NCBI RefSeq assembly: GCF_016406145.1
Contig: NZ_CP066306.1
Coordinates: forward strand, 1,736,001 to 1,800,000
Length of the DNA: 64,000 nucleotides
Source of the DNA: Pseudomonas putida
GTDB lineage: Bacteria > Pseudomonadota > Gammaproteobacteria > Pseudomonadales > Pseudomonadaceae
Direction: 5' to 3'
Shown here in pieces: positions 1-64,000 of the stretch. Position 1 is the first letter of the stretch. Every line of letters begins with the position of its first letter. Below the pieces are notes generated by a model. It saw only the letters and a list, made by a program, of their open reading frames with translations. It was not told the origin of the DNA and searched no databases. The position numbers and the translations under genes were made by a program.

Positions 1-98
1 TCGATGCAGGCGTAGACAGCGGCCAGCAGCACCAGCATCAGCCAATGCAGGGCGATGGACAGGCGTGCGTAGTGGGGCGCGGGGCTGGATGAAACCAT
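1..98 (-). CDS. Cytochrome b561 family protein (N-terminal fragment)
   Basis: Only the first 32 codons lie in the window; the gene continues past the left edge. The N-terminus has a short polar segment, then a hydrophobic stretch starting with the motif L-H-W-L (His18) and running into a membrane helix. This is the usual start of the bacterial cytochrome b561 family, di-haem membrane proteins that pass electrons from quinol. The start at 98 is supported by GAGGA a few bases upstream. The family call rests on this short stretch and on memory of the same neighbour in P. putida genomes, so it is moderately sure. Confidence 0.65.
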   Translation of the reverse strand, partial: MVSSSPAPHYARLSIALHWLMLVLLAAVYACI

Positions 99-268
99 GG
101 GTGGTCCTCGTCATCAGGTCTAAAGTGGCGCTCTTGGCGGCGCTCAGAGGTAACTGTAACCGCTGCTGGGTTTAAATCTTTGCGCTGGGTCGGTGAAATG
201 GTGTTTTCGGCCTGCGCCGCTTCGCGCGCAGGCCTGCAATACCCTGCTGCTCTCAATGCCGGGGTGGT

Positions 269-1207
269 TTACCCGCTAAGGTGCAAGTGCGGCCAGCTGT
301 CAGCCACCAGAAACACGCGGCCCACCTCATGCCATTCGCCTTCCGGGCCTGGTTCAAGCCTGACCAGCATCTGCGCCGGTGCTTGCGGGTCAAGCCCCTC
401 AAGCCATTGAGCGAACTGCCGCGCGGTCCAGCCTTGATCTGCCTCGAACCTTGCCGGTGCCAGCCAGGCATGGCGGGGCAGGGGCTGCCAGCGTCCCACC
501 TCGGCCAGTGCCCAATCCCGCCGCCGCAACCACCGCCCGCGCAGGTGCAGCGGGTTGGCCCCCGCGGGCGATTCGGCGTGCCCAAACCACGGATAGAACA
601 GATACCCCGCCAGCCACAGGTGTGCCTGTACCTGGCCGATGCCAAGCCCGGCGAGCGCCTCACGGCTCTGCGTGCCACCCGACATGGGCAATTGGTGCCC
701 GGCCAGGTGCGCCAGTTTGGTACCCAGCCGGTCATGGCAACCCGGCCCTAGCCACTGCGCCGGGTCATGGCCTTGGCCGTCCGTTGGCCCCAGGTAAAGC
801 TTTATGGCCAGCTCCAGATGGTGGGTACCGTCGGCGTCGCGCAGCACAATGTCCAACTCGCCCAGCGTGCGCCCACCGGTGCGGATCGCCAGGTTGGCCG
901 CCAGCAGCTCGACACCGGGCGCCTGGGCCAGGGCGAACTGCCACAGGCCTTCGTAGTACAGGCCCAGGCGCCGGCTGGTGCTGTTTGCCAGCCATTCACG
1001 CAGGGGCTGATCGTCGGCGTCCAGCGCCTGTAACCAGTCTTTCAGCCGCTGGGGATCCGCCGCCCAGGTGCTGCCTGCCAGCGGATGGCGCTGGGGGCAG
1101 GGCGGTGTGCTCAGCAGCGGTGGCGACAGCAGCGTCCAGGCCAGGTCGCGCACGGCGGCGCGGCGCAATTGGCGAGGCAGGTCGTGGAGTTCGGCGAAAG
1201 GCATCAT
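269..1207 (-). CDS. DUF1853 family protein
   Basis: A 312-residue protein divergent from nadK. It begins MMPFAELHD and is rich in Leu, Trp and Arg without a signal peptide or membrane helix, so probably cytoplasmic. The overall sequence resembles the DUF1853 family, found next to nadK in many pseudomonads; no biochemical function is established to my knowledge. The open frame extends upstream to about 1597 but overlaps the start of nadK, so I chose the Met pair at 1207, which leaves an 88-base divergent gap. No strong ribosome binding site is visible at either Met. Confidence 0.7.
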   Translation of the reverse strand: MMPFAELHDLPRQLRRAAVRDLAWTLLSPPLLSTPPCPQRHPLAGSTWAADPQRLKDWLQALDADDQPLREWLANSTSRRLGLYYEGLWQFALAQAPGVELLAANLAIRTGGRTLGELDIVLRDADGTHHLELAIKLYLGPTDGQGHDPAQWLGPGCHDRLGTKLAHLAGHQLPMSGGTQSREALAGLGIGQVQAHLWLAGYLFYPWFGHAESPAGANPLHLRGRWLRRRDWALAEVGRWQPLPRHAWLAPARFEADQGWTARQFAQWLEGLDPQAPAQMLVRLEPGPEGEWHEVGRVFLVADSWPHLHLSG

Positions 1208-1295
1208 GCTGCGAGCATAGCCGGTTTGCCGCTGCCCGGTCGTTTCGCCCATAATCGCGGCATAGTCACCCGCCGCAGAGCCTTGCAGGAGCCCC

Positions 1296-2186
1296 ATGGA
1301 GCAATTTCGCAATATCGGTATCATCGGCCGCCTTGGCAGCTCGCAGGTGCTCGACACCATTCGCCGACTGAAAAAATTCCTCCTCGAGCGCCACCTGCAC
1401 GTGATCCTCGAGGACACCATTGCCGAAGTGCTGCCTGGCCACGGCCTGCAGACCTCCACGCGCAAGTTGCTGGGCGAAGTATGCGACCTGGTCATCGTCG
1501 TCGGCGGTGACGGCAGCCTGCTTGGCGCCGCGCGTGCTTTGGCACGGCACAACATCCCTGTCCTGGGGATCAACCGCGGCAACCTGGGCTTCCTCACCGA
1601 TATTCGCCCGGACGAGCTGGAAGAAAAGGTCGCCGCAGTGCTTGACGGCCACTACCTGGTGGAAAACCGCTTCCTGCTGCAGGCCGAGGTGCGCCGCCAC
1701 CACGAGGCCATTGGCCAGGGTGATGCGCTCAACGATGTGGTCCTGCACCCGGGCAAGTCGACGCGGATGATCGAGTTCGAGATCTACATCGACGGCCAGT
1801 TCGTCTGCAGCCAGAAGGCCGACGGCCTGATCGTCGCCACCCCGACCGGCTCGACCGCCTACGCGCTTTCGGCCGGCGGCCCGATCATGCACCCCAAGCT
1901 CGACGCCATTGTCATCGTGCCCATGTACCCGCACACCCTGTCGGGCCGCCCGATCGTGGTCGACGGCAACAGCGAGCTGAAGATCGTGGTGTCCAAGGAC
2001 CTGCAGATCTACCCGCAGGTATCCTGTGACGGTCAGAACCACTTCACCTGCGCCCCCGGCGATACCATCACCGTGAGCAAGAAGCCGCAAAAACTGCGCC
2101 TGATCCACCCGCTGGGCCACAATTACTACGAGGTTTGCCGCACCAAGCTCGGTTGGGGCAGCCGCCTGGGGGGCAGGGACGACTGA
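1296..2186 (+). CDS. nadK: NAD kinase
   Basis: Phosphorylates NAD to NADP in the cytoplasm, the only route to NADP. The 296-residue product has the family's normal length. The diagnostic GGDGS motif is at residues 70-74, and further along is a T-P-T-G-S-T-A-Y block followed by S-A-G-G-P, which binds the nucleotide. Start at 1296 follows a GCAGGAGCC ribosome binding site. It is the first gene of a tightly packed rightward run: its TGA overlaps the ATG of the phosphoesterase by one base. Very secure call. Confidence 0.97.
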   Translation: MEQFRNIGIIGRLGSSQVLDTIRRLKKFLLERHLHVILEDTIAEVLPGHGLQTSTRKLLGEVCDLVIVVGGDGSLLGAARALARHNIPVLGINRGNLGFLTDIRPDELEEKVAAVLDGHYLVENRFLLQAEVRRHHEAIGQGDALNDVVLHPGKSTRMIEFEIYIDGQFVCSQKADGLIVATPTGSTAYALSAGGPIMHPKLDAIVIVPMYPHTLSGRPIVVDGNSELKIVVSKDLQIYPQVSCDGQNHFTCAPGDTITVSKKPQKLRLIHPLGHNYYEVCRTKLGWGSRLGGRDD

Positions 2187-3157
2187 TGTTCGATCCGGCG
2201 CGAAGTTTCGACATCATCGGTGACGTGCATGGCTGTGCGCTGACCCTCGAACGCCTGCTCGACACCCTCGGCTACAAGCGTGTCGGTGGTGTCTGGTGCC
2301 ACCCGCGGCGTCAGGCGCTGTTCCTCGGCGACATTGTCGACCGCGGCCCGCGTATCCGTGAGGCGCTGCACATCGTCCACGACATGGTCGAGGCCGGCCA
2401 GGCCTTCTGTATCATGGGCAACCATGAGTACAACGCCCTGGGCTGGGTAACCCCGGCGCTGCCCGGCAGCGGCAAAGCCTATGTGCGCGAGCACACGCCG
2501 CGTCATGCCCGCCTGATCGACGAGACCCTGACCCAGTTCGCCCACCACCCCGGTGACTGGCACGATTTTCTGCAGTGGTTCTACGACATGCCGCTGTTCG
2601 TCGACGCCGGGCGGTTCCGCCTGGTGCATGCCTGCTGGGACCCGCGGCTGATCGAGCCGCTGCGCCAGCAATACCCCGACGGGCGCATTGACGAGCACTT
2701 CATCCAGGCATCGGCGGTGCCCGGCAGCTTCGCTTCCACGGTCTGCAACCGTCTGTTGCGCGGCACCGACATGCGCCTGCCGGACGGCCTGACTCTGACC
2801 GGCGGCGATGGCCTGACCCGGGCGTTCTTCCGTACCAAGTTCTGGGAAGAAGACCCGAAGACCTATGGCGACATCGTCTTCCAGCCTGACGCGCTGCCCG
2901 ATGATGTGGCCCGCACGCCGCTCAGCCACACCGAGAAAAATGCCTTGCTACGCTATGCCGAAGAGGAGCCGCTGCTGTTCGTCGGCCATTACTGGCGCAG
3001 CGGCCGCCCGGCGCCGATCCGCCCCAACCTTGCCTGCCTGGACTACAGTGCAGTGCTGTACGGCAAGCTGGCGGCCTATCGGCTGGATGATGAAACCCGG
3101 ATCGACCCGCACAAGTTCGTCTGGGTCGACGTCGATCGACCGCAGGCCAATCAATGA
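2186..3157 (+). CDS. Calcineurin-like metallophosphoesterase
   Basis: A 323-residue cytoplasmic protein of the serine/threonine phosphatase/ApaH-like superfamily. The metal-binding signature is complete: GDVHG at residues 12-16, GD-x-x-DRG at 48-54 and GNHE at 78-81. It binds two metals and hydrolyses a phosphoester; the substrate (phosphoprotein, nucleotide or dinucleotide polyphosphate) cannot be read from the sequence. Start chosen at the ATG overlapping the nadK stop (TGATG), not the longer frame from 2135. The next gene overlaps its end by four bases, so the three genes are probably translationally coupled. Confidence 0.88.
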   Translation: MFDPARSFDIIGDVHGCALTLERLLDTLGYKRVGGVWCHPRRQALFLGDIVDRGPRIREALHIVHDMVEAGQAFCIMGNHEYNALGWVTPALPGSGKAYVREHTPRHARLIDETLTQFAHHPGDWHDFLQWFYDMPLFVDAGRFRLVHACWDPRLIEPLRQQYPDGRIDEHFIQASAVPGSFASTVCNRLLRGTDMRLPDGLTLTGGDGLTRAFFRTKFWEEDPKTYGDIVFQPDALPDDVARTPLSHTEKNALLRYAEEEPLLFVGHYWRSGRPAPIRPNLACLDYSAVLYGKLAAYRLDDETRIDPHKFVWVDVDRPQANQ

Positions 3158-4032
3158 ATATCGTCGAAGTGATGCGCCTGCCGCTGTCGGTCGACCTCAG
3201 CGGCTTCGTGCACCTGCTGCAACGCCTGCAGGTGCCGCACCGGGTCAGCGAAGAGGGCGAAGCCCAGGTGCTCTGGGCGCCGGAAACCATGGCCGCCGAT
3301 GTCCTTCAACTCTACCAGCGCTACCCAGACGGCAACGCTGATGTCGAGCTTGCGCAGGCCCCTGCGCAAGGCGACTTGCCGGCGAAAGGGCCGACACTGG
3401 CCGAGCAGGCAAAAGCCTGCAAGGTCACCGCCGCCGTCCTCTTCCTGTGCCTGATCGTCGCCGGCCTTACCCGCCTGGGCGACAACCTCACCACCATCAG
3501 CTGGTTCACCTTCCTCGACTACCGCGTCCAGGGTGAATACCTGCATTTCACGCCGCTGGCTCAGGGCCTCGCCGAAGGCCAATGGTGGCGCCTGGTGTCG
3601 CCGATGCTGCTGCACTTTGGCGTACTGCACCTGGCCATGAACGGCATGTGGTACTGGGAACTGGGCAAGCGTATCGAACTGCGCCAGGGCCCTTGGTTGC
3701 TGGCTGGCCTGACCTTGCTGTTCAGCCTGGTGTCCAACCTGGCCCAGCACTACACCAGTGGCCCGAGCCTGTTCGGCGGCCTGTCGGGGGTGCTGTACGG
3801 CTTGCTCGGCCATGTCTGGCTGTACCAGTGGCTGGCGCCCAACCCACACTTCAGCCTGCCCAAGGGTGTGCTGGTGATGATGCTCATCTGGCTGGTCATC
3901 TGCCTGACCGGTGTGGTCGGCCAACTCGGTTTTGGCCAGATCGCCAACGCCGCGCACGTCGGCGGGCTGCTCATCGGATGCCTGACGGGCCTCTTGGGTG
4001 GTGCGCTGGCGCGGCGTAAACTGTCCGCTTGA
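3154..4032 (+). CDS. Rhomboid family intramembrane serine protease
   Basis: A 292-residue membrane protein. Residues 1-85 are a soluble N-terminal domain like that of GlpG, followed by about six hydrophobic helices from residue 91. The catalytic dyad is visible: Ser211 in G-L-S-G and His268 in N-A-A-H-V-G-G. His159 and Asn163 in the preceding helix match the family's oxyanion-region H-x-x-x-N pattern. Family members cut transmembrane segments of other membrane proteins within the inner membrane; the substrate here is unknown. It overlaps the upstream phosphoesterase stop by four bases (ATGA). Confidence 0.92.
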   Translation: MNIVEVMRLPLSVDLSGFVHLLQRLQVPHRVSEEGEAQVLWAPETMAADVLQLYQRYPDGNADVELAQAPAQGDLPAKGPTLAEQAKACKVTAAVLFLCLIVAGLTRLGDNLTTISWFTFLDYRVQGEYLHFTPLAQGLAEGQWWRLVSPMLLHFGVLHLAMNGMWYWELGKRIELRQGPWLLAGLTLLFSLVSNLAQHYTSGPSLFGGLSGVLYGLLGHVWLYQWLAPNPHFSLPKGVLVMMLIWLVICLTGVVGQLGFGQIANAAHVGGLLIGCLTGLLGGALARRKLSA

Positions 4033-4045
4033 TTTAGGAGACGCT

Positions 4046-4306
4046 ATGTCCACGTTCGCGCAAATGATCGAAAACATCACGCCGCAGATCTACGAAAGCC
4101 TGAAAACGGCCGTGGAAATCGGCAAATGGTCCGATGGCCGCAAGCTCACCCCCGAGCAGAAGGAGCTGTCGCTGCAGGCGGTGATCGCCTGGGAGATGAA
4201 GAACCTGCCAGAAGACCAGCGTACCGGCTACATGGGGCCCCAGGAGTGCGCATCGAAGTCTGCGCCGATCCCTAACATTCTGTTCAAGTCGGACTCGGTA
4301 CATTGA
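4046..4306 (+). CDS. yeaC: YeaC family protein (DUF1315)
   Basis: An 86-residue cytoplasmic protein preceded by a good ribosome binding site (TAGGAG). The short helical sequence with the central W-S-D-G-R-K-L-T-P-E-Q stretch and the conserved A-W-E-M-K block identify the DUF1315/YeaC family, whose function is not known. It sits 13 bases after the rhomboid gene, and its stop overlaps the TTG start of the next gene. Confidence 0.85.
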   Translation: MSTFAQMIENITPQIYESLKTAVEIGKWSDGRKLTPEQKELSLQAVIAWEMKNLPEDQRTGYMGPQECASKSAPIPNILFKSDSVH

Positions 4307-5133
4307 TCGAACTCGCTCGTGGCTCTTTGAGCAAGATGGCGGTAAGCCTGGAAGCACCCGTGGTGCAGTACAGCTTTCGCCTGGATGACACGCAGGTGCC
4401 GGTCAACCCGCTGATCGGCCAGACCCTGCGCCTGCAATACCTCGGCGCCATTCACTGCAGCCATTGCGGCAAACGCACCAAGACCAGTTTCAGCCAGGGT
4501 TACTGCTACCCGTGCATGACCAAGCTGGCCCAGTGCGACGTGTGCATCATGGCGCCGGAACGCTGCCACTACGACGCCGGCACCTGCCGCGAGCCGTCCT
4601 GGGGCGAGCAGTTCTGCATGACCGACCACGTGGTCTACCTGGCCAACTCGTCCGGGGTCAAGGTTGGCATCACCCGCGCTACGCAGTTGCCCACCCGCTG
4701 GCTTGACCAGGGTGCGAGCCAGGCGTTGCCGATCATGCGCGTGGCGACCCGCCAGCAATCGGGCCTGGTCGAAGACGTATTGCGCAGTCAGGTGCCGGAC
4801 CGTACCAACTGGCGCGCGCTGCTCAAGGGCGACGCCGAGGTACTCGACCTGGTGGCCATTCGCGAGCAGATCTTCGATGCATGCGCCGATGGCCTGCGCG
4901 ATCTGCAGGCGCGCTTCGGCCTGCAGGCGATCCAGCCGCTGCCCGATGCCGAAGTGGTGCAGATGAAATACCCGGTCCAGGCCTACCCGAAGAAGATCGT
5001 CAGCTTCAACCTCGACAAGGACCCGGTGGTGGAAGGCACGCTGCTGGGTATCAAGGGCCAGTACCTGATCTTCGACACCGGCGTGATCAATATTCGCAAG
5101 TACACGGCCTACCAGTTGGCCGTGCTCCAGTAA
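4303..5133 (+). CDS. DUF2797 family zinc-binding protein
   Basis: A 276-residue protein with a cysteine-rich N-terminal half: Cys52, 55, 68, 71, 78, 81, 88, 95 and 105 form several C-x2-C pairs suited to structural zinc. The middle segment (about residues 110-160: V-Y-L-A, K-V-G-I-T-R, then R-W-x-D-Q-G-A) resembles a GIY-YIG-like fold and is typical of DUF2797. Function is unknown. The likely start is TTG at 4303, coupled to the yeaC stop; an in-frame ATG at 4336 is the alternative. It belongs to the same rightward run that ends in pepN, 13 bases downstream. Confidence 0.8.
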   Translation: MIELARGSLSKMAVSLEAPVVQYSFRLDDTQVPVNPLIGQTLRLQYLGAIHCSHCGKRTKTSFSQGYCYPCMTKLAQCDVCIMAPERCHYDAGTCREPSWGEQFCMTDHVVYLANSSGVKVGITRATQLPTRWLDQGASQALPIMRVATRQQSGLVEDVLRSQVPDRTNWRALLKGDAEVLDLVAIREQIFDACADGLRDLQARFGLQAIQPLPDAEVVQMKYPVQAYPKKIVSFNLDKDPVVEGTLLGIKGQYLIFDTGVINIRKYTAYQLAVLQ

Positions 5134-5146
5134 AAAGGACCTGCAC

Positions 5147-7705
5147 ATGCGTACCGAACAACCGCAAGTGATCTACCTCAAGGACTACCAGGCGCCCGAG
5201 TACCTGATCGACGAGACGCACCTGACCTTCGAGCTGTTCGAGGACCACACGCTGGTCCATGCGCAACTGGTCATGCGCCGCAATCCGGCACGCGGTGCCG
5301 GCCTGCCGCCACTGGTGCTCGACGGCCAGCAGCTTGAGCTGCTGCGCGCCTCGCTGGACGATCAGCAACTGCAGGCGAGCGACTACCAGCTCGAAGCCGA
5401 CAGCCTAACGCTGCACCCCAAAGCCGAGCGTTTCACCCTCGACACCAGCGTGAAGATCCACCCCGAGAGCAACACTGCGCTGGAAGGCCTGTACAAGTCC
5501 GGCAAGATGTTCTGCACCCAGTGCGAGGCCGAGGGTTTTCGCAAGATCACTTACTACCTCGACCGCCCGGACGTGATGAGCACATTCACCACCACGGTGA
5601 TCGCCGAACAGCATCGTTACCCGGTGCTGCTGTCCAACGGCAACCCGGTCGGCAGCGGGCCGGCTGAAGATGGCCGCCATTGGGCGACCTGGGAAGACCC
5701 GTTCATGAAACCGGCCTACCTGTTCGCGCTGGTGGCCGGTGACCTGTGGTGCGTCGAGGACACGTTCGTGCGCCAGTCCGGCCGCGACGTGACCCTGCGC
5801 ATCTATGTCGAACCCGAGAACATCGACAAGTGCGACCACGCCATGGTCAGCCTGAAGAAGTCCATGCGCTGGGATGAGGAAGTCTATGGCCGTGAGTACG
5901 ACCTGGACATCTTCATGATCGTCGCGGTCAACGATTTCAACATGGGCGCCATGGAAAACAAGGGCCTGAACATCTTCAACTCCAGTTGCGTGCTGGCCCG
6001 CGCCGAAACCGCCACCGATGCTGCCCACCAGCGTGTCGAAGGCGTGGTCGCCCACGAGTATTTCCACAACTGGTCGGGCAACCGCGTGACCTGCCGCGAC
6101 TGGTTCCAGCTGTCGCTCAAGGAAGGTTTCACGGTGTTCCGCGACGCCGAATTCAGCGCCGACATGAACTCGCGCACGGTCAAGCGCATCGAGGACGTCG
6201 CCTACCTGCGGACCCACCAGTTCGCCGAAGATGCAGGGCCCATGGCTCACCCTGTGCGCCCGGACAGTTTCATCGAGATTTCCAACTTCTACACCCTGAC
6301 CGTGTACGAGAAGGGCGCCGAAGTGGTGCGCATGGTCCGTACCCTCCTGGGCGCCGAGGGTTTCCGCAAGGGCAGCGACCTGTACTTCGAACGCCATGAT
6401 GGCCAGGCGGTGACCACCGATGACTTCATCAAGGCCATGGAAGACGCCAACGGCGTCGACCTCACCCAGTTCAAGCGCTGGTACAGCCAGGCGGGCACGC
6501 CGCGCCTGGATGTCAGCGAGGTCTACGACGCCACAGCACAAACCTACAGCCTGACCTTCCGCCAGAGCTGCCCGCAGACGCCGGACAAGGCCGAGAAACT
6601 GCCGTTCGTGATCCCGGTGGAGCTGGGCCTGCTGGATGCCGAGGGCAACGACCTGCCACTGCGCCTGGCCGGTGAGGCCTCCGCTGTTGGTACTGGCCGC
6701 GTGCTGTCGGTGACCGAGGCCGAGCAGACGTTCACTTTCGAAGGTATCCAGGCCAAGCCGCTGCCATCGCTGCTGCGCGGCTTCAGTGCGCCGGTGAAGC
6801 TGAGCTTCCCGTATGACAGGGACCAGCTTATGTTCCTGATGCAGCACGACAGCGATGGCTTCAACCGCTGGGAGGCGGGCCAGCAGTTATCGGTACAGGT
6901 ACTGCAGGAACTGATCGGCCAGCATCAGCGTGGTGAAGCACTGAGACTCGATCAGCGCCTGATCACTGCCCTGGGCACTGTTCTGGCCAACGAGTCGCTG
7001 GACGCCGCGATGGTTGCCGAGATGCTGTCACTGCCGGGCGAAGCCTACCTGACCGAGATCAGCCAGGTGGCTGATGTCGACGCCATCCACGCGGCACGCG
7101 AGTTTGCACGCCGGCAGATTGCCGAGCAGTTGTTCGATGGCCTGTGGGCGCGCTACCAGGCGCACCGCGAGGTTTCGCGCAACACCGCCTACGTCGCCGC
7201 AGCCGAGCACTTCGCCCGTCGCAGCCTGCAGAACATTGCCCTGTCGTACCTGATGCTCAGCGCTAAACCGCAGGTGCTGGAAGCGACCCTTGAGCAGTTC
7301 GACAACTGCGACAACATGACTGAACGGCTGACGGCGCTGGCCGTGCTGGTCAATTCGCCGTTCGAGGCCGAGCGTGGCAAGGCCCTGGAAACGTTCGCCG
7401 AGCACTTCAAGGATAACCCGCTTGTCATGGATCAGTGGTTCAGCGTGCAGGCAGCCAGTGCCTTGCCGGGCGGGCTGGCGCGGGTCAAGGCGCTGATGCA
7501 GCACCCGGCGTTCACCCTGAAAAACCCGAACAAGGTGCGTGCGCTGGTCGGTGCGTTTGCCGGACAGAACCTGGTCAACTTCCATGCGGCCGATGGCTCC
7601 GGCTATCGCTTCCTGGCGGACCTGGTGATCGAGCTGAATGCGCTGAACCCGCAAATCATTTGCTTCGCGTCAACTGGCACCGCTGACCCGCTGGCGCAAG
7701 TATGA
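5147..7705 (+). CDS. pepN: Aminopeptidase N, C-terminus altered by frameshift
   Basis: Zinc metallopeptidase of the M1 family that removes N-terminal residues from peptides in the cytoplasm. The catalytic domain is intact: GAMEN at residues 267-271 and zinc site H-E-Y-F-H at 303-307. ATG at 5147 follows AAAAGGA. The reading frame ends at 7705 after 852 residues. The usual ending (A-S-R-x-L-x-P-L, then R-K-Y-D-D-A-R-Q and so on to ...S-K-S-L-A) continues in another frame to a TAA at 7806-7808. Removing four bases (ATTT, 7658-7661) restores an 885-residue protein, the length I expect for this enzyme. As written, residues 838-885 are replaced by 15 unrelated ones. Confidence 0.93.
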   Translation: MRTEQPQVIYLKDYQAPEYLIDETHLTFELFEDHTLVHAQLVMRRNPARGAGLPPLVLDGQQLELLRASLDDQQLQASDYQLEADSLTLHPKAERFTLDTSVKIHPESNTALEGLYKSGKMFCTQCEAEGFRKITYYLDRPDVMSTFTTTVIAEQHRYPVLLSNGNPVGSGPAEDGRHWATWEDPFMKPAYLFALVAGDLWCVEDTFVRQSGRDVTLRIYVEPENIDKCDHAMVSLKKSMRWDEEVYGREYDLDIFMIVAVNDFNMGAMENKGLNIFNSSCVLARAETATDAAHQRVEGVVAHEYFHNWSGNRVTCRDWFQLSLKEGFTVFRDAEFSADMNSRTVKRIEDVAYLRTHQFAEDAGPMAHPVRPDSFIEISNFYTLTVYEKGAEVVRMVRTLLGAEGFRKGSDLYFERHDGQAVTTDDFIKAMEDANGVDLTQFKRWYSQAGTPRLDVSEVYDATAQTYSLTFRQSCPQTPDKAEKLPFVIPVELGLLDAEGNDLPLRLAGEASAVGTGRVLSVTEAEQTFTFEGIQAKPLPSLLRGFSAPVKLSFPYDRDQLMFLMQHDSDGFNRWEAGQQLSVQVLQELIGQHQRGEALRLDQRLITALGTVLANESLDAAMVAEMLSLPGEAYLTEISQVADVDAIHAAREFARRQIAEQLFDGLWARYQAHREVSRNTAYVAAAEHFARRSLQNIALSYLMLSAKPQVLEATLEQFDNCDNMTERLTALAVLVNSPFEAERGKALETFAEHFKDNPLVMDQWFSVQAASALPGGLARVKALMQHPAFTLKNPNKVRALVGAFAGQNLVNFHAADGSGYRFLADLVIELNALNPQIICFASTGTADPLAQV

Positions 7706-7808
7706 CGACGCGCGCCAGGCGCTGATGAAGGGCGAGCTGGAGCGGATTCTTGCTTCCGGGGCTCTGTCCAGCGATGTGTATGAAGTGGTGAGCAAAAGCC
7801 TGGCATAA
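7658..7808 (+). other. pepN: Out-of-frame remnant of the pepN 3' end
   Basis: After the four-base insertion at 7658-7661 the original pepN tail remains readable to the TAA at 7806-7808. It encodes 48 residues including L-T-R-W-R-K-Y-D-D-A-R-Q and a closing V-S-K-S-L-A, which resemble the ends of intact PepN proteins. No separate start codon or ribosome binding site points to its translation as its own gene. Confidence 0.8.
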
Positions 7809-7818
7809 AGCCTGGGAT

Positions 7819-7890
7819 CTCCCACAGGTAATGCACAAGCCTTCAGGGCGGTGCAGTACCTGTGGGAGTCGGCTTGCCGGCGATTGGGCT
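7819..7890. repeat. REP-type repeat with 12-bp inverted arms
   Basis: A perfect 12-base inverted repeat (7819-7830 CTCCCACAGGTA, 7857-7868 its complement) is followed by a GC-rich palindromic segment GGCTTGCCGGCGAT. The stretch from 7859 to 7884 recurs identically at 11546-11571. These features match the short dispersed REP elements of the P. putida group. It lies in the gap after pepN and could stabilise or end transcripts. Confidence 0.7.
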
Positions 7891-8057
7891 GTGCAACAGC
7901 CCCTTGTTTCTGGTTAACAAAACATAACGTCCCGCTCGTTGTGTTCCCGCAAACATCCCCGCTACGATGGCCCGAAGCTATTGCAGGCCTCTATCACAAG
8001 GTTTTCGCAGTACCTGCAAGGCACAGACCCACCAAGAACAACAAACAGGGGACGGTC

Positions 8058-9098
8058 ATGAGGGAGCGGGTAATGACGCGCGCCAGGCGTGGTGCCTGGC
8101 CGCTGGCAGCCGGCGCAATGCTGGCGCTGGCACTGGGGATGTGGGCGGGCAGCGCGCAAGCCGCCGCCGCACAGGAGTACTCCACCGAATCGGCAAAGGC
8201 CAGCCAGAGCCTGCTGATCGATGCCGCCCATGCCGGCAAGCGCCTGGTAGTGGTGGGCGATCGCGGCCACATTCTGTTCTCCGATGACCAGGGCAATACC
8301 TGGACCCAGGCCCGGGTGCCTACCCGGCAATTGCTCACCGCAGTGTTCTTCGTCGACGACAAGCGTGGCTGGGCAGTCGGGCACGACGCGCAGATTCTCG
8401 CCAGCAACGATGGCGGTGCGACCTGGAGCAAGCAGTTCGAAGACCTTGCCCGTGAAGCCCCGTTGCTCGATGTCACTTTCCTCGATGCCCAGCACGGCTT
8501 TGCCGTGGGCGCTTACGGCGCACTGCTGGAAACCCGCGACGGCGGCCAGCACTGGCAGGACGTCGCCGAGCGCCTGGACAATCCCGACCAGATGCACCTC
8601 AACGGTATTGCCCAGATCAAGGATGCCGGCCTGTTCATCGTCGGCGAGCAGGGCAGCATGTTTCGCTCAAGCGACAGCGGCCAGAGCTGGAGCAAGCTCA
8701 ACGGCCCCTACGAGGGCTCGCTGTTCGGCTTGATCGGCACCGCCCAGCCGCAGACGCTGTTGGCCTATGGCCTGCGCGGCAATCTGTTCCGCTCCACGGA
8801 CTTTGGCGACAGCTGGCAGCCGATCGAACTCAAGGCCGCGCGCGGCAACCTCGAATTCGGCTTGGCAAGCGCTACGCTTCTGGATGATGGCAGCCTGGTA
8901 TTGGTCGGCAATGGCGGCAGCGTGCTGCGCAGCATTGATGACGGGCAGAGCTTCACTGTCTATAACCGCGCCGACCGTATTGCCCTGGCTGGCGTCAGTG
9001 GCCTGGCCAATGGCGGCTTGCTGCTGGTAGGGCAGGGTGGTTTACATCTGGCCACCGGCGAAGGTGCCGACCAGGCAACCGAGGAGCCTCGCCCATGA
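8058..9098 (+). CDS. Secreted YCF48/BNR-type beta-propeller protein
   Basis: A 346-residue protein with a Sec signal peptide: basic n-region, hydrophobic core, and likely cleavage after S-A-Q-A near residue 35. The mature part is built of repeats with S-x-D-x-G-x-x-W (for example S-D-D-Q-G-N-T-W, S-N-D-G-G-A-T-W), the mark of BNR/YCF48 propellers. Role unknown; I infer a periplasmic partner of the exporter encoded next, since the two genes overlap by four bases (ATGA). Start 8058 has an AGGGGA site; an in-frame ATG at 8073 with GGGAGCGGG is equally plausible. Confidence 0.82.
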   Translation: MRERVMTRARRGAWPLAAGAMLALALGMWAGSAQAAAAQEYSTESAKASQSLLIDAAHAGKRLVVVGDRGHILFSDDQGNTWTQARVPTRQLLTAVFFVDDKRGWAVGHDAQILASNDGGATWSKQFEDLAREAPLLDVTFLDAQHGFAVGAYGALLETRDGGQHWQDVAERLDNPDQMHLNGIAQIKDAGLFIVGEQGSMFRSSDSGQSWSKLNGPYEGSLFGLIGTAQPQTLLAYGLRGNLFRSTDFGDSWQPIELKAARGNLEFGLASATLLDDGSLVLVGNGGSVLRSIDDGQSFTVYNRADRIALAGVSGLANGGLLLVGQGGLHLATGEGADQATEEPRP

Positions 9099-11494
9099 CC
9101 AGCCGAGAGAGCATCATGCACCCCCACCACCAGGACAAACCCACGCTGCTGGAACGCCTGATCTTCAACAACCGCCCGGTGGTCATCGCCCTGTGCGTGC
9201 TGGTGAGCATCTTCCTGTTCTGGCAGGCCGCGCAGATCCGCCCCTCGACCAGTTTCGAGAAGATGATTCCGCTCGAGCATCCGTTCATCGAGCAGATGAT
9301 GGAGCACCGCAACGACCTGGCCAACCTAGGCAACACCGTGCGCATTTCGGTCGAGGCGGTCAATGGCGACATTTTCGACAAGGATTACATGGAGACCCTG
9401 CGCCAGATCCATGACGAGGTGTTCTACATCCCCGGCGTCGACCGCGCGGGCCTGAAGTCGTTGTGGAGCCCCAGCGTGCGCTGGAGTGAAGTCACCGAGG
9501 AGGGGTTCTCCGGCGGCGAGGTAATCCCCAATACGTACAACGGTTCGCAAGACAGCCTCGACTCACTGCGCGACAACGTGCTCAAGTCCGGCCAGGTAGG
9601 GCGCCTGGTGGGCAACAACTTCAAGTCCAGCATCGTCGATGTACCCTTGCTGGAAAGCTACCCCGATCCGCAGGACCCCGGGAAACAGGTCAAGCTGGAC
9701 TACCAGCAGTTTTCGCACTTGCTCGAGGAGAAAATTCGCGACAAGTTCCAGGCGCAGAACCCCAATGTGAAGGTGCACATCGTCGGCTTCGCCAAAAAGG
9801 TCGGTGACCTGATCGACGGCCTGGTGATGGTAGCGATGTTCTTTGGGGTCGCGCTGGTCATCACCTGGGTGCTGCTCTACTGGTTCACCTGGTGCATCCG
9901 CAGCACCATCGCCGTGCTGATCACCACCCTGGTGGCAGTGGTCTGGCAATTGGGCCTGATGCATGTGGTGGGCTTTGGCCTGGACCCTTACTCGATGCTG
10001 GTGCCGTTCCTGATCTTTGCTATCGGCATTTCCCATGGGGTGCAGAAGATCAACGGCATCGCCTTGCAGTCCAGTGACGCCGAGAATGCCCTGACCGCTG
10101 CCCGGCGCACCTTCCGTCAGCTGTTCCTGCCCGGGATGATCGCGATTCTCGCCGACGCGGTGGGCTTCATTACCCTGCTGATCATCGACATCGGCGTGAT
10201 CCGCGAACTGGCCATCGGTGCGTCGATCGGCGTGGCGGTGATCGTCTTCACCAACCTTATCCTGCTGCCGGTAGCGATCTCCTACATCGGCATCAGCAAA
10301 AAGGCCATCGAGCGCAGCAAGAAGGACGCCACCCGTGAGCATCCGTTCTGGCGCCTGCTGTCGAATTTCGCCAGCGCCAAGGTGGCGCCGGTGTCCATTG
10401 CACTGGCCCTGGTCGCCTTCGCTGGTGGCCTGTGGTACAGCCAGAACCTGAAAATCGGCGACCTCGACCAGGGCGCGCCGGAGCTGCGCCCGGACTCGCG
10501 CTACAACCAGGACAACAACTTCATCATCAGCAACTACTCGACCAGCTCCGATGTGCTGGTGGTGATGGTGAAGACGCCGGCGGAGAGCTGCTCGATCCAC
10601 TCGACCATGGCACCGATCGACGAGCTGATGTGGACCATGGAGAACACCCCCGGCGTGCAGTCGGCGATCTCCCTGGTGACGGTATCCAAGCAGGTGATCA
10701 AGGGCATGAACGAGGGCAGCCTGAAATGGGAAACCCTGTCGCGCAACCCGGACATCCTCAACAACTCCATCGCCCGCGCCGACGGCCTGTACAACGCCGA
10801 CTGCTCGCTGGCACCGGTGCTGGTGTTCCTCAACGACCACAAGGCCGAAACCCTGGAGCGTGTCACCAGCGCTGCCAAGGCGTTTGCCGAAAGCCATGAC
10901 AAGGACGGCTTGCAGTTCCTGCTGGCGGCGGGCAACGCCGGGATCGAGGCTGCGACCAACGAGGTGATCAAGTCGGCCGAGCTGACCATCCTGATCCTGG
11001 TGTACATCTGCGTGGCGGTGATGTGCCTGATCACCTTCCGCTCCTTTGCTGCCACCCTGTGCATCGTGCTGCCGCTGGTGCTGACCTCGGTACTGGGCAA
11101 TGCGCTGATGGCATTCATGGGGATCGGCGTGAAGGTCGCCACCTTGCCGGTGGTGGCGTTGGGCGTGGGTATCGGTGTTGACTACGGCATCTACATCTAC
11201 AGCCGTCTGGAAAGCTTCCTGCGTGCCGGCCTACCGCTGCAGGAAGCCTATTACCAGACCCTGCGTTCGACCGGCAAGGCGGTGCTGTTCACCGGTCTTT
11301 GCCTGGCTATCGGCGTGTGCACCTGGATCTTCTCGGCCATCAAGTTCCAGGCCGACATGGGCCTGATGCTGACCTTCATGCTGCTGTGGAACATGTTCGG
11401 TGCGCTGTGGCTGCTGCCGGCGCTGGCGCGGTTCCTGATCAAGCCCGAGAAGATAAAGGCAGGCAAGCAGGGCGGTTCGATCTTCGCCCATTGA
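9095..11494 (+). CDS. RND superfamily (MMPL-type) exporter
   Basis: A 799-residue inner-membrane protein with the duplicated layout of single-component RND/MMPL transporters: a first helix near residues 27-47, a large periplasmic domain, a block of about five helices (residues 235-405), then a second periplasmic domain and helix block. The helix motif G-V-G-I-G-V-D-Y-G in the second half and F-A-I-G-I-S-H-G in the first carry the polar residues used in proton coupling. Cargo is unknown; lipids, sterols or hydrophobic molecules are usual for the family. Translation is coupled to the upstream propeller protein. Confidence 0.87.
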   Translation: MTSRESIMHPHHQDKPTLLERLIFNNRPVVIALCVLVSIFLFWQAAQIRPSTSFEKMIPLEHPFIEQMMEHRNDLANLGNTVRISVEAVNGDIFDKDYMETLRQIHDEVFYIPGVDRAGLKSLWSPSVRWSEVTEEGFSGGEVIPNTYNGSQDSLDSLRDNVLKSGQVGRLVGNNFKSSIVDVPLLESYPDPQDPGKQVKLDYQQFSHLLEEKIRDKFQAQNPNVKVHIVGFAKKVGDLIDGLVMVAMFFGVALVITWVLLYWFTWCIRSTIAVLITTLVAVVWQLGLMHVVGFGLDPYSMLVPFLIFAIGISHGVQKINGIALQSSDAENALTAARRTFRQLFLPGMIAILADAVGFITLLIIDIGVIRELAIGASIGVAVIVFTNLILLPVAISYIGISKKAIERSKKDATREHPFWRLLSNFASAKVAPVSIALALVAFAGGLWYSQNLKIGDLDQGAPELRPDSRYNQDNNFIISNYSTSSDVLVVMVKTPAESCSIHSTMAPIDELMWTMENTPGVQSAISLVTVSKQVIKGMNEGSLKWETLSRNPDILNNSIARADGLYNADCSLAPVLVFLNDHKAETLERVTSAAKAFAESHDKDGLQFLLAAGNAGIEAATNEVIKSAELTILILVYICVAVMCLITFRSFAATLCIVLPLVLTSVLGNALMAFMGIGVKVATLPVVALGVGIGVDYGIYIYSRLESFLRAGLPLQEAYYQTLRSTGKAVLFTGLCLAIGVCTWIFSAIKFQADMGLMLTFMLLWNMFGALWLLPALARFLIKPEKIKAGKQGGSIFAH

Positions 11495-11501
11495 TTGCAA
11501 G

Positions 11502-11571
11502 GGGCCGCTTTGCGGCCCATCGCCGGCAAGCCAGCTTCCACAAGGCCTGTGGGAGTCGGCTTGCCGGCGAT
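11502..11571. repeat. GC-rich hairpin and paired REP elements (REPIN-like)
   Basis: Just after the exporter stop is a hairpin (GGGCCGC, loop TTT, GCGGCCC at 11502-11518). Then two REP-like arms face each other: 11519-11545 reads roughly as the inverse of 11546-11571. The right arm is identical over 26 bases to 7859-7884. There is no U-rich tract, so termination is only a possibility. Confidence 0.7.
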
Positions 11572-11618
11572 CACCGGTGAAGCCGGTGCCATGCATCGCT
11601 GCAACGCAGCGCCAAGGC

Positions 11619-11624
11619 TATAAT
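11619..11624 (+). promoter_or_regulatory. Likely -10 box before the small acidic protein gene
   Basis: A perfect TATAAT lies 27 bases upstream of the ATG at 11652. No good -35 box is visible at 16-18 bases' spacing, so this is a candidate only. Confidence 0.4.
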
Positions 11625-11651
11625 GCCGGCTCCTTTCCAATTGGTACCCCC

Positions 11652-11942
11652 ATGTCCCCCCTCGCCACCGCCCTCGCATCCTGCGACATGCTACTGATCG
11701 ATGGCCTGCACGCCTTCGACTTCAATCTCGATGAAACAGGCCTGACGGTCGAATGCATGGACGGCCGCCAACATCGGCGCTGGACCTTCACTGCCGAACA
11801 GGTCGCCGCCGCCATCGGTGCCGGTGACGAGTGGCAACTGCACGATGCCCAGGGCGAGCATCGTCTAGTCTGTATGAGTGCCTTTCGCGCCCCGGATGAA
11901 GACGACGATGAACCCGACCTGGACGAGCCTGCTGACCGCTAG
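11652..11942 (+). CDS. Small acidic cytoplasmic protein (possibly DUF5629)
   Basis: A 96-residue protein with no signal peptide or membrane helix, ending in a very acidic tail (A-P-D-E-D-D-D-E-P-D-L-D-E). It resembles small Pseudomonas proteins that I believe are grouped as DUF5629, but I am not certain of the number. Start 11652 was chosen over the longer frame from 11577, which runs through the REP region. The lactonase gene starts inside its last 47 bases. Confidence 0.65.
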   Translation: MSPLATALASCDMLLIDGLHAFDFNLDETGLTVECMDGRQHRRWTFTAEQVAAAIGAGDEWQLHDAQGEHRLVCMSAFRAPDEDDDEPDLDEPADR

Positions 11943-13038
11943 TCTCATGAGCCTGACTTTGAATGCCCAGGCCGTCACGCTGCTGGTGGGCAGTTATACC
12001 GATGGTGCGAGCCAAGGTATCTACCGTTACCAGTTCGACAGCAAAACTGGCCTCATCAGCCCTACGCCGCAGCAGGTGGTCAAGAGCGTCAGCCCTTCCT
12101 GGCTGGTGCTTTCGGCGGATCAGCGGCAACTGTTCGCGGTTAATGAGGCGCCAAAGGGACACGCCAGCAGTTTCAGCGTGAGTAGCAAGGGTGAGATCAA
12201 GCCGCTGAACCAGGTTGCCACCCGCGGCGATGAACCTACGCATGCCAGCCTCAGCCGCGACCAGCGTTACCTGTTCGTTGCCAACTACGCCGTTGCTCCA
12301 GACCCGGGCGGCAGCCTGGTGGTGATACCGGTGGCCAAAGACGGCAAACTCAAGGATGTGGTGCAGCAGGCCGGACACGCGCCCAGTGGGGTGAACCCCG
12401 AGCGCCAGGCCGGTGCCCATGTGCATTCAGTGGTGCTGTCGCCGGACGGTAGTCACCTGTATGCCAGTGACCTGGGAGCCGATAGGGTATTCATCTACCG
12501 CTACGACGGCGCCAGCACCGACCGCCCGCTAAGCCCGGCCATCCCCGCATCGGTCGAACTGCCAGCTGGCAGCGGCCCGCGTCACCTGTTGTTCGATGCC
12601 AAGGGGCGGCATGCCTATCTGACGCTGGAAATGAGCGCCGAAGTGGTCATGTTCGATGTCGATGATGCTGCCCTGCGCGAACGCCAGCGCCTGCCGCTGA
12701 CCGAGCAGCAGGACGCGGCGGCAAAGGCGGCAGGCGGCCTGCACCTCTCGGCGGACGGGCGTTTTCTTTATGTGAGCAATCGCGGCACGGCCAATGAGAT
12801 CGTTGCATTCAGTGTGGGCAAGGATGATGGGCAGCTTGCCTTCCTGCAGCGTCGATCGGTGGAGGGCGACCATCCTCGGGAGTTTGCCCTGGACCCGAGT
12901 GACAACTTCCTGCTGGTGGCCAACCAGAAGAGCAACCAGATCGTGGTCATGCGCCGCGATCCGCGTACGGGCAAGCTGGGTGAGACTGTGCAGACCCTGG
13001 CACAGGACGCACCTTCGGATCTGAAGTTTATCGAGTGA
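11896..13038 (+). CDS. Secreted lactonase-family seven-bladed propeller protein
   Basis: About 380 residues. The N-terminus has a short signal peptide ending near L-N-A-Q-A, and the mature protein starts with V-T-L-L-V-G-S-Y-T-D-G, the usual first strand of the lactonase family (6-phosphogluconolactonase, YbhE/Pgl type). Blades show the expected S-P-D-G and S-A-D-G-R-F-L-Y-V-S-N-R-G turns. An exported member is unlikely to act on cytoplasmic 6-phosphogluconolactone, so the substrate is open. Start uncertain: 11896 (MKTT, gives a basic residue) or 11908 (MNPT); both overlap the previous gene. Confidence 0.78.
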   Translation: MKTTMNPTWTSLLTASLMSLTLNAQAVTLLVGSYTDGASQGIYRYQFDSKTGLISPTPQQVVKSVSPSWLVLSADQRQLFAVNEAPKGHASSFSVSSKGEIKPLNQVATRGDEPTHASLSRDQRYLFVANYAVAPDPGGSLVVIPVAKDGKLKDVVQQAGHAPSGVNPERQAGAHVHSVVLSPDGSHLYASDLGADRVFIYRYDGASTDRPLSPAIPASVELPAGSGPRHLLFDAKGRHAYLTLEMSAEVVMFDVDDAALRERQRLPLTEQQDAAAKAAGGLHLSADGRFLYVSNRGTANEIVAFSVGKDDGQLAFLQRRSVEGDHPREFALDPSDNFLLVANQKSNQIVVMRRDPRTGKLGETVQTLAQDAPSDLKFIE

Positions 13039-13161
13039 CTATCGATACGCGTGATAATCCCTACCAGCGCAATGAATTTCTGTAGCTGATCCTGGCGGCG
13101 TAAGTTTGACCCAAGGCCCAGACAGGCCAACGTCAAACCACCGAAGTCGAGGTCAGCCCAG

Positions 13162-13341
13162 ATGAACTTCAATCTTTTCCCGGTAATCGCCGCATCCGCC
13201 GTTTCCGCCTCTGTCGTGCTGCCTGCGCATGCCCATGCTGACACCAGCAACAAGGTATCCGCCACCCACAGCTATACCGAGCAGTACCTGCGCCAGAGTG
13301 CCCATTTTCATGCGGCTTTGAGTGCTAAACACAACCACTGA
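13162..13341 (+). CDS. Small secreted protein, 59 residues
   Basis: ATG at 13162 opens a 59-codon frame ending TGA at 13339-13341. Residues 1-26 look like a signal peptide with probable cleavage after A-H-A-H-A. The mature part is about 33 residues, with many His, Ser and Gln and no Cys, ending A-K-H-N-H. A weak GAGGTCAGCC site lies 8-17 bases upstream. I do not recognise a family. Similar short His-rich exported peptides are common in Pseudomonas annotations. It stands alone between the lactonase gene and the convergent glutathione S-transferase gene. Confidence 0.6.
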   Translation: MNFNLFPVIAASAVSASVVLPAHAHADTSNKVSATHSYTEQYLRQSAHFHAALSAKHNH

Positions 13342-13374
13342 GCCATGCGCGACCCTCTGTAGGCTCGGATCAGC

Positions 13375-13974
13375 TCACTTGGCCATCACCGCCTTGAACA
13401 GCTCAGACGCCAACCACCCCTCCAGCCAGCTCCGCACACGCGGATAAGCCGCCTCGGCGAACCACTGCGGTTCGACCCCGGCAAACTGGCGCATCAGGGG
13501 CAACAGCGCGGCGTCGACCAGGCTTGGATGGTTGGCCAGCAGGTAGGGCCGGCCCTCTAGCAGGTGTTCAAGCTCCGCCAGCCAGGCCTCGGCCTTCTGG
13601 CGGTAATGCTCGCGTGTGTGCTCGGGGTATCGCTCGGCATATTTGTACAGGTTGACCTGCGCCTTGAACTCGCTGTCGTTGCGGGCAATAAGCCGGTCAG
13701 CCTGTTGTGCGGCTGCGGGGTCAGCCTGCAGCCGCCAGTCCTGCGGGTCATTGCGCTCAAGCGCCCAGCGCATGATGTCCAGGCTTTCCTCCAGCGCGCC
13801 TTCGCCGGTGTCGAGCACCGGGACCGTCCCCTTGGGTGATAAAGCCAGCAACTCGGCCGGCTTGTTCTTCATCGCAACTTCGCGGATGTGTACCTCGCAC
13901 CCGGCATAGTGCAGGGCCAGGCGCGCACGCATGGCCCAAGGGCAACGGCGAAACGAGAAAAGGATCACCCGCAC
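13375..13974 (-). CDS. Glutathione S-transferase family protein
   Basis: A 199-residue cytoplasmic protein with an N-terminal thioredoxin-like domain beginning with the redox-type motif C-P-W-A (Cys11-Ala14). It continues with S-P-K-G-T-V-P-V-L, whose cis-Pro binds glutathione, and has an all-helical C-terminal half. The Cys at the first position suggests an omega- or glutaredoxin-like class rather than a Ser/Tyr class. The GTG start at 13974 overlaps the end of sbcC by 10 bases, so it is probably the last gene of the sbcD-sbcC transcript. Substrate unknown. Confidence 0.88.
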   Translation of the reverse strand: MRVILFSFRRCPWAMRARLALHYAGCEVHIREVAMKNKPAELLALSPKGTVPVLDTGEGALEESLDIMRWALERNDPQDWRLQADPAAAQQADRLIARNDSEFKAQVNLYKYAERYPEHTREHYRQKAEAWLAELEHLLEGRPYLLANHPSLVDAALLPLMRQFAGVEPQWFAEAAYPRVRSWLEGWLASELFKAVMAK

Positions 13975-16900
13975 ACCTCGACATCACTCAGGCCGTTGCC
14001 CTGGCGACGCACCTGGATCTGCACCGGAATGCGCTCGTGCATCTCTTGCACGTGGGAGATCACCGCCACCTTGCGGCCCTGCGCCTGCAGACCGTCGAGG
14101 GCGTCCATGGCCAACTGAAGCGACTCAGGGTCGAGGCTGCCGAACCCCTCGTCGATGAACAGCGACTCGATACGCAGGGTGCTCGACGCCATCGAGGCCA
14201 GGCCCAGGGCCAGGGCCAGCGACACCAGGAAGGTCTCACCGCCGGACAGCGAGTGCACCGAGCGCAGTTCGTCGCCCATTTCGGTGTCCAGCACCAGCAG
14301 CCCCAGGGCGCTGCCGCCACGTTTGAGGCGATAGCGCCGCGCCAGTTGGCGCAATTGGGCGTTTGCATGGTGCAGCAGCAGGTCAAGGTTGTAGCCCTGG
14401 GCGATCTTGCGGAACACATCGCCAGAGGCCGAACCGATCAGCGCGTTCAGGCGTGCCCAGCGCTGCCACTGTTGGTAGGCCTGTTCGATTTCGCAGGCAA
14501 GGGCCTGGTATGCCTGCTGGCGACGCTGGTCGTCAGCCTGCTGCGCGCGCAACTCAGCGCACTGCTGCTCCTGAACGTTCAGTTGCTCGGCAAGGCCGGC
14601 CAGTGATTGCTCAAGGTCTTCGCCGTTCACGTCACCCTGTGCTTGAGCGGCGTGCTGTTGCAGGCGCTGCTCACGCTCCTGGAGCAGCACGCGGCCTTGC
14701 TCGATGGCATTTTCTGCTGCCTGCAGGTGCTGGCGCAGCGTACTCAGCTGGGAGTCGTCCATGGCCAGCAAGCGATCGAGCCCGCTGTCATCCAGTTCGG
14801 GATGTTCGCTGCGCCATTGGGCAATTTCGCCCTGAAGCTGCTGGCACTCGTGCTCCAGTGCCTGCTGGCGCTGGGTATTGGCCTTGAGCTCTGCGGCCAG
14901 TTGCACGCCCTGGTTGCGCAGCGCCTGCAGGCGCTCAGCAGTCTGGGCATCAAGGGCGCGGGCCTGCTCCAGGTGCACCTCCAGGTGGTGTTGCCAGGCT
15001 TCGGCGCTGGTGTGTTCGCCGAGTAGCGCGGCCAGCTGCGCCTGAGCCTGCAGACGCTGCTCGTCGAGGGCTGCGAGAGTATGCTGCAGCTGTTGCTGAG
15101 CCTGCAGGCGCGTCTGCTGCTGATCGCGCAGCTTGTCCAGTTGCAGTTGGCGCGCGTGCTGTTCGTCCTGCTCGTCCTTGCGCTGTTCCAGCTGCTGCAG
15201 GCGCTGCGCGATCTGCTGGTCGAGGCTCAGGAAGGCATTGGCCGGATCATCACTCAAGGCCTTCAGTACATCGGCCGGCAACACACTGGCCAAGTCATCA
15301 AGGCCTTGTTGCAGATGCTGTTCATCGTTGGCCAGGGCTTGGTGCTGGTGGTCCAGGTGGCGCTGGGCCTGTTGCCGCGCCTCCTGTGCGGCTTGTAATT
15401 GCTGTGTGAGGCGGGCAGCGTCTTTTTGCAGGGCAAGCAGGGCGCTTTGGCGCTTCTCGTCCTGTTTGATCTCATTGTCCAGGCGCTTCAGCTGGCTTTC
15501 CAACCACACTGTACGGGCCTTGTCGTCCTGTGGCGCCAGGGCAGGCCAGAGGGGGTGCGACTGTACGTGTGCGACCAGCGGCTGCAACTGTTCGCCCAGC
15601 TGCGCCTGTTGCTGCTGATGGTCCTTGAGCTGGGCGTTGACCACGCCAAGCTGAGTGCGTAGCTCGACCAGTTTGCCGTTGAGAGTATCGACGTGCTTCT
15701 GCGCAGCATCTACTTCGACCTGATCATGTCGGCCCAGACTCTGCAGCAAAGCCTCAGGCTGGTGGAACGGGTGTTCGGCGCTGCCACAGACCGGGCACGG
15801 TTCGCCGTCACGCAGTTGGCCGCGCAGCTCTTCGACGCTGGTATTGCGCGCCAGGCGCTGACGCTCCAGCAACTGGCGGGTGAGGTTGAGCGCTTGCTCG
15901 GCCGCTTCCAGCTCCGCCTTGGCTGCGGTGCCTTCACCAATCAGCTGTTGGCGTTGCTGCATGGCGTGCTGCTGACGTTCACGCAGACCATCGAGTTGAC
16001 TGCGCAGCTCCTGCTCGCGGCCATGCAGGCGCGCCAGTTCTTCGACCGCCCGCTGCTGCTTGCGATTGTCCTGCAGCATGTTGCCGAGCAGGTCGATCTG
16101 CTCAGCCAGCGCCTGCGGCTCTGCTTTGGCTTCGCGGAACAACAGCTCGAACGCGTCATGCTGGGCCTGCCACTGCGCATTGGCTTCGCTGGCGCTGGCC
16201 TGCAGGCCGGGCAGTTCCTCACGGCCCTTGCTCAGGCGCCCGCCAATCAGCATCACTTGCTTGAGTTGGGGCAGGTAGGCCTGCCAGGCATTGGCCAGCC
16301 CGGCCAGGTGCTGGCTGTCTGCCAAGGCCGCGTCGATCTGCGCCAGCTGTTGCAGGCTGCGCTGCTGTTGTTCGTCCAGTTGCTGCAACTGCTGTTGGCC
16401 TTCGGCGACGTGCAGGTCGGCCTGCTGCCTGGCCGTGCGTTGCGCCTCCAGCTCAGCGTCTAGGCGCGTTAGGCTGTCCTGGCCGGCAAACGCCTGGCGC
16501 AAGCGCGGGGCACTTTCGCTGTGTTTCGTCTGGCTGTCGGCCAGTGTCTGGCGCGCTGCAACCAGCGCAAGCTCCAGCTCCTGGGTGCGCTCCAGCAGAT
16601 CAGCTTGCAGCTGTTGTTGCTCGGCGATCTGCGCCGCCAACGGCGTCAGTTGCGCGGTCAGTGCTTGCTGGCGATGGAACTGGTGCCGTTGCGGGGCCAG
16701 GCGTTCCAGGCGCTGCAGGTCGAGGCGTTGCTCGGCCATTGCTTGCCAGTTTTGCTCGGCAGTGTGCAGGGCGGCACCGGCTTCGCTGAGTTGGGTCTGC
16801 AACTGGCGTTGCTCGTTGAGCCAGGTGCGCTGTTGCTCCAGCTGACGCTGGCGGGCTTGCTCGGCCTTGAGATGTTGTTGCGCCTGCTCCAGGCGCTTGT

Positions 16901-17609
16901 CCAGCTCGGCTCGGGCTTCGGCGGCCATCGGCAGCAGGTGGCTGGCGCGGTCTTTCAGCGCGTTGTGCGCTTCGCCGGCTTCGCGGGCCTTGCTGAAGGC
17001 ACGCTGGCCAAGGCGCGTGTAGATCGCGGTGTTGGTGAGCTTTTCCAGCAGTTCGCTGCGTTCTTTGTCGTCGGCCTTGAGGAAGGCGCCGAATTCACTC
17101 TGGGCCAGCATCACGGCGCGGGTGAACTGCTCGAAGTTGAGCCCCAGACGGGCTTCGATCTGTTGTTTGTATTCGTTCTTGCCACTGCCCAGCACCTGCT
17201 CACTGTCCAGGTCATAGAGGCTCTGACGGCTCAGTTGCAGCTTGCCATTGGCCTTGTCGCGGGCACGGTTGGCTTCCCAGCGCGCGCGGTAGCGGTGGCC
17301 GTCGACGCCGACGAAGTCGACCTCGGCAAAGCCGCTGCCGGTGCCGCGGCGCAGCAGGTTGCGCGGGTCCGAGGTGGGGATTTCGCCATCGGCATCTGGC
17401 ACCTTGGCTTCGCGGCCGATGTCATTGAGCCGCGGCACAGTGCCGAACAGCGCCAGGCACAGTGCATCGAGCAAGGTGCTCTTGCCGGCGCCGGTAGGCC
17501 CGGTGATGGCGAACAGGCCTGCGCTGGCCAGGGGTTCGGCGGTGAAGTCGATGTCGACCGGGCCGGCCAGGGATGCCAGGTTCTTCAGGCGAATGGCGAG
17601 AATCTTCAT
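13965..17609 (-). CDS. sbcC: Exonuclease subunit SbcC (Rad50-like)
   Basis: The ATPase half of the SbcCD nuclease, which opens hairpins and palindromes in DNA. The 1214-residue product has a Walker A motif at residues 37-44 (GPTGAGKS), long Gln- and Leu-rich coiled coils, and a zinc hook C-P-V-C near residue 605. The ABC signature L-S-G-G-E is at about 1121 and Walker B F-I-D-E-G-F-G near 1150. Its ATG at 17609 overlaps the sbcD stop by four bases. The coiled-coil region is strongly Gln-biased, which creates many long false frames on the other strand. Confidence 0.96.
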   Translation of the reverse strand: MKILAIRLKNLASLAGPVDIDFTAEPLASAGLFAITGPTGAGKSTLLDALCLALFGTVPRLNDIGREAKVPDADGEIPTSDPRNLLRRGTGSGFAEVDFVGVDGHRYRARWEANRARDKANGKLQLSRQSLYDLDSEQVLGSGKNEYKQQIEARLGLNFEQFTRAVMLAQSEFGAFLKADDKERSELLEKLTNTAIYTRLGQRAFSKAREAGEAHNALKDRASHLLPMAAEARAELDKRLEQAQQHLKAEQARQRQLEQQRTWLNEQRQLQTQLSEAGAALHTAEQNWQAMAEQRLDLQRLERLAPQRHQFHRQQALTAQLTPLAAQIAEQQQLQADLLERTQELELALVAARQTLADSQTKHSESAPRLRQAFAGQDSLTRLDAELEAQRTARQQADLHVAEGQQQLQQLDEQQQRSLQQLAQIDAALADSQHLAGLANAWQAYLPQLKQVMLIGGRLSKGREELPGLQASASEANAQWQAQHDAFELLFREAKAEPQALAEQIDLLGNMLQDNRKQQRAVEELARLHGREQELRSQLDGLRERQQHAMQQRQQLIGEGTAAKAELEAAEQALNLTRQLLERQRLARNTSVEELRGQLRDGEPCPVCGSAEHPFHQPEALLQSLGRHDQVEVDAAQKHVDTLNGKLVELRTQLGVVNAQLKDHQQQQAQLGEQLQPLVAHVQSHPLWPALAPQDDKARTVWLESQLKRLDNEIKQDEKRQSALLALQKDAARLTQQLQAAQEARQQAQRHLDHQHQALANDEQHLQQGLDDLASVLPADVLKALSDDPANAFLSLDQQIAQRLQQLEQRKDEQDEQHARQLQLDKLRDQQQTRLQAQQQLQHTLAALDEQRLQAQAQLAALLGEHTSAEAWQHHLEVHLEQARALDAQTAERLQALRNQGVQLAAELKANTQRQQALEHECQQLQGEIAQWRSEHPELDDSGLDRLLAMDDSQLSTLRQHLQAAENAIEQGRVLLQEREQRLQQHAAQAQGDVNGEDLEQSLAGLAEQLNVQEQQCAELRAQQADDQRRQQAYQALACEIEQAYQQWQRWARLNALIGSASGDVFRKIAQGYNLDLLLHHANAQLRQLARRYRLKRGGSALGLLVLDTEMGDELRSVHSLSGGETFLVSLALALGLASMASSTLRIESLFIDEGFGSLDPESLQLAMDALDGLQAQGRKVAVISHVQEMHERIPVQIQVRRQGNGLSDVEVCG

Positions 17610-18844
17610 GGCTGCTCCTCTTCCAGCTGGACGTCCTGCAGCAGCAGGGCGAAGTCGGCCAGGGCCTGCTCGTCGACGGGGTTGCCGTAGGCCTGTTCCC
17701 AAGCGCGGCTGAACAGGTCCTGCGGGGTCATCTGTGCCAGTTCCACGAATGCCTGGTCGTCGTCCTGCTCGTTGCCCTGGCCGGCATATTCGGTACTGAT
17801 ACGAATCAGCCGCACCGCCTTGCCTTGCAGGGCGTTTTCGATCTGCTGGCGCAGGTCCGGCTGAGGCTCGTCCAAGCGCACGCGTACCTCCAGCCAGGGC
17901 TGGCGGTTGGGGTCTTCGAGCAAGTCGATCTCAGGTAGCTCGGCGAGCTGTTCGAGCAATTCGCCCAGCGGCGCCGGGCCGATGCGTTGCAGGGCTACGG
18001 CACGGGGCACCGGGCGCGCTTCGACGCTGACCAGTTCAGTGCCCTCGAGCTCGACTTCCAGCACCTGGTGCGGATAGTTGATTTCAGCGAACGACAATGG
18101 GATCGGCGAGCCGCTATAACGTATGCGGGTTTCGCGGTTGACCTTCTGCGGCTTGTGCAGGTGGCCCAGGGCAACGTAGCTGATGGCCTTGTCGAACAGT
18201 TTGGCCGGAAGGGCCTCGGCGTTACCGATGATCAGGCTGCGCTCGGAGTCTTCGGACACAGCACCGCCGGCCATGTGCGCGTGGCTGATGGCGACCAGCG
18301 CCTGGTCCTTCTTGCGTTTTTTCTGCGCGGCCGCGATCAGTTGCTGGTGCACCTGGTTGATGCCCTGCAGGTAGTCGTCGCCCAACTGCGGGCCGGTGAC
18401 CTCGGCCGGGCGCAGGAAGGGCAGGGCCAGGCACCAGGCGGCCACCTTGCCGCGGCCGTTGGTCAGTGGGATCAGCAGGCGTTCGGCATCCAGCTGGCCT
18501 TCGTCGAGCCAGTGCACACGGCCCAGCGCGTGGGTGCGCAGGCGGCGCATGAGCGCGGCAGGCAGCTCGATGCGCGAGCCGGAGTCATGGTTGCCGGCGA
18601 TCATCACGATGTCCAGCTTCGGCTGTTGCTCGTGGGCCTGGACGATGAAGTCGTAAAGCCGCTCCTGGGCTTTGACCGGTGGGTTGACCGTGTCGAAGAT
18701 ATCACCGGCGATCAGCAGCGCGTCGGGCTGGCGCAGGTGCAGCTGGCCGAGCAGCCATTCGAGGAAGCAGGCGTGTTCGAAGTCGCGTTCCTGGCCGTGC
18801 AGGCTTTGGCCCAGGTGCCAGTCGGAGGTGTGAAACAGACGCAT
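17606..18844 (-). CDS. sbcD: Exonuclease subunit SbcD (Mre11-like)
   Basis: The nuclease half of SbcCD, 412 residues. Phosphoesterase motifs are complete: D-W-H at residues 8-10, G-D-I-F-D at 47-51, G-N-H-D at 84-87, with later G-H (about A-L-G-H-L-H) ligands. The start at 18844 (M-R-L-F-H-T-S-D-W-H) is the family-typical one; a Met at 18868 would add eight unconserved residues. It is the first gene of the sbcD-sbcC-GST transcript. Confidence 0.95.
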   Translation of the reverse strand: MRLFHTSDWHLGQSLHGQERDFEHACFLEWLLGQLHLRQPDALLIAGDIFDTVNPPVKAQERLYDFIVQAHEQQPKLDIVMIAGNHDSGSRIELPAALMRRLRTHALGRVHWLDEGQLDAERLLIPLTNGRGKVAAWCLALPFLRPAEVTGPQLGDDYLQGINQVHQQLIAAAQKKRKKDQALVAISHAHMAGGAVSEDSERSLIIGNAEALPAKLFDKAISYVALGHLHKPQKVNRETRIRYSGSPIPLSFAEINYPHQVLEVELEGTELVSVEARPVPRAVALQRIGPAPLGELLEQLAELPEIDLLEDPNRQPWLEVRVRLDEPQPDLRQQIENALQGKAVRLIRISTEYAGQGNEQDDDQAFVELAQMTPQDLFSRAWEQAYGNPVDEQALADFALLLQDVQLEEEQP

Positions 18845-19155
18845 GGATGACCTGTTGGATTGGGACATGAAGGCTTCGGCACTTGGCGTCATGACAGCGC
18901 CAAGGCGGCCCTCGAAGGAGGGCGGTATGGTAACTCAAGTGGCTTGCTGATTGTCTGGAGCCTGGCCGTATTCGAGGCGTTGAAAGGAGGGGCGCGTGCT
19001 ACACGGACATTCAATTATGCGAACAGGTCGGCATAGTGGCCATCTGCTTGCTTGTTGCCGGCCATCGCCGATGTTCTAATCTTTGCCCCGGCGCGGCGCG
19101 GCGCTTGCGATGCTGCTGGGGTGGGCTACCGGAACCAATCTAAAAAGGAATTTTT
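18845..19155. other. Divergent intergenic region without recognised genes
   Basis: This 311-base stretch separates sbcD (leftward) from the DUF2628 gene (rightward). It holds a small GC-rich inverted repeat (GCGCCAAGGCGGCCCTCGAA region) and, at its right end, the ribosome binding site AAAGGA for the next gene. I see no convincing promoter boxes, RNA or small gene. Confidence 0.5.
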
Positions 19156-19587
19156 ATGCAAAGCACGCCACAAATCCAAGCCGACTACGGCAACCTGAAG
19201 CCGAAATGGCAGGAGCGTTTCGCCTTCTTCGATCAGCACGGCGGGCCACGTGAAGCGACCTACAAAGCAGCGTTCCGCGCCTTGCCGTTTCGCAAGAAAC
19301 TGTTGATCAACAACAATTTCCTCGGATTCTTCTTTGGCCCGATCTACTGGTTTGTCCTGGGCATGTGGAAGAAGAATCTGGTCATGCTGGCCATCATCAT
19401 GGGCATCGGGCTGCTTGAAGGCGTTTACGAGGCTGCCACGGGTAATGCGGTACCTCGGGCGCTGGATCAGGGCATCAGTGTGGCCTTTGCCGTGCTGTAT
19501 GGCATGTTGACCAATTATGCCTATTACCTGAAACAGACCAAAGGGGAGCAGGGCTGGAACCCGTTTCAGGGGCATCGGTTCATCTGA
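19156..19587 (+). CDS. DUF2628 domain membrane protein
   Basis: A 143-residue protein. The N-terminal 55 residues are soluble, with the W-x-x-R-F-x-F-F and F-R-A-L-P-F-R-K-K segments. These are followed by a G-F-F-F-G-P-I-Y-W-F helix, a second helix (V-M-L-A-I-I-M-G-I-G) and a third (V-A-F-A-V-L-Y-G-M). This arrangement matches DUF2628, small inner-membrane proteins of unknown role. ATG at 19156 follows AAAGGA with good spacing. Confidence 0.82.
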   Translation: MQSTPQIQADYGNLKPKWQERFAFFDQHGGPREATYKAAFRALPFRKKLLINNNFLGFFFGPIYWFVLGMWKKNLVMLAIIMGIGLLEGVYEAATGNAVPRALDQGISVAFAVLYGMLTNYAYYLKQTKGEQGWNPFQGHRFI

Positions 19588-19672
19588 TCGCTGCCGGTGA
19601 GCAGCGGGGGAAGAGTCAGGATTGCATCCGGGCTGAGAAGGGCCTGTCTTTAGTACTGCGCCCCTCTCCCAA

Positions 19673-21298
19673 TCACTTCGGATAAAGCGGGGGCAAGCTC
19701 CCCGGCTCACCCGAAGGCAACAACACCTGTTCCGCCGGTGGAATCGTGCCAATCGCCCGCCACAGATCCTCCCCCTGCCAATACTGCCCACTCTCGCTGT
19801 AAAGCGCCCCGTTCAATCCATCCAGCGCATCCGACAGCGGCACGAACCGCGCCGCCATCTCCGCCAGGGTCTCCGGCTGTTGCCGGGCCCAGGCATCGAG
19901 CGCCTGGCGCGTAGCCTGCGGATCGTTGGCCTGGCAGGCGCGCTTGAGGTCGTCCAGCAGGGTGCGCGGGCTTGGGCCGGTCTGCGCGGCGCGCAGTACC
20001 GCTGGTTGCGAGCGGGCGCGCCACCACAGGGTAAAACCGAGCGCCGTGGTGAGGGCGAAAATCACGGTGGAGAGTTGCCAAGGCCAGAGCAGATGGCTGG
20101 CGCTGCCGGCATCGCCTACCGGCGTGTCGCCGCTCAGGGCAGGGTTGTCCTGCACGTTCAGGTTACGCGCCGGCAGGCTGCTGTGCTCCAGATGGTCCTC
20201 GCGGGTATTCCACCAGGTGACTTCCAGCGCCGGCAGGGCGAGTTCGCCGCTGTGAGTCGGCACCAGCGCTTCGCGTTCCTCGCGGTTGGCGGTCATACCG
20301 CGCTCGCTGATTTCGTTGCGCAGCAGCGGTTGGTCCGGGTAGCGGCGCAGGCCGACGATTTCGGTGGCCGGCAGTTGCGGCAGCTGGGTGCTGGACAGCC
20401 CTTCGGCGCGCAGCGTAATACTGCGGGTCAGCGAATCGCCTATCTGGGGTTGCTGCCTGCCAGGGTCGGGGTTCCAGTGCTCCTCAAGGGTCAGGCTGCG
20501 GGCTGGCAACCACGGTTCGGCCGTGGGCCAGGCGGCGGGGATTGGGCGAACGGTCAGGCGTAGCGGCAGGGAACTGACCTGTACCTGACGACCTGTACGT
20601 GCAGTGCCCGCAGGCTGCTGAGCAGTATCGGCAGCGGTGGCGGTGAACGTCAGGGGCGCAATTTCCAGGCTACCGCTCTGCTGCGGATAGAGTGCGTAGC
20701 GTGTCTCGATCACCCCATGGCGTACGCCGTTGATTTCCTTCTCATAGGTGCGTGAGTCACCCAGCGGCTCGACTTTTGCGTTTTCCAGCCGCAGCGGGCT
20801 GAGGCTGCTGTCGTCGTACAGCGACACCGAATGGTAGATGCGCAAGGTCAGCACGGCCTGCGCCTGGACGTATACATCATTGCTGTCCAGGGTAGCCTCG
20901 ACGAACACCTGGGATGCGCTGTCCGGGCGGTTGGCATCAGCTTGCACCACCTGCAGGTCGATGACCTGGCTGTGCGATTTGCCCAGTTGCAGCTCAGGAA
21001 TACGCAGGCTGCCACTGCGCCGCGGCAGCAGGGTAATGATCCAGCGAGTGCTGGCCCGAGTCTCGCCGTCGAGGGTGTGCAGGCTGTTCAACTGGCGCGT
21101 GCCGCGCACTTCGAAGTCGCCGTCCAGGGCGCGCAGGTCGGGCTTGCCGAACTGGGTCACATCCTGGCTTTCGAGCGTCAGTTCCAGGGTTTCGCCGGCG
21201 CCCAGGCGAGTGCGATCGACGCTGGCCTGCAGGGTCGGCTCGGCCTGGGCCAAAAGGGCCCAGAAGAGGCTGAAGAGAAAGACGCCGAGGCGACTCAT
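19673..21298 (-). CDS. batD: BatD family protein
   Basis: Last gene of the moxR-bat operon. The 541-residue product has a cleavable signal peptide (cut near L-A-Q-A), a long periplasmic beta-sandwich region opening with the BatD-like S-V-D-R-T-R-L-G-A-G-E-T-L-E-L-T pattern, a single transmembrane helix around residues 415-435, and a cytoplasmic helical tail. Bat proteins are linked to stress or aerotolerance in other bacteria, and MoxR/VWA systems to assembly of envelope complexes; the role here is inferred only from context. Its ATG overlaps the upstream stop by four bases. Confidence 0.9.
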   Translation of the reverse strand: MSRLGVFLFSLFWALLAQAEPTLQASVDRTRLGAGETLELTLESQDVTQFGKPDLRALDGDFEVRGTRQLNSLHTLDGETRASTRWIITLLPRRSGSLRIPELQLGKSHSQVIDLQVVQADANRPDSASQVFVEATLDSNDVYVQAQAVLTLRIYHSVSLYDDSSLSPLRLENAKVEPLGDSRTYEKEINGVRHGVIETRYALYPQQSGSLEIAPLTFTATAADTAQQPAGTARTGRQVQVSSLPLRLTVRPIPAAWPTAEPWLPARSLTLEEHWNPDPGRQQPQIGDSLTRSITLRAEGLSSTQLPQLPATEIVGLRRYPDQPLLRNEISERGMTANREEREALVPTHSGELALPALEVTWWNTREDHLEHSSLPARNLNVQDNPALSGDTPVGDAGSASHLLWPWQLSTVIFALTTALGFTLWWRARSQPAVLRAAQTGPSPRTLLDDLKRACQANDPQATRQALDAWARQQPETLAEMAARFVPLSDALDGLNGALYSESGQYWQGEDLWRAIGTIPPAEQVLLPSGEPGSLPPLYPK

Positions 21299-23013
21299 CG
21301 TGGGGTTTCCTGATGCAATTGCTGTTCATACCAGAATTTGCGGCGTAGCAGCTGCGCCGGGTTGTCGGGGATTTCCCGCAGCCATTGTTCCAGGGCCTGG
21401 CGTTGCTCGGCGTCGAGGCTGGTCGAAACCGGCCGCTTGGGCGGCTGGGTGATGCTGTCATCGTCGCCACCCTGGTTTCCGGGAGTGGCCTGGCTGTTGT
21501 TGCTGTCTTGGCCGGGCTGTTCGGCGTTGGCCTGTTCATCGTTGCCGGGCGTGCCCTGCGCCGGGCTGCTGGCCGAGCTGCTGTTGCCCTCGGTCTCGCT
21601 GCCGGGCGTGCCTTGGGCATCGTCTTTGGCCGGTTGTTCCTCGGCCTGTGCTTCGCGTTGCTGCAACAGCTGCTGGATCAGTGCCTGGTTATCCAGCGCC
21701 GGCTTGAAATCGGGCTGGCGCTCGAGGGCTTGCTCATAGGCATCCAGAGCGGCCTCCAGCTCGCCGCTGCGGGCCAGGGCATTGCCTCGATTGTAGTGGG
21801 CGGCTGTCGTATTGCCTTGGGCAAAGGCCTTGGCGGCGGCGGCGTAGTCGCCGGCCTGGTACAGCGCCATGCCGCGCCATTGCGGGTCCTGGAAGTGCCG
21901 GGCAGCCTCCACCGGGCGGTTCTGTTCAAGCAGGCGCTGGCCCTGCTGGTCGGGACGCAACCACAGGTCATTGAACTCGAACGCCTGGCTCGGCTGCGGC
22001 AGAGCCAGCAGCAGCGGAAGGCAGAACAGCCAGCCGCGCCGACCCGCGCAGGCGGCCAGCAGTAACAGGGGTATCAACAGCCAGTAGCCTTGATCGGCCC
22101 AGCTGTCGAGTTGCAGGTTCTGGCCGTCATTGCGCAGGATGCGCGGGTTGTCGTACAGGCCGAGGCCCCGCAGGTCGAGGTCGTCGATGCGGGCATGACG
22201 GTAGCGGCCACCGGTGCCGTTGATGAACGTCCTGAGCCCGCTGCTGTCCAGGCGCGGTACCAGAATGCCGCCTTGCTCGTCCTTGAGGAACTCGCCGTTG
22301 GCCTGGCGCACCGGAGCCCCCTCGCTGGTACCGATTCCGAGCATCAACAGGCTCGGGCCCTGGCGGCCAAGGGCCTGGACGATGCCCTGGCGTTCCGGGG
22401 CGCTCAATGCCGAACCGATCAGCAGCAGGCGGCCTTGGCCCAGGCCGCTCTGCGCCAGCAGGGCCAAGCCTTTTTGCACGGCCAGGTCGGCGCGCTGGCC
22501 GGGCTGCGGCATGATCGAAGGGTCGACGGCCTCGAGCAGGTTGCGCGTGGTGCTCAGGTCGTCGGACAGCGGTACCAAGGTATGTGCGCTGCCTGCATAG
22601 ACGATCAAGGCGGTCTGGCTGTTGCGGCGGTGTTCGAGCAGGTCCAGGACCTTGCGCCGAGCCTGCTGCAGCCGGTTGGGCGGCGTGTCCTCGGCAAGCA
22701 TCTGCGGCGTCAGTTCGAGCAGGATCACCAGCGGGTCGGCCGGGCGTTGGCGGGTTTCTTCCAGGCGCTCCCAGCTAGGCCCGAGCAGCGCCAGTACCAC
22801 CAGTAACCAGGCCAGGCCCAGTGCGACCCAAGGTAGTTTGCTGTGGCTGCCGCTGCCGCCACCGAGCAGCACCGGGTGGAAAGCCGGCGGCAGGATCATC
22901 TGCCAGCGCCCGGCGCGCCTGCGCCGGTGCCAGAGCTTGAACAACAGCCAGGCGAGCAGCGGTACCACCAGCAGCCAGAGTGGGCGCAACCAGTGCGGCC
23001 AGAGGTCGATCAT
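21295..23013 (-). CDS. batB: VWA and TPR protein (BatB/BatC fusion)
   Basis: A 572-residue protein combining two membrane helices at the N-terminus (about residues 11-26 and 63-79), a von Willebrand factor A domain (about 90-290), a further helix near 305-345, and TPR repeats (N-R-G-N-A-L-A-R-S-G-E-L). The tail is a long acidic Gln/Glu/Asn/Pro-rich segment. It equals BatB joined to BatC. The metal-site motif that is normally D-x-S-x-S reads E-L-T-P-Q at residues 100-104, so metal binding may be lost. The start at 23013 overlaps the batA stop by four bases. Confidence 0.9.
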   Translation of the reverse strand: MIDLWPHWLRPLWLLVVPLLAWLLFKLWHRRRRAGRWQMILPPAFHPVLLGGGSGSHSKLPWVALGLAWLLVVLALLGPSWERLEETRQRPADPLVILLELTPQMLAEDTPPNRLQQARRKVLDLLEHRRNSQTALIVYAGSAHTLVPLSDDLSTTRNLLEAVDPSIMPQPGQRADLAVQKGLALLAQSGLGQGRLLLIGSALSAPERQGIVQALGRQGPSLLMLGIGTSEGAPVRQANGEFLKDEQGGILVPRLDSSGLRTFINGTGGRYRHARIDDLDLRGLGLYDNPRILRNDGQNLQLDSWADQGYWLLIPLLLLAACAGRRGWLFCLPLLLALPQPSQAFEFNDLWLRPDQQGQRLLEQNRPVEAARHFQDPQWRGMALYQAGDYAAAAKAFAQGNTTAAHYNRGNALARSGELEAALDAYEQALERQPDFKPALDNQALIQQLLQQREAQAEEQPAKDDAQGTPGSETEGNSSSASSPAQGTPGNDEQANAEQPGQDSNNSQATPGNQGGDDDSITQPPKRPVSTSLDAEQRQALEQWLREIPDNPAQLLRRKFWYEQQLHQETPR

Positions 23014-24086
23014 CGCCGCCTCCTCAGGCGCAGCCTCTTGAGGCGTTCGCGCCATTGCGGGTGGGGCTGCAGGAAGCGTGGCCGGCGCAGCGCACGTTGC
23101 AGCAAGTTGTCTGGCCATTGCACCGCCACTACCAGCAGCACACTGAGCAGCAAGGCCAGGGCCAGTGGCCAGGCATACAAAGCTGTTGCCGTGCGGGCTT
23201 GGGTTGGCTGCTGCGCGACGGGTTCCAGCTGGTCGAGGGTATCGCCGATCGCATCCAGTTCTGCGCCGTCGTGGGCGCGGAAGTAGGCGCCATGGGTCAG
23301 GTCAGCGATTTCCTTCAGTGAGGCCTCGTCCAGATCCAGGCTCGGGTTGAGGCCGAGCAGGCCCGGCGTACCGCTGGCCTCGGGGTTGGCGCCGATGCCG
23401 ATGGTGTAGATGCGGACGTCTTCCTGCGCAGCCAGGCGGGCAGCGGTCAACGGATGGATCCGCCCGCCGTTGTTGGCACCGTCGGTGATCAGTACCAGCA
23501 CCCGGCTCTGCGCCGGACGCTGGCGCAAGCGCTTGACCGCCAGGCCAATGGCGTCGCCGATGGCGGTGTTCTTGCCGGCGATGCCAATCTGCGCTTCGTC
23601 GAGGAAGGTGCGTACGGTACGCCGGTCGAAGGTCAGTGGTGCCTGCAGGTATGCCTGGCTGCCGAACAGGATCAGGCCGACGCGATCGCCCTCGCGGTCT
23701 TGCAGAAAGTCGCCCAGCAGCGCCTTGACCAAGTCGAGGCGGCTGACCTCTTCATCCTTCCACTGCATGTCGGGAAAGTCCATGGAACCGGACACATCCA
23801 CTGCAACCAGCAGGTCACGGCCACTGGCGGCCACCGGTACCGGATCGCCCAGCCATTGCGGGCGGGCGGCGGCGAGCAGCAGCAACAGCCAGATCAGCGC
23901 GAACGGTGCCTGCTGGCGCAAGGTCGGCAGGTTCAGCCGTGCCCGACGCCCGGCGAGGCCTTCGAGTTCGTGGAGAAAGCCTACCTTGAGCACCGGCTCG
24001 CCGCTGTCGGCGGCAGGCAGCAATAGGCGGGCCAGCCACGGCAGCGGCAGCAGCAGGAAAATCCACGGCCAGGCCAGTTCAAACAT
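23010..24086 (-). CDS. batA: VWA domain membrane protein BatA
   Basis: A 358-residue protein with two N-terminal membrane helices, a von Willebrand factor A domain with an intact metal-ion site (D-V-S-G-S at 97-101, later the T-D-G-A-N-N-G-G loop) and a C-terminal helix near residue 310-330. The VWA domain faces the periplasm or cytoplasm between helices and likely binds partners, perhaps BatB and the MoxR ATPase. The start at 24086 (M-F-E-L-A-W-P-W) overlaps the end of the DUF4381 gene by eight bases. Confidence 0.92.
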   Translation of the reverse strand: MFELAWPWIFLLLPLPWLARLLLPAADSGEPVLKVGFLHELEGLAGRRARLNLPTLRQQAPFALIWLLLLLAAARPQWLGDPVPVAASGRDLLVAVDVSGSMDFPDMQWKDEEVSRLDLVKALLGDFLQDREGDRVGLILFGSQAYLQAPLTFDRRTVRTFLDEAQIGIAGKNTAIGDAIGLAVKRLRQRPAQSRVLVLITDGANNGGRIHPLTAARLAAQEDVRIYTIGIGANPEASGTPGLLGLNPSLDLDEASLKEIADLTHGAYFRAHDGAELDAIGDTLDQLEPVAQQPTQARTATALYAWPLALALLLSVLLVVAVQWPDNLLQRALRRPRFLQPHPQWRERLKRLRLRRRR

Positions 24087-24573
24087 GTTTGCGGATCCAG
24101 GTTTCGACAGCCTGACTGAGCCCGGCGATGGCCTTGTCGTCAAGCTTGCATTCAGGCTTGTACGCGCCTTCGACCAGCACCATCCAGCGGGTCAGGCCGG
24201 CGGCGGGGCAGCGGTTGTCGAGGAAAGCCAGCCACTGGCGGCCATTGAGGGTATGGCTGTTGGCCCCAGGGTAGTGGTTGCGGCACAGGCGCTTGAGCAA
24301 GGCGTTGATCTGTTGCAGCCAGGCCCCGGCCGGCGCGCCGTCGTATGGGCGCGGCAGCAGGGCCAGCTCGGCCAGGGCTTCCAGGCGTACCGGGTCGAGC
24401 GGTTGCTCGGCGCGCACTACCCGACGCTTGCCTGGGCGCCAGCGGCGCAGCCGCCACAGGCCCCAGCCAAGCAGGGGGAGGACGACAAGCAGCAGCCACC
24501 AGCCAGGTGCCGGTGGCCACAGGCCGATCGCTGAAGGGGGGATCAGCGGTTGCAATTGGTCCAGAGGGTTCAT
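24079..24573 (-). CDS. DUF4381 domain membrane protein
   Basis: A 164-residue protein with the characteristic N-terminal pattern M-N-P-L-D-Q-L-x-P-L-I-x-P-x-x-I-G-x-W-P-P-A-P-G-W-W and one transmembrane helix (about residues 24-42). A basic linker and a helical cytoplasmic domain follow. This is DUF4381, regularly found between the DUF58 and BatA genes of MoxR operons. Its task is unknown. It lies 13 bases after the DUF58 gene and overlaps batA. Confidence 0.88.
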   Translation of the reverse strand: MNPLDQLQPLIPPSAIGLWPPAPGWWLLLVVLPLLGWGLWRLRRWRPGKRRVVRAEQPLDPVRLEALAELALLPRPYDGAPAGAWLQQINALLKRLCRNHYPGANSHTLNGRQWLAFLDNRCPAAGLTRWMVLVEGAYKPECKLDDKAIAGLSQAVETWIRKHV

Positions 24574-24586
24574 TGGGCGCTGCTCT

Positions 24587-25531
24587 TCATGAACCGCTCC
24601 GTGGGCGCTGCGCATTGAGGTATTCGCGCAACTGCTCGATCATTTCGCTCTGGGTACTCAAGGGCATCAGCAGCACGCGCAGCTTCTGGGCCATCAGCTC
24701 CCAACGTTCTATACGTGCTTCGGCCTGCTGACGGTAAGCCTGGCGCAGGTTGGTGTCCAGGGTGTCGAGCTCCAGGTGCGCGCCGCGCTGGGAGAAACGC
24801 AGCAGGCCTGCTGCAGGCAAGGCATGGTCGAGCGGGTCGGAAACCGGCATCAGCAGCAGGTCGCAATGGCGCGAGAGCATCGCCAGGTGCTGTTCAGCCT
24901 GGGCGCTGAGTGAGCGCTCGTCGCAAATGACGATGGCCAGGCTGCCCGGGCGCAGTACTTCACGCGCGCGGCGTAGGGCCAGGCCCAGGCTGTCAGCGTG
25001 GGGCGTGGCTTCGGTGTGCAGCGCCTGGTTGACCTTGGCCAGGCGGTTGAGCAGCTGCAGCAGGCTCTGCTTGCTGCGCCGCGGCTTGATTTCGTGGTGC
25101 TCATCATCGCCGAACACCAGCCCGCCGATGCGGTCGTTGTGGCCTAGCGCAGCCCAGCCGAACAGCGCCGCAGCCTGGGCCGCGAGCACTGACTTGAACA
25201 TCAGCCCCGAGCCGAAGAACAGGCGTTGGCTTTGCTCGACGAGGATGAAGATCGGCCGCTCGCGTTCTTCATGGAACAGCTTGGTATGCGGCTCTTGGGT
25301 GCGTGCGGTGACCCGCCAGTCGATGTTGCGTACGTCGTCACCGGCCTGGTAGACGCGCACCTGGTCGAAGTCCACGCCGCGCCCGCGCAGCTTGGAGTGG
25401 TGCAGGCCGACCAGCGGGCTGCGCTGGCCAGGCCGGGAGAACAACTGGATCTCGCGCACGCGGTGACGCATGTCGATCAGCTCGGCGAGGCCGATGCGGA
25501 TGCCGGGTTCGGCCTGCTGAGCGGTGGGCAT
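24587..25531 (-). CDS. DUF58 domain protein
   Basis: A 314-residue cytoplasmic protein with the DUF58 hallmark G-D-D-V-R-N-I-D-W-R-V-T-A-R near residues 65-80 and a VWA-like fold after it. DUF58 proteins accompany MoxR ATPases and are thought to be their partners or substrates. The start at 25531 is four bases after the moxR stop, whereas the longer frame would run into moxR. Confidence 0.92.
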   Translation of the reverse strand: MPTAQQAEPGIRIGLAELIDMRHRVREIQLFSRPGQRSPLVGLHHSKLRGRGVDFDQVRVYQAGDDVRNIDWRVTARTQEPHTKLFHEERERPIFILVEQSQRLFFGSGLMFKSVLAAQAAALFGWAALGHNDRIGGLVFGDDEHHEIKPRRSKQSLLQLLNRLAKVNQALHTEATPHADSLGLALRRAREVLRPGSLAIVICDERSLSAQAEQHLAMLSRHCDLLLMPVSDPLDHALPAAGLLRFSQRGAHLELDTLDTNLRQAYRQQAEARIERWELMAQKLRVLLMPLSTQSEMIEQLREYLNAQRPRSGS

Positions 25532-25535
25532 GGGC

Positions 25536-26495
25536 TCAGGCAACGGCGACGACGTCAAGGATGCGCTGGACCACGCGGTCCTGGTCGATCCCGGCCGCTT
25601 CGGCTTCAAAGGACAGGATGATGCGGTGGCGCAGCACGTCGAACAGCACGGCCTGGATATCCTCGGGGCTGACGAAGTCGCGCCCGGCCAGCCAGGCATG
25701 CGCCCGCGCACAACGATCCAGGGCGATGGAACCGCGCGGGCTGGCGCCGTAGGCGATCCAGTCGGCCAGCTCGGTATCGAACTTGGCCGGCGTGCGCGTA
25801 GCCATGACCAGTTGCACGAGGTATTCCTCCACCGCGTCGGCCATGTACAGGCCAAGGATTTCCTTGCGTGCAGCAAAGATGGCCTGCTGGCTGACACGCC
25901 GTTCAGGTTTGACTTCGCCACCCAGCGCTTCACCGCGGGCCTGGGCCAGAATGCGTCGCTCAACCGCCGCATCGGGGAAGCCGATCTTCACGTGCATCAG
26001 GAAACGGTCGAGCTGGGCCTCCGGCAGGGGGTAGGTTCCTTCCTGCTCGATCGGGTTTTGCGTGGCCATGACCAGAAACAGCGGCGACAGGTCATAGGTA
26101 CTGCGCCCGACACTGACCTGGCGTTCGGCCATTGCCTCGAGCAACGCCGACTGCACCTTGGCCGGTGCCCGGTTGATTTCGTCGGCCAGCACCAGGTTGT
26201 GGAAGATCGGCCCCTGCTGGAACACGAAGCTGCCGGTTTCCGGGCGGTAGATTTCTGTGCCGGTAATGTCGGCCGGGAGCAGATCAGGGGTGAACTGGAT
26301 GCGATGGAACTGCGCTTCGACACCTTCGGCCAGCTCTTTGATGGCCTTGGTCTTGGCCAGGCCCGGGGCGCCCTCGACCAGCATGTGGCCGTCGGCCAGC
26401 AGCACGATCAACAGCCGCTCGACCAGTTTTTCCTGGCCTAGGATCTGGGAGGAAAGAAAGGTGCGTAGCGCGATCAGCGCTTCACGGTGTTCCAT
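25536..26495 (-). CDS. MoxR family AAA+ ATPase
   Basis: First gene of the leftward moxR-DUF58-DUF4381-batA-batB/C-batD operon. The 319-residue ATPase has Walker A G-A-P-G-L-A-K-T-K at 42-50, Walker B L-V-L-A-D-E-I-N at 101-108, the sensor region A-T-Q-N-P-I-E-Q-E-G-T-Y-P-L-P-E-A-Q-L-D-R-F that defines MoxR proteins, and a helical lid. MoxR ATPases act as chaperones that mature metal-containing or multi-subunit complexes together with VWA proteins. Start at 26495 gives the family's normal N-terminus. Confidence 0.95.
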   Translation of the reverse strand: MEHREALIALRTFLSSQILGQEKLVERLLIVLLADGHMLVEGAPGLAKTKAIKELAEGVEAQFHRIQFTPDLLPADITGTEIYRPETGSFVFQQGPIFHNLVLADEINRAPAKVQSALLEAMAERQVSVGRSTYDLSPLFLVMATQNPIEQEGTYPLPEAQLDRFLMHVKIGFPDAAVERRILAQARGEALGGEVKPERRVSQQAIFAARKEILGLYMADAVEEYLVQLVMATRTPAKFDTELADWIAYGASPRGSIALDRCARAHAWLAGRDFVSPEDIQAVLFDVLRHRIILSFEAEAAGIDQDRVVQRILDVVAVA

Positions 26496-26717
26496 CGGCG
26501 GCGGTTCCTGGGATTGGGCCAGGGCGGGCGCGGAGCGCGACGGACCTGGCAGGGGTGGATACTTTAATCTATCCGGGGGGTGGCGACCAATTACGGCCCG
26601 GTTTTTTATGCGCATTGAAGCGGTGGAATATCCGCGTGCGTTTCAGGTGTTCTCCGATTCCCGGTGGCGGTGATCTGTCGCTTGCTTGTGCTCTTCGAAT
26701 CATGAAGGAGCATGATG

Positions 26718-28022
26718 ATGAGCAAGCAGTACGGTATACCTGCCCCGGTCACCCTGCGGGTGGGCGTTTTTTTCGATGGCACCGGCAACAATCAGGGCAA
26801 CGCTGCACCCTTGGCTTCCACCGGCCGCGGTTGCGCAGGGGGTAGTTACGCCAATGCCCGCAGTAACATTGCCCTGCTGCACGCGCTTTATCCCTCCGGG
26901 CCTGTGCTAGGTCAGGTCCATTTCAGCGTTTATGTGCAAGGTATCGGTACAACTCACGGTGCGCCTGACTCGTCCTTCGCCCAGGCGACGGGGCGTGGAA
27001 GCGCGGGGGTGGCGGCCCGGGTAGATCAGGCGTTGGTGGAGGTTGGCAGGCAGCTGCGCGATTATCGGGCTGAGCATCCGCAGGTTGTACCCAAGTGCAT
27101 CGAATTCGACCTGTTCGGTTTCAGTCGCGGTGCTGCGGCGGCCAGGCATCTGGCCAATCGGCTGGGCAAGGATGAGGCGGGCTTGCCGGCTGAGCTGCAC
27201 GGGGACCGGGCGATCAACTTCATTGGTCTGTTCGATACGGTGGCGGCAATCGTTGCACCTTTGCAAGGCAGCTTCGACCCTGCCAGCGATCAATACGGCG
27301 GTTTGCGTCTCGGGCTGGACACGCTCGTCGCACGGCAGGTGGTGCAACTGGTGGCAGGTGATGAGCAGCGCCACAACTTCCCGCTGGTGCGCAGCGACAA
27401 CGACATAGTCGTGCCGGGTGTGCACTCGAATATCGGTGGCGGTTATCGGGAGCACATGCGTGAGCAGGTTCTTTTGTGCAAACCGCAGTCGAGCCGGGTC
27501 GCGCGGACGACGCCGGCTGAATGCACAAGCGCCCATGCGGCGGTCAATGCGCTGCTGACCTCAACTTTTGCAGGCCTGGTCGATCCGCGGCCAAGGCTGC
27601 TCAGCTGGGAGGTGCCGATCGAAGGCAGCCGAGCCAAGCGCGATGACCCGGAAAAGCAGGTGTATGCCGCTGTGTACCGAGAACGTGAAGTCAATGGCCA
27701 TCTGTCACGTGTCTACCTCAGCATCATGCGTGAACTGGCCGTGCGCGGTGGCGTACCGTTCGCCCCTCTGGGCAGTGACGATGCGCATCACCTACCGGCA
27801 GAGTTGCTGCCTGTCAGCCGCAAACTGCATGAATTTGCCCTCGGGCAATGTGCGCAACCGCGCCTGACGACCCAGGAACGAGCGTTGCTGCAGGCAAAGT
27901 ATGTACACACATCGGCGCACTGGAACGCCGTGAAAGGGCTGGATAACAGTGCGCTGGATTCGTTTTACATCGACCGGCCGGGCAAGGCGGGCAGGGTGCT
28001 GCACAAGAACCCGGTTGGCTGA
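26718..28022 (+). CDS. DUF2235 / Tle1-like phospholipase effector candidate
   Basis: A 434-residue alpha/beta hydrolase. Hallmarks of DUF2235: F-F-D-G-T-G-N-N at residues 18-25, nucleophile elbow G-F-S-R-G at 134-138 (Ser136), an acid in L-F-D-T-V (Asp173) and histidine in G-V-H-S-N-I-G-G-G-Y (His236). Characterised relatives are type VI secretion Tle1 phospholipases; others have no known role. No signal peptide is present, and no VgrG, PAAR or immunity gene adjoins it. Three Met codons are in tandem; AAGGAG at 26705-26710 best fits the third (26718). It is flanked by short gaps and stands alone. Confidence 0.85.
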   Translation: MSKQYGIPAPVTLRVGVFFDGTGNNQGNAAPLASTGRGCAGGSYANARSNIALLHALYPSGPVLGQVHFSVYVQGIGTTHGAPDSSFAQATGRGSAGVAARVDQALVEVGRQLRDYRAEHPQVVPKCIEFDLFGFSRGAAAARHLANRLGKDEAGLPAELHGDRAINFIGLFDTVAAIVAPLQGSFDPASDQYGGLRLGLDTLVARQVVQLVAGDEQRHNFPLVRSDNDIVVPGVHSNIGGGYREHMREQVLLCKPQSSRVARTTPAECTSAHAAVNALLTSTFAGLVDPRPRLLSWEVPIEGSRAKRDDPEKQVYAAVYREREVNGHLSRVYLSIMRELAVRGGVPFAPLGSDDAHHLPAELLPVSRKLHEFALGQCAQPRLTTQERALLQAKYVHTSAHWNAVKGLDNSALDSFYIDRPGKAGRVLHKNPVG

Positions 28023-28029
28023 TGCGGGT

Positions 28030-28079
28030 GCCGGCCTGCCCACCATTATCGATGTGCAGGCCGGCCCGGGTCAGTTTTT
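28030..28079. terminator. Inverted repeat between convergent genes
   Basis: A perfect 10-base stem (GCCGGCCTGC at 28030-28039, its complement at 28056-28065) lies between the ends of the DUF2235 gene and the MFS gene. Five T residues follow at 28075-28079, nine bases away, so rightward termination is plausible but not textbook. Confidence 0.5.
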
Positions 28080-29399
28080 CGAACTGGAGTGCTTGCGGCC
28101 TTGGTCACACAAGGCAAACACCACCACCAGCACACCGGAAACCGCCAGGATCAAAGCCACGCCGTCGGTGGAGTGGGTCGCCGAGTTCGCCACCAAGGCA
28201 AGGCCGCCCAGGGGCGCCAGGCCGCCGGCCACTGCAGTGCCAATCTCGCGCCCGGTGCCGAAACCGGAAGAGCGCGTCTGGGTCGGGAACTGCCGGCTAA
28301 GGAACGAGCCCTGGGGGGCGAACATCATTGGCGCGAGGAGGCCGGTGCCGATGGCAATGGCCACATAGATCAGTGTTGGCTCACCGCTGCTCAGCAACTG
28401 CAAGAATGGATAAGCAAACAGCGCCGACAGCACGCCGCCGAGCATCAACACGGTCTTGCTGCTCCAGCGGTCGCACAGCCAGCCGAAGAACGGTACGGCA
28501 AAGATCGCCACCAGGCTGGCGATGGTCACCGACAGGGAGGTGACATGTGCCTCGACACCTTTGAACTGAGTCAGGTATGCCAGCGAGAACGTCTTGAATA
28601 TGTAGCTCAGAGCGTTGTAGCCGATGGCCACGAAAAACACCACGGCCAAGCCTTTGAGATCGTTCCTGAACAGCAGTTTCAGCGGTGACTCCTGCGGTTT
28701 GGCATCGGCCTTGTCGAGTTCTTTGAAGTCCGGTGTCTCAGGAATGCTCTTACGCACCCAAAGGCCGATCGCCACCAGGGCGATGCTGGCGATGAACGGA
28801 ATGCGCCAGCCACCGGCGAGGAGAAACTCGTTGCCGTTCATGGTCAGCAGGTAAACGGTCAGCGACGACAGCAGCAAGCCCAGGTTGAGCCCCAGTGCTG
28901 GCCAAGCGCCCTGGCTGCCGCGCTTGCCTTCGCTGGCATGTTCGTAGGAGGTGACGGCCGCCCCGGACAGCTCTGCACCGGCGCCCAGGCCCTGGATGAT
29001 GCGGATCACTACCAGCAGAATCGGTGCCCAGATACCGATCGAGGCGTAGCTGGGGATCAGACCGATCAGCGCGGTGCACACACCCATCATGCAGAACGTG
29101 ATAACCAGTACATGCTTGCGGCCGAAGCGGTCGCCCAGGTAGCCAAACAGAACCCCGCCGAATGGGCGCGCGACAAAACCGATGGCAAACGTGGAGAACG
29201 CCAGCAGTGAAGCCACTGCCGGGTTGCTGGCATCGAAGAAAATCTTCGAGAACACGATCGCCGCCATGGTCGCGTAGAGGTAGAAGTCATACCACTCCAG
29301 CATCGAACCGAAGATGGTTGCCGCCGCCACCTTGCGCAGGCGCTTGCGTTTCTGTGCTGGTGTCTCGCTCGCGGCCGGGGCCGCCTCGTGTACCGACAT
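28071..29399 (-). CDS. MFS transporter, metabolite:H+ symporter type
   Basis: A 442-residue inner-membrane protein with twelve predicted helices. The first-helix block F-G-S-M-L-E-W-Y-D-F-Y-L-Y and the loop motif G-x-x-G-D-R-F-G-R-K are typical of the MHS family (organic acid and osmolyte symporters such as ProP, ShiA, KgtP). It follows lhgO by 44 bases on the same strand, so I infer uptake of a dicarboxylate such as 2-hydroxyglutarate or a related C5 acid; that substrate is not proven. Confidence 0.88.
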   Translation of the reverse strand: MSVHEAAPAASETPAQKRKRLRKVAAATIFGSMLEWYDFYLYATMAAIVFSKIFFDASNPAVASLLAFSTFAIGFVARPFGGVLFGYLGDRFGRKHVLVITFCMMGVCTALIGLIPSYASIGIWAPILLVVIRIIQGLGAGAELSGAAVTSYEHASEGKRGSQGAWPALGLNLGLLLSSLTVYLLTMNGNEFLLAGGWRIPFIASIALVAIGLWVRKSIPETPDFKELDKADAKPQESPLKLLFRNDLKGLAVVFFVAIGYNALSYIFKTFSLAYLTQFKGVEAHVTSLSVTIASLVAIFAVPFFGWLCDRWSSKTVLMLGGVLSALFAYPFLQLLSSGEPTLIYVAIAIGTGLLAPMMFAPQGSFLSRQFPTQTRSSGFGTGREIGTAVAGGLAPLGGLALVANSATHSTDGVALILAVSGVLVVVFALCDQGRKHSSSKN

Positions 29400-29443
29400 C
29401 TGATGTTCCTTATTGTCTTTGTAGTTGGGGTGTGCAGCAGGGT

Positions 29444-30637
29444 TCAGCTGGCCTTGAGGATCTTTTCAGCGATCATCTGGCCGATGGGGATCGCCGAGGT
29501 GGCAGCCGGTGACGGTGCATTGCAGACATGCACCATGCGCGGGGTCTCGGCGAACAGAAAATCGTGGACCAAGGTGCCGTCGCGCATCACGGCCTGGGCA
29601 CGGATGCCTGCCTCGAAGGGCAGCAGGTCGCCGGCCTGCAGCGACGGGCAGTACTTGCGGCACTGCTCCAGGTAGCCGTGCTTGAACAGCGAGTTCTTCA
29701 TCTCGGTGGTGCCGGAGCCGAGGTTGTTCCAGATCGTTTTCCAGAACCCAGGGAAGCGCACGTACTCGGCCACATCGCGCCAGTTCACCGCGAACTTGCT
29801 GTAGTTTTCCCGGCCAAAACCCAGCACGGCGTTGGGGCCGACGGTGACACTGCCGTCGATCATGCGCGTCAGGTGTACACCGAGGAACGGTAGCTGTGGG
29901 TCAGGAATCGGGTAGATAAGGTGGTTGACGATCTGGTTCTTGCTGGCTGGCAGGCGATAGTACTCACCGCGGAATGGGATTATCTGGTGGTCGATCTTTA
30001 CCCCGGCCAGGCGCGCCAGGCGGTCGGATTGCAGGCCGGCGCAGGCGACCAGCTGGCGGGCATGCCAGGTCTGGCTGTGATCGCACACTTCGACATGATC
30101 GCCAAACTCGCGGATGGCCTGCACGGTGGTGGCCAGGCGCACTTCGCCGCCGGCCTGCTCGATGACCTTGGCCATGGCATCGCACACCTGCTTGTAGTCG
30201 ACGATGCCGGTGGCATCGACGAACAGCGCACCAAGGCCTGCGATATTGGGTTCGCGGCGCCTGAGTTCACTGGCGTCCAACCGCTCGACCTTCAGCCCGT
30301 TGAGCTGTGAACGCTCGTACAGCGCCTGCATGCGCTGCATTTCCAGCGGGTTGGACGCCACCAGCAGTTTGCCGCAGACATCGAAGGCAATGCCGTGCTC
30401 GCGGCAAAAATCCTTGGTCGCCAGGGCTCCACGCTTGCACAACTCGGCCTTGAGGCTACCCGGGGCATAGTAAATGCCCGCATGGATCACCCCACTGTTG
30501 TGGCCCGTCTGGTGGCGGCCGAGGCTGGACTCCTTTTCCAGTATCAGCAATGACGCCCCGGGGCGTTGTTGGAGCAGGGCCATCGCGGTGGCCAGGCCGA
30601 CGATGCCGCCGCCGATGATGCAGTAGTCGTATGTCAT
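29444..30637 (-). CDS. lhgO: L-2-hydroxyglutarate oxidase/dehydrogenase
   Basis: FAD-dependent enzyme of the glycine-oxidase-like family converting L-2-hydroxyglutarate to 2-oxoglutarate, passing electrons to the respiratory chain or oxygen. The 397-residue product starts with the dinucleotide fold G-G-G-I-V-G at residues 9-14. It then has the family-specific H-Q-T-G-H-N-S-G-V-I-H-A-G-I-Y-Y segment, the region around the flavin in LhgO/L2HGDH. It is downstream of the regulator gene lhgR and its terminator, with its own operator about 45 bases before the ATG. Confidence 0.93.
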   Translation of the reverse strand: MTYDYCIIGGGIVGLATAMALLQQRPGASLLILEKESSLGRHQTGHNSGVIHAGIYYAPGSLKAELCKRGALATKDFCREHGIAFDVCGKLLVASNPLEMQRMQALYERSQLNGLKVERLDASELRRREPNIAGLGALFVDATGIVDYKQVCDAMAKVIEQAGGEVRLATTVQAIREFGDHVEVCDHSQTWHARQLVACAGLQSDRLARLAGVKIDHQIIPFRGEYYRLPASKNQIVNHLIYPIPDPQLPFLGVHLTRMIDGSVTVGPNAVLGFGRENYSKFAVNWRDVAEYVRFPGFWKTIWNNLGSGTTEMKNSLFKHGYLEQCRKYCPSLQAGDLLPFEAGIRAQAVMRDGTLVHDFLFAETPRMVHVCNAPSPAATSAIPIGQMIAEKILKAS

Positions 30638-30681
30638 GCAGGGGTACCTTGTGATTCTTGTCGGTGGATCTGCTTATCAGG

Positions 30682-30692
30682 TTGTCAGACTA
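30682..30692. promoter_or_regulatory. Likely LhgR operator before lhgO
   Basis: TTGTC-A-GACTA, an odd-centred inverted repeat with one mismatch. It lies inside a 13-base block (CAGGTTGTCAGAC, 30678-30690) that is identical to the one upstream of lhgR. Spacing to the lhgO start is 44 bases, suitable for repression. FadR-type FCD regulators bind such short palindromes. Confidence 0.7.
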
Positions 30693-30702
30693 ATGGATGC
30701 GT

Positions 30703-30737
30703 AAAAAAAAAGAGCTTGCCGGGTCGCAGCAAGCTCT
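30703..30737 (-). terminator. Intrinsic terminator of lhgR
   Basis: Read leftward, a 9-base perfect stem AGAGCTTGC / GCAAGCTCT (30711-30737, nine-base loop) is followed at once by a run of T residues (complement of 30703-30710). It ends lhgR transcription five bases after its stop codon and separates it from lhgO. Confidence 0.9.
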
Positions 30738-30742
30738 GGGTA

Positions 30743-31453
30743 TCAGTCGAGTGCAGGTAGTTCTATTTTCAGGCGTTTGGCAGAGGCGCGCAGATGCGCT
30801 TCGGCACACGCCGCAGCCCTTTGGCGGTCACCGTCGGCGATGGCCTGATAAAGCGCTTGGTGTTCGCGATTGGCTTCGGCCGAGCCGCCCACCGAATGGG
30901 CTGCGGAGTTTTCCCAGGCGGTGCGCCGTGCATTGGCCAACTGGCCGCCGAGAAAGTCATGGAAGGCCACGAAGTAATCGTTCTTGCTGGCTTCGGCGAT
31001 GGCCCTGTGGAAGGCCACATCAGCTGCCGAGGCAGTGGCGAAGTCGCTGCGTTTGTCGAGCATCTCCTGCAGGGCCTGGGCCATGTTCGCCAGATCGTGT
31101 TCGTCACGTCGGCGCGCGGCGATGGCCGCTGCCTGGGTTTCGATCCACAGGCGCATTTCGAACATCTGCACCAGGTCGGGTTTGCGACCGGTACTGCCGG
31201 GGAAGCGGAACACCGTGCCCCCGGGGGTTTTCGAGATATAGGAGCCAAGCCCGCGGCGGGCGATCAGCACGCCATCGGCCTTGAGCTGCGCTACCGCTTC
31301 GCGCACTACCGAGCGGCTGACGTTCAGTTGTTCAGCCAGTTGCTGTTCAGTGGGCAGGCGCGCTTCGGCGGCCAGGCGACCGGAATCGATTTCTGCACGG
31401 ATGGCGCTGACAACCCGTTCGACCAGAGTGTCGGGGCGCTGGAGTTCTAGCAT
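30743..31453 (-). CDS. lhgR: FCD-type GntR regulator of L-2-hydroxyglutarate genes
   Basis: A 236-residue FadR-subfamily regulator. Residues 1-75 form the winged helix (L-P-T-E-Q-Q-L-A-E-Q-L-N-V-S-R-S-V-V-R-E-A); the remaining helical FCD domain binds a small-molecule effector, usually with metal-binding His and Asp. In P. putida a regulator named LhgR represses lhgO and responds to L-2-hydroxyglutarate; the same neighbour relation here supports the name. A perfect palindrome 25 bases upstream suggests it also represses itself. Confidence 0.85.
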   Translation of the reverse strand: MLELQRPDTLVERVVSAIRAEIDSGRLAAEARLPTEQQLAEQLNVSRSVVREAVAQLKADGVLIARRGLGSYISKTPGGTVFRFPGSTGRKPDLVQMFEMRLWIETQAAAIAARRRDEHDLANMAQALQEMLDKRSDFATASAADVAFHRAIAEASKNDYFVAFHDFLGGQLANARRTAWENSAAHSVGGSAEANREHQALYQAIADGDRQRAAACAEAHLRASAKRLKIELPALD

Positions 31454-31477
31454 GGAAGCGATTGCCTAGTGGTCAGG

Positions 31478-31488
31478 TTGTCAGACAA
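31478..31488. promoter_or_regulatory. Likely LhgR operator before lhgR
   Basis: TTGTC-A-GACAA is a perfect 11-base palindrome. It lies within a CAGGTTGTCAGAC block (31474-31486) repeated before lhgO. It is 25 bases upstream of the lhgR start, the position for autorepression. Confidence 0.75.
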
Positions 31489-31620
31489 TGCCTGTGGCGG
31501 GTATGGGATGTCAATCGTTTCGATCAGGTGTGCGTTGCCAGGCATGGCCCTCGCACCGGTGAGCCGTCTCGCGCAGAGAAGCCACCGGTCCGCGGTTGGA
31601 CGGCCGCGTCAGGCAGACTT

Positions 31621-31917
31621 TCAGAGCTCGCTGACGAAGGTCCCTGTCCCCTCCAGAATATTGCGCAAGGTCAGTTCGACCTCTTCCAGGTCAGTCCCCG
31701 CCGACGTCAGCACGATCTCCAGCGTTTCGTCACCCTTCAACGCATCTCGGTCCCCGGCCGCCACTTCGATCAGCAGGCGCTTTGCGCTCAGGGTCACCTT
31801 CAGGCCATCGAGCGTCGACGGTTCATCGTCCAGGGTCAGGTCCACGGTGTCCTCATCCGGGTAGCGGGTGAGCAGGAACATCTGCCCCTTGTCGCTGTGG
31901 CAGCACAAGGTCGCCAT
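31621..31917 (-). CDS. Small acidic protein of unknown function
   Basis: A 98-residue protein of beta-strand-like pattern, acidic, with no signal peptide or membrane helix and two adjacent Cys near the N-terminus (L-C-C-H). I do not recognise the family; similar proteins sit beside gdhB in P. putida genomes as far as I recall. The frame can begin at 31974, but GAGGAAG ends six bases before the ATG at 31917, so I prefer that start. It is divergent from gdhB. Confidence 0.7.
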   Translation of the reverse strand: MATLCCHSDKGQMFLLTRYPDEDTVDLTLDDEPSTLDGLKVTLSAKRLLIEVAAGDRDALKGDETLEIVLTSAGTDLEEVELTLRNILEGTGTFVSEL

Positions 31918-32223
31918 GTTGTCTTCCTCGTCATCGCAAGGGGTGGCGAACAGCAGGGCGGTGTTGATTTGCATGAAGGCGGCTCGGGTCAATGGAAACG
32001 AAAGTGAATTCTGACAGCCTTGGGGGCATCGATAAACGTAAAGTTTCCCCCCCTTGACCGAAATTGTCGCAGCGCTGCAAGCGGTGATGACCGATCAGTC
32101 GTTAAGCTTCCGCGAGCCCTGAATATTACCGTCCGGCTTGCCACGGGTTGGCTATCGTTGATCCGTGATCGTCGGACGTACGCGACGCTTCAATTATTAC
32201 AAAGCCCAAGCGGAGTACCACAG

Positions 32224-35200
32224 ATGGCGTTCTTCACCGCAGCCAGCAAAGCCGACTTCCAGCATCAACTGCAAGCGGCCCTGGCGCAGCACATCAGCGA
32301 ACAGTCACTGCCACAAGTGGCGCTGTTCGCCGAGCAGTTCTTCGGCATCATTTCCATGGACGAACTCACCCAGCGCAGGCTGTCGGACCTGGCCGGCTGT
32401 ACCCTTTCCGCCTGGCGCATCATCGAGCGCTTCGACCCCGAGCACCCGCAGGTGCGGGTGTACAACCCCGATTACGAGCGCAATGGCTGGCAGTCGACCC
32501 ACACCGTGGTCGAGGTGCTGCACCATGACCTGCCGTTTTTGGTGGATTCTGTACGTACCGAGCTCAACCGCCGCGGCTACAGCATTCACACCCTGCAAAC
32601 CACCGTGCTGAGTGTGCGCCGTGACGCCAAGGGCAATCTGCTCGAACTGCTGCCCAAGGGTACCCAGGGCGAGGGTGTGCGCCATGAATCGCTGATGTAC
32701 CTGGAGATCGACCGCTGCGCCAATGCTGCCGAATTGACGGTGCTCACCCGTGAAATCGAGCAGGTGCTGGCCGAGGTGCGGGTGGCGGTGGCCGATTTCG
32801 AACCGATGAAAGCCAAGCTGCGGGAAGTCATGGCGCAGGTGGAGCAAACCGCATTTGCGCCGGCGCACCATGAAAAGGGTGAGGTCAAGGCGTTCCTCGA
32901 GTGGCTGCTGGACAACCACTTCACCTTCCTCGGTTATGAAGAGTTCACCGTGCAGGCCGACAGCGCCGGCGGCCAGATGGTCTACGACGAGCAGTCGTTC
33001 CTGGGCTTGCCGCGCCGCCTGCGTGTGGGCCTGACGCCTGAAGAGCTGCGTATCGAAGACTACGCCGTGGCTTACCTGGCAGAACCGCTGCTGTTGTCGT
33101 TCGCCAAGGCTGCACTGCCCAGCCGGGTCCACCGCCCGGCCTACCCGGATTACGTCTCGATCCGCCAGCTGGACGCCGATGGCAAGGTGCTCAAGGAGCA
33201 CCGTTTCATGGGCCTTTACACCTCGTCGGTGTACGGCGAGAGCGTGCATGCCATTCCTTATATCCGGGTCAAGGTCGCCGAGGTCGAGCGCCGCTCCGGC
33301 TTCGACGCCAAGGCACACCTGGGCAAGGAACTGGCCCAGGTACTCGAAGTGCTGCCACGCGACGACCTGTTCCAGACTCCGATCGACGAGCTGTTCAGCA
33401 CGGTGATGTCGATCGTGCAGATCCAGGAGCGCAACAAGATCCGTGTGTTCCTGCGCAAGGACCCGTACGGGCGCTTCTGCTATTGCCTGGCCTACGTGCC
33501 ACGGGAAATCTATTCCACCGAAGTGCGGCAGAAGATCCAGCAGGTGCTGATGGAGCGCCTGAAGGCCAGCGACTGCGAGTTCTGGACGTTCTTCTCCGAA
33601 TCGGTGCTGGCCCGCGTGCAGCTGATTTTGCGCGTCGATCCGAAGAACCGTATCGCCATCGACCCGCAGCAACTGGAAAACGAAGTGATCCAGGCCTGTC
33701 GCTCGTGGCATGACGACTACGCCGCGCTGGTGGTGGAGAACTTCGGTGAAGCCCAGGGCACCAACATTCTCGCCGATTTCCCCAAAGGTTTCCCGGCCGG
33801 CTACCGTGAGCGCTTTGCCGCCCATTCGGCGGTGGTCGACCTGCAACATGTGCTAGCCCTGTCCGAAAGCAAGCCGCTGGCGATGAGCTTCTACCAGCCG
33901 CTGACGCGCCTGGGCGAACGCTTGCTGCACTGCAAGCTGTACCACGCCGACACGCCATTGGCGTTGTCGGACGTGCTGCCGATCCTGGAAAATCTTGGCC
34001 TGCGCGTGCTGGGCGAGTTCCCCTATCGCTTGCGCCACGCCAGTGGTCGTGAATACTGGATCCACGATTTCGCCTTCACCTACAGCGAAGGCTTGAGCCT
34101 GGACATCCAGCAACTCAACGACGTGCTCCAGGACGCGTTCATCCATATCGTCCAGGGCGATGCCGAGAATGACGCGTTCAACCGCCTGGTGCTCACTGCC
34201 GGCCTGCCATGGCGCGACGTGGCGCTGCTGCGCGCCTATGCCCGCTACCTCAAGCAGATCCGCCTGGGCTTCGACCTTGGCTACATCGCCAGCACCCTGA
34301 ACAACCACACCGACATCGCCCGTGAGCTGACCCGGTTGTTCAAGACCCGCTTCTACCTGGCGCGCAAGCTCACTGCCGATGACCTGGACGACAAGCAGCA
34401 ACGTCTGGAACAAGCCATCCTCAGCGCCCTGGACGATGTCCAGGTGCTCAACGAGGACCGCATCCTGCGCCGCTATCTGGACCTGATCAAGGCCACCCTA
34501 CGCACCAACTTCTACCAGCCTGATGCTAACGGCCAGAGCAAGTCGTACTTCAGCTTCAAGTTCAACCCCAAGCTGATCCCCGAGCTGCCCAAGCCGGTAC
34601 CCAAGTTCGAGATCTTCGTCTATTCGCCTCGGGTCGAGGGTGTGCACCTGCGCTTCGGCAATGTTGCGCGCGGTGGCCTGCGCTGGTCGGACCGTGAAGA
34701 GGACTTCCGTACCGAGGTGCTTGGGCTGGTCAAAGCCCAGCAAGTGAAGAACTCGGTAATCGTGCCGGTCGGTGCCAAAGGCGGCTTCCTGCCGCGGCGT
34801 TTGCCGCTGGGCGGCACGCGTGACGAAATCGCCGCCGAAGGCGTGGCCTGCTACCGCATTTTCATCTCGGGCCTGCTCGACATCACCGACAACCTCAAGG
34901 ACGGCGGCGTGGTGCCACCGGCCAACGTGGTGCGTCACGATGACGATGACCCGTACCTGGTGGTGGCGGCCGACAAGGGCACCGCGACCTTCTCCGACAT
35001 CGCCAACGGCATCGCCATCGATTACGGCTTCTGGCTGGGCGATGCCTTCGCCTCGGGTGGCTCTGCCGGCTACGACCACAAGAAGATGGGCATTACCGCC
35101 CGTGGTGCCTGGGTGGGCGTGCAGCGCCACTTCCGCGAGCGCGGCATCAATGTGCAGCAGGACCCGATCACCGTCATCGGCGTCGGTGACATGGCCGGTG

Positions 35201-37089
35201 ACGTGTTCGGCAACGGCCTGCTGATGTCCGACAAGCTGCAGCTGGTAGCGGCGTTCAACCATCTGCACATCTTCATCGACCCGAACCCGGACCCGGCCAG
35301 CAGCTTCGCCGAGCGCCAGCGGCTGTTCGACTTGCCGCGTTCGGCCTGGAGCGATTACGACACCAGCATCATGTCCGAAGGCGGCGGGATCTTCCCGCGC
35401 AGTGCCAAGAGCATCGCCATCACTGCGCAAATGAAGGAACGCTTCGCCATCGAGGCCGACCGGCTGACGCCGACCGAGCTGCTGCATGCATTGCTCAAGG
35501 CGCCGGTAGACCTGCTGTGGAATGGGGGCATCGGTACCTACGTCAAGGCCAGCAGCGAAAGCCACGCCGATGTCGGCGACAAGGCCAATGACGCGCTGCG
35601 GGTCAACGGCAACGAACTGCGCTGCAAGGTGGTGGGCGAGGGCGGCAACCTCGGCATGACCCAGCTTGGCCGTGTCGAGTTCGGCCTGAACGGTGGTGCC
35701 ACCAATACCGACTTCATCGACAACGCTGGTGGCGTGGACTGCTCCGACCACGAGGTCAACATCAAGATCCTGCTCAACGAAGTGGTGCAGGGTGGCGACA
35801 TGACCGAGAAGCAGCGCAACCAGTTGCTTGGCAGCATGACCGATGAAGTGGGCGGGCTGGTGCTGGGCAACAACTACAAGCAGACCCAGGCGCTTTCGTT
35901 GGCGGCGCGTCGCGCCCGCGAGCGGATCGCCGAGTACAAGCGCCTGATGGCCGACCTCGAGAGCCGTGGCAAGCTGGACCGTGCCATCGAGTTCTTGCCG
36001 ACCGAAGAGCAATTGGCCGAGCGCCTGGCGGCAGGCCAGGGCCTGACTCGTGCCGAGCTGTCCGTGTTGATTTCCTACAGCAAGATCGACCTCAAAGAGC
36101 AGTTGCTCAAGTCGCTGGTGCCTGACGACGACTACCTGACCCGCGACATGGAAACCGCTTTCCCGCCGTCGCTGGTCAGCAAGTTTGCCGAAGCCATGCG
36201 TCGCCATCGCCTCAAGCGCGAGATCGTCAGCACCCAGATCGCCAACGACCTGGTCAACAACATGGGCATCACCTTCGTCCAGCGGCTCAAAGAGTCGACC
36301 GGCATGAGCCCGGCCAACGTGGCCGGGGCCTATGTGATCGTGCGTGACATCTTCCATCTGCCGCACTGGTTCCGCCAGATAGAGGCGTTGGACTACCAGG
36401 TACCGGCAGAAATCCAGCTGGCCCTGATGGACGAACTGATGCGCTTGGGCCGCCGTGCGACCCGTTGGTTCCTGCGCAGCCGGCGCAACGAGCAGGACGC
36501 CGGGCGCGATACTGCCCACTTCGGGCCGAAAATCGCCCAGCTGGGGCTCAAACTCGACGAACTGCTGGAGGGCCCGACCCGCGAACGCTGGATGGTCCGT
36601 TACCAGAGCTTCGTCGATGCCGGCGTACCGGAGTTGCTCGCACGCATGGTGGCAGGTACCAGCCACCTGTACACGTTGTTGCCGATCATCGAAGCGGCGG
36701 ACGTGACCGGGCATGAGCCGGCCCAGGTTGCCAAGGCGTTCTTCGCCGTGGGCAGTGCGCTGGACTTGACCTGGTACTTGCAGGAAATCAGCAACCTGCC
36801 GGTCGAGAACAACTGGCAGGCCCTGGCCCGTGAGGCGTTCCGCGACGATATCGACCTGCAGCAACGGGCCATCACCATCTCGGTGCTGCAGATGGTTGAT
36901 GCCCCGCAAGACATGGATGCCCGTGTGGCGCTGTGGGCCGAGCAGCATCGGGTCATGGTCGAGCGCTGGCGCGCCATGCTCGACGACCTGCGCAATGCGA
37001 CTGGTACCGACTATGCGATGTATGCGGTGGCCAACCGCGAGCTGGTCGACCTGGCGATGAGCGGGCAGGCGGTGGCAGTGCCGTCCTGA
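32224..37089 (+). CDS. gdhB: NAD-specific glutamate dehydrogenase, large type
   Basis: Catabolic oxidation of glutamate to 2-oxoglutarate and ammonium with NAD. At 1621 residues it matches the about 180-kDa GDH family first described in P. aeruginosa and Streptomyces. The first 700 residues carry ACT-like regulatory domains. The catalytic core lies around residues 800-1250: P-V-G-A-K-G-G-F, then D-K-G-T-A-T-F-S-D-I-A-N, G-V-G-D-M-A-G-D-V-F-G-N-G for nucleotide binding, and G-G-I-G-T-Y. A long helical C-terminal domain follows. Start 32224 gives the typical M-A-F-F-T. A strong bidirectional terminator follows. It is the largest gene in the window and appears intact. Confidence 0.97.
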   Translation: MAFFTAASKADFQHQLQAALAQHISEQSLPQVALFAEQFFGIISMDELTQRRLSDLAGCTLSAWRIIERFDPEHPQVRVYNPDYERNGWQSTHTVVEVLHHDLPFLVDSVRTELNRRGYSIHTLQTTVLSVRRDAKGNLLELLPKGTQGEGVRHESLMYLEIDRCANAAELTVLTREIEQVLAEVRVAVADFEPMKAKLREVMAQVEQTAFAPAHHEKGEVKAFLEWLLDNHFTFLGYEEFTVQADSAGGQMVYDEQSFLGLPRRLRVGLTPEELRIEDYAVAYLAEPLLLSFAKAALPSRVHRPAYPDYVSIRQLDADGKVLKEHRFMGLYTSSVYGESVHAIPYIRVKVAEVERRSGFDAKAHLGKELAQVLEVLPRDDLFQTPIDELFSTVMSIVQIQERNKIRVFLRKDPYGRFCYCLAYVPREIYSTEVRQKIQQVLMERLKASDCEFWTFFSESVLARVQLILRVDPKNRIAIDPQQLENEVIQACRSWHDDYAALVVENFGEAQGTNILADFPKGFPAGYRERFAAHSAVVDLQHVLALSESKPLAMSFYQPLTRLGERLLHCKLYHADTPLALSDVLPILENLGLRVLGEFPYRLRHASGREYWIHDFAFTYSEGLSLDIQQLNDVLQDAFIHIVQGDAENDAFNRLVLTAGLPWRDVALLRAYARYLKQIRLGFDLGYIASTLNNHTDIARELTRLFKTRFYLARKLTADDLDDKQQRLEQAILSALDDVQVLNEDRILRRYLDLIKATLRTNFYQPDANGQSKSYFSFKFNPKLIPELPKPVPKFEIFVYSPRVEGVHLRFGNVARGGLRWSDREEDFRTEVLGLVKAQQVKNSVIVPVGAKGGFLPRRLPLGGTRDEIAAEGVACYRIFISGLLDITDNLKDGGVVPPANVVRHDDDDPYLVVAADKGTATFSDIANGIAIDYGFWLGDAFASGGSAGYDHKKMGITARGAWVGVQRHFRERGINVQQDPITVIGVGDMAGDVFGNGLLMSDKLQLVAAFNHLHIFIDPNPDPASSFAERQRLFDLPRSAWSDYDTSIMSEGGGIFPRSAKSIAITAQMKERFAIEADRLTPTELLHALLKAPVDLLWNGGIGTYVKASSESHADVGDKANDALRVNGNELRCKVVGEGGNLGMTQLGRVEFGLNGGATNTDFIDNAGGVDCSDHEVNIKILLNEVVQGGDMTEKQRNQLLGSMTDEVGGLVLGNNYKQTQALSLAARRARERIAEYKRLMADLESRGKLDRAIEFLPTEEQLAERLAAGQGLTRAELSVLISYSKIDLKEQLLKSLVPDDDYLTRDMETAFPPSLVSKFAEAMRRHRLKREIVSTQIANDLVNNMGITFVQRLKESTGMSPANVAGAYVIVRDIFHLPHWFRQIEALDYQVPAEIQLALMDELMRLGRRATRWFLRSRRNEQDAGRDTAHFGPKIAQLGLKLDELLEGPTRERWMVRYQSFVDAGVPELLARMVAGTSHLYTLLPIIEAADVTGHEPAQVAKAFFAVGSALDLTWYLQEISNLPVENNWQALAREAFRDDIDLQQRAITISVLQMVDAPQDMDARVALWAEQHRVMVERWRAMLDDLRNATGTDYAMYAVANRELVDLAMSGQAVAVPS

Positions 37090-37105
37090 TCGGTCAACTG
37101 AAATG

Positions 37106-37138
37106 AAAAAGCCCCGGCAGTGATGTCGGGGCTTTTTT
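37106..37138. terminator. Bidirectional intrinsic terminator after gdhB
   Basis: GCCCCG... / ...CGGGGC stem (37111-37132) flanked by AAAAA on the left and TTTTTT on the right. It can end gdhB transcripts rightward and ppsR transcripts leftward. Confidence 0.9.
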
Positions 37139-37177
37139 CATACTGGCGTGCCGTCCTGACGGATGATCGGCCCCCAG

Positions 37178-37292
37178 GTAGGAGCGGCCTTGTGTCGCGA
37201 AAGGGTCGCGTAGCGGCCCCGGCAATATCAGCCTGATGCATGAATTGTGGGGGGCGCTGCGCACCCCTTTCGCGACACAAGGCCGCTCCTAC
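37178..37292. repeat. 28-bp perfect inverted repeat (dispersed Pseudomonas type)
   Basis: The 28 bases at 37178-37205 (starting GTAGGAGCGGCC, ending GCGAAAGGG) are the exact reverse complement of 37265-37292, with 59 bases between. This sequence type, GTAGGAGCGGCCTTG, is a very common dispersed repeat in P. putida-group genomes; two copies facing each other form a REPIN-like unit. It lies between gdhB and ppsR. Confidence 0.85.
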
Positions 37293-37303
37293 AGGGCCGC
37301 GTG

Positions 37304-38122
37304 TTATTTGAATCGCCGCTCCACGCCTTTTTCCACCAGGATCTTCGCCGAAATCTCCTCCACCGAAAAATGCGTGGAGTTGATGTTGGGAATGTTCTCC
37401 CGCCGGAACAGGCTCTCGACCTCACGTACCTCGAACTCGCACTGGGCAAAGCTCGAATACCGGCTGTTGGGCTTGCGCTCGTGGCGGATGGCGGTCAGGC
37501 GGTCGGGGTCGATGGTCAGGCCGAACAGCTTGTTGTGATGCTTCTTGAGCACCGCCGGCAGCTGCAGGCGCTCCATGTCGTCTTCGGTTAGCGGGTAGTT
37601 GGCCGCGCGAATGCCGAACTGCATCGCCATGTACAGGCAGGTTGGGGTCTTGCCGCAACGCGACACGCCGACCAGGATCAGGTCGGCCTTGTCGTAGTAA
37701 TGGGTGCGGGCGCCGTCGTCGTTATCGAGCGCGAAATTCACCGCCTCGATGCGCTCCATATAGTTGGAATTACCGCCAATCGAGTGCGATTTACCTACGG
37801 AATACGACGAATGGGCAGTCAATTCCTGCTCGAGCGGGGATAAAAACGTCGAAAAAATGTCGATCATGAAACCGTTCGACGTCGCCAGGATCTCACGAAT
37901 GTCCTGATTGACGATGGTGTCGAAGATGATCGGGCGCATGCCGTCGCGCTCGGCGGCGGCATTGATTTGCTGCACCATCGTGCGTGCCTTGTCCGGCGTG
38001 TCGATGTACGGACGCGTAAATTTGTTGAACGGAATGCTATCGAATTGCGCGAGCAGGCTTTGGCCCAGGGTTTCGGCAGTGATGCCGGTGCCATCGGAGA
38101 TGAAGAACGCGGTTCGTTTCAT
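37304..38122 (-). CDS. ppsR: PEP synthase regulatory kinase/pyrophosphorylase
   Basis: A bifunctional 272-residue protein (DUF299) that inactivates PEP synthase by ADP-dependent phosphorylation of a threonine and restores it by phosphate-dependent removal. Family marks: N-terminal [13 protein letters not shown] and the P-loop-like [10 protein letters not shown] at 152-161. It is divergent from its target gene ppsA across 175 bases, the standard arrangement. The start at 38122 (M-K-R-T-A-F-F) was chosen because upstream codons are not conserved. Confidence 0.96.
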
Positions 38123-38297
38123 TTGCGATCTGGGCCTTAAGCTGATGACGTTTCTTGGATATGATAAGTTCGGTTTGCCGAATGCGGCTGTCGGCATTCT
38201 CACTTATTTTCCAGGTACAGGCCACAAGCGTCCGGCCCAGTCAAAAGGCAGGCGGGCGCCCTTGAGCTTTTCCAATACAGTTAGTGGAGAGATCACC

Positions 38298-40673
38298 TTG
38301 GTAGAGTACGTAGTTTCCCTCGATAAGCTCGGCGTCCATGATGTGGAGCATGTGGGGGGCAAGAACGCATCCCTGGGCGAGATGATCAGTAACCTTGCCG
38401 GTGCCGGCGTGTCGGTGCCGGGCGGCTTTGCCACTACGGCTCAGGCGTACCGTGATTTTCTCGAGCAAAGCGGGCTGAACGACCGCATTCACGCCGCGCT
38501 CGACGCGCTGGATGTCGATGACATCAATGCCCTGACCAAGACCGGCGCGCAGATTCGCCAGTGGGTCATGGAGGCCGAGTTCCCGGCTCGACTGGATTCG
38601 GAAATCCGTACGGCCTTTGCCGAGATGGCCGCTGGCAACGACAACATGGCCGTCGCCGTGCGTTCCTCGGCCACCGCCGAAGACCTGCCGGATGCCTCTT
38701 TTGCCGGCCAGCAGGAAACCTTCCTCAACATCCGTGGCGTCGATAACGTGATCCGCGCGGCCAAGGAAGTGTTCGCCTCGCTGTTCAACGACCGCGCCAT
38801 CGCCTACCGCGTGCACCAGGGCTTCGACCACAAGCTGGTGGCCCTGTCGGCCGGCGTACAGCGCATGGTCCGCTCCGAAACCGGCACCGCCGGCGTGATG
38901 TTCACCCTCGACACCGAGTCGGGTTTCCGCGATGTGGTGTTCATTACCGGTGCGTACGGCCTCGGCGAGACCGTGGTGCAGGGTGCGGTCAACCCTGACG
39001 AGTTCTACGTACACAAGAACACCCTGCAGGCCGGCCGCCCGGCCATCCTGCGCCGCAACCTGGGCAGCAAGGCGATCAAGATGATCTACGGCGACGAGGC
39101 CAAGGCCGGTCGCTCGGTCAAGACCGTCGAAGTCGACCGCGCCGAGCGTGCGCGCTTCTGCCTGACCGACGCCGAGGTCAGCGAGCTGGCCAAGCAGGCC
39201 ATGATCATCGAGCAGCACTACCAGCGCCCGATGGACATCGAATGGGCCAAGGACGGTGACGACGGCAAGCTCTACATCGTGCAGGCCCGCCCGGAAACCG
39301 TGAAGAGCCGCGCCAGCGCCAACGTCATGGAGCGTTACCTGCTCAAGGAGAAGGGCACCGTACTGGTCGAAGGCCGCGCCATCGGCCAGCGCATCGGCGC
39401 CGGCAAGGTCCGCGTGATCAAGGACGTGTCCGAGATGGACAAGGTGCAGCCGGGCGACGTGCTGGTCTCGGACATGACCGACCCGGACTGGGAGCCGGTG
39501 ATGAAGCGCGCCAGCGCCATCGTCACCAACCGCGGCGGGCGTACCTGCCACGCGGCGATCATCGCCCGCGAGCTGGGTATTCCGGCAGTGGTCGGTTGTG
39601 GCAACGCCACCCAACTGCTCAAGGATGGCCAGGGCGTGACCGTGTCCTGCGCCGAAGGCGATACCGGCTTCATTTTTGAAGGTGAGCTGGGCTTCGACGT
39701 CAAGCAGAACTCGGTCGATGCCATGCCCGACCTGCCGTTCAAGATCATGATGAACGTCGGTAACCCGGACCGCGCCTTCGATTTCGCCCAGTTGCCCAAC
39801 GCCGGTGTCGGCCTGGCGCGCCTGGAGTTCATCATCAACCGCATGATCGGCGTGCACCCCAAGGCGCTGCTGAACTACGCCGGCCTGCCGCCGGAGCTCA
39901 AAGAAAGCGTCGACAAGCGCATCGCCGGCTACAACGACCCGGTCGGCTTCTATGTCGAGAAGCTGGTCGAGGGTATCAGCACCCTGGCTGCGGCCTTCTA
40001 CCCGAAAAAAGTCATCGTGCGCCTGTCGGACTTCAAGTCCAACGAGTACGCCAACCTGATCGGCGGCAAATTGTACGAGCCGGAAGAAGAAAACCCGATG
40101 CTGGGTTTCCGCGGTGCTTCGCGCTATATCAGCGAGTCGTTCCGTGACTGCTTCGAGCTCGAATGCCGTGCACTGAAGCGCGTGCGTAACGAGATGGGCC
40201 TGACCAACGTCGAGATCATGGTGCCATTCGTGCGCACCTTGGGCGAAGCCAGCCAAGTGGTCGACCTGCTGGCCGAAAACGGCCTGGCCCGTGGCGACAA
40301 TGGCCTGCGCGTGATCATGATGTGCGAGCTGCCGTCCAACGCCATCCTGGCTGAAGAGTTCCTTGAGTACTTCGACGGCTTCTCCATCGGTTCCAACGAC
40401 CTGACCCAGCTGACCCTGGGTCTGGACCGCGACTCGGGGATCATCGCCCACCTGTTCGACGAGCGTAACCCGGCGGTGAAGAAGCTGTTGGCCAATGCCA
40501 TTCAGGCATGCAACAAGGCTGGCAAGTACATCGGCATCTGCGGCCAGGGCCCGTCGGACCACCCAGACCTTGCCAAGTGGCTGATGGAGCAAGGCATCGA
40601 AAGCGTGTCGCTCAACCCGGACTCGGTACTCGAGACCTGGTTCTTCCTGGCCGAGGGCCAGGGCGCGGTCTGA
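38298..40673 (+). CDS. ppsA: Phosphoenolpyruvate synthase
   Basis: Converts pyruvate and ATP to PEP, AMP and phosphate for gluconeogenesis. The 791-residue product has an N-terminal ATP-grasp domain ([14 protein letters not shown]), the phosphohistidine swivel domain with G-G-R-T-C-H-A-A (His418) and a C-terminal TIM barrel ending in G-I-C-G-Q-G-P-S-D. The start is TTG at 38298, after GGAGAG; this gives [10 protein letters not shown], the usual terminus. An open frame extends further upstream but lacks coding character and conflicts with the ppsR promoter region. Confidence 0.96.
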
Positions 40674-40723
40674 TAGATGAAATGCGGGGGCGCGTCTGGT
40701 GTGCCCTCGCCTGGTTTTTTCCA

Positions 40724-40757
40724 GGGCGAGTTCCAGTGATGGATCCCGCCCTTTTTT
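40724..40757 (+). terminator. Possible terminator after ppsA
   Basis: GGGCG and CGCCC arms about 18 bases apart, followed by TTTTTT. A preceding inverted pair (CTCGCC... / ...GGGCGAG around a T-run) may compete. The stem is short, so termination may be partial; the hydrolase gene starts 18 bases later. Confidence 0.5.
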
Positions 40758-40774
40758 GTGCACCAAGCAACCTT

Positions 40775-41767
40775 ATGCAAAGCAGCAGTGTTTTATTTCC
40801 CGTGGCCTTGCTCAGTGCCGAGCGCCGCGGCGACCTCAGCGAAGACGTCTACCGGATCAAGGCCGGCAACAGCCCTGATCCGAGCGTGGAACTGGCCTTG
40901 ACCCGTCTGGGGCTAGCTGACCAGGACGGCGCCCAAGGCGTGCCGGTTATTCTCCTGCATGGCAGTTTCTCCAATCGGCGTTTCTGGTATTCGCCCAAGG
41001 GCATTGGCCTGGGGGCTTACCTTGCACGTGCGGGCTTCGATGTATGGATCCCGGAAATGCGTGGCCATGGGTTGTCGCCGCGCAATCACAAGTGGCGGCA
41101 CAACCGGGTCGCTGACTATGCCCGCTATGACTTGCCGCTGATCGCGGCCTTCGTTGAAGAACAGTCCGGCACAGCACCCCACTGGATAGGCCATTCGCTT
41201 GGCGGTACCACCTTGGCGGCAGCGCTTGGCGGTGGTTTTCTGCATTCCGGGCAGGTCGCCAGTGCTGCGTTCTTCGGTACGCAGATCAGCCGGGTGTACT
41301 GGCCGTTGAAGGTACCGCCCGTGACCTGGGGCGCGAAGCTGCTACTCAAGCGTTGGGGGCAGATTTCCGGGTCGCGTTTCAAGCGCGGGCCTGAGGACGA
41401 ACCGATAGGGCTGGCGCTGGAAAGCATGCGTTGGCACGGCCTGTTTGGCCGTTTTGGTGACAAGGACAGTGACTGGTGGGCGGGGCTTGCTCAGGTAGAT
41501 GTGCCGGTGCTGGCAGTGGCTGGCGCGGGAGACTTCCAGGACCCAGTGTGGGCCTGTCGCAAGCTGTTCGATCAGATGGGTGGCGAGCGCAAGCAGTTCA
41601 TCAGGTTGGGTCGCGAGGAAGGCTTCGAGGCGTTCGGGCATGTCGATATGCTGGTGAGCAAGGCGGCGCAGGCGCAGGTGTGGCCGTTGGTGCAACGCTG
41701 GTTGCGCCAGCCGTTGCTGCCGGTGCATGGGGCGGCCGTGGTTGCGGAGCCTGTCCCGGTCAGCTGA
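40775..41767 (+). CDS. Alpha/beta hydrolase
   Basis: A 330-residue protein with L-H-G-S at 61-64 (oxyanion loop), nucleophile elbow G-H-S-L-G-G at 139-144 (Ser141), and a late G-H-V-D segment near residue 291 that supplies the histidine. No signal peptide. Substrate unknown; lipase/esterase-like. It lies between ppsA and rraA, the same place as a hydrolase gene in P. aeruginosa. I chose the Met at 40775 because upstream residues run through the ppsA end. Confidence 0.85.
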   Translation: MQSSSVLFPVALLSAERRGDLSEDVYRIKAGNSPDPSVELALTRLGLADQDGAQGVPVILLHGSFSNRRFWYSPKGIGLGAYLARAGFDVWIPEMRGHGLSPRNHKWRHNRVADYARYDLPLIAAFVEEQSGTAPHWIGHSLGGTTLAAALGGGFLHSGQVASAAFFGTQISRVYWPLKVPPVTWGAKLLLKRWGQISGSRFKRGPEDEPIGLALESMRWHGLFGRFGDKDSDWWAGLAQVDVPVLAVAGAGDFQDPVWACRKLFDQMGGERKQFIRLGREEGFEAFGHVDMLVSKAAQAQVWPLVQRWLRQPLLPVHGAAVVAEPVPVS

Positions 41768-41906
41768 TTTTCTGCCGGGTGTCGTGGCCCGCTTGGGTCA
41801 CGACAGGCGAAATGCAGATGACCGAGCAGTCCCGGATGACTGCGACAGCCTCGCCGGTGTAGCCTTGGCAGACACCCGCTTTCGTTGTGACTGACAGGAG
41901 CTTCCC

Positions 41907-42398
41907 ATGCAGCATTACGTAACGCCCGACCTGTGCGACGCCTACCCCGACCTGGTCCAGGTGCTGGAACCGATGTTCAGCAACTTCGGTGGCCGCGATT
42001 CATTTGGTGGCCAGATCGTTACCATCAAGTGCTTCGAGGACAACTCGCGGGTCAAAGAGCAGGTTGAGCTCGACGGCAAGGGCAAGGTTCTGGTGGTCGA
42101 TGGCGGTGGTTCGCTGCGCTGTGCATTGCTCGGTGACATGCTTGCCGAAAAGGCTGCCAAAAACGGCTGGGAAGGCCTGGTGATCTATGGCTGCGTGCGT
42201 GACGTCGATGTGCTGATCCAGACCAGCGTCGGTGTGCAGGCATTGGCCAGCCATCCGATGAAGACCGACAAGCGCGGTATCGGCGACCTCAATGTGGCTG
42301 TGACCTTCGCCGGCGTGACGTTCCGCCCTGGTGAGTATGTGTATGCCGACAACAACGGCGTGATCGTCTCGCCAAGCCCGCTGGAAATGCCGCAGTGA
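41907..42398 (+). CDS. rraA: Ribonuclease E activity regulator RraA
   Basis: A 163-residue protein of the RraA/MenG-like fold. In enteric bacteria it binds RNase E and lowers its activity; close relatives without that role act as 4-hydroxy-4-methyl-2-oxoglutarate aldolases. Characteristic segments: F-G-G-R-x-[27 protein letters not shown]. The G-x-x-R-D pair could also support aldolase activity, so the exact role is not certain. ATG at 41907 follows CAGGAG. Confidence 0.9.
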
Positions 42399-42425
42399 TG
42401 CGCCGCACGCGCTGATGGAGCTTTG

Positions 42426-43421
42426 ATGTTCGAGGAAGACAACGCGCAGTGGGGGCTGGTGCACGCCCTGGTGCTCGATGGTAAAGGCGGCGCGCGCTCG
42501 ATCCCCCGGACCGAGCTGGACGATCTGCAGTTGCAGCCACAGCAAAGCCTGTGGCTGCACTGGGATCGCAGTCATCCCCAAACCCGTACCTGGCTGCAGC
42601 AAGAGAGCGGCCTGAGTGAGTTCGCCTGCGACTTGCTGCTGGAGGAAAACACCCGTCCGCGCCTGTTGCCGCTGGCCGATGAGCAACTGCTGCTGTTCTT
42701 GCGAGGGGTGAATCTCAACCCGGGCGCCGAGCCTGAAGACATGGTATCGGTACGTATTTTTGCCCAGGCGCGGCGGGTCATCTCGCTGCGCTTGCGGCCT
42801 TTGCGCGCCAGTGACGAAATTCTCCGTCTGCTGGACGAGGGCAGGGGGCCAAGATCGGCGTCCGAGCTGCTACTGCTGATGGGCGAATTACTCACCGAAA
42901 AAGTTCAGGGTTTGGTCAACGATCTGTCGGAATTGGTCGACCTGGAGGAAGAAAAGGTTGAATCCGACGAACGGTACAGCCCTGAGCACGGCATCTTGCA
43001 ACAGATTCGGCGCCGAGCCGCTGGCTTGCGGCGTTTTCTCGCCCCGCAGCGGGAAATCTATGCCCAGCTGTCCCGCAGCCGGTGGAGCTGGTTCGCCGAT
43101 GCGGACGCTGACTACTGGAACGAGCTGAACAACAGCCTGATCCGCTACCTGGAGGAGCTGGAGCTGGCCCGTGAGCGGGCCGCGCTGGTACTGGAAAGCG
43201 AGGACCGGCGGCGCAGCGAGCGGATGAACCGGACCATGTACCGCTTTGGCATCATCACCTGCATTTTCCTGCCCATGAGCTTCGTCACCGGGTTGCTGGG
43301 GATCAATGTCGGCGGCATTCCGGGGGCGGAAAACCCATATGGCTTCCTGTTTGCCTGTATCGTCGTGCTCGGGCTGGCGGTGGGGCAGTGGTGGCTGTTT
43401 CGACGGTTGCGGTGGATTTGA
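42426..43421 (+). CDS. cmaX: CorA/ZntB-like ion transporter CmaX
   Basis: A 331-residue inner-membrane protein of the CorA/ZntB superfamily: a long soluble N-terminal domain with helical stalk, then two C-terminal helices. The pore motif is G-I-N (in L-L-G-I-N-V-G-G-I-P-G) rather than the G-M-N of CorA, as in ZntB. It is the first gene of the cmaX-crfX-cmpX-sigX-oprF block conserved in Pseudomonas. The start at 42426 has GGAG six bases upstream; a TTG three bases before is less likely. Confidence 0.9.
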   Translation: MFEEDNAQWGLVHALVLDGKGGARSIPRTELDDLQLQPQQSLWLHWDRSHPQTRTWLQQESGLSEFACDLLLEENTRPRLLPLADEQLLLFLRGVNLNPGAEPEDMVSVRIFAQARRVISLRLRPLRASDEILRLLDEGRGPRSASELLLLMGELLTEKVQGLVNDLSELVDLEEEKVESDERYSPEHGILQQIRRRAAGLRRFLAPQREIYAQLSRSRWSWFADADADYWNELNNSLIRYLEELELARERAALVLESEDRRRSERMNRTMYRFGIITCIFLPMSFVTGLLGINVGGIPGAENPYGFLFACIVVLGLAVGQWWLFRRLRWI

Positions 43422-43533
43422 ATGCTTATTGGAATGTACCGGCGTAATCGCCGACAAGCCGGCCCCAACATGAGCCGATGTGTGACCCACCGCCCGCCGC
43501 TCTCGTCTCTGAGTGACATTGCGCGAGGTGCAC

Positions 43534-43797
43534 ATGCACGATCCGTTTGAACAATCCCTGCGTGACCTGCTCAACGCGTCGCCATCCGGTGAGGACCGGG
43601 ACGACGCTGCGTGCCTGGGTCGCGTGTTGAAAACCGCCAACCGCCAGGTTGGCGCCGGTGACCTGTTCAGCCTGCTTGGCCGCTGGAGCCAGGCGCTGCT
43701 GATCGCCGTGAACAATGGCTCGGCGCATGTCGCGCCGGTGCGCCGTACTTCTGCCCGTAACGCTGCCGCTGGCAGCAAAGCTGATAAGGCCGATTGA
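43534..43797 (+). CDS. crfX: CrfX protein
   Basis: An 87-residue cytoplasmic protein starting M-H-D-P-F-E-Q-S-L-R-D-L-L. It is the small gene always found between cmaX and cmpX; its function is poorly known, and in other pseudomonads it is tied to cell-wall stress sigma factor control. The GCGAGGTG stretch before 43534 is the ribosome binding site. Its stop nearly touches the cmpX start. Confidence 0.88.
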   Translation: MHDPFEQSLRDLLNASPSGEDRDDAACLGRVLKTANRQVGAGDLFSLLGRWSQALLIAVNNGSAHVAPVRRTSARNAAAGSKADKAD

Positions 43798-43799
43798 AT

Positions 43800-44624
43800 A
43801 TGGAACTCGATCTCTGGACCCAGAGCCTGGTCACTGCCATGACCGCCCTATGGACCAAGGTGGCGAACTTCATCCCCAACCTGTTCGGCGCGCTGGTGGT
43901 GGTGCTGCTCGGTTTCGTGGTGGCCAAGCTGCTCGATACGTTGTTGTCCAAGCTGCTGGCCAAGTTTGGTCTGGATCGCCTTATGGCCGGTACCGGTCTG
44001 ACCAAAATGCTCAGCCGTGGTGGCATTCAGGTGCCGATCTCGACCTTGATCGGCAAGATCGTCTACTGGTTCGTACTGCTGATTTTCCTGGTTTCTGCCG
44101 CCGAATCGCTTGGCCTCGAACGCGTCTCCGCAACCCTCGACATGCTTGCCCTATACCTGCCCAAGGTGTTTGGCGCAGCTTTGGTGTTGCTGGTTGGCGT
44201 GCTGCTGGCGCAAGTAGCCAACGGCCTGGTGCGTGGTGCTGCCGAAGGCATCGGCCTGGAGTACTCCGCAGGTCTTGGGCGCATTACCCAAGGCCTGGTG
44301 ATCATCATCAGCATTTCGGTGGCGATCAGCCAGCTTGAGGTCAAGACCGACCTGCTCAACCACGTTATCGTGATCGGGCTGATTACCGTTGGTCTGGCCG
44401 TTGCGCTTGCGATGGGGCTTGGCAGTCGCGAAATCGCCGGGCAGATTCTGGCTGGTATCTATGTGCGTGAGCTTTACCAGGTCGGCCAGCAGGTGCGGAT
44501 TGGAGAGGTCGAGGGGCAGATCGAGGAGATCGGCACGGTAAAGACGACGTTGCTGACCGATGATGGCGAACTGGTGTCGTTGTCTAATCGAGTATTGCTC
44601 GAGCAACGCGTCAATAGCCGCTAA
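43800..44624 (+). CDS. cmpX: CmpX, mechanosensitive-channel-like membrane protein
   Basis: A 274-residue inner-membrane protein with four or five helices (about residues 20-45, 72-95, 110-140, 150-170 and 180-205), followed by a small soluble MscS-like beta domain (V-G-Q-Q-V-R-I-G-E-V-E-G-Q-I-E-E-I-G). In P. aeruginosa loss of CmpX affects sigX and envelope stress. ATG at 43800 is preferred; a TTG at 43794 overlaps crfX. Confidence 0.9.
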   Translation: MELDLWTQSLVTAMTALWTKVANFIPNLFGALVVVLLGFVVAKLLDTLLSKLLAKFGLDRLMAGTGLTKMLSRGGIQVPISTLIGKIVYWFVLLIFLVSAAESLGLERVSATLDMLALYLPKVFGAALVLLVGVLLAQVANGLVRGAAEGIGLEYSAGLGRITQGLVIIISISVAISQLEVKTDLLNHVIVIGLITVGLAVALAMGLGSREIAGQILAGIYVRELYQVGQQVRIGEVEGQIEEIGTVKTTLLTDDGELVSLSNRVLLEQRVNSR

Positions 44625-44713
44625 TTGTCCAAAAGCTGTTAATGTATGCCGCCGCAGAAATCCGCCCACGTGGCCGAGCGGCGACATTGACCTGACTGTC
44701 GGCCAGATTCGTT

Positions 44714-45304
44714 TTGAATAAAGTTCATTCGCCGCCCATGCGTTACGACCCGCGCGAGCTCACCGACGAGGAGTTGGTGGCGCGTTCGCATGAGGAGCTG
44801 TATCACGTTACCCGCGCCTATGAAGAGCTCATGCGGCGCTACCAGCGGACCCTGTTCAACGTGTGCGCGCGTTATCTGGGGAACGACCGGGATGCTGACG
44901 ATGTCTGTCAGGAGGTGATGCTCAAGGTGCTTTACGGTCTGAAGAACTTCGAGGGTAAATCCAAGTTCAAGACCTGGCTCTACAGCATTACCTATAACGA
45001 GTGCATTACCCAGTACCGCAAGGAGCGCCGCAAACGTCGGTTGATGGATGCCTTGAGTCTTGACCCTGTTGAAGAGGCGTCTGAAGACAAGGCACCCAAA
45101 CCCGAAGAAAAGGGTGGCCTGGACAAGTGGCTGGTGTATGTGAACCCGATCGACCGGGAAATTCTGGTGCTGCGATTTGTTGCGGAACTGGAATTTCAGG
45201 AGATCGCGGATATCATGCACATGGGTCTGAGCGCAACGAAAATGCGCTACAAGCGCGCGCTGGACAAGCTTAGAGAGAAATTTGCAGGTTTGGATGAAAC
45301 TTAG
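44714..45304 (+). CDS. sigX: ECF sigma factor SigX
   Basis: A 196-residue extracytoplasmic-function sigma factor. Region 2 is seen as L-M-R-R-Y-Q-R-T-L-F-N-V-C-A-R-Y-L-G-N and D-A-D-D-V-C-Q-E-V; region 4 as L-E-F-Q-E-I-A-D-I. It drives oprF and genes for fatty acid synthesis and envelope homeostasis. The start is TTG at 44714, which gives the 196-residue length and M-N-K terminus known from P. aeruginosa; an ATG at 44738 would cut eight residues. No anti-sigma gene adjoins. Confidence 0.95.
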   Translation: MNKVHSPPMRYDPRELTDEELVARSHEELYHVTRAYEELMRRYQRTLFNVCARYLGNDRDADDVCQEVMLKVLYGLKNFEGKSKFKTWLYSITYNECITQYRKERRKRRLMDALSLDPVEEASEDKAPKPEEKGGLDKWLVYVNPIDREILVLRFVAELEFQEIADIMHMGLSATKMRYKRALDKLREKFAGLDET

Positions 45305-45414
45305 CCCCTTGCGAATATCTCTAACGAATCGGCGAGTTCTGCTAGACTTGCCGTCGAGTTGTCCGCCGGATTTTGGTGGGACTGCTTAACTATCACCAGA
45401 TGGGGATTTAACGG

Positions 45415-46452
45415 ATGAAATTGAAAAACACCTTGGGCTTGGCCATTGGCTCGCTCGTAGCAGCTACTTCGTTCGGCGTTCTGGCACAAGGCCAAGGCGC
45501 TGTCGAGATCGAAGGCAACGTCACCAAGCAGTACTACGACAGCGAGCGTAACTTCAAGAACGACGGCACCAATCCTGGTGTTCGCCTCGGTTACTTCCTG
45601 ACCGACGACGTCTCCCTGGACCTGGGCTACAACGAGACCCACAACGCTCGTGGCGAAGTCTTCAACAAAGACATCAAAGGTTCCAAAGCCAAGCTCGACG
45701 CTACCTACCACTTCGGTACCGTAGGCGACGCGCTGCGTCCGTACGTTTCCGCTGGTTTCGCTCACGAGAGCCTGGGCCAGGCCACTCGTAGCGGCCGTGA
45801 CCACTCCACCTTCGCCAACGTTGGCGCTGGCGCCAAGTGGTACATCACCGACATGTTCTTCGCCCGTGCCGGCGTTGAAGCCATGTACAACATCGACAAC
45901 GGCAACACCGAGTGGGGCCCGACCGTTGGTGTGGGTCTGAACTTCGGTGGCAGCGGTGGCAAAGTTGCCCCTGCTCCTGCTCCAGTTGCTGAAGTCTGCT
46001 CCGACAGCGACAACGATGGCGTTTGCGACAACGTCGACAAGTGCCCAGACACCCCGGCCAACGTTACCGTTGACGCTGATGGCTGCCCGGCTGTTGCCGA
46101 AGTCGTTCGCGTTGAGCTGGACGTCAAGTTCGACTTCGACAAGTCGGTCGTCAAGCCTAACAGCTACGGCGACATCAAGAACCTGGCTGACTTCATGAAG
46201 CAGTACCCACAGACCACCACCGTGGTTGAAGGTCACACTGACTCCGTGGGCCCAGACGCTTACAACCAGAAGCTGTCCGAGCGTCGTGCCAACGCCGTGA
46301 AGGAAGTGCTGACCCAGCAGTACGGTGTTGAGTCGACTCGTGTTGACTCGGTTGGCTACGGCGAAACCCGTCCGGTTGCCGACAACGCCACCGAAGACGG
46401 CCGTGCTGTCAACCGTCGCGTTGAAGCTCAGGTAGAAGCCCAAGCCAAGTAA
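45415..46452 (+). CDS. oprF: Major outer membrane porin OprF
   Basis: A 345-residue outer-membrane protein: signal peptide (cleaved near V-L-A-Q, residue 24), eight-stranded barrel to about residue 180, a linker with four Cys (C-S-D-S-D-N-D-G-V-C-D and C-P-D-T-P / D-G-C-P), and a C-terminal OmpA peptidoglycan-binding domain (F-D-F-D-K-S-V-V-K, G-H-T-D-S-V-G, N-R-R-V-E). It gives structural strength and slow porin activity. Codon use is strikingly optimised, as expected for a very abundant protein. It is followed by a strong terminator. Confidence 0.98.
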   Translation: MKLKNTLGLAIGSLVAATSFGVLAQGQGAVEIEGNVTKQYYDSERNFKNDGTNPGVRLGYFLTDDVSLDLGYNETHNARGEVFNKDIKGSKAKLDATYHFGTVGDALRPYVSAGFAHESLGQATRSGRDHSTFANVGAGAKWYITDMFFARAGVEAMYNIDNGNTEWGPTVGVGLNFGGSGGKVAPAPAPVAEVCSDSDNDGVCDNVDKCPDTPANVTVDADGCPAVAEVVRVELDVKFDFDKSVVKPNSYGDIKNLADFMKQYPQTTTVVEGHTDSVGPDAYNQKLSERRANAVKEVLTQQYGVESTRVDSVGYGETRPVADNATEDGRAVNRRVEAQVEAQAK

Positions 46453-46470
46453 TTGGTTGAAGCTTGACTG

Positions 46471-46496
46471 AAAAACCCGGCCTCGGCCGGGTTTTT
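46471..46496. terminator. Terminator between oprF and cobA
   Basis: AAAAACCCGGCC / GGCCGGGTTTTT hairpin directly between convergent genes; A-run on the left and T-run on the right make it bidirectional. Confidence 0.9.
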
Positions 46497-46550
46497 CGTG
46501 TCTGGAGCATGTAGTTTCCAGGCAAGGTCTTTAAGCCGATGAACACCGCA

Positions 46551-47291
46551 TCATCCGGCTGCCGCCATCCGCTGATGGGCCTCCAGGTTCCCTGCCACCT
46601 CGCCAATCACCAGGATTGCCGGGCTGCGCAAGCCGAACGCCCGCGCATCCTCCAGCATCCCCCGCAAGTCGCTGCGGCACTCGCGCTGCCCAGGCAGTGA
46701 CGCATTCTCGATCATCGCTACCGGCATCCCCGGCGCCATGCCGCCGTCCAGCAAGCCCTGGCGAATCTGCTCCAGCCTCGCCACCCCCATGTACACCACC
46801 AGGGTCGTGCCACCCTGTGCCAGCGCCGTCCAGTTCAGCTCGCTGTCATCCTGGGTGTGCGCGGTCACCAGTGTCACGCCACGGCTGATCCCGCGTGAGG
46901 TAAGCGAAATGCCACACTGGGTCGCGCCTGCCAGGCCTGCAGTAATACCGTTTACCACTTCCACCTCGATGCCATGCCCTTGCAGCCACAAGGCCTCCTC
47001 GCCGCCACGTCCAAAAATGCACGGGTCGCCGCCTTTGAGCCGCACAACGCAGCGGCCCTGCCGCGCATGGCGCAGCATCAGGCGCTGAATGAACGCCTGG
47101 GGCGTGGAGCGGCAGCCACCCCGTTTGCCCACGGCGATCACCCGTGCCTTCGGGCAGTGTTCCAGCACGGCCGGGTTGACCAGGTCGTCGATCATCACTA
47201 CATGGGCCTGTTGCAGCGCACGTACCGCCTTGAGGGTGAGCAGTTCAGGGTCACCGGGGCCGGCACCGACCAGCCAGACTTTCGCATTCAT
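46551..47291 (-). CDS. cobA: Uroporphyrinogen-III C-methyltransferase
   Basis: Uses two S-adenosylmethionine to make precorrin-2, the entry to siroheme (needed by nitrite reductase) and cobalamin. The 246-residue enzyme shows G-A-G-P-G-D-P at 9-15, R-L-K-G-G-D-P, and V-N-G-I-T-A-G-L-A-G-A. It lacks the CysG dehydrogenase/chelatase domain, so siroheme completion needs another gene. It lies 27 bases after the kinase gene, as the last gene of the nitrate assimilation block. Confidence 0.95.
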   Translation of the reverse strand: MNAKVWLVGAGPGDPELLTLKAVRALQQAHVVMIDDLVNPAVLEHCPKARVIAVGKRGGCRSTPQAFIQRLMLRHARQGRCVVRLKGGDPCIFGRGGEEALWLQGHGIEVEVVNGITAGLAGATQCGISLTSRGISRGVTLVTAHTQDDSELNWTALAQGGTTLVVYMGVARLEQIRQGLLDGGMAPGMPVAMIENASLPGQRECRSDLRGMLEDARAFGLRSPAILVIGEVAGNLEAHQRMAAAG

Positions 47292-47318
47292 CAGGGTTTC
47301 CTCATCGGCAAGGCGTGC

Positions 47319-48986
47319 TCAGCCCTTGAACAGGCTGAACAGCAGTATCAGGTTGAGCAGCAGGGACAGCAGGGCCAGGGTGCGCCAGACCTTCAGTGGC
47401 TCCCGTTCAAGCAGTGGGCGTGGATGGCTGTTGAGCGCCTGGCGGTCACCACGTTCGAGCAGCAGCAACCAGTGTTCAGCGGTTTCGAAGCGCTGCGCCG
47501 GGTCCGTGGCCACGGCTTGCTGCAGGTTGTGCTGCAGCCATTCCGGCAAGTCGGGGCGATAACGCGCGGCATTGACCGGTTGGCCAAAGCGCGGGCGCTG
47601 GAAAGCTTCGACCTCGCCATAGGGGTAATGCCCGGTCAACAGGTGGTAGAGCGTCACACCCACTGCGTAGAGGTCTTGGCGCGGGCTCGGTGGCTGGCCT
47701 TCGAAGGCTTCCGGGGCGATGTACGAAGGCGTGCCTGGCAGCTCGTGGCGCGGGTCCTCGGACAGCCCTGGGCAGTACGCCAGGCCGAAGTCCAGCAGGC
47801 GCAGTTGGCCGTCTTCGCCCAGGTGCAGATTGTCGGGCTTGATGTCACGGTGCAGCAGGTTGCGTCGGTGCAGCACACCAACGGCCTGCAGTAACTGGCG
47901 GGCCACTTCCAGCCATTGGGCCAGCGGCAACGGGCCCTGCTCGGCTAGCTGCGCGGCCAGGGTTCGGCCGCTGTGCTCGCGCATCACGTAATACAGGTGC
48001 TGGCGCTGACTGGCGGCGTGCAGTTCGGGGAAATGGCGGCCGGCTACGCGGCGCAGGAACCATTCCTCAAGCAACAGCGCCTGGGCAGCACCCGGCTCTT
48101 GTTCGCGTTCCGCGGGCAAGGTTTTCAGTAGCCACGGCTGGCCCTGGCTGTCGCGAACGCGGTACAACAGCGATTGGCGGCTTTGTGCCAGGCGCGCCTC
48201 GATCTGCCAGCCATCAATTGCCTGGCCTTCGCGCAGTTCGCGGGGTAAGGGCCATTGCTGCAGTTGAACCAGGGTATCGCCAAGGTTGGCCGTGCCCACG
48301 CGCTCGACCCGTACCAGCAGGGCGCTGGCATTGTCCTGGCTGCCATTGTGGTGGGCGCTGGCGACCAGTGTATCGGCGGCCAGTTGCAGATCGGGCTGCT
48401 CGCGCAGCACGGCCTGGATGTGCTGGTCACCCAGGCTGGCCCAGACTCCGTCACTGAGCAACAGATAGCACTCGCCGGGCTGCAGCTCACCGTCCAGGTA
48501 GTCCACCAGCAGGTGTTGGTCCAGGCCCAGTGCGCGTTTGAGCACGTGCTGCATGCCGGGTTGGTCCCACACATGGTCTTCACTCAGGCACTGCAGGCGG
48601 CCGTCATGCCAGCGATAGGCGCGGCAGTCGCCGACGTGTGCCAAGGTGAAGCGGCGCCCGCGCAGCACCAGCGCGCTGAGCGTGGTCAGGAGCGGCTGGC
48701 TGCCCTGAGCGCGCAGCCAGCGGTTTTGTGCCGACAGCAGGCGGTCCAGTGCCTGCGCCACGCCCCAGGTGGCGGGGGTGGCGTAATAATCCATGGCCAA
48801 GGCCTGCAAGCTGGCACGTGCGGCAAGGCCGCCGTCAGCACATTGGCTGACGCCGTCGGCAAGGGCGAACAGGTAACCCTTGCTGGCGGCAAGCTCCGGC
48901 GCCGGGGTGACCAGGCGCAAGGCGTCTTGGTTCTCCTCGCGCGGCCCCGTGGCGCTGGCCTGGGCGAAACTCAGTTGCAGGCTCAT
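47319..48986 (-). CDS. Fused PP2C phosphatase and Ser/Thr kinase
   Basis: A 555-residue protein. Residues 1-235 are a PP2C phosphatase with metal ligands in A-D-G (Asp44), S-D-G (Asp179) and S-Q-D-N (Asp218). Residues about 260-510 are a eukaryotic-type kinase: Lys288, H-R-D-I-K-P-D-N (379-386) and D-F-G (399-401). A C-terminal helix (about 530-552) anchors it in the membrane with both enzymes cytoplasmic. The usual glycine-rich loop reads L-A-Q-S-R-Q-S-L-L and has no glycine. The gene sits between nasA and cobA, ten bases after nasA, the same neighbour as in P. aeruginosa; targets are unknown. Confidence 0.92.
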   Translation of the reverse strand: MSLQLSFAQASATGPREENQDALRLVTPAPELAASKGYLFALADGVSQCADGGLAARASLQALAMDYYATPATWGVAQALDRLLSAQNRWLRAQGSQPLLTTLSALVLRGRRFTLAHVGDCRAYRWHDGRLQCLSEDHVWDQPGMQHVLKRALGLDQHLLVDYLDGELQPGECYLLLSDGVWASLGDQHIQAVLREQPDLQLAADTLVASAHHNGSQDNASALLVRVERVGTANLGDTLVQLQQWPLPRELREGQAIDGWQIEARLAQSRQSLLYRVRDSQGQPWLLKTLPAEREQEPGAAQALLLEEWFLRRVAGRHFPELHAASQRQHLYYVMREHSGRTLAAQLAEQGPLPLAQWLEVARQLLQAVGVLHRRNLLHRDIKPDNLHLGEDGQLRLLDFGLAYCPGLSEDPRHELPGTPSYIAPEAFEGQPPSPRQDLYAVGVTLYHLLTGHYPYGEVEAFQRPRFGQPVNAARYRPDLPEWLQHNLQQAVATDPAQRFETAEHWLLLLERGDRQALNSHPRPLLEREPLKVWRTLALLSLLLNLILLFSLFKG

Positions 48987-48995
48987 CGGTTCGCC

Positions 48996-50207
48996 TCAGA
49001 CCCGCGCTGCGGTGACCGCTGCAGAACCCCAGGTGGTGCGCCAGCGCTGCTTGACCCCGAGCAGTCCGAACCAGGCCAGCAGGCCCAGGCTGGCAAACAG
49101 CCACAGGCCCATCTGGTAGTCACCGGTGTGCTGCTTGATGGTGCCGAGCCCGGCTGCCAGCAGGAAGCCGCCGATGCCGCCGGCCATGCCGATCAGTCCG
49201 GTCATCACGCCGATCTCCTGGCGGAAGCGTTGGGGGACCAGCTGGAACACCGCGCCGTTACCCGCGCCCAGGCCGAGCATGGCGCTGACGAACAACGCCA
49301 GGGCCGCTGTGGCGCTGGGCAGGTTGAAGCCGACGGCAGCAATGCAGATGGCGGCCACGCTGTACATGCCAAGCAGGGTGCGGATGCCGCCGAATCGGTC
49401 GGCCAGGGCGCCGCCCAGCGGGCGCATCAGGCTGCCGGCGAATACGCAGGCGGCGGTGTAGTAGCCTGCCGTGATCGGGCTGAGGCCGTACTGGTCGCTG
49501 AAATAGCCGGGCAGGGCGCTCGCCAGGCCGATGAAGCCGCCGAAGGTGACGCTGTAGAAGAACATGAACCACCAGCTGTCGCGATCACCCAGCGCCTTGA
49601 GGTAGTCGGCCATGGCCTTTGGCTTGGGCCGTTGTGGTGCATTGCGCGCGAGCAGGGCGAACACCACGACCGTCACCAGCAGCGGGATCACGGCGAAACC
49701 GAACACATTGTTCCAGCCAAAGCCTGCGGCCAGCAGCGGGGCCAGCAACGCTGCGAAGACGGTGCCGGAGTTGCCCGCGCCAGCGATGCCCATCGCCTTG
49801 CCCTGGTGTTGCGGCGGGTACCATTGCGAGGCCAGCGGCAGCGACACGGCGAACGAGGCGCCAGCAACGCCGAGGAATACACCGAGCAGCAGGGCTTGCT
49901 CGTAGGTGTGCACGCCCAGGTACCAGGCACAGGCCAGGGCGACAATGACGATGACCTGGCCGATCAACCCGGCGGTTTTCGGTGAAAGGCGGTCGACCAG
50001 CAGGCCCATGGCAAAACGCAGCACGGCACCGGCGAGGATGGGTGTTGCGACCATCAGGCCCCGTTGCTGTGCACTCAATTGCAGGTCGGCGGCGATCTGT
50101 ACGGCCAGCGGGCCGAGCAGGTACCACACCATGAAGCTCAGGTCGAAATACAGGAACGCAGCGAACAGCGTGGGCACATGCCCGGATTTCCAGAAGCTGG
50201 TACTCAT
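48996..50207 (-). CDS. nasA: Nitrate/nitrite transporter NasA
   Basis: A 403-residue major facilitator of the NarK/NasA group with twelve helices, bringing nitrate in for assimilation. Nitrate-signature segments are visible: G-N-S-G-T-V-F-A in the first half and G-L-I-G-M-A-G-G-I-G-G-F in the second. The start at 50207 is preceded by GTGAGGTGTTCG. Its leader (50208-50372) carries hairpins and a terminator matching NasT-controlled antitermination. Confidence 0.94.
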   Translation of the reverse strand: MSTSFWKSGHVPTLFAAFLYFDLSFMVWYLLGPLAVQIAADLQLSAQQRGLMVATPILAGAVLRFAMGLLVDRLSPKTAGLIGQVIVIVALACAWYLGVHTYEQALLLGVFLGVAGASFAVSLPLASQWYPPQHQGKAMGIAGAGNSGTVFAALLAPLLAAGFGWNNVFGFAVIPLLVTVVVFALLARNAPQRPKPKAMADYLKALGDRDSWWFMFFYSVTFGGFIGLASALPGYFSDQYGLSPITAGYYTAACVFAGSLMRPLGGALADRFGGIRTLLGMYSVAAICIAAVGFNLPSATAALALFVSAMLGLGAGNGAVFQLVPQRFRQEIGVMTGLIGMAGGIGGFLLAAGLGTIKQHTGDYQMGLWLFASLGLLAWFGLLGVKQRWRTTWGSAAVTAARV

Positions 50208-50239
50208 CGAACACCTCACTGGGCAATGCAACGGAAACG

Positions 50240-50290
50240 AAAAGACGCCGCTACCCGGTCCACTGGCATGGAGGGGTGAGCGACGTCTTT
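50240..50290 (-). terminator. Attenuator terminator in the nasA leader
   Basis: On the minus strand the arms AAAGACGTCGCTCACCC (complement of 50274-50290) and GGGTAGCGGCGTCTTTT (complement of 50240-50256) pair with minor mismatches around a loop of about 17 bases, ending in a T-run. This hairpin lies 33 bases before the nasA ATG. Its first arm overlaps the second NasT-type hairpin, so the two structures exclude each other. Confidence 0.85.
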
Positions 50291-50323
50291 GTCGGGGTTT
50301 GTGGGCAACCGCCGTTGGCTACC
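50281..50323 (-). promoter_or_regulatory. Two-hairpin ANTAR target in the nasA leader
   Basis: Read on the minus strand, hairpin P1 (complement of 50304-50323) has a 7-pair stem GGTAGCC / GGTTGCC with two G-T pairs and loop AACGGC. After nine bases hairpin P2 (complement of 50281-50294) has stem CGAC / GTCG and loop AAAGAC. Both six-base loops have A at position 1 and G at position 4, the rule for RNAs bound by ANTAR proteins. P2 shares its 3' side with the terminator arm. Function as the NasT binding site is inferred. Confidence 0.8.
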
Positions 50324-50372
50324 GGTGCGATATCTTCAGCAAGAGCTGGGCCAACATTGTACGGCCGCCTGC

Positions 50373-50948
50373 TTACCCCAGCATCTCGTGCATGGCGATG
50401 ATCTGCTCTGCCACCTGGATCAGCTTCTGCTGGCGGCTCATGGCCTGCCGGCGCATCAGGGTGTAAGCCTGTTCTTCGTTGCAGTCTTTCATTTTCATCA
50501 GCAGACCCTTGGCCTGCTCGATGCGCTTGCGTTCGGCCAGTTGCTGGTCGCGGGCCAGCAGCTGGGCCCTGAGCGCCTGATCGCTCTCGAAGCGGGCCAT
50601 GGCCACGTCCAGGATTGGCTGCAAGCGGGCGGCGTGGATGCCCTCGACGATGTACGCGCTGACCCCGGCCTGGATCGCCTGGCGCATCACCCCCGGGTCA
50701 TGCTCGTCGGTGAACAGCACAATCGGCCGCGGCTGGTCGCGGCTCACCATTACTACCTGTTCCATCACGTCGCGGTCGGGTGAATCGGTATCGATCAACA
50801 CCACGTCCGGGCGCACCATTTCGACGCAGGCGGGCAGGTCGATGGTCAGGTCTGGCGCCTCGATCACCTCGAAGCCGGCTTCGCGCAGTGCAGCCTTGAG
50901 GCGGCCGAGCTTGTTCTGGGTATCGTCGATCAGCAGGATGCGCAGCAT
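50373..50948 (-). CDS. nasT: ANTAR antiterminator NasT
   Basis: A 191-residue response-regulator-like protein. Residues 1-120 form a receiver-type domain (L-I-D-D near 6-9, acidic Asp53/Asp55). Residues about 127-187 are the RNA-binding ANTAR domain: A-E-R-K-R-I-E-Q-A-K-G-L-L-M, then A-Y-T-L-M-R-R-Q-A-M. In Azotobacter and P. putida NasS holds NasT until nitrate or nitrite binds NasS; free NasT then prevents termination in nas leaders. Start 50948 is 11 bases after nasS. Confidence 0.95.
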   Translation of the reverse strand: MLRILLIDDTQNKLGRLKAALREAGFEVIEAPDLTIDLPACVEMVRPDVVLIDTDSPDRDVMEQVVMVSRDQPRPIVLFTDEHDPGVMRQAIQAGVSAYIVEGIHAARLQPILDVAMARFESDQALRAQLLARDQQLAERKRIEQAKGLLMKMKDCNEEQAYTLMRRQAMSRQQKLIQVAEQIIAMHEMLG

Positions 50949-50959
50949 GTTGGTGACCC

Positions 50960-52162
50960 TCACAGACCGATACGGGCATCGGGCGTATCGCCCAAGGCGT
51001 GCAGGCTGAAGCTGCGGGCATAGCCGTATGGGTCGCTGCCATCCCAGCGGATACCGTCGATCAGCAGGCTGCTGCGCATGGGCGTGCCAGGGCAAGCCAC
51101 GCCCAGGGCATCGGCGGCTTGCTGGTAAAGCGCCAACTGCTGGACCTGGCGCGCCACGCCGAGGTAGTCGGGATCATCGCGCAGCAGCCCCCAGCGACGG
51201 AACTGGGTCATGAACCACATGCCGTCGGACAGGTAAGGCACATTGGCCCGCCCCTGATCGAACAGGCGCAGGGCATGATGGTCCTGCCAGTGGTTGCCAA
51301 GGCCGTCGTGATACACCCCGAGCAGCCGCGGTTCGACGTTTTCAATGGGCGTGTCCAGGTAGGCGCTGCCGCTGAGCAGTTGCGCGGTGCCGTGGCGATT
51401 TTCCCGGCTTTGTTCGATGAAGCGGCTGGCGGCGAGGATCGCTTTGATCAGCGCCCGGGCGCTGTTTGGGTACTGCTCGGCAAAGGTGCGGGCGCAGGCC
51501 AGGACTTTTTCCGGGTGGTCGGGCCAGATCGACTGGCTGGTGGCCAAGGTAAAGCCCTGGCCCTGGGCCACGGCGGCGCCAGCCCAGGGTTCGCCGACGC
51601 AGAAGCCATCGATCCGGCCTGCCTGGATGTGCGCCATCATCTGCGCCGGTGGCACTACCACGCTATTGACGTCGTGAAGGGGGTGAATGCCTTGGCTCGC
51701 CAGCCAGTAATACAGCCACATGGCATGGGTGCCAGTGGGGAATGTCTGGGCGAAGGTCAGTTTTGCACCCTGCTGGTGCACTTGGCGCGCTAGTGCTTCA
51801 GGTGTGGTCACGCCCTTGCGCTGAAGTGCGGGGGAGAGGTTGATGGCCTGGGCATTCTGGTTCAGCCCCATGAGCACCGCCATGTCGCTGGCCGGCACCC
51901 CGCCGATGCCCAGGTGCACGGCATAGACCAGGCCATAGAGGCAATGAGCGGCATCCAGTTCACCGCTGGCCAGTTTGTCGCGTAGGCCGGCCCATGAGCC
52001 CTGGCGTTTGAGGTTGAGGGTAAGGCCGTGTTGCTGGGCGAAGCCCTGGGTGGCCGCTACCACAACCGAAGCACAATCGGTCAGGGCCATGAAACCGATA
52101 TCGAGGCTGGGCTTTTCTGGCGCATCGCTGCCGTTGACCCATGCCAGGGGTGATGTATTCAC
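50960..52162 (-). CDS. nasS: Nitrate-sensing regulator NasS
   Basis: A 400-residue protein of the NrtA/SsuA-like nitrate-binding fold (start D-I-G-F-M-A-L-T-D-C-A-S, then F-P-T-G-T-H-A-M-W-L-Y-Y-W and G-F-C-V-G-E-P-W) but with no signal peptide, so it acts in the cytoplasm as nitrate sensor and NasT partner. The start is GTG at 52162, after GCGAGGATC; it gives the V/M-N-T-S-P-L-A-W-V-N-G-S-D terminus known from related proteins. Confidence 0.94.
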   Translation of the reverse strand: MNTSPLAWVNGSDAPEKPSLDIGFMALTDCASVVVAATQGFAQQHGLTLNLKRQGSWAGLRDKLASGELDAAHCLYGLVYAVHLGIGGVPASDMAVLMGLNQNAQAINLSPALQRKGVTTPEALARQVHQQGAKLTFAQTFPTGTHAMWLYYWLASQGIHPLHDVNSVVVPPAQMMAHIQAGRIDGFCVGEPWAGAAVAQGQGFTLATSQSIWPDHPEKVLACARTFAEQYPNSARALIKAILAASRFIEQSRENRHGTAQLLSGSAYLDTPIENVEPRLLGVYHDGLGNHWQDHHALRLFDQGRANVPYLSDGMWFMTQFRRWGLLRDDPDYLGVARQVQQLALYQQAADALGVACPGTPMRSSLLIDGIRWDGSDPYGYARSFSLHALGDTPDARIGL

Positions 52163-52226
52163 GTAGATCCTCGCCTGTACTGAATAGGCTGTGTGCAGGC
52201 GATGTAGCAACGCATGTGCCAAGGCG

Positions 52227-52256
52227 CTGTCATGCCGGCCGTACGCTGGCTATAAT
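52227..52256 (+). promoter_or_regulatory. Likely sigma-70 promoter of pyrD
   Basis: CTGTCA (52227-52232) and a perfect TATAAT (52251-52256) with 18 bases between, ending 33 bases before the pyrD ATG. The -10 box is strong, the -35 box four of six. Confidence 0.55.
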
Positions 52257-52289
52257 CGCAACCTCACTCACCCCGAGCCTTGCCCGCCC

Positions 52290-53315
52290 ATGTATACCCT
52301 GGCCCGCCAGCTGCTGTTCAAGCTTTCCCCGGAAACCTCCCATGACCTGTCCCTGGACCTGATCGGCGCCGGTGGCCGCCTCGGGCTCAACGGCGTGCTG
52401 TGCAAGCAGCCGGCGGCATTGCCGGTGTCGGTGATGGGCTTGAACTTCGCCAACCCGGTCGGCCTGGCGGCAGGCCTGGACAAGAATGGCGCGGCCATCG
52501 ATGGCTTTGCCCAGCTGGGTTTCGGTTTTGTCGAGATCGGCACCGTGACCCCGCGAGCGCAGCCGGGCAACCCGAAGCCGCGCTTGTTCCGCCTGCCAGA
52601 GGCCACTGCAATCATCAACCGCATGGGCTTCAACAACCTGGGCGTCGATCACCTGCTCGAGCGGGTACGCGCCGCGCGTTATGACGGTGTGCTGGGTATC
52701 AACATTGGCAAGAACTTCGACACCCCGGTAGAGCGCGCGGTCGACGATTACCTGATCTGCCTGAACAAGGTCTATGGCCACGCCAGCTACATCACCGTGA
52801 ACATCAGCTCGCCCAATACCCCAGGCCTTCGCAGCCTGCAGTTCGGCGATTCGCTCAAGCAGCTGCTCGATGCCCTGGCCGAGCGCCGCGAGCAGCTGGC
52901 CGGCGAGCATGGCAAGCGTGTGCCGCTGGCGATCAAGATCGCGCCGGACATGAGTGATGAAGAAACTGCGCTGGTGGCGGCAACGCTGATGGAATCGGGC
53001 ATGGATGCGGTGATCGCCACCAACACCACCATGGGCCGTGAAGGTGTGGAAAACCTGCCGTATGGGGGTGAGGCGGGCGGCCTTTCCGGTGCGCCGGTAC
53101 TGGAAAAGAGCACCCATATCGTCAAGGTGCTGTCGGCCGAGCTGGGCGGTAAGATGCCGATTATTGCTGCAGGTGGCATCACCGAAGGCCGGCATGCCGC
53201 AGAGAAGATTGCCGCTGGCGCGAGCCTGGTGCAGATCTACTCAGGCTTCATCTATAGAGGGCCGGCGCTGATCCGTGAAGCAGTGGATGCGATCGCCGCA
53301 ATGCCGCGGGCATGA
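52290..53315 (+). CDS. pyrD: Dihydroorotate dehydrogenase (quinone), class 2
   Basis: Oxidises dihydroorotate to orotate in pyrimidine synthesis, giving electrons to quinone at the inner membrane. The 341-residue protein has the N-terminal helical membrane-contact segment of class 2 enzymes, [17 protein letters not shown], the catalytic-Ser region [10 protein letters not shown], and I-A-A-G-G-I and Y-S-G-F-I-Y-R-G-P for FMN. ATG at 52290 follows a weak ribosome binding site but gives M-Y-T-L-A-R-Q-L, the typical terminus. Confidence 0.96.
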
Positions 53316-53327
53316 TCACGCAGGCAT

Positions 53328-53350
53328 AAAAAAGGGCCCCGAAGGGGCCC
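53328..53350 (-). terminator. Terminator of rmf
   Basis: Read leftward: GGGCCCC, loop TTC, GGGGCCC, then TTTTTT. It has a stable 7-pair stem and a U-tract on the rmf strand only; pyrD, convergent, ends 12 bases before it. Confidence 0.9.
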
Positions 53351-53411
53351 CTGGGCCTTAGCCCGCCGCCCGGATGGGGCGTGCATGGTGACTCGAATTC
53401 AGTGTCCTCGT

Positions 53412-53627
53412 TCAGCCAACGGCGTGATTTTCGTTGAGTCTATGGATGCCAGCGGTGCCAGTCATTCCGTCCCAGTTATCACCGCGACCTTCACGCCAGC
53501 CGTTAATCCAGGCTTGGCGAACAGAAGGAAGATTGAAGGGGCAAAGTTCGCGGGATTTGCCGGTGACCCCATATTGGTAGCCACGTGAATATGCTCTTTC
53601 CAACGGATCACGCTTAAGTCTTCTCAT
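53412..53627 (-). CDS. rmf: Ribosome modulation factor
   Basis: A 71-residue basic protein that dimerises 70S ribosomes into inactive 100S particles in stationary phase. Recognised by M-R-R-x-K-R-D, A-x-x-x-G-Y-x-x-G-x-x-G-K-S-R, C-P-F and the W-x-x-G-W-R-E-G-R block. ATG at 53627 has GAGGG upstream. It is preceded by a long structured leader. Confidence 0.95.
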   Translation of the reverse strand: MRRLKRDPLERAYSRGYQYGVTGKSRELCPFNLPSVRQAWINGWREGRGDNWDGMTGTAGIHRLNENHAVG

Positions 53628-53639
53628 AGGGTGTTGCCC

Positions 53640-53760
53640 TCACTTGTTGACTGTAATGTCCCGTCGGCCTCTCCGAGGCCGGGCAGAGTCTTTCTGCCGG
53701 TTTGCGCCCGCTGCCGGCGTGGCGGGCTGAAAGTGCCACTTCGTTGCGAAGCGGCCTAAG
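53640..53760 (-). promoter_or_regulatory. Structured rmf leader (rmf RNA motif candidate)
   Basis: On the minus strand four hairpins follow each other directly upstream of rmf: 53735-53755 (CTTCG/CGAAG core), 53706-53727 (GCCCGC/GCGGGC), 53682-53698 (GGCAGA/TCTGCC) and 53665-53681 (CGGCCT/AGGCCG). A conserved rmf RNA motif is known in Pseudomonas leaders of this gene; the position and structure density fit, but I could not align it to a model. Confidence 0.6.
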
Positions 53761-54189
53761 ACCAGTTCTAACGAATGCGAGTCACCGAGGGAATGATCGA
53801 TTTGTCATAAGCACGTAACGTTTCCAAGGGTGAAGGGATAAGTAAATAAATGCGACTCAACCTTGTTTGGCGTTGAGCCCGCTATGATCGGGGTTTGCTG
53901 AACCTTGACGTCATTTCGCCAGCGTTACGCTGCGATGAAAGAAATATTTGGTAATGCGACGAAGGGTCACATCGACCCTGAAGACGACAGAAATTTTTTG
54001 TACTGCCTGATGATCTAAGCTGTCTCTGCCACTGGCGAGAGCGGATCGATCAGGCGGCCCGGCCCATAAGCTGCAGCATATAGCGCAGACGAAGGCCACT
54101 CGGACGCTTGCTGGAAGGGCGTTCGGGCAAACATCGGCGGGGCGATGCGTCGCTTCGTCACTCAAATAGCCCAAGGCTCTGGAATACAC
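53761..54189. other. Intergenic region between rmf leader and rlmL
   Basis: About 430 bases with somewhat lower GC than neighbours. Both divergent promoters are expected here; TATGAT at 53883-53888 is one weak rightward -10 candidate, but its spacing to a -35 box is poor. I find no convincing small gene or known RNA. Confidence 0.45.
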
Positions 54190-56382
<2,193 letters not shown>

Positions 56383-56476
56383 TGCGACAGGCGACATTGC
56401 ATCGCTAATGGCCAATAGCTATAACACAGCACAGGGGCATGATTTTCGCAGGACGCTGACGTGACGAGACCGATCT

Positions 56477-58867
56477 ATGTCGAAGTATGGCGTGCGTGCG
56501 AAGGTGGTGGGCCTGTGCAGCGAGGCGATGGCTGCTTGGGCAGTGGCGTTGGTGGCGTTGGTGGCCGGCAGCTTGCTGTCGATTGCCCTGGCGCTGGCCA
56601 CGCATGCGTTTTACAAGCAGCAACTGCGCCAGCGCTTCGAGCTGCTGGCCAGCGAGCGCTATAGCCGTATCGCCGAGCGCTTCGATGACCAGGAGCAGCG
56701 CCTGGACAGCTTGCGGCGCTTTTTCAACTTTTCCAATGACATCACCCCACGCGAATTCGACGGCTACGCCCGCCCCCTGCTGCGTCGCACCCAGGCTTAC
56801 TCATGGGCACCGCGGGTCGAAGGCGCTCAGCGGCGTGACTTCGAGCGCCAGGCCAGTGCCGCCTTGGGGCAGGCCTACCTGATCCGTGACCTGGACGAGC
56901 GGGGTAATTGGCATCCGGCGCCGCCGCGTGATCACTACTTCCCCGTGCTTTACACCCAGGCCACCCAGATGCAGGGGCAACCCTACGGGCTGGACCTGCG
57001 CGGCCAGGCGGTACGTGACCAGACCCTGATGCGTGCCTTGGAGCCCGGCAGCATGGCAGTGTCGGCGCCGATTGACATGATCAGTGTGGCGCCCGGCTAC
57101 GCCCGCGGGTTGTTGATGGTGGCGCCGGTGTTCTACACCGCGCAGGCTGATAGCCCCTCAGGGTATGTCATGGCGCTGCTGAACCTGCGGCAACTGATCA
57201 CCGACGGCCTGCCGGCAATTGCCGAGGACAACCTGGTGGTACGGATCGTCGACCCAAGTGGGCGCGATGGCCATGAACTGTTGTTCGACTCGCAGAACCC
57301 GGCCGCGCCGTTGGCGTTGGTCACCACGCAGCTGTTACATCTGGCCGACCATCATTTCCAGCTTGATATCCGCCCAAGCCAGGTGTTCATGCAGGGCAAC
57401 CGCTCCTCAGCGGCGCTGGCGGTGGGCTTGCTCGGTGGCCTGCTGAGCCTGTTGCTCAGTGCCTTGCTGTACAGCCTGTTCGGCCAGCGGCAACGTGCGC
57501 TCAAGTTGGTAGAGCAGCGCACCGCTGAGTTGCGCGTCAGTGAGCAGTCGTTGCGCGAGACGCATAATCAGCTGCGCAGTGTGCTCGATGCCGCTACCCA
57601 GGTCGCTATCATCGCGACCAGCCTGAAGGGTGTGGTCAGCACCTTCAATGCCGGTGCCGAACGCATGCTTGGCTACGCGGCCAGCGACGCGGTCGGGAAA
57701 CTGCAACTGGAACACCTGGTCCTGCCCGAGGAGCTCAGCCTGCGCGCCCATGCCCTGAGCCTGCGCTACGGGCGTCACATTGACGGTGGCCAGGCGATGT
57801 TCGCCGAGACCCTGCAGGAGGGCAGCGCGCAGCCAGGCGAGTGGACCTTGGTGCGCAAGGACGGCAGCCAGCTGTTGGCCAACATGCTGGTGACCGCAGT
57901 GCTCGACGAACAGGGGCTATGGGTGGGTTACCTGGCAATTTGCATTGATGTCACCGAGCAGCGTCGCGTGCATGAGGCGCTGGCAATGCGTGATCGGCTG
58001 CTGGAGAAGCTCAGTGCCGAGGTGCCGGGCGGCATTTATCAGTATCGCCTCGACGCCAACGGCCATTCCTGTTTCCCCTATGCCAGCCAGGGGCTGTTCG
58101 ATATCTACGAGATCGACTTGCAGTTGCTGCATGAGGACGCCACGGTGGTGTTCGAGCGTATTCATCCCGATGACCTGGAGCGTGTGCGACGCTCCGTGCA
58201 CCACTCGGCCGAACACTTGTCTCCTTGGCGTGAAGAGTACCGTGTGTGCCTGCCCAAATCCGGGCTGCGCTGGGTGCGCGGGGAGGCGACGCCAGAGGTT
58301 GGTGAAGACGGTTGCACGCTCTGGCATGGTTACCTGACCGACATTTCCGACCTCAAGGGCGTGGAGGAGGATTTGCGTACGCTGTCGGTGACCGATGCCC
58401 TGACCGGTATCCACAACCGCCGCTACTTCCAGGAGCGGTTGAAGGCCGAATTGGACCGCGCCCAGCGTGATGATCAGGAACTGGCAGTGATCATGCTCGA
58501 CATCGATCACTTCAAGAGGATCAACGACCAGTACGGCCATGCCGTAGGGGATCATGTATTGCGCAGCCTCTGCCAGCGTATCGGCCAGCGTCTGCGGCGT
58601 ACGGACGTATTCTGCCGGCTTGGTGGGGAGGAGTTCATGGTGCTTTGCCCTGGGAGCAATGCTGAACAGGCGCGGCTCCTGGCGATGGAACTATGGCAAG
58701 GGGTGCGCAATTTGCCTGTCGACGGGGTTGGCAAAGTGACTGCAAGTTTTGGCGTGGCCGGATGGCGGCCGGGGGAGGGGGCCGATGCCTTGCTGCTGCG
58801 GGCTGATGCCGGCGTCTATGCGGCCAAGCAGGCAGGCAGGGACCGTGTCGAGGCAGAGTTGAACTGA
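56477..58867 (+). CDS. CHASE-PAS-PAS-GGDEF diguanylate cyclase
   Basis: A 796-residue inner-membrane sensor that makes cyclic di-GMP. It has one helix near residues 20-45, a periplasmic CHASE domain (about 80-280: R-R-T-Q-A-Y-S-W-A-P-R-V), a second helix at about 315-337, a coiled linker, two PAS domains (about 365-485 and 500-620) and the cyclase domain. Catalytic motif G-G-E-E-F at 716-720 is intact. Five residues before it lies R-R-T-D (707-710), an inhibitory-site R-x-x-D, so product inhibition is expected. No EAL domain. ATG at 56477; the signal sensed is unknown. Confidence 0.92.
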   Translation: MSKYGVRAKVVGLCSEAMAAWAVALVALVAGSLLSIALALATHAFYKQQLRQRFELLASERYSRIAERFDDQEQRLDSLRRFFNFSNDITPREFDGYARPLLRRTQAYSWAPRVEGAQRRDFERQASAALGQAYLIRDLDERGNWHPAPPRDHYFPVLYTQATQMQGQPYGLDLRGQAVRDQTLMRALEPGSMAVSAPIDMISVAPGYARGLLMVAPVFYTAQADSPSGYVMALLNLRQLITDGLPAIAEDNLVVRIVDPSGRDGHELLFDSQNPAAPLALVTTQLLHLADHHFQLDIRPSQVFMQGNRSSAALAVGLLGGLLSLLLSALLYSLFGQRQRALKLVEQRTAELRVSEQSLRETHNQLRSVLDAATQVAIIATSLKGVVSTFNAGAERMLGYAASDAVGKLQLEHLVLPEELSLRAHALSLRYGRHIDGGQAMFAETLQEGSAQPGEWTLVRKDGSQLLANMLVTAVLDEQGLWVGYLAICIDVTEQRRVHEALAMRDRLLEKLSAEVPGGIYQYRLDANGHSCFPYASQGLFDIYEIDLQLLHEDATVVFERIHPDDLERVRRSVHHSAEHLSPWREEYRVCLPKSGLRWVRGEATPEVGEDGCTLWHGYLTDISDLKGVEEDLRTLSVTDALTGIHNRRYFQERLKAELDRAQRDDQELAVIMLDIDHFKRINDQYGHAVGDHVLRSLCQRIGQRLRRTDVFCRLGGEEFMVLCPGSNAEQARLLAMELWQGVRNLPVDGVGKVTASFGVAGWRPGEGADALLLRADAGVYAAKQAGRDRVEAELN

Positions 58868-58884
58868 GCGGGCAGTACGGGCCT

Positions 58885-58906
58885 CATCGCCGGCTTGCCG
58901 GCGATG
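58885..58906. terminator. Perfect hairpin between convergent genes
   Basis: CATCGCCGGC, loop TT, GCCGGCGATG: a 10-base perfect palindrome in the 63-base gap between the cyclase gene and dacB. The core GCCGGCGAT is also part of the REP copies at 7859 and 11546, so it may be a REP relic serving as terminator. No U-tract. Confidence 0.5.
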
Positions 58907-58930
58907 AAGTCGGTATTTGCCCAAGTCAGA

Positions 58931-60394
58931 TCATGGGTTGACGCCTACCGTCCGGTTAGCGGCTTTGGGCTGGCGATACAGGTCCAGCAGTACCTGGTCG
59001 AGTACCTGCGATGCCCCCCAGGGTTTCGGGTCGTTGAGAATCGCCGCCACTGCCCAGGTATTGCCGTTGCTGTCACGGCTGAAGCCGGCAATGGCGCGTA
59101 CGGTATTCAGGGTGCCGGTCTTGATGTGGCCTTCACCGGCCAAGGCGGTACGCTTGAGGCGCTTGCGCATGGTGCCGTCCATGCCCACCAACGGCATTGA
59201 ACTGATGAATTCGGCGGAGTAGGGGCTATTCCACGCCGCCTGCAGCAGTGCGGCCATTTCGCGCGTGCTTACCCGTTCAGCGCGCGACAGGCCAGAGCCG
59301 TTTTCCATCACCAGGTGGGGCGCGGTGATACCTTTCTTGGCCATCCACTGGCGAACCACGCGCTGGGCTGCGCGGGCATCGTCGCCATCGGCGTCGGTAC
59401 GGAACTGTGCGCCAAGGCTCAGGAACAGCTGTTGGGCCATCGTGTTGTTGCTGTATTTATTGATGTCACGGATCACCTCCACCAGGTCGGGCGAGAAGGC
59501 CCGTGCCAGCAGCCGAGCGCCCTTGGGCACGTTCTCGATGCGGTCACGGCCCTGGATGCTGCCCCCCAGTTCGTTCCAGATCGCGCGCACGGCACCGGCG
59601 GCGTAGGTTGGGTGATCGAGCAGCGCGAGGTAGGTTTGCGAGTTGCAGCCATCGCCCAGCTGGCCGCTGACCACAACATTCATACCATCGGCTTGAGGCA
59701 CCGGGTTGTAGCGTACATCGCCAGTGCATTTTCTGGAGGCAACTGCCTTGACCTGATTGTCGATGCGAATGCTCGCAATGGGTGGCTCGACGGCGACGGT
59801 CACCTTGCCGCCGTCGTTGCGGGCGACGAAGCGCAGAGCCTTGAGGTTGACCAGCAAGGAGTCGGGCTTGACCAGGAAGGGCTTGTTCACGTCACCGCCG
59901 TCATCATTGAAATGAGGCAGGTTGGGCTGTACGAAGTGGCTGCGGTCCAGCACCAGGTCGCCGGTAATGGTGCGAACGCCGTTGGCGCGCAGGTCACGCA
60001 TCAATAGCCACAGCTTCTCCATGTTCAGCTTAGGGTCACCGCCGCCCTTGAGGTACAGGTTGCCGTTGAGCACTCCGTTGCTCAGCGTGCCATCAGTGTA
60101 GAACTCGGTCTTCCACTGGAAAGTCGGGCCGAGCAGCTCGAGGGCTGCATAGGTGGTGACCAGCTTCATGGTCGAGGCCGGATTGACCGACACATCGGCG
60201 TTGAACACGGTCGGCGTGCCAGGGCCATTGAGCGGCAGCATCACCAGCGACAGTGCTGTGTCCTGCAGTTTGCTGGCTTTGAGCGCCTGCTGAACCTTGG
60301 GTGGCAGCGTGGTGTTGACAGCTGCGGCATGGCCGGGCATGGCGAACGGCAGGAGCATGCCGGCGAGAACGAGGGGGCGGAGCGATTTGATCAT
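58931..60394 (-). CDS. dacB: D-alanyl-D-alanine carboxypeptidase/endopeptidase (PBP4)
   Basis: A 487-residue periplasmic penicillin-binding protein of the S13 family that trims peptidoglycan crosslinks. Signal peptide ends near G-H-A-A-A (residue 25). Catalytic motifs: S-T-M-K at 74-77, S-N-N (in K-Y-S-N-N-T-M-A-Q) and K-T-G (in H-I-K-T-G-T-L-N). In Pseudomonas loss of this enzyme triggers AmpR-dependent beta-lactamase expression. All motifs are intact. Confidence 0.94.
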   Translation of the reverse strand: MIKSLRPLVLAGMLLPFAMPGHAAAVNTTLPPKVQQALKASKLQDTALSLVMLPLNGPGTPTVFNADVSVNPASTMKLVTTYAALELLGPTFQWKTEFYTDGTLSNGVLNGNLYLKGGGDPKLNMEKLWLLMRDLRANGVRTITGDLVLDRSHFVQPNLPHFNDDGGDVNKPFLVKPDSLLVNLKALRFVARNDGGKVTVAVEPPIASIRIDNQVKAVASRKCTGDVRYNPVPQADGMNVVVSGQLGDGCNSQTYLALLDHPTYAAGAVRAIWNELGGSIQGRDRIENVPKGARLLARAFSPDLVEVIRDINKYSNNTMAQQLFLSLGAQFRTDADGDDARAAQRVVRQWMAKKGITAPHLVMENGSGLSRAERVSTREMAALLQAAWNSPYSAEFISSMPLVGMDGTMRKRLKRTALAGEGHIKTGTLNTVRAIAGFSRDSNGNTWAVAAILNDPKPWGASQVLDQVLLDLYRQPKAANRTVGVNP

Positions 60395-60581
60395 ATGAGA
60401 TTCATACCCTGCGGACGAGGGAAAAAGACATAGGGGCTGTATGAGATGATCGCCCCTCTACGAAATATAGTGCGCATTATGCCCCAAGCGCATCGCTCAT
60501 GCGCCACGTTCGACGGAAAAGCGCCGTTGTACTGCGGAAACTGTTAAAGTGCCGCGCGTTATTACTCAAGAGGATTGTTTC

Positions 60582-60926
60582 ATGGCTACCAACCGTTCCC
60601 GTCGTCTGCGCAAGAAACTGTGCGTTGATGAATTCCAGGAGCTGGGTTTCGAATTGAACCTGGGTTTCAAGGAAGACCTGTCCGACGAAGCCATCGATGC
60701 CTTCCTCGACGCCTTCCTGGCAGAAGCCATGGACGCCAACGGCCTGGACTACGTCGGTGGTGATGATTTCGGCCTGGTTTGCCTGGCAGAGCGTGGCTCG
60801 GTCAGCGAAGAGCAACGTGCCACTGTCGAAGCCTGGCTCAAAGGCCGTAGCGAACTGACCTCCATCGAAGTCAGCCCGCTGCTGGACGCCTGGTATCCGG
60901 AAAAGCCGATCAACCCGGCTTCCTGA
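60582..60926 (+). CDS. yggL: YggL family protein (DUF469)
   Basis: A 114-residue cytoplasmic protein starting M-A-T-N-R-S-R-R-L-R-K-K-L, with the F-Q-E-L-G-F-E and D-x-F-L-D-A-F segments typical of DUF469/YggL, a protein reported to associate with the 50S ribosomal subunit. ATG at 60582 follows AAGAGG. It is divergent from dacB. Confidence 0.88.
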   Translation: MATNRSRRLRKKLCVDEFQELGFELNLGFKEDLSDEAIDAFLDAFLAEAMDANGLDYVGGDDFGLVCLAERGSVSEEQRATVEAWLKGRSELTSIEVSPLLDAWYPEKPINPAS

Positions 60927-60962
60927 TGCATGGCTGAAGCGGCGCCCGCTCGGGCGCCCGCT

Positions 60963-63900
60963 TCATCGAGGCTTGGTCAGTTCTCTGGCCAAGGCTTTCT
61001 CTACGCGGCGCATGTGCCGTGCCAAAGCCTGTCGCCGCTGTTTCAGCTGTGATGCGGGCAACCCGCTTTGTTCCAGGGCCTCACAGGCCGCCATTAAGTG
61101 CTGCGCCTCCAGCATCCGCGCCGCGCTGAGGATCTTGTGTGCCTGCTCGCCGACGGCCTCGGGTTCGACTTCAGGGTCCAGGCCCATGAGCGTTGCCAGG
61201 TCCTGCTGTAGGCTCAACAGCAAGGCCTCGAGAAACAGTTCACGGTCATTGGGGTTATCGCCAACGATACTGTGCAGGCCTTTGAGATCGAACGGCCTCT
61301 CTGTTGCGGCCGGCTCCCGCTGGGGAGCGATATTCGCCAAGCGTTGGCTCAGTGTGCGCAGGCTGATGGGTTTGAGCAGGCAGTCGTCCATACCGACACT
61401 GAGGCATTTTTGCCTGACTTCGGGCTGGGCGTTGGCGGTATAGCCCAGGATCACGCAGGGAGGACGCCCGTTCTGGCGTTCTTCGGCGCGCACGGCGGCG
61501 GCGAGTTGATAGCCGTTCATATGCGGCATGTTGCAATCGAGGACGATCACGTCGAATTGCCCTTCACGCCATTTTTCCAGGCCTTCGCGGCCATCGCTGG
61601 CAGTGGCCTGGCTCAGGCCCAGGTACCCCAGCTGTTGGGCCATCAGCATCAGGTTGGCCGGGTGGTCGTCGATCACCAGCACCTTCAGCCGGGCATCGGG
61701 TGCATCCATGTCATCTGCTTCCAGCACCTGCGGCGGCAGTGCGTCGACACGTTGCAGCGGTACGCTGAAGCGAACCTGCGTGCCGAAATCCGGCACGCTC
61801 TTGATGCTCAGGCTTGCGCCCATCATTTCGCACAGGCTACGGCAGATGGCCAGGCCCAGGCCCGTGCCGGCGCGAGCGCCCTGGCTATGTGGGTTGGCCT
61901 GAACGAATGGGTTGAAAAGGCGTTGCAAGTCATCGTCATGAATGCCAATGCCGGTGTCACGCACCTCCAGCTCCAGGCTCGGGGGTGCTGACGGGGCTTC
62001 TTCACGCAGGCACAGGCTGATGCGCACTTGGCCCTGCCCGGTGAACTTGATGGCATTGCTGATCAGGTTGGACAGGATCTGCTTGAAGCGTAGTGGGTCG
62101 AGCAGGACGTGGCAGCGGGCACTGGGGGCGATGACGACGTCGAAGGCCAGGCCTTTTTGCCGTGCCTGGCCATCGAACACGCGACTCACCGATTCGACCA
62201 GCGCCGCAAGGTCGACGGGCTCGGGTGCAAGGGACAGGTGGCCGGACTCGATACGCACGATATCCAGGATGTCACCGATCAGGCCCAACAGGTCCTTGGC
62301 CGAATGGTGGGCGACCTCCAGGGAGGTGCGATCGATCTGCCCTTGATGGGCACGCTTGACCGCCAGTTCGAGCATGCCGATGACCGCGTTCATTGGGGTG
62401 CGAATCTCGTGGCTGATGGTAGCCAGGAAGGTACTCTTGGCGCGGTTGGCATCATCAGCCAGTTGCTTGGCCTCGCGCAGCTCCTGCACCAGCTTGCGCC
62501 GCTCGCTGATGTCGATCCAGCCACCGATGATGCCCTGGACTTCACCGAGTGAATCCCGGTACGGCAGTATCCAGTGGTAGATCGTGATTTCGCGATCCTT
62601 GAGCCGCAAGGGGCGGTCGATGATGAGCGGAACTCCGGCGGCCATCACCTGCAGATAGTCGGCATGGATCTGGCGGGTACTTTCCGAACCAGCGAACAGA
62701 CTGTCTTCCAGGCGCCTGCCTATGACCTCGTCGAGGGTCGCCTGCACCGCTTCCAGATAACTGGCATTGCAGCTTTGCAGGCAGCCCGCCCTGTCCCGCA
62801 CATACATCGGGTGCGGGGTGCCGTTGAGCAGTGCGCCCATGAACTCCAGCTGATCGTTCAGGGCGCGTTCGGCGTGCTGGCGCTGTTTGATCTGGCGGCG
62901 CAACCGGGCGTTCCACAGCAGCGCCCCCAGCAGGAGCAAAGCGGTCCCCAGCAACACTTTCATGGCAAGGCGCCTGAAACCCAGCCAATTGCTGTCATCA
63001 TGCTGGCTGTAGCCACTCCAGCGGTTGTTGATCACCCCCAGTTCTTCCGGCGAAATGCTCAGCAACGCCTTGTCCAGAATCGATGCCAACTCTGTTGCCT
63101 GCGCGGAGGAGGCCATGGCGAAGCTCGCAGGATCGGTACCGACCGTGCTGCGGATGACCAGTTTGGCGTTACCTGCCACGGCATGATTGGCATCGATCAA
63201 GGTCGTGATGACGGCATCGACTGCGCCACTGCTCAACAGTGCCATGGAATAGTAGGGGCTCTCGGTCTCGATCCAGCCGGTCTGCGGGTACCGGGTTGCC
63301 AGCAGTTCGGACATCTCGCTGTAGCGGGTAATGGCGATGCGGCGGCCCTGCAATTGTTCCAGTGAGGTGTACTGGGGCGTTTCGGTGCGCGTCACCAGCA
63401 CATAGGTGCTTTCCAGGTAAGGTCGGCTGAGGTGCAAGTGCTCCTCGTTCATGTCATCCACGGCAAGTGCTGCGATCATGTTCACGCGCCCGTCCTCAAG
63501 TCGGGCGATCATCTCGGCGATGCCGTTGGTACGCTGCACTTCGAAGCGCAGCCCTGTACGCAGGCGGATCAGGTCCAGCAGGTCGGCGGTGATCCCGCGG
63601 AAATGGCCATTGCCGTCGAAATAGGACAGCGGTGCGGCCGTCTCGTCGATGGCCACCTGCATCACAGGATGGCGGCGCAACCACTGCTCCTCTTCGGTCG
63701 TGAGCTGTAGCTTACGGTCGCTCAGCAGCAGGTCGCTGCCGGCACTCCAGCGTTTGAAGATGCTCGCGCGCACGGCGGCTGGCTGGCGGTCCAGGGCCAG
63801 GTTCACCAGATCCTTGAGATGGGTATCTTGCGCGCGCATTGCAAAACTGAAACCGACGCTTTCATGTTTGCCGAAGCTCGCCATGCGCAGGCGCGGCAGA

Positions 63901-64000
63901 TGACCGCGATTGAGCTGATAGTGAGTGGAGATGGTATCGCCGATGAACACGTCAGCCTGCCCGAACGCTACGGCATTGAGGGCTTGGGAAGACGAACCGA
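60963..64000 (-). CDS. BvgS-type hybrid sensor histidine kinase (5' end outside window)
   Basis: The open frame runs through the right edge, so the start lies outside; about 1012 residues are visible. From the N-terminal side: the end of one periplasmic SBP_bac_3 (Venus-flytrap) domain (A-V-A-F-G-Q-A-D-V-F-I-G-D), a complete second one, a transmembrane helix (L-G-T-A-L-L-L-L-G-A-L-L-W), a PAS domain, HisKA with S-H-E-I-R-T-P-M-N, HATPase (T-G-L-G-L-A-I), a receiver (V-L-D-C-N-M-P) and an HPt domain (A-H-K-I-L-S-A-A-R). This is the BvgS/EvgS layout. The ligand and partner regulator are unknown, and the partner is not in the window. Confidence 0.93.
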   Translation of the reverse strand, partial: GSSSQALNAVAFGQADVFIGDTISTHYQLNRGHLPRLRMASFGKHESVGFSFAMRAQDTHLKDLVNLALDRQPAAVRASIFKRWSAGSDLLLSDRKLQLTTEEEQWLRRHPVMQVAIDETAAPLSYFDGNGHFRGITADLLDLIRLRTGLRFEVQRTNGIAEMIARLEDGRVNMIAALAVDDMNEEHLHLSRPYLESTYVLVTRTETPQYTSLEQLQGRRIAITRYSEMSELLATRYPQTGWIETESPYYSMALLSSGAVDAVITTLIDANHAVAGNAKLVIRSTVGTDPASFAMASSAQATELASILDKALLSISPEELGVINNRWSGYSQHDDSNWLGFRRLAMKVLLGTALLLLGALLWNARLRRQIKQRQHAERALNDQLEFMGALLNGTPHPMYVRDRAGCLQSCNASYLEAVQATLDEVIGRRLEDSLFAGSESTRQIHADYLQVMAAGVPLIIDRPLRLKDREITIYHWILPYRDSLGEVQGIIGGWIDISERRKLVQELREAKQLADDANRAKSTFLATISHEIRTPMNAVIGMLELAVKRAHQGQIDRTSLEVAHHSAKDLLGLIGDILDIVRIESGHLSLAPEPVDLAALVESVSRVFDGQARQKGLAFDVVIAPSARCHVLLDPLRFKQILSNLISNAIKFTGQGQVRISLCLREEAPSAPPSLELEVRDTGIGIHDDDLQRLFNPFVQANPHSQGARAGTGLGLAICRSLCEMMGASLSIKSVPDFGTQVRFSVPLQRVDALPPQVLEADDMDAPDARLKVLVIDDHPANLMLMAQQLGYLGLSQATASDGREGLEKWREGQFDVIVLDCNMPHMNGYQLAAAVRAEERQNGRPPCVILGYTANAQPEVRQKCLSVGMDDCLLKPISLRTLSQRLANIAPQREPAATERPFDLKGLHSIVGDNPNDRELFLEALLLSLQQDLATLMGLDPEVEPEAVGEQAHKILSAARMLEAQHLMAACEALEQSGLPASQLKQRRQALARHMRRVEKALARELTKPR

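Follow-up and report, generated by a model that had tools for sequence, protein, structure and literature searches.

Transcription antitermination by the ANTAR protein NasT has been published for Paracoccus, Bradyrhizobium, Azotobacter, and the nirBD operon of Pseudomonas aeruginosa and Pseudomonas putida, and the original prediction for the locus described here correctly stated that the principle is not new. The NasT-controlled nirBD leader of the two Pseudomonas species, called NalA, was reportedly described by Romeo in 2012 and Nie in 2024, and a 2012 study by Wang is said, going by its title, to concern NasT-mediated antitermination of the nasAB leader of Azotobacter vinelandii. NasT is reported to bind the Paracoccus nasA leader in vitro (PMC3795266). 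Changing the first hairpin of that leader reportedly abolished growth on nitrate, as did loss of nasT, and mutating the second hairpin hardly altered expression with nitrate (PMC5424462); this last result counts against the model proposed below. Deletion of nasT in P. putida is also reported to prevent growth on nitrate (PMC7261876). For Bradyrhizobium narK the data are mixed: a NasT hairpin was predicted in the leader and narK was reported to be up in a nasT mutant under denitrifying conditions, and other work cited in the same paper found a fall under assimilation (PMC6759348). Two hairpins with six-base loops that carry A at position 1 and G at position 4 are described as the signature of ANTAR targets (PMC3369931, PMC8934654), and the candidate ANTAR elements listed by a covariance search from 2012 included some in Pseudomonas and some upstream of nitrate transporters (PMC3369931).

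We analyzed a 64,000-nucleotide stretch of a P. putida chromosome, referred to here as the window, in which the gap between nasT and nasA holds one more NasT-type leader. It is likened by title, not by sequence, to the A. vinelandii nasAB leader. By description, not sequence, it resembles the Paracoccus denitrificans nasA leader, which is bound by NasT and has hairpins that were tested by mutation (PMC3795266, PMC5424462). With NalA it would share antitermination by NasT of a nitrate-assimilation leader and, as reported for NalA, a putative sigma54 start (PMC12830290), but NalA precedes nirBD and the leader in the window precedes nasA; the genome of the window also has a nirB leader. EutV/eutP and NasR/nasF have the same two hairpins with a terminator overlapping the second one, or P2 (PMC3369931, PMC8934654). 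However, EutV is described as being switched by phosphorylation and NasR as sensing nitrate itself, whereas NasT is held by NasS.

The genes around the leader are all on the minus strand, in the order nasS, nasT, leader, nasA, a phosphatase-kinase fusion, and a tetrapyrrole methylase gene that is probably cobA. The three genes relevant to the leader are:

48996..50207, minus strand: nasA, NarK-type nitrate/nitrite MFS transporter with its ATG at 50207 (PF07690; TIGR00886, 318.3 bits with a cut-off of 311.7)
50373..51095, minus strand: nasT, regulator with receiver and ANTAR domains (PF03861, 63.4 bits; PF00072, 36.9 bits)
50960..52222, minus strand: nasS, nitrate/nitrite sensor of the NMT1-like family (PF13379, 297.5 bits)

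The coordinates of nasT and nasS are those of mechanically called open reading frames. Many relatives of NasT align only from about residue 43-50, and alignments of NasS with its relatives begin at about residue 13-26, which puts the true start of nasS further in. As predicted, the gene next to the leader encodes the ANTAR protein NasT: nasS and nasT are adjacent, NasT has both receiver and ANTAR domains, and it is the sole ANTAR match in the 5.85-Mb genome. Among the best 80 of 509 named nasT loci, the best-matching record is labelled P. putida, with 95% identity in NasT. We infer that nasA is the gene controlled by the leader. Directly downstream of nasA, 47319-48986 encodes a single protein that combines PP2C phosphatase with Ser/Thr kinase domains. 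Elsewhere in the window there is an rmf RNA (RF01755, 53646-53775, minus strand, 125.7 bits).

The original prediction placed a complete attenuation switch at 50208..50372. The switch does lie inside this interval, but its proper extent is only about 50327-50235 on the minus strand; the remainder of the interval includes a promoter-like site as well as the ribosome site of nasA. The leader contains:

50339..50353, minus strand: sigma54-type motif TGGC-N7-TTGC, with the -24 GG at 50352-50351 and the -12 GC at 50340-50339
50304..50323, minus strand: P1 hairpin, 7 bp with hexaloop AACGGC
50281..50294, minus strand: P2 hairpin (antiterminator half), 4 bp with hexaloop AAAGAC
50241..50290, minus strand: intrinsic terminator, with 5' arm 50290-50279, 3' arm 50252-50241, and a U-rich tail to 50235
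50280..50352, minus strand: match to the full Rfam model RF03032, narK RNA, 74.5 bits

The two hairpins, each longer than the 3 bp that we required of an ANTAR target, were found as predicted. P1 pairs GGTAGCC (50323-50317) with GGTTGCC (50310-50304) around the loop at 50316-50311, and two of its seven pairs are G-U. A linker of nine bases (50303-50295) leads to P2, which pairs CGAC (50294-50291) with GTCG (50284-50281) around the loop at 50290-50285. The predicted overlap of the terminator with the second hairpin was borne out: its 5' arm consists of the entire P2 loop, the 3' arm of P2, and two further bases. TCGTTT lies directly 3' of the terminator 3' arm. P1 plus terminator and P1 plus P2 are two exclusive structures, and because the terminator takes up the whole P2 loop, the A at position 1 and G at position 4 of this loop are themselves base-paired in the off state.

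RNA structure prediction, which had been suggested as a check, gave both forms. Folding of 50326-50236 resulted in P1 plus the terminator at -43.9 kcal/mol, and 0 of 200 shuffled sequences were as low. Folding without the terminator 3' arm resulted in P1 plus P2 at -13.8 kcal/mol (14 of 200 shuffles as low), or -14.2 when extended by five bases (22 of 200), so that P1 and P2 alone fold only slightly better than shuffles. A simple terminator scan of 50150-50450 found none, but the scan is blind to this terminator because it permitted loops of at most 8 bases.

We also compared the window with 100 first-order Markov simulations. Paired hexaloop hairpins with A at position 1 and G at position 4 are not unusual, with 4 in the window versus 2.4 +/- 1.3 expected. 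By contrast, a hairpin pair with an overlapping terminator occurred once in the window, in the nasA leader, versus once in total in the 100 simulated windows. The hairpin pair alone could be due to chance, but the pair with an overlapping terminator hardly could, and a chance origin of the combination was rejected on this count.

The nasA leader belongs to RF03032, scoring well above the gathering score of 43.2 bits. This RNA is present in 70 of 79 genomes sampled from the genus and in 16 of 369 sampled from the class, with the genome of the window in each sample. We aligned DNA for 142 of the 144 RF03032 places, comprising 126 sites of the genus set (two of the 128 genus places, G054:C25 and G028:C6, were left out) and all 16 of the class set. 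This alignment (A1) includes at least three likely false sites (rows 137, 138, and 142), which were dropped before it was thinned to 67 sites (alignment A2). The gene downstream in the genus set is nasA at 64 sites, nitrate reductase at 26, NasS-like at 33 (31 nasS and 2 whose product is 30% identical to NasS), and unassigned at 3. In the class set it is NasS-like at 8 sites, nasA at 2, nitrate reductase at 1, and unassigned at 5.

Both loops are strongly conserved. In P1 and in P2 alike, A occupies position 1 in 139 of the 142 sites, A position 2 in 140, and G position 4 in 140. Positions 3 and 5 vary, and the A at position 1 and G at position 4 are kept before three kinds of gene. Only ten rows depart at position 1 or 4, and three of these are likely false matches; among nitrate-reductase leaders, three have G instead of A at position 1 of the P2 loop, and two have it at that position of the P1 loop. 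Loss of these positions among related leaders had been named beforehand as evidence against the prediction, and the opposite was found.

An alignment of leaders had likewise been suggested for covariation, and results from this showed that P1 and the terminator covary strongly and that P2 is nearly invariant. Across the 142 sites, the P1 helix is paired in 92.6% of alignment cells with two-sided changes in 6 of 7 pairs, and the P2 helix in 89.8% of cells with two-sided change in only 1 of 4 pairs. For P1 and P2 together, 91.5% of cells are standard pairs, and cells with two-sided changes number 228 versus 54.9 +/- 9.2 after shuffling (0 of 500 shuffles as high). Four of five covariation measures were above all shuffles; the fifth, the number of pairs with two-sided change, was no higher than chance (7 versus 7.3), and one slid version of the helices had 9 such pairs. 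The signal for P1 and P2 is mostly that of P1, and P2 has little of its own. The terminator is paired in 92.3% of cells with 150 two-sided changes versus 62.8 +/- 12.1, above all 500 shuffles on all five measures. Slid versions of it had at most 49 two-sided changes, although a slide of +3 still left 83.6% of cells paired. At least 10 of its 12 pairs form in 134 of the 142 sites. With the thinned 67 sites there were 237 two-sided changes versus 80.7 +/- 8.3, again with 0 of 500 shuffles as high on all five measures.

The original prediction drew attention to a minimal P2 stem of four pairs. P2 does have four pairs, but this is ordinary for the family: all four form in 85 of the 142 sites, three in 56, and two in 1. 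In the genus set, the second P2 pair is A-U at all 64 nasA sites and all 33 NasS-like sites, and A.C in all 26 nitrate-reductase leaders (for example L002 1501-1578).

The genome has a second RF03032 match (48.3 bits) before a nitrate reductase-flavoprotein fusion. For further searches we used a model of P1 plus the terminator, R1. Its 67 building sites came from the genus set (56 sites) and the class set (11 sites, in 10 genomes). The model gave one more leader:

L004:9776-9862: third ANTAR-type leader, before nirB, model R1, 34.7 bits

In this leader P1 is TGATC/GATCA with loop AACGGC and P2 is CAGGC/GCCTG with loop AAAGGC. It was not matched by RF03032 in the genome search. R1 finds it in its own stretch but missed it genome-wide, so whole-genome R1 counts are lower bounds. 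By eye, a promoter-like motif lies upstream of both the nitrate-reductase and the nirB leaders. The original prediction mentioned neither these two additional leaders, nor membership of the nasA leader in the narK RNA family, nor the sigma54-type motif close upstream of its P1.

These data bear on whether the terminator merely ends the nasST transcript, with the hairpins incidental. It does lie just past the nasT stop codon, as such a terminator would. However, we consider this reading highly improbable, given that a promoter-like motif sits between nasT and the hairpins, that the 142 sites show covariation in P1 and almost no change in its loop, and that the same module stands before nitrate reductase and nirB in this genome.

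Sigma54 promoters have the consensus GG-N10-GC at -24/-12 and start transcripts about 12 bases after the -12 C. With such a start, all of P1 would be in the RNA. The GG-N10-GC upstream of P1 is kept in 136 of the 142 related sites, and in these 136 the 5' arm of P1 starts 13-26 bases past the -12 GC, most commonly 15 (60 sites) and never fewer than 13. Single sigma54-type motifs are common, with 26 in the window versus 15.9 +/- 4.1 expected, so the case for a promoter rests on conservation and distance. Judging from the sequence, we infer that sigma54 is used at the nasA leader.

Strict dependence on sigma54 is disfavored by data reported for P. putida KT2440, where nasA under nitrogen limitation rose 12.43-fold in an rpoN mutant versus 14.64-fold in the wild type (PMC7801951). 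Together with how common the motif is by itself, this result favors the idea that the attenuator is real but its RNA comes from another promoter or from nasST readthrough, with GG-N10-GC not the main start. We regard this as unlikely, though a good deal less so than an incidental terminator. The motif has a sharp minimum distance from P1 wherever it is kept, a scan of 50150-50450 found no sigma70-type promoter, and the nirBD leader nalA is said in a 2026 review to start at a sigma54 promoter under NtrC (PMC12830290). Expression of nas genes is also reported to be lower in a P. stutzeri ntrC mutant (PMC8443478).

We conclude that the nasA leader is very likely a NasT-controlled transcription attenuator. 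Support from this analysis comes from the exclusive structures, loop conservation, covariation of P1 and the terminator, the promoter motif, gene context, and co-occurrence with NasT. RNA polymerase would start at about 50327 from the sigma54-type promoter, placing the 5' end of the transcript a few bases upstream of P1. By analogy with published work on NasT, NasR, and EutV, in the absence of nitrate NasS would hold NasT, the stable terminator would form with its 3' arm pairing all six bases of the P2 loop, and transcription would stop before nasA. With nitrate present, NasT would be freed and would bind the hexaloops of P1 and P2 while the RNA is still being made; P2 bound by NasT would stay closed and occupy the terminator 5' arm, and nasA would be made.

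Co-occurrence was examined in the 79 genus genomes, where a NasT match over 300 bits was taken as strong. Both the RNA and strong NasT are present in 68 genomes, NasT alone in 1, the RNA alone in 2, and neither in 8 (Fisher p 1.5e-8, in tests that ignore relatedness). The genome with NasT only (G041) shows weak matches to the RNA, at 30.2 and 28.9 bits. The two genomes with the RNA but not NasT (G043 and G068) each have a NIT-ANTAR gene (NasR-like) and one further ANTAR gene. Two others with a NIT-ANTAR gene (G001 and G018) have no RF03032 match, and weak R1 matches of 23.6 and 21.4 bits lie nearby. Among plausible sites, G at position 1 of the P1 loop occurs only in the nitrate-reductase leaders of G043 (L109) and G068 (L090); the nasA leader of G068 keeps A there. 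A link between NIT-ANTAR in place of NasT and this G is only a lead, from two cases.

In the class sample, R1 matched 60 of 369 genomes, 50 not used in building the model and ten in the building set (the genome of the window included); matches in the genus and class building sets are partly by construction, and G169, one of the 10 class building genomes, was not recovered. NasT-like matches (E < 1e-20, a threshold picked after viewing the list) occur in 80 class genomes. These include 49 of the 60 R1-positive genomes, leaving 11 R1-positive genomes outside, and 31 of the 80 have no R1 match. Among the best 80 of 509 named nasT loci, which are nearly all Pseudomonas and overlap the R1 building set, 69 have an R1 match within 2.3 kb downstream of nasT. 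Of the other 11, 5 have a match further downstream, and in 4 the locus stops no more than 134 bases from nasT.

These results also speak to the idea that narK RNA acts as a riboswitch for a small molecule, or that some factor without an ANTAR domain reads this leader. Rfam lists narK RNA as a cis-regulatory RNA with one hairpin, and two genomes carry it without NasT, as this idea would have it. However, ANTAR targets are marked by just this combination of two hexaloops, with A at position 1 and G at position 4, and a terminator that overlaps P2, and both of these genomes have a NIT-ANTAR protein of nitrate-sensing type. We therefore find this explanation very hard to credit, and an ANTAR target remains our reading of the family.

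The window matches the full RF03032 model, but the family as drawn differs from the leader described here. The structure line in Rfam pairs only P1 and leaves P2 single-stranded. The model stops short of the terminator 3' arm, and its first block, here TGGCCCAGCTCTTGCT, reads as sigma54-type -24/-12 promoter DNA. In a search of open-licence literature, we found no mention of RF03032, "narK RNA", "narK motif", or "narK leader".

The same element precedes nasS in 31 of the 79 genus genomes. In the window we found the following instead:

52207..52221, minus strand: sigma54-type motif TGGCACATGCGTTGC in front of nasST

No P1, P2, or terminator was seen behind this motif, and R1 had no match there. 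The idea of a promoter before nasST has a precedent in a 2025 survey, in which ANTAR-family genes, nasT among them, were predicted to have sigma54 promoters (PMC12316311). Among the best 80 of 509 named loci, R1 (E up to 1e-4, so that weaker elements may be missed) matched before nasS in 24. All 24 are among the 52 loci less similar to the window; the 28 most similar to it (L216-L243, searched over 5 kb upstream of nasT in each) had no match. By eye, the window and seven similar loci (L075, L111, L114, and L117-L120) have only a promoter-like site before nasS. A loose P2 pattern before nasS in L111 and L118 was not counted; the only fitting stretches are upstream of the promoter motif. By eye the element is also absent before nasS in L089, L097, L103, and L132, the last from another genus of the family, so loci outside the P. 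putida-like group can lack it too.

Where the leader precedes nasST, it may provide positive autoregulation. Control of nasST by itself was not mentioned in the titles and abstract openings among the literature matches listed. Overall, we think it probable that narK RNA is not a separate class, its model being a sigma54 promoter, an ANTAR P1/P2 target, and half a terminator, and that many Pseudomonas carry the same attenuator before nasST, through which free NasT would raise its own synthesis, whereas the P. putida-like group of the window and some others have only the promoter-like site.

In this way a catalogued RNA family, RF03032, gains a likely job, with corrected structure and boundaries. 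These data outline a nitrate-assimilation regulon of transporter, nitrate reductase, nitrite reductase, and, in many species, the regulator itself. The regulon would pair a promoter of the nitrogen-starvation type with a terminator gated by nitrate, and because some related species have the nasST switch and others lack it, the effect of autoregulation can be tested.
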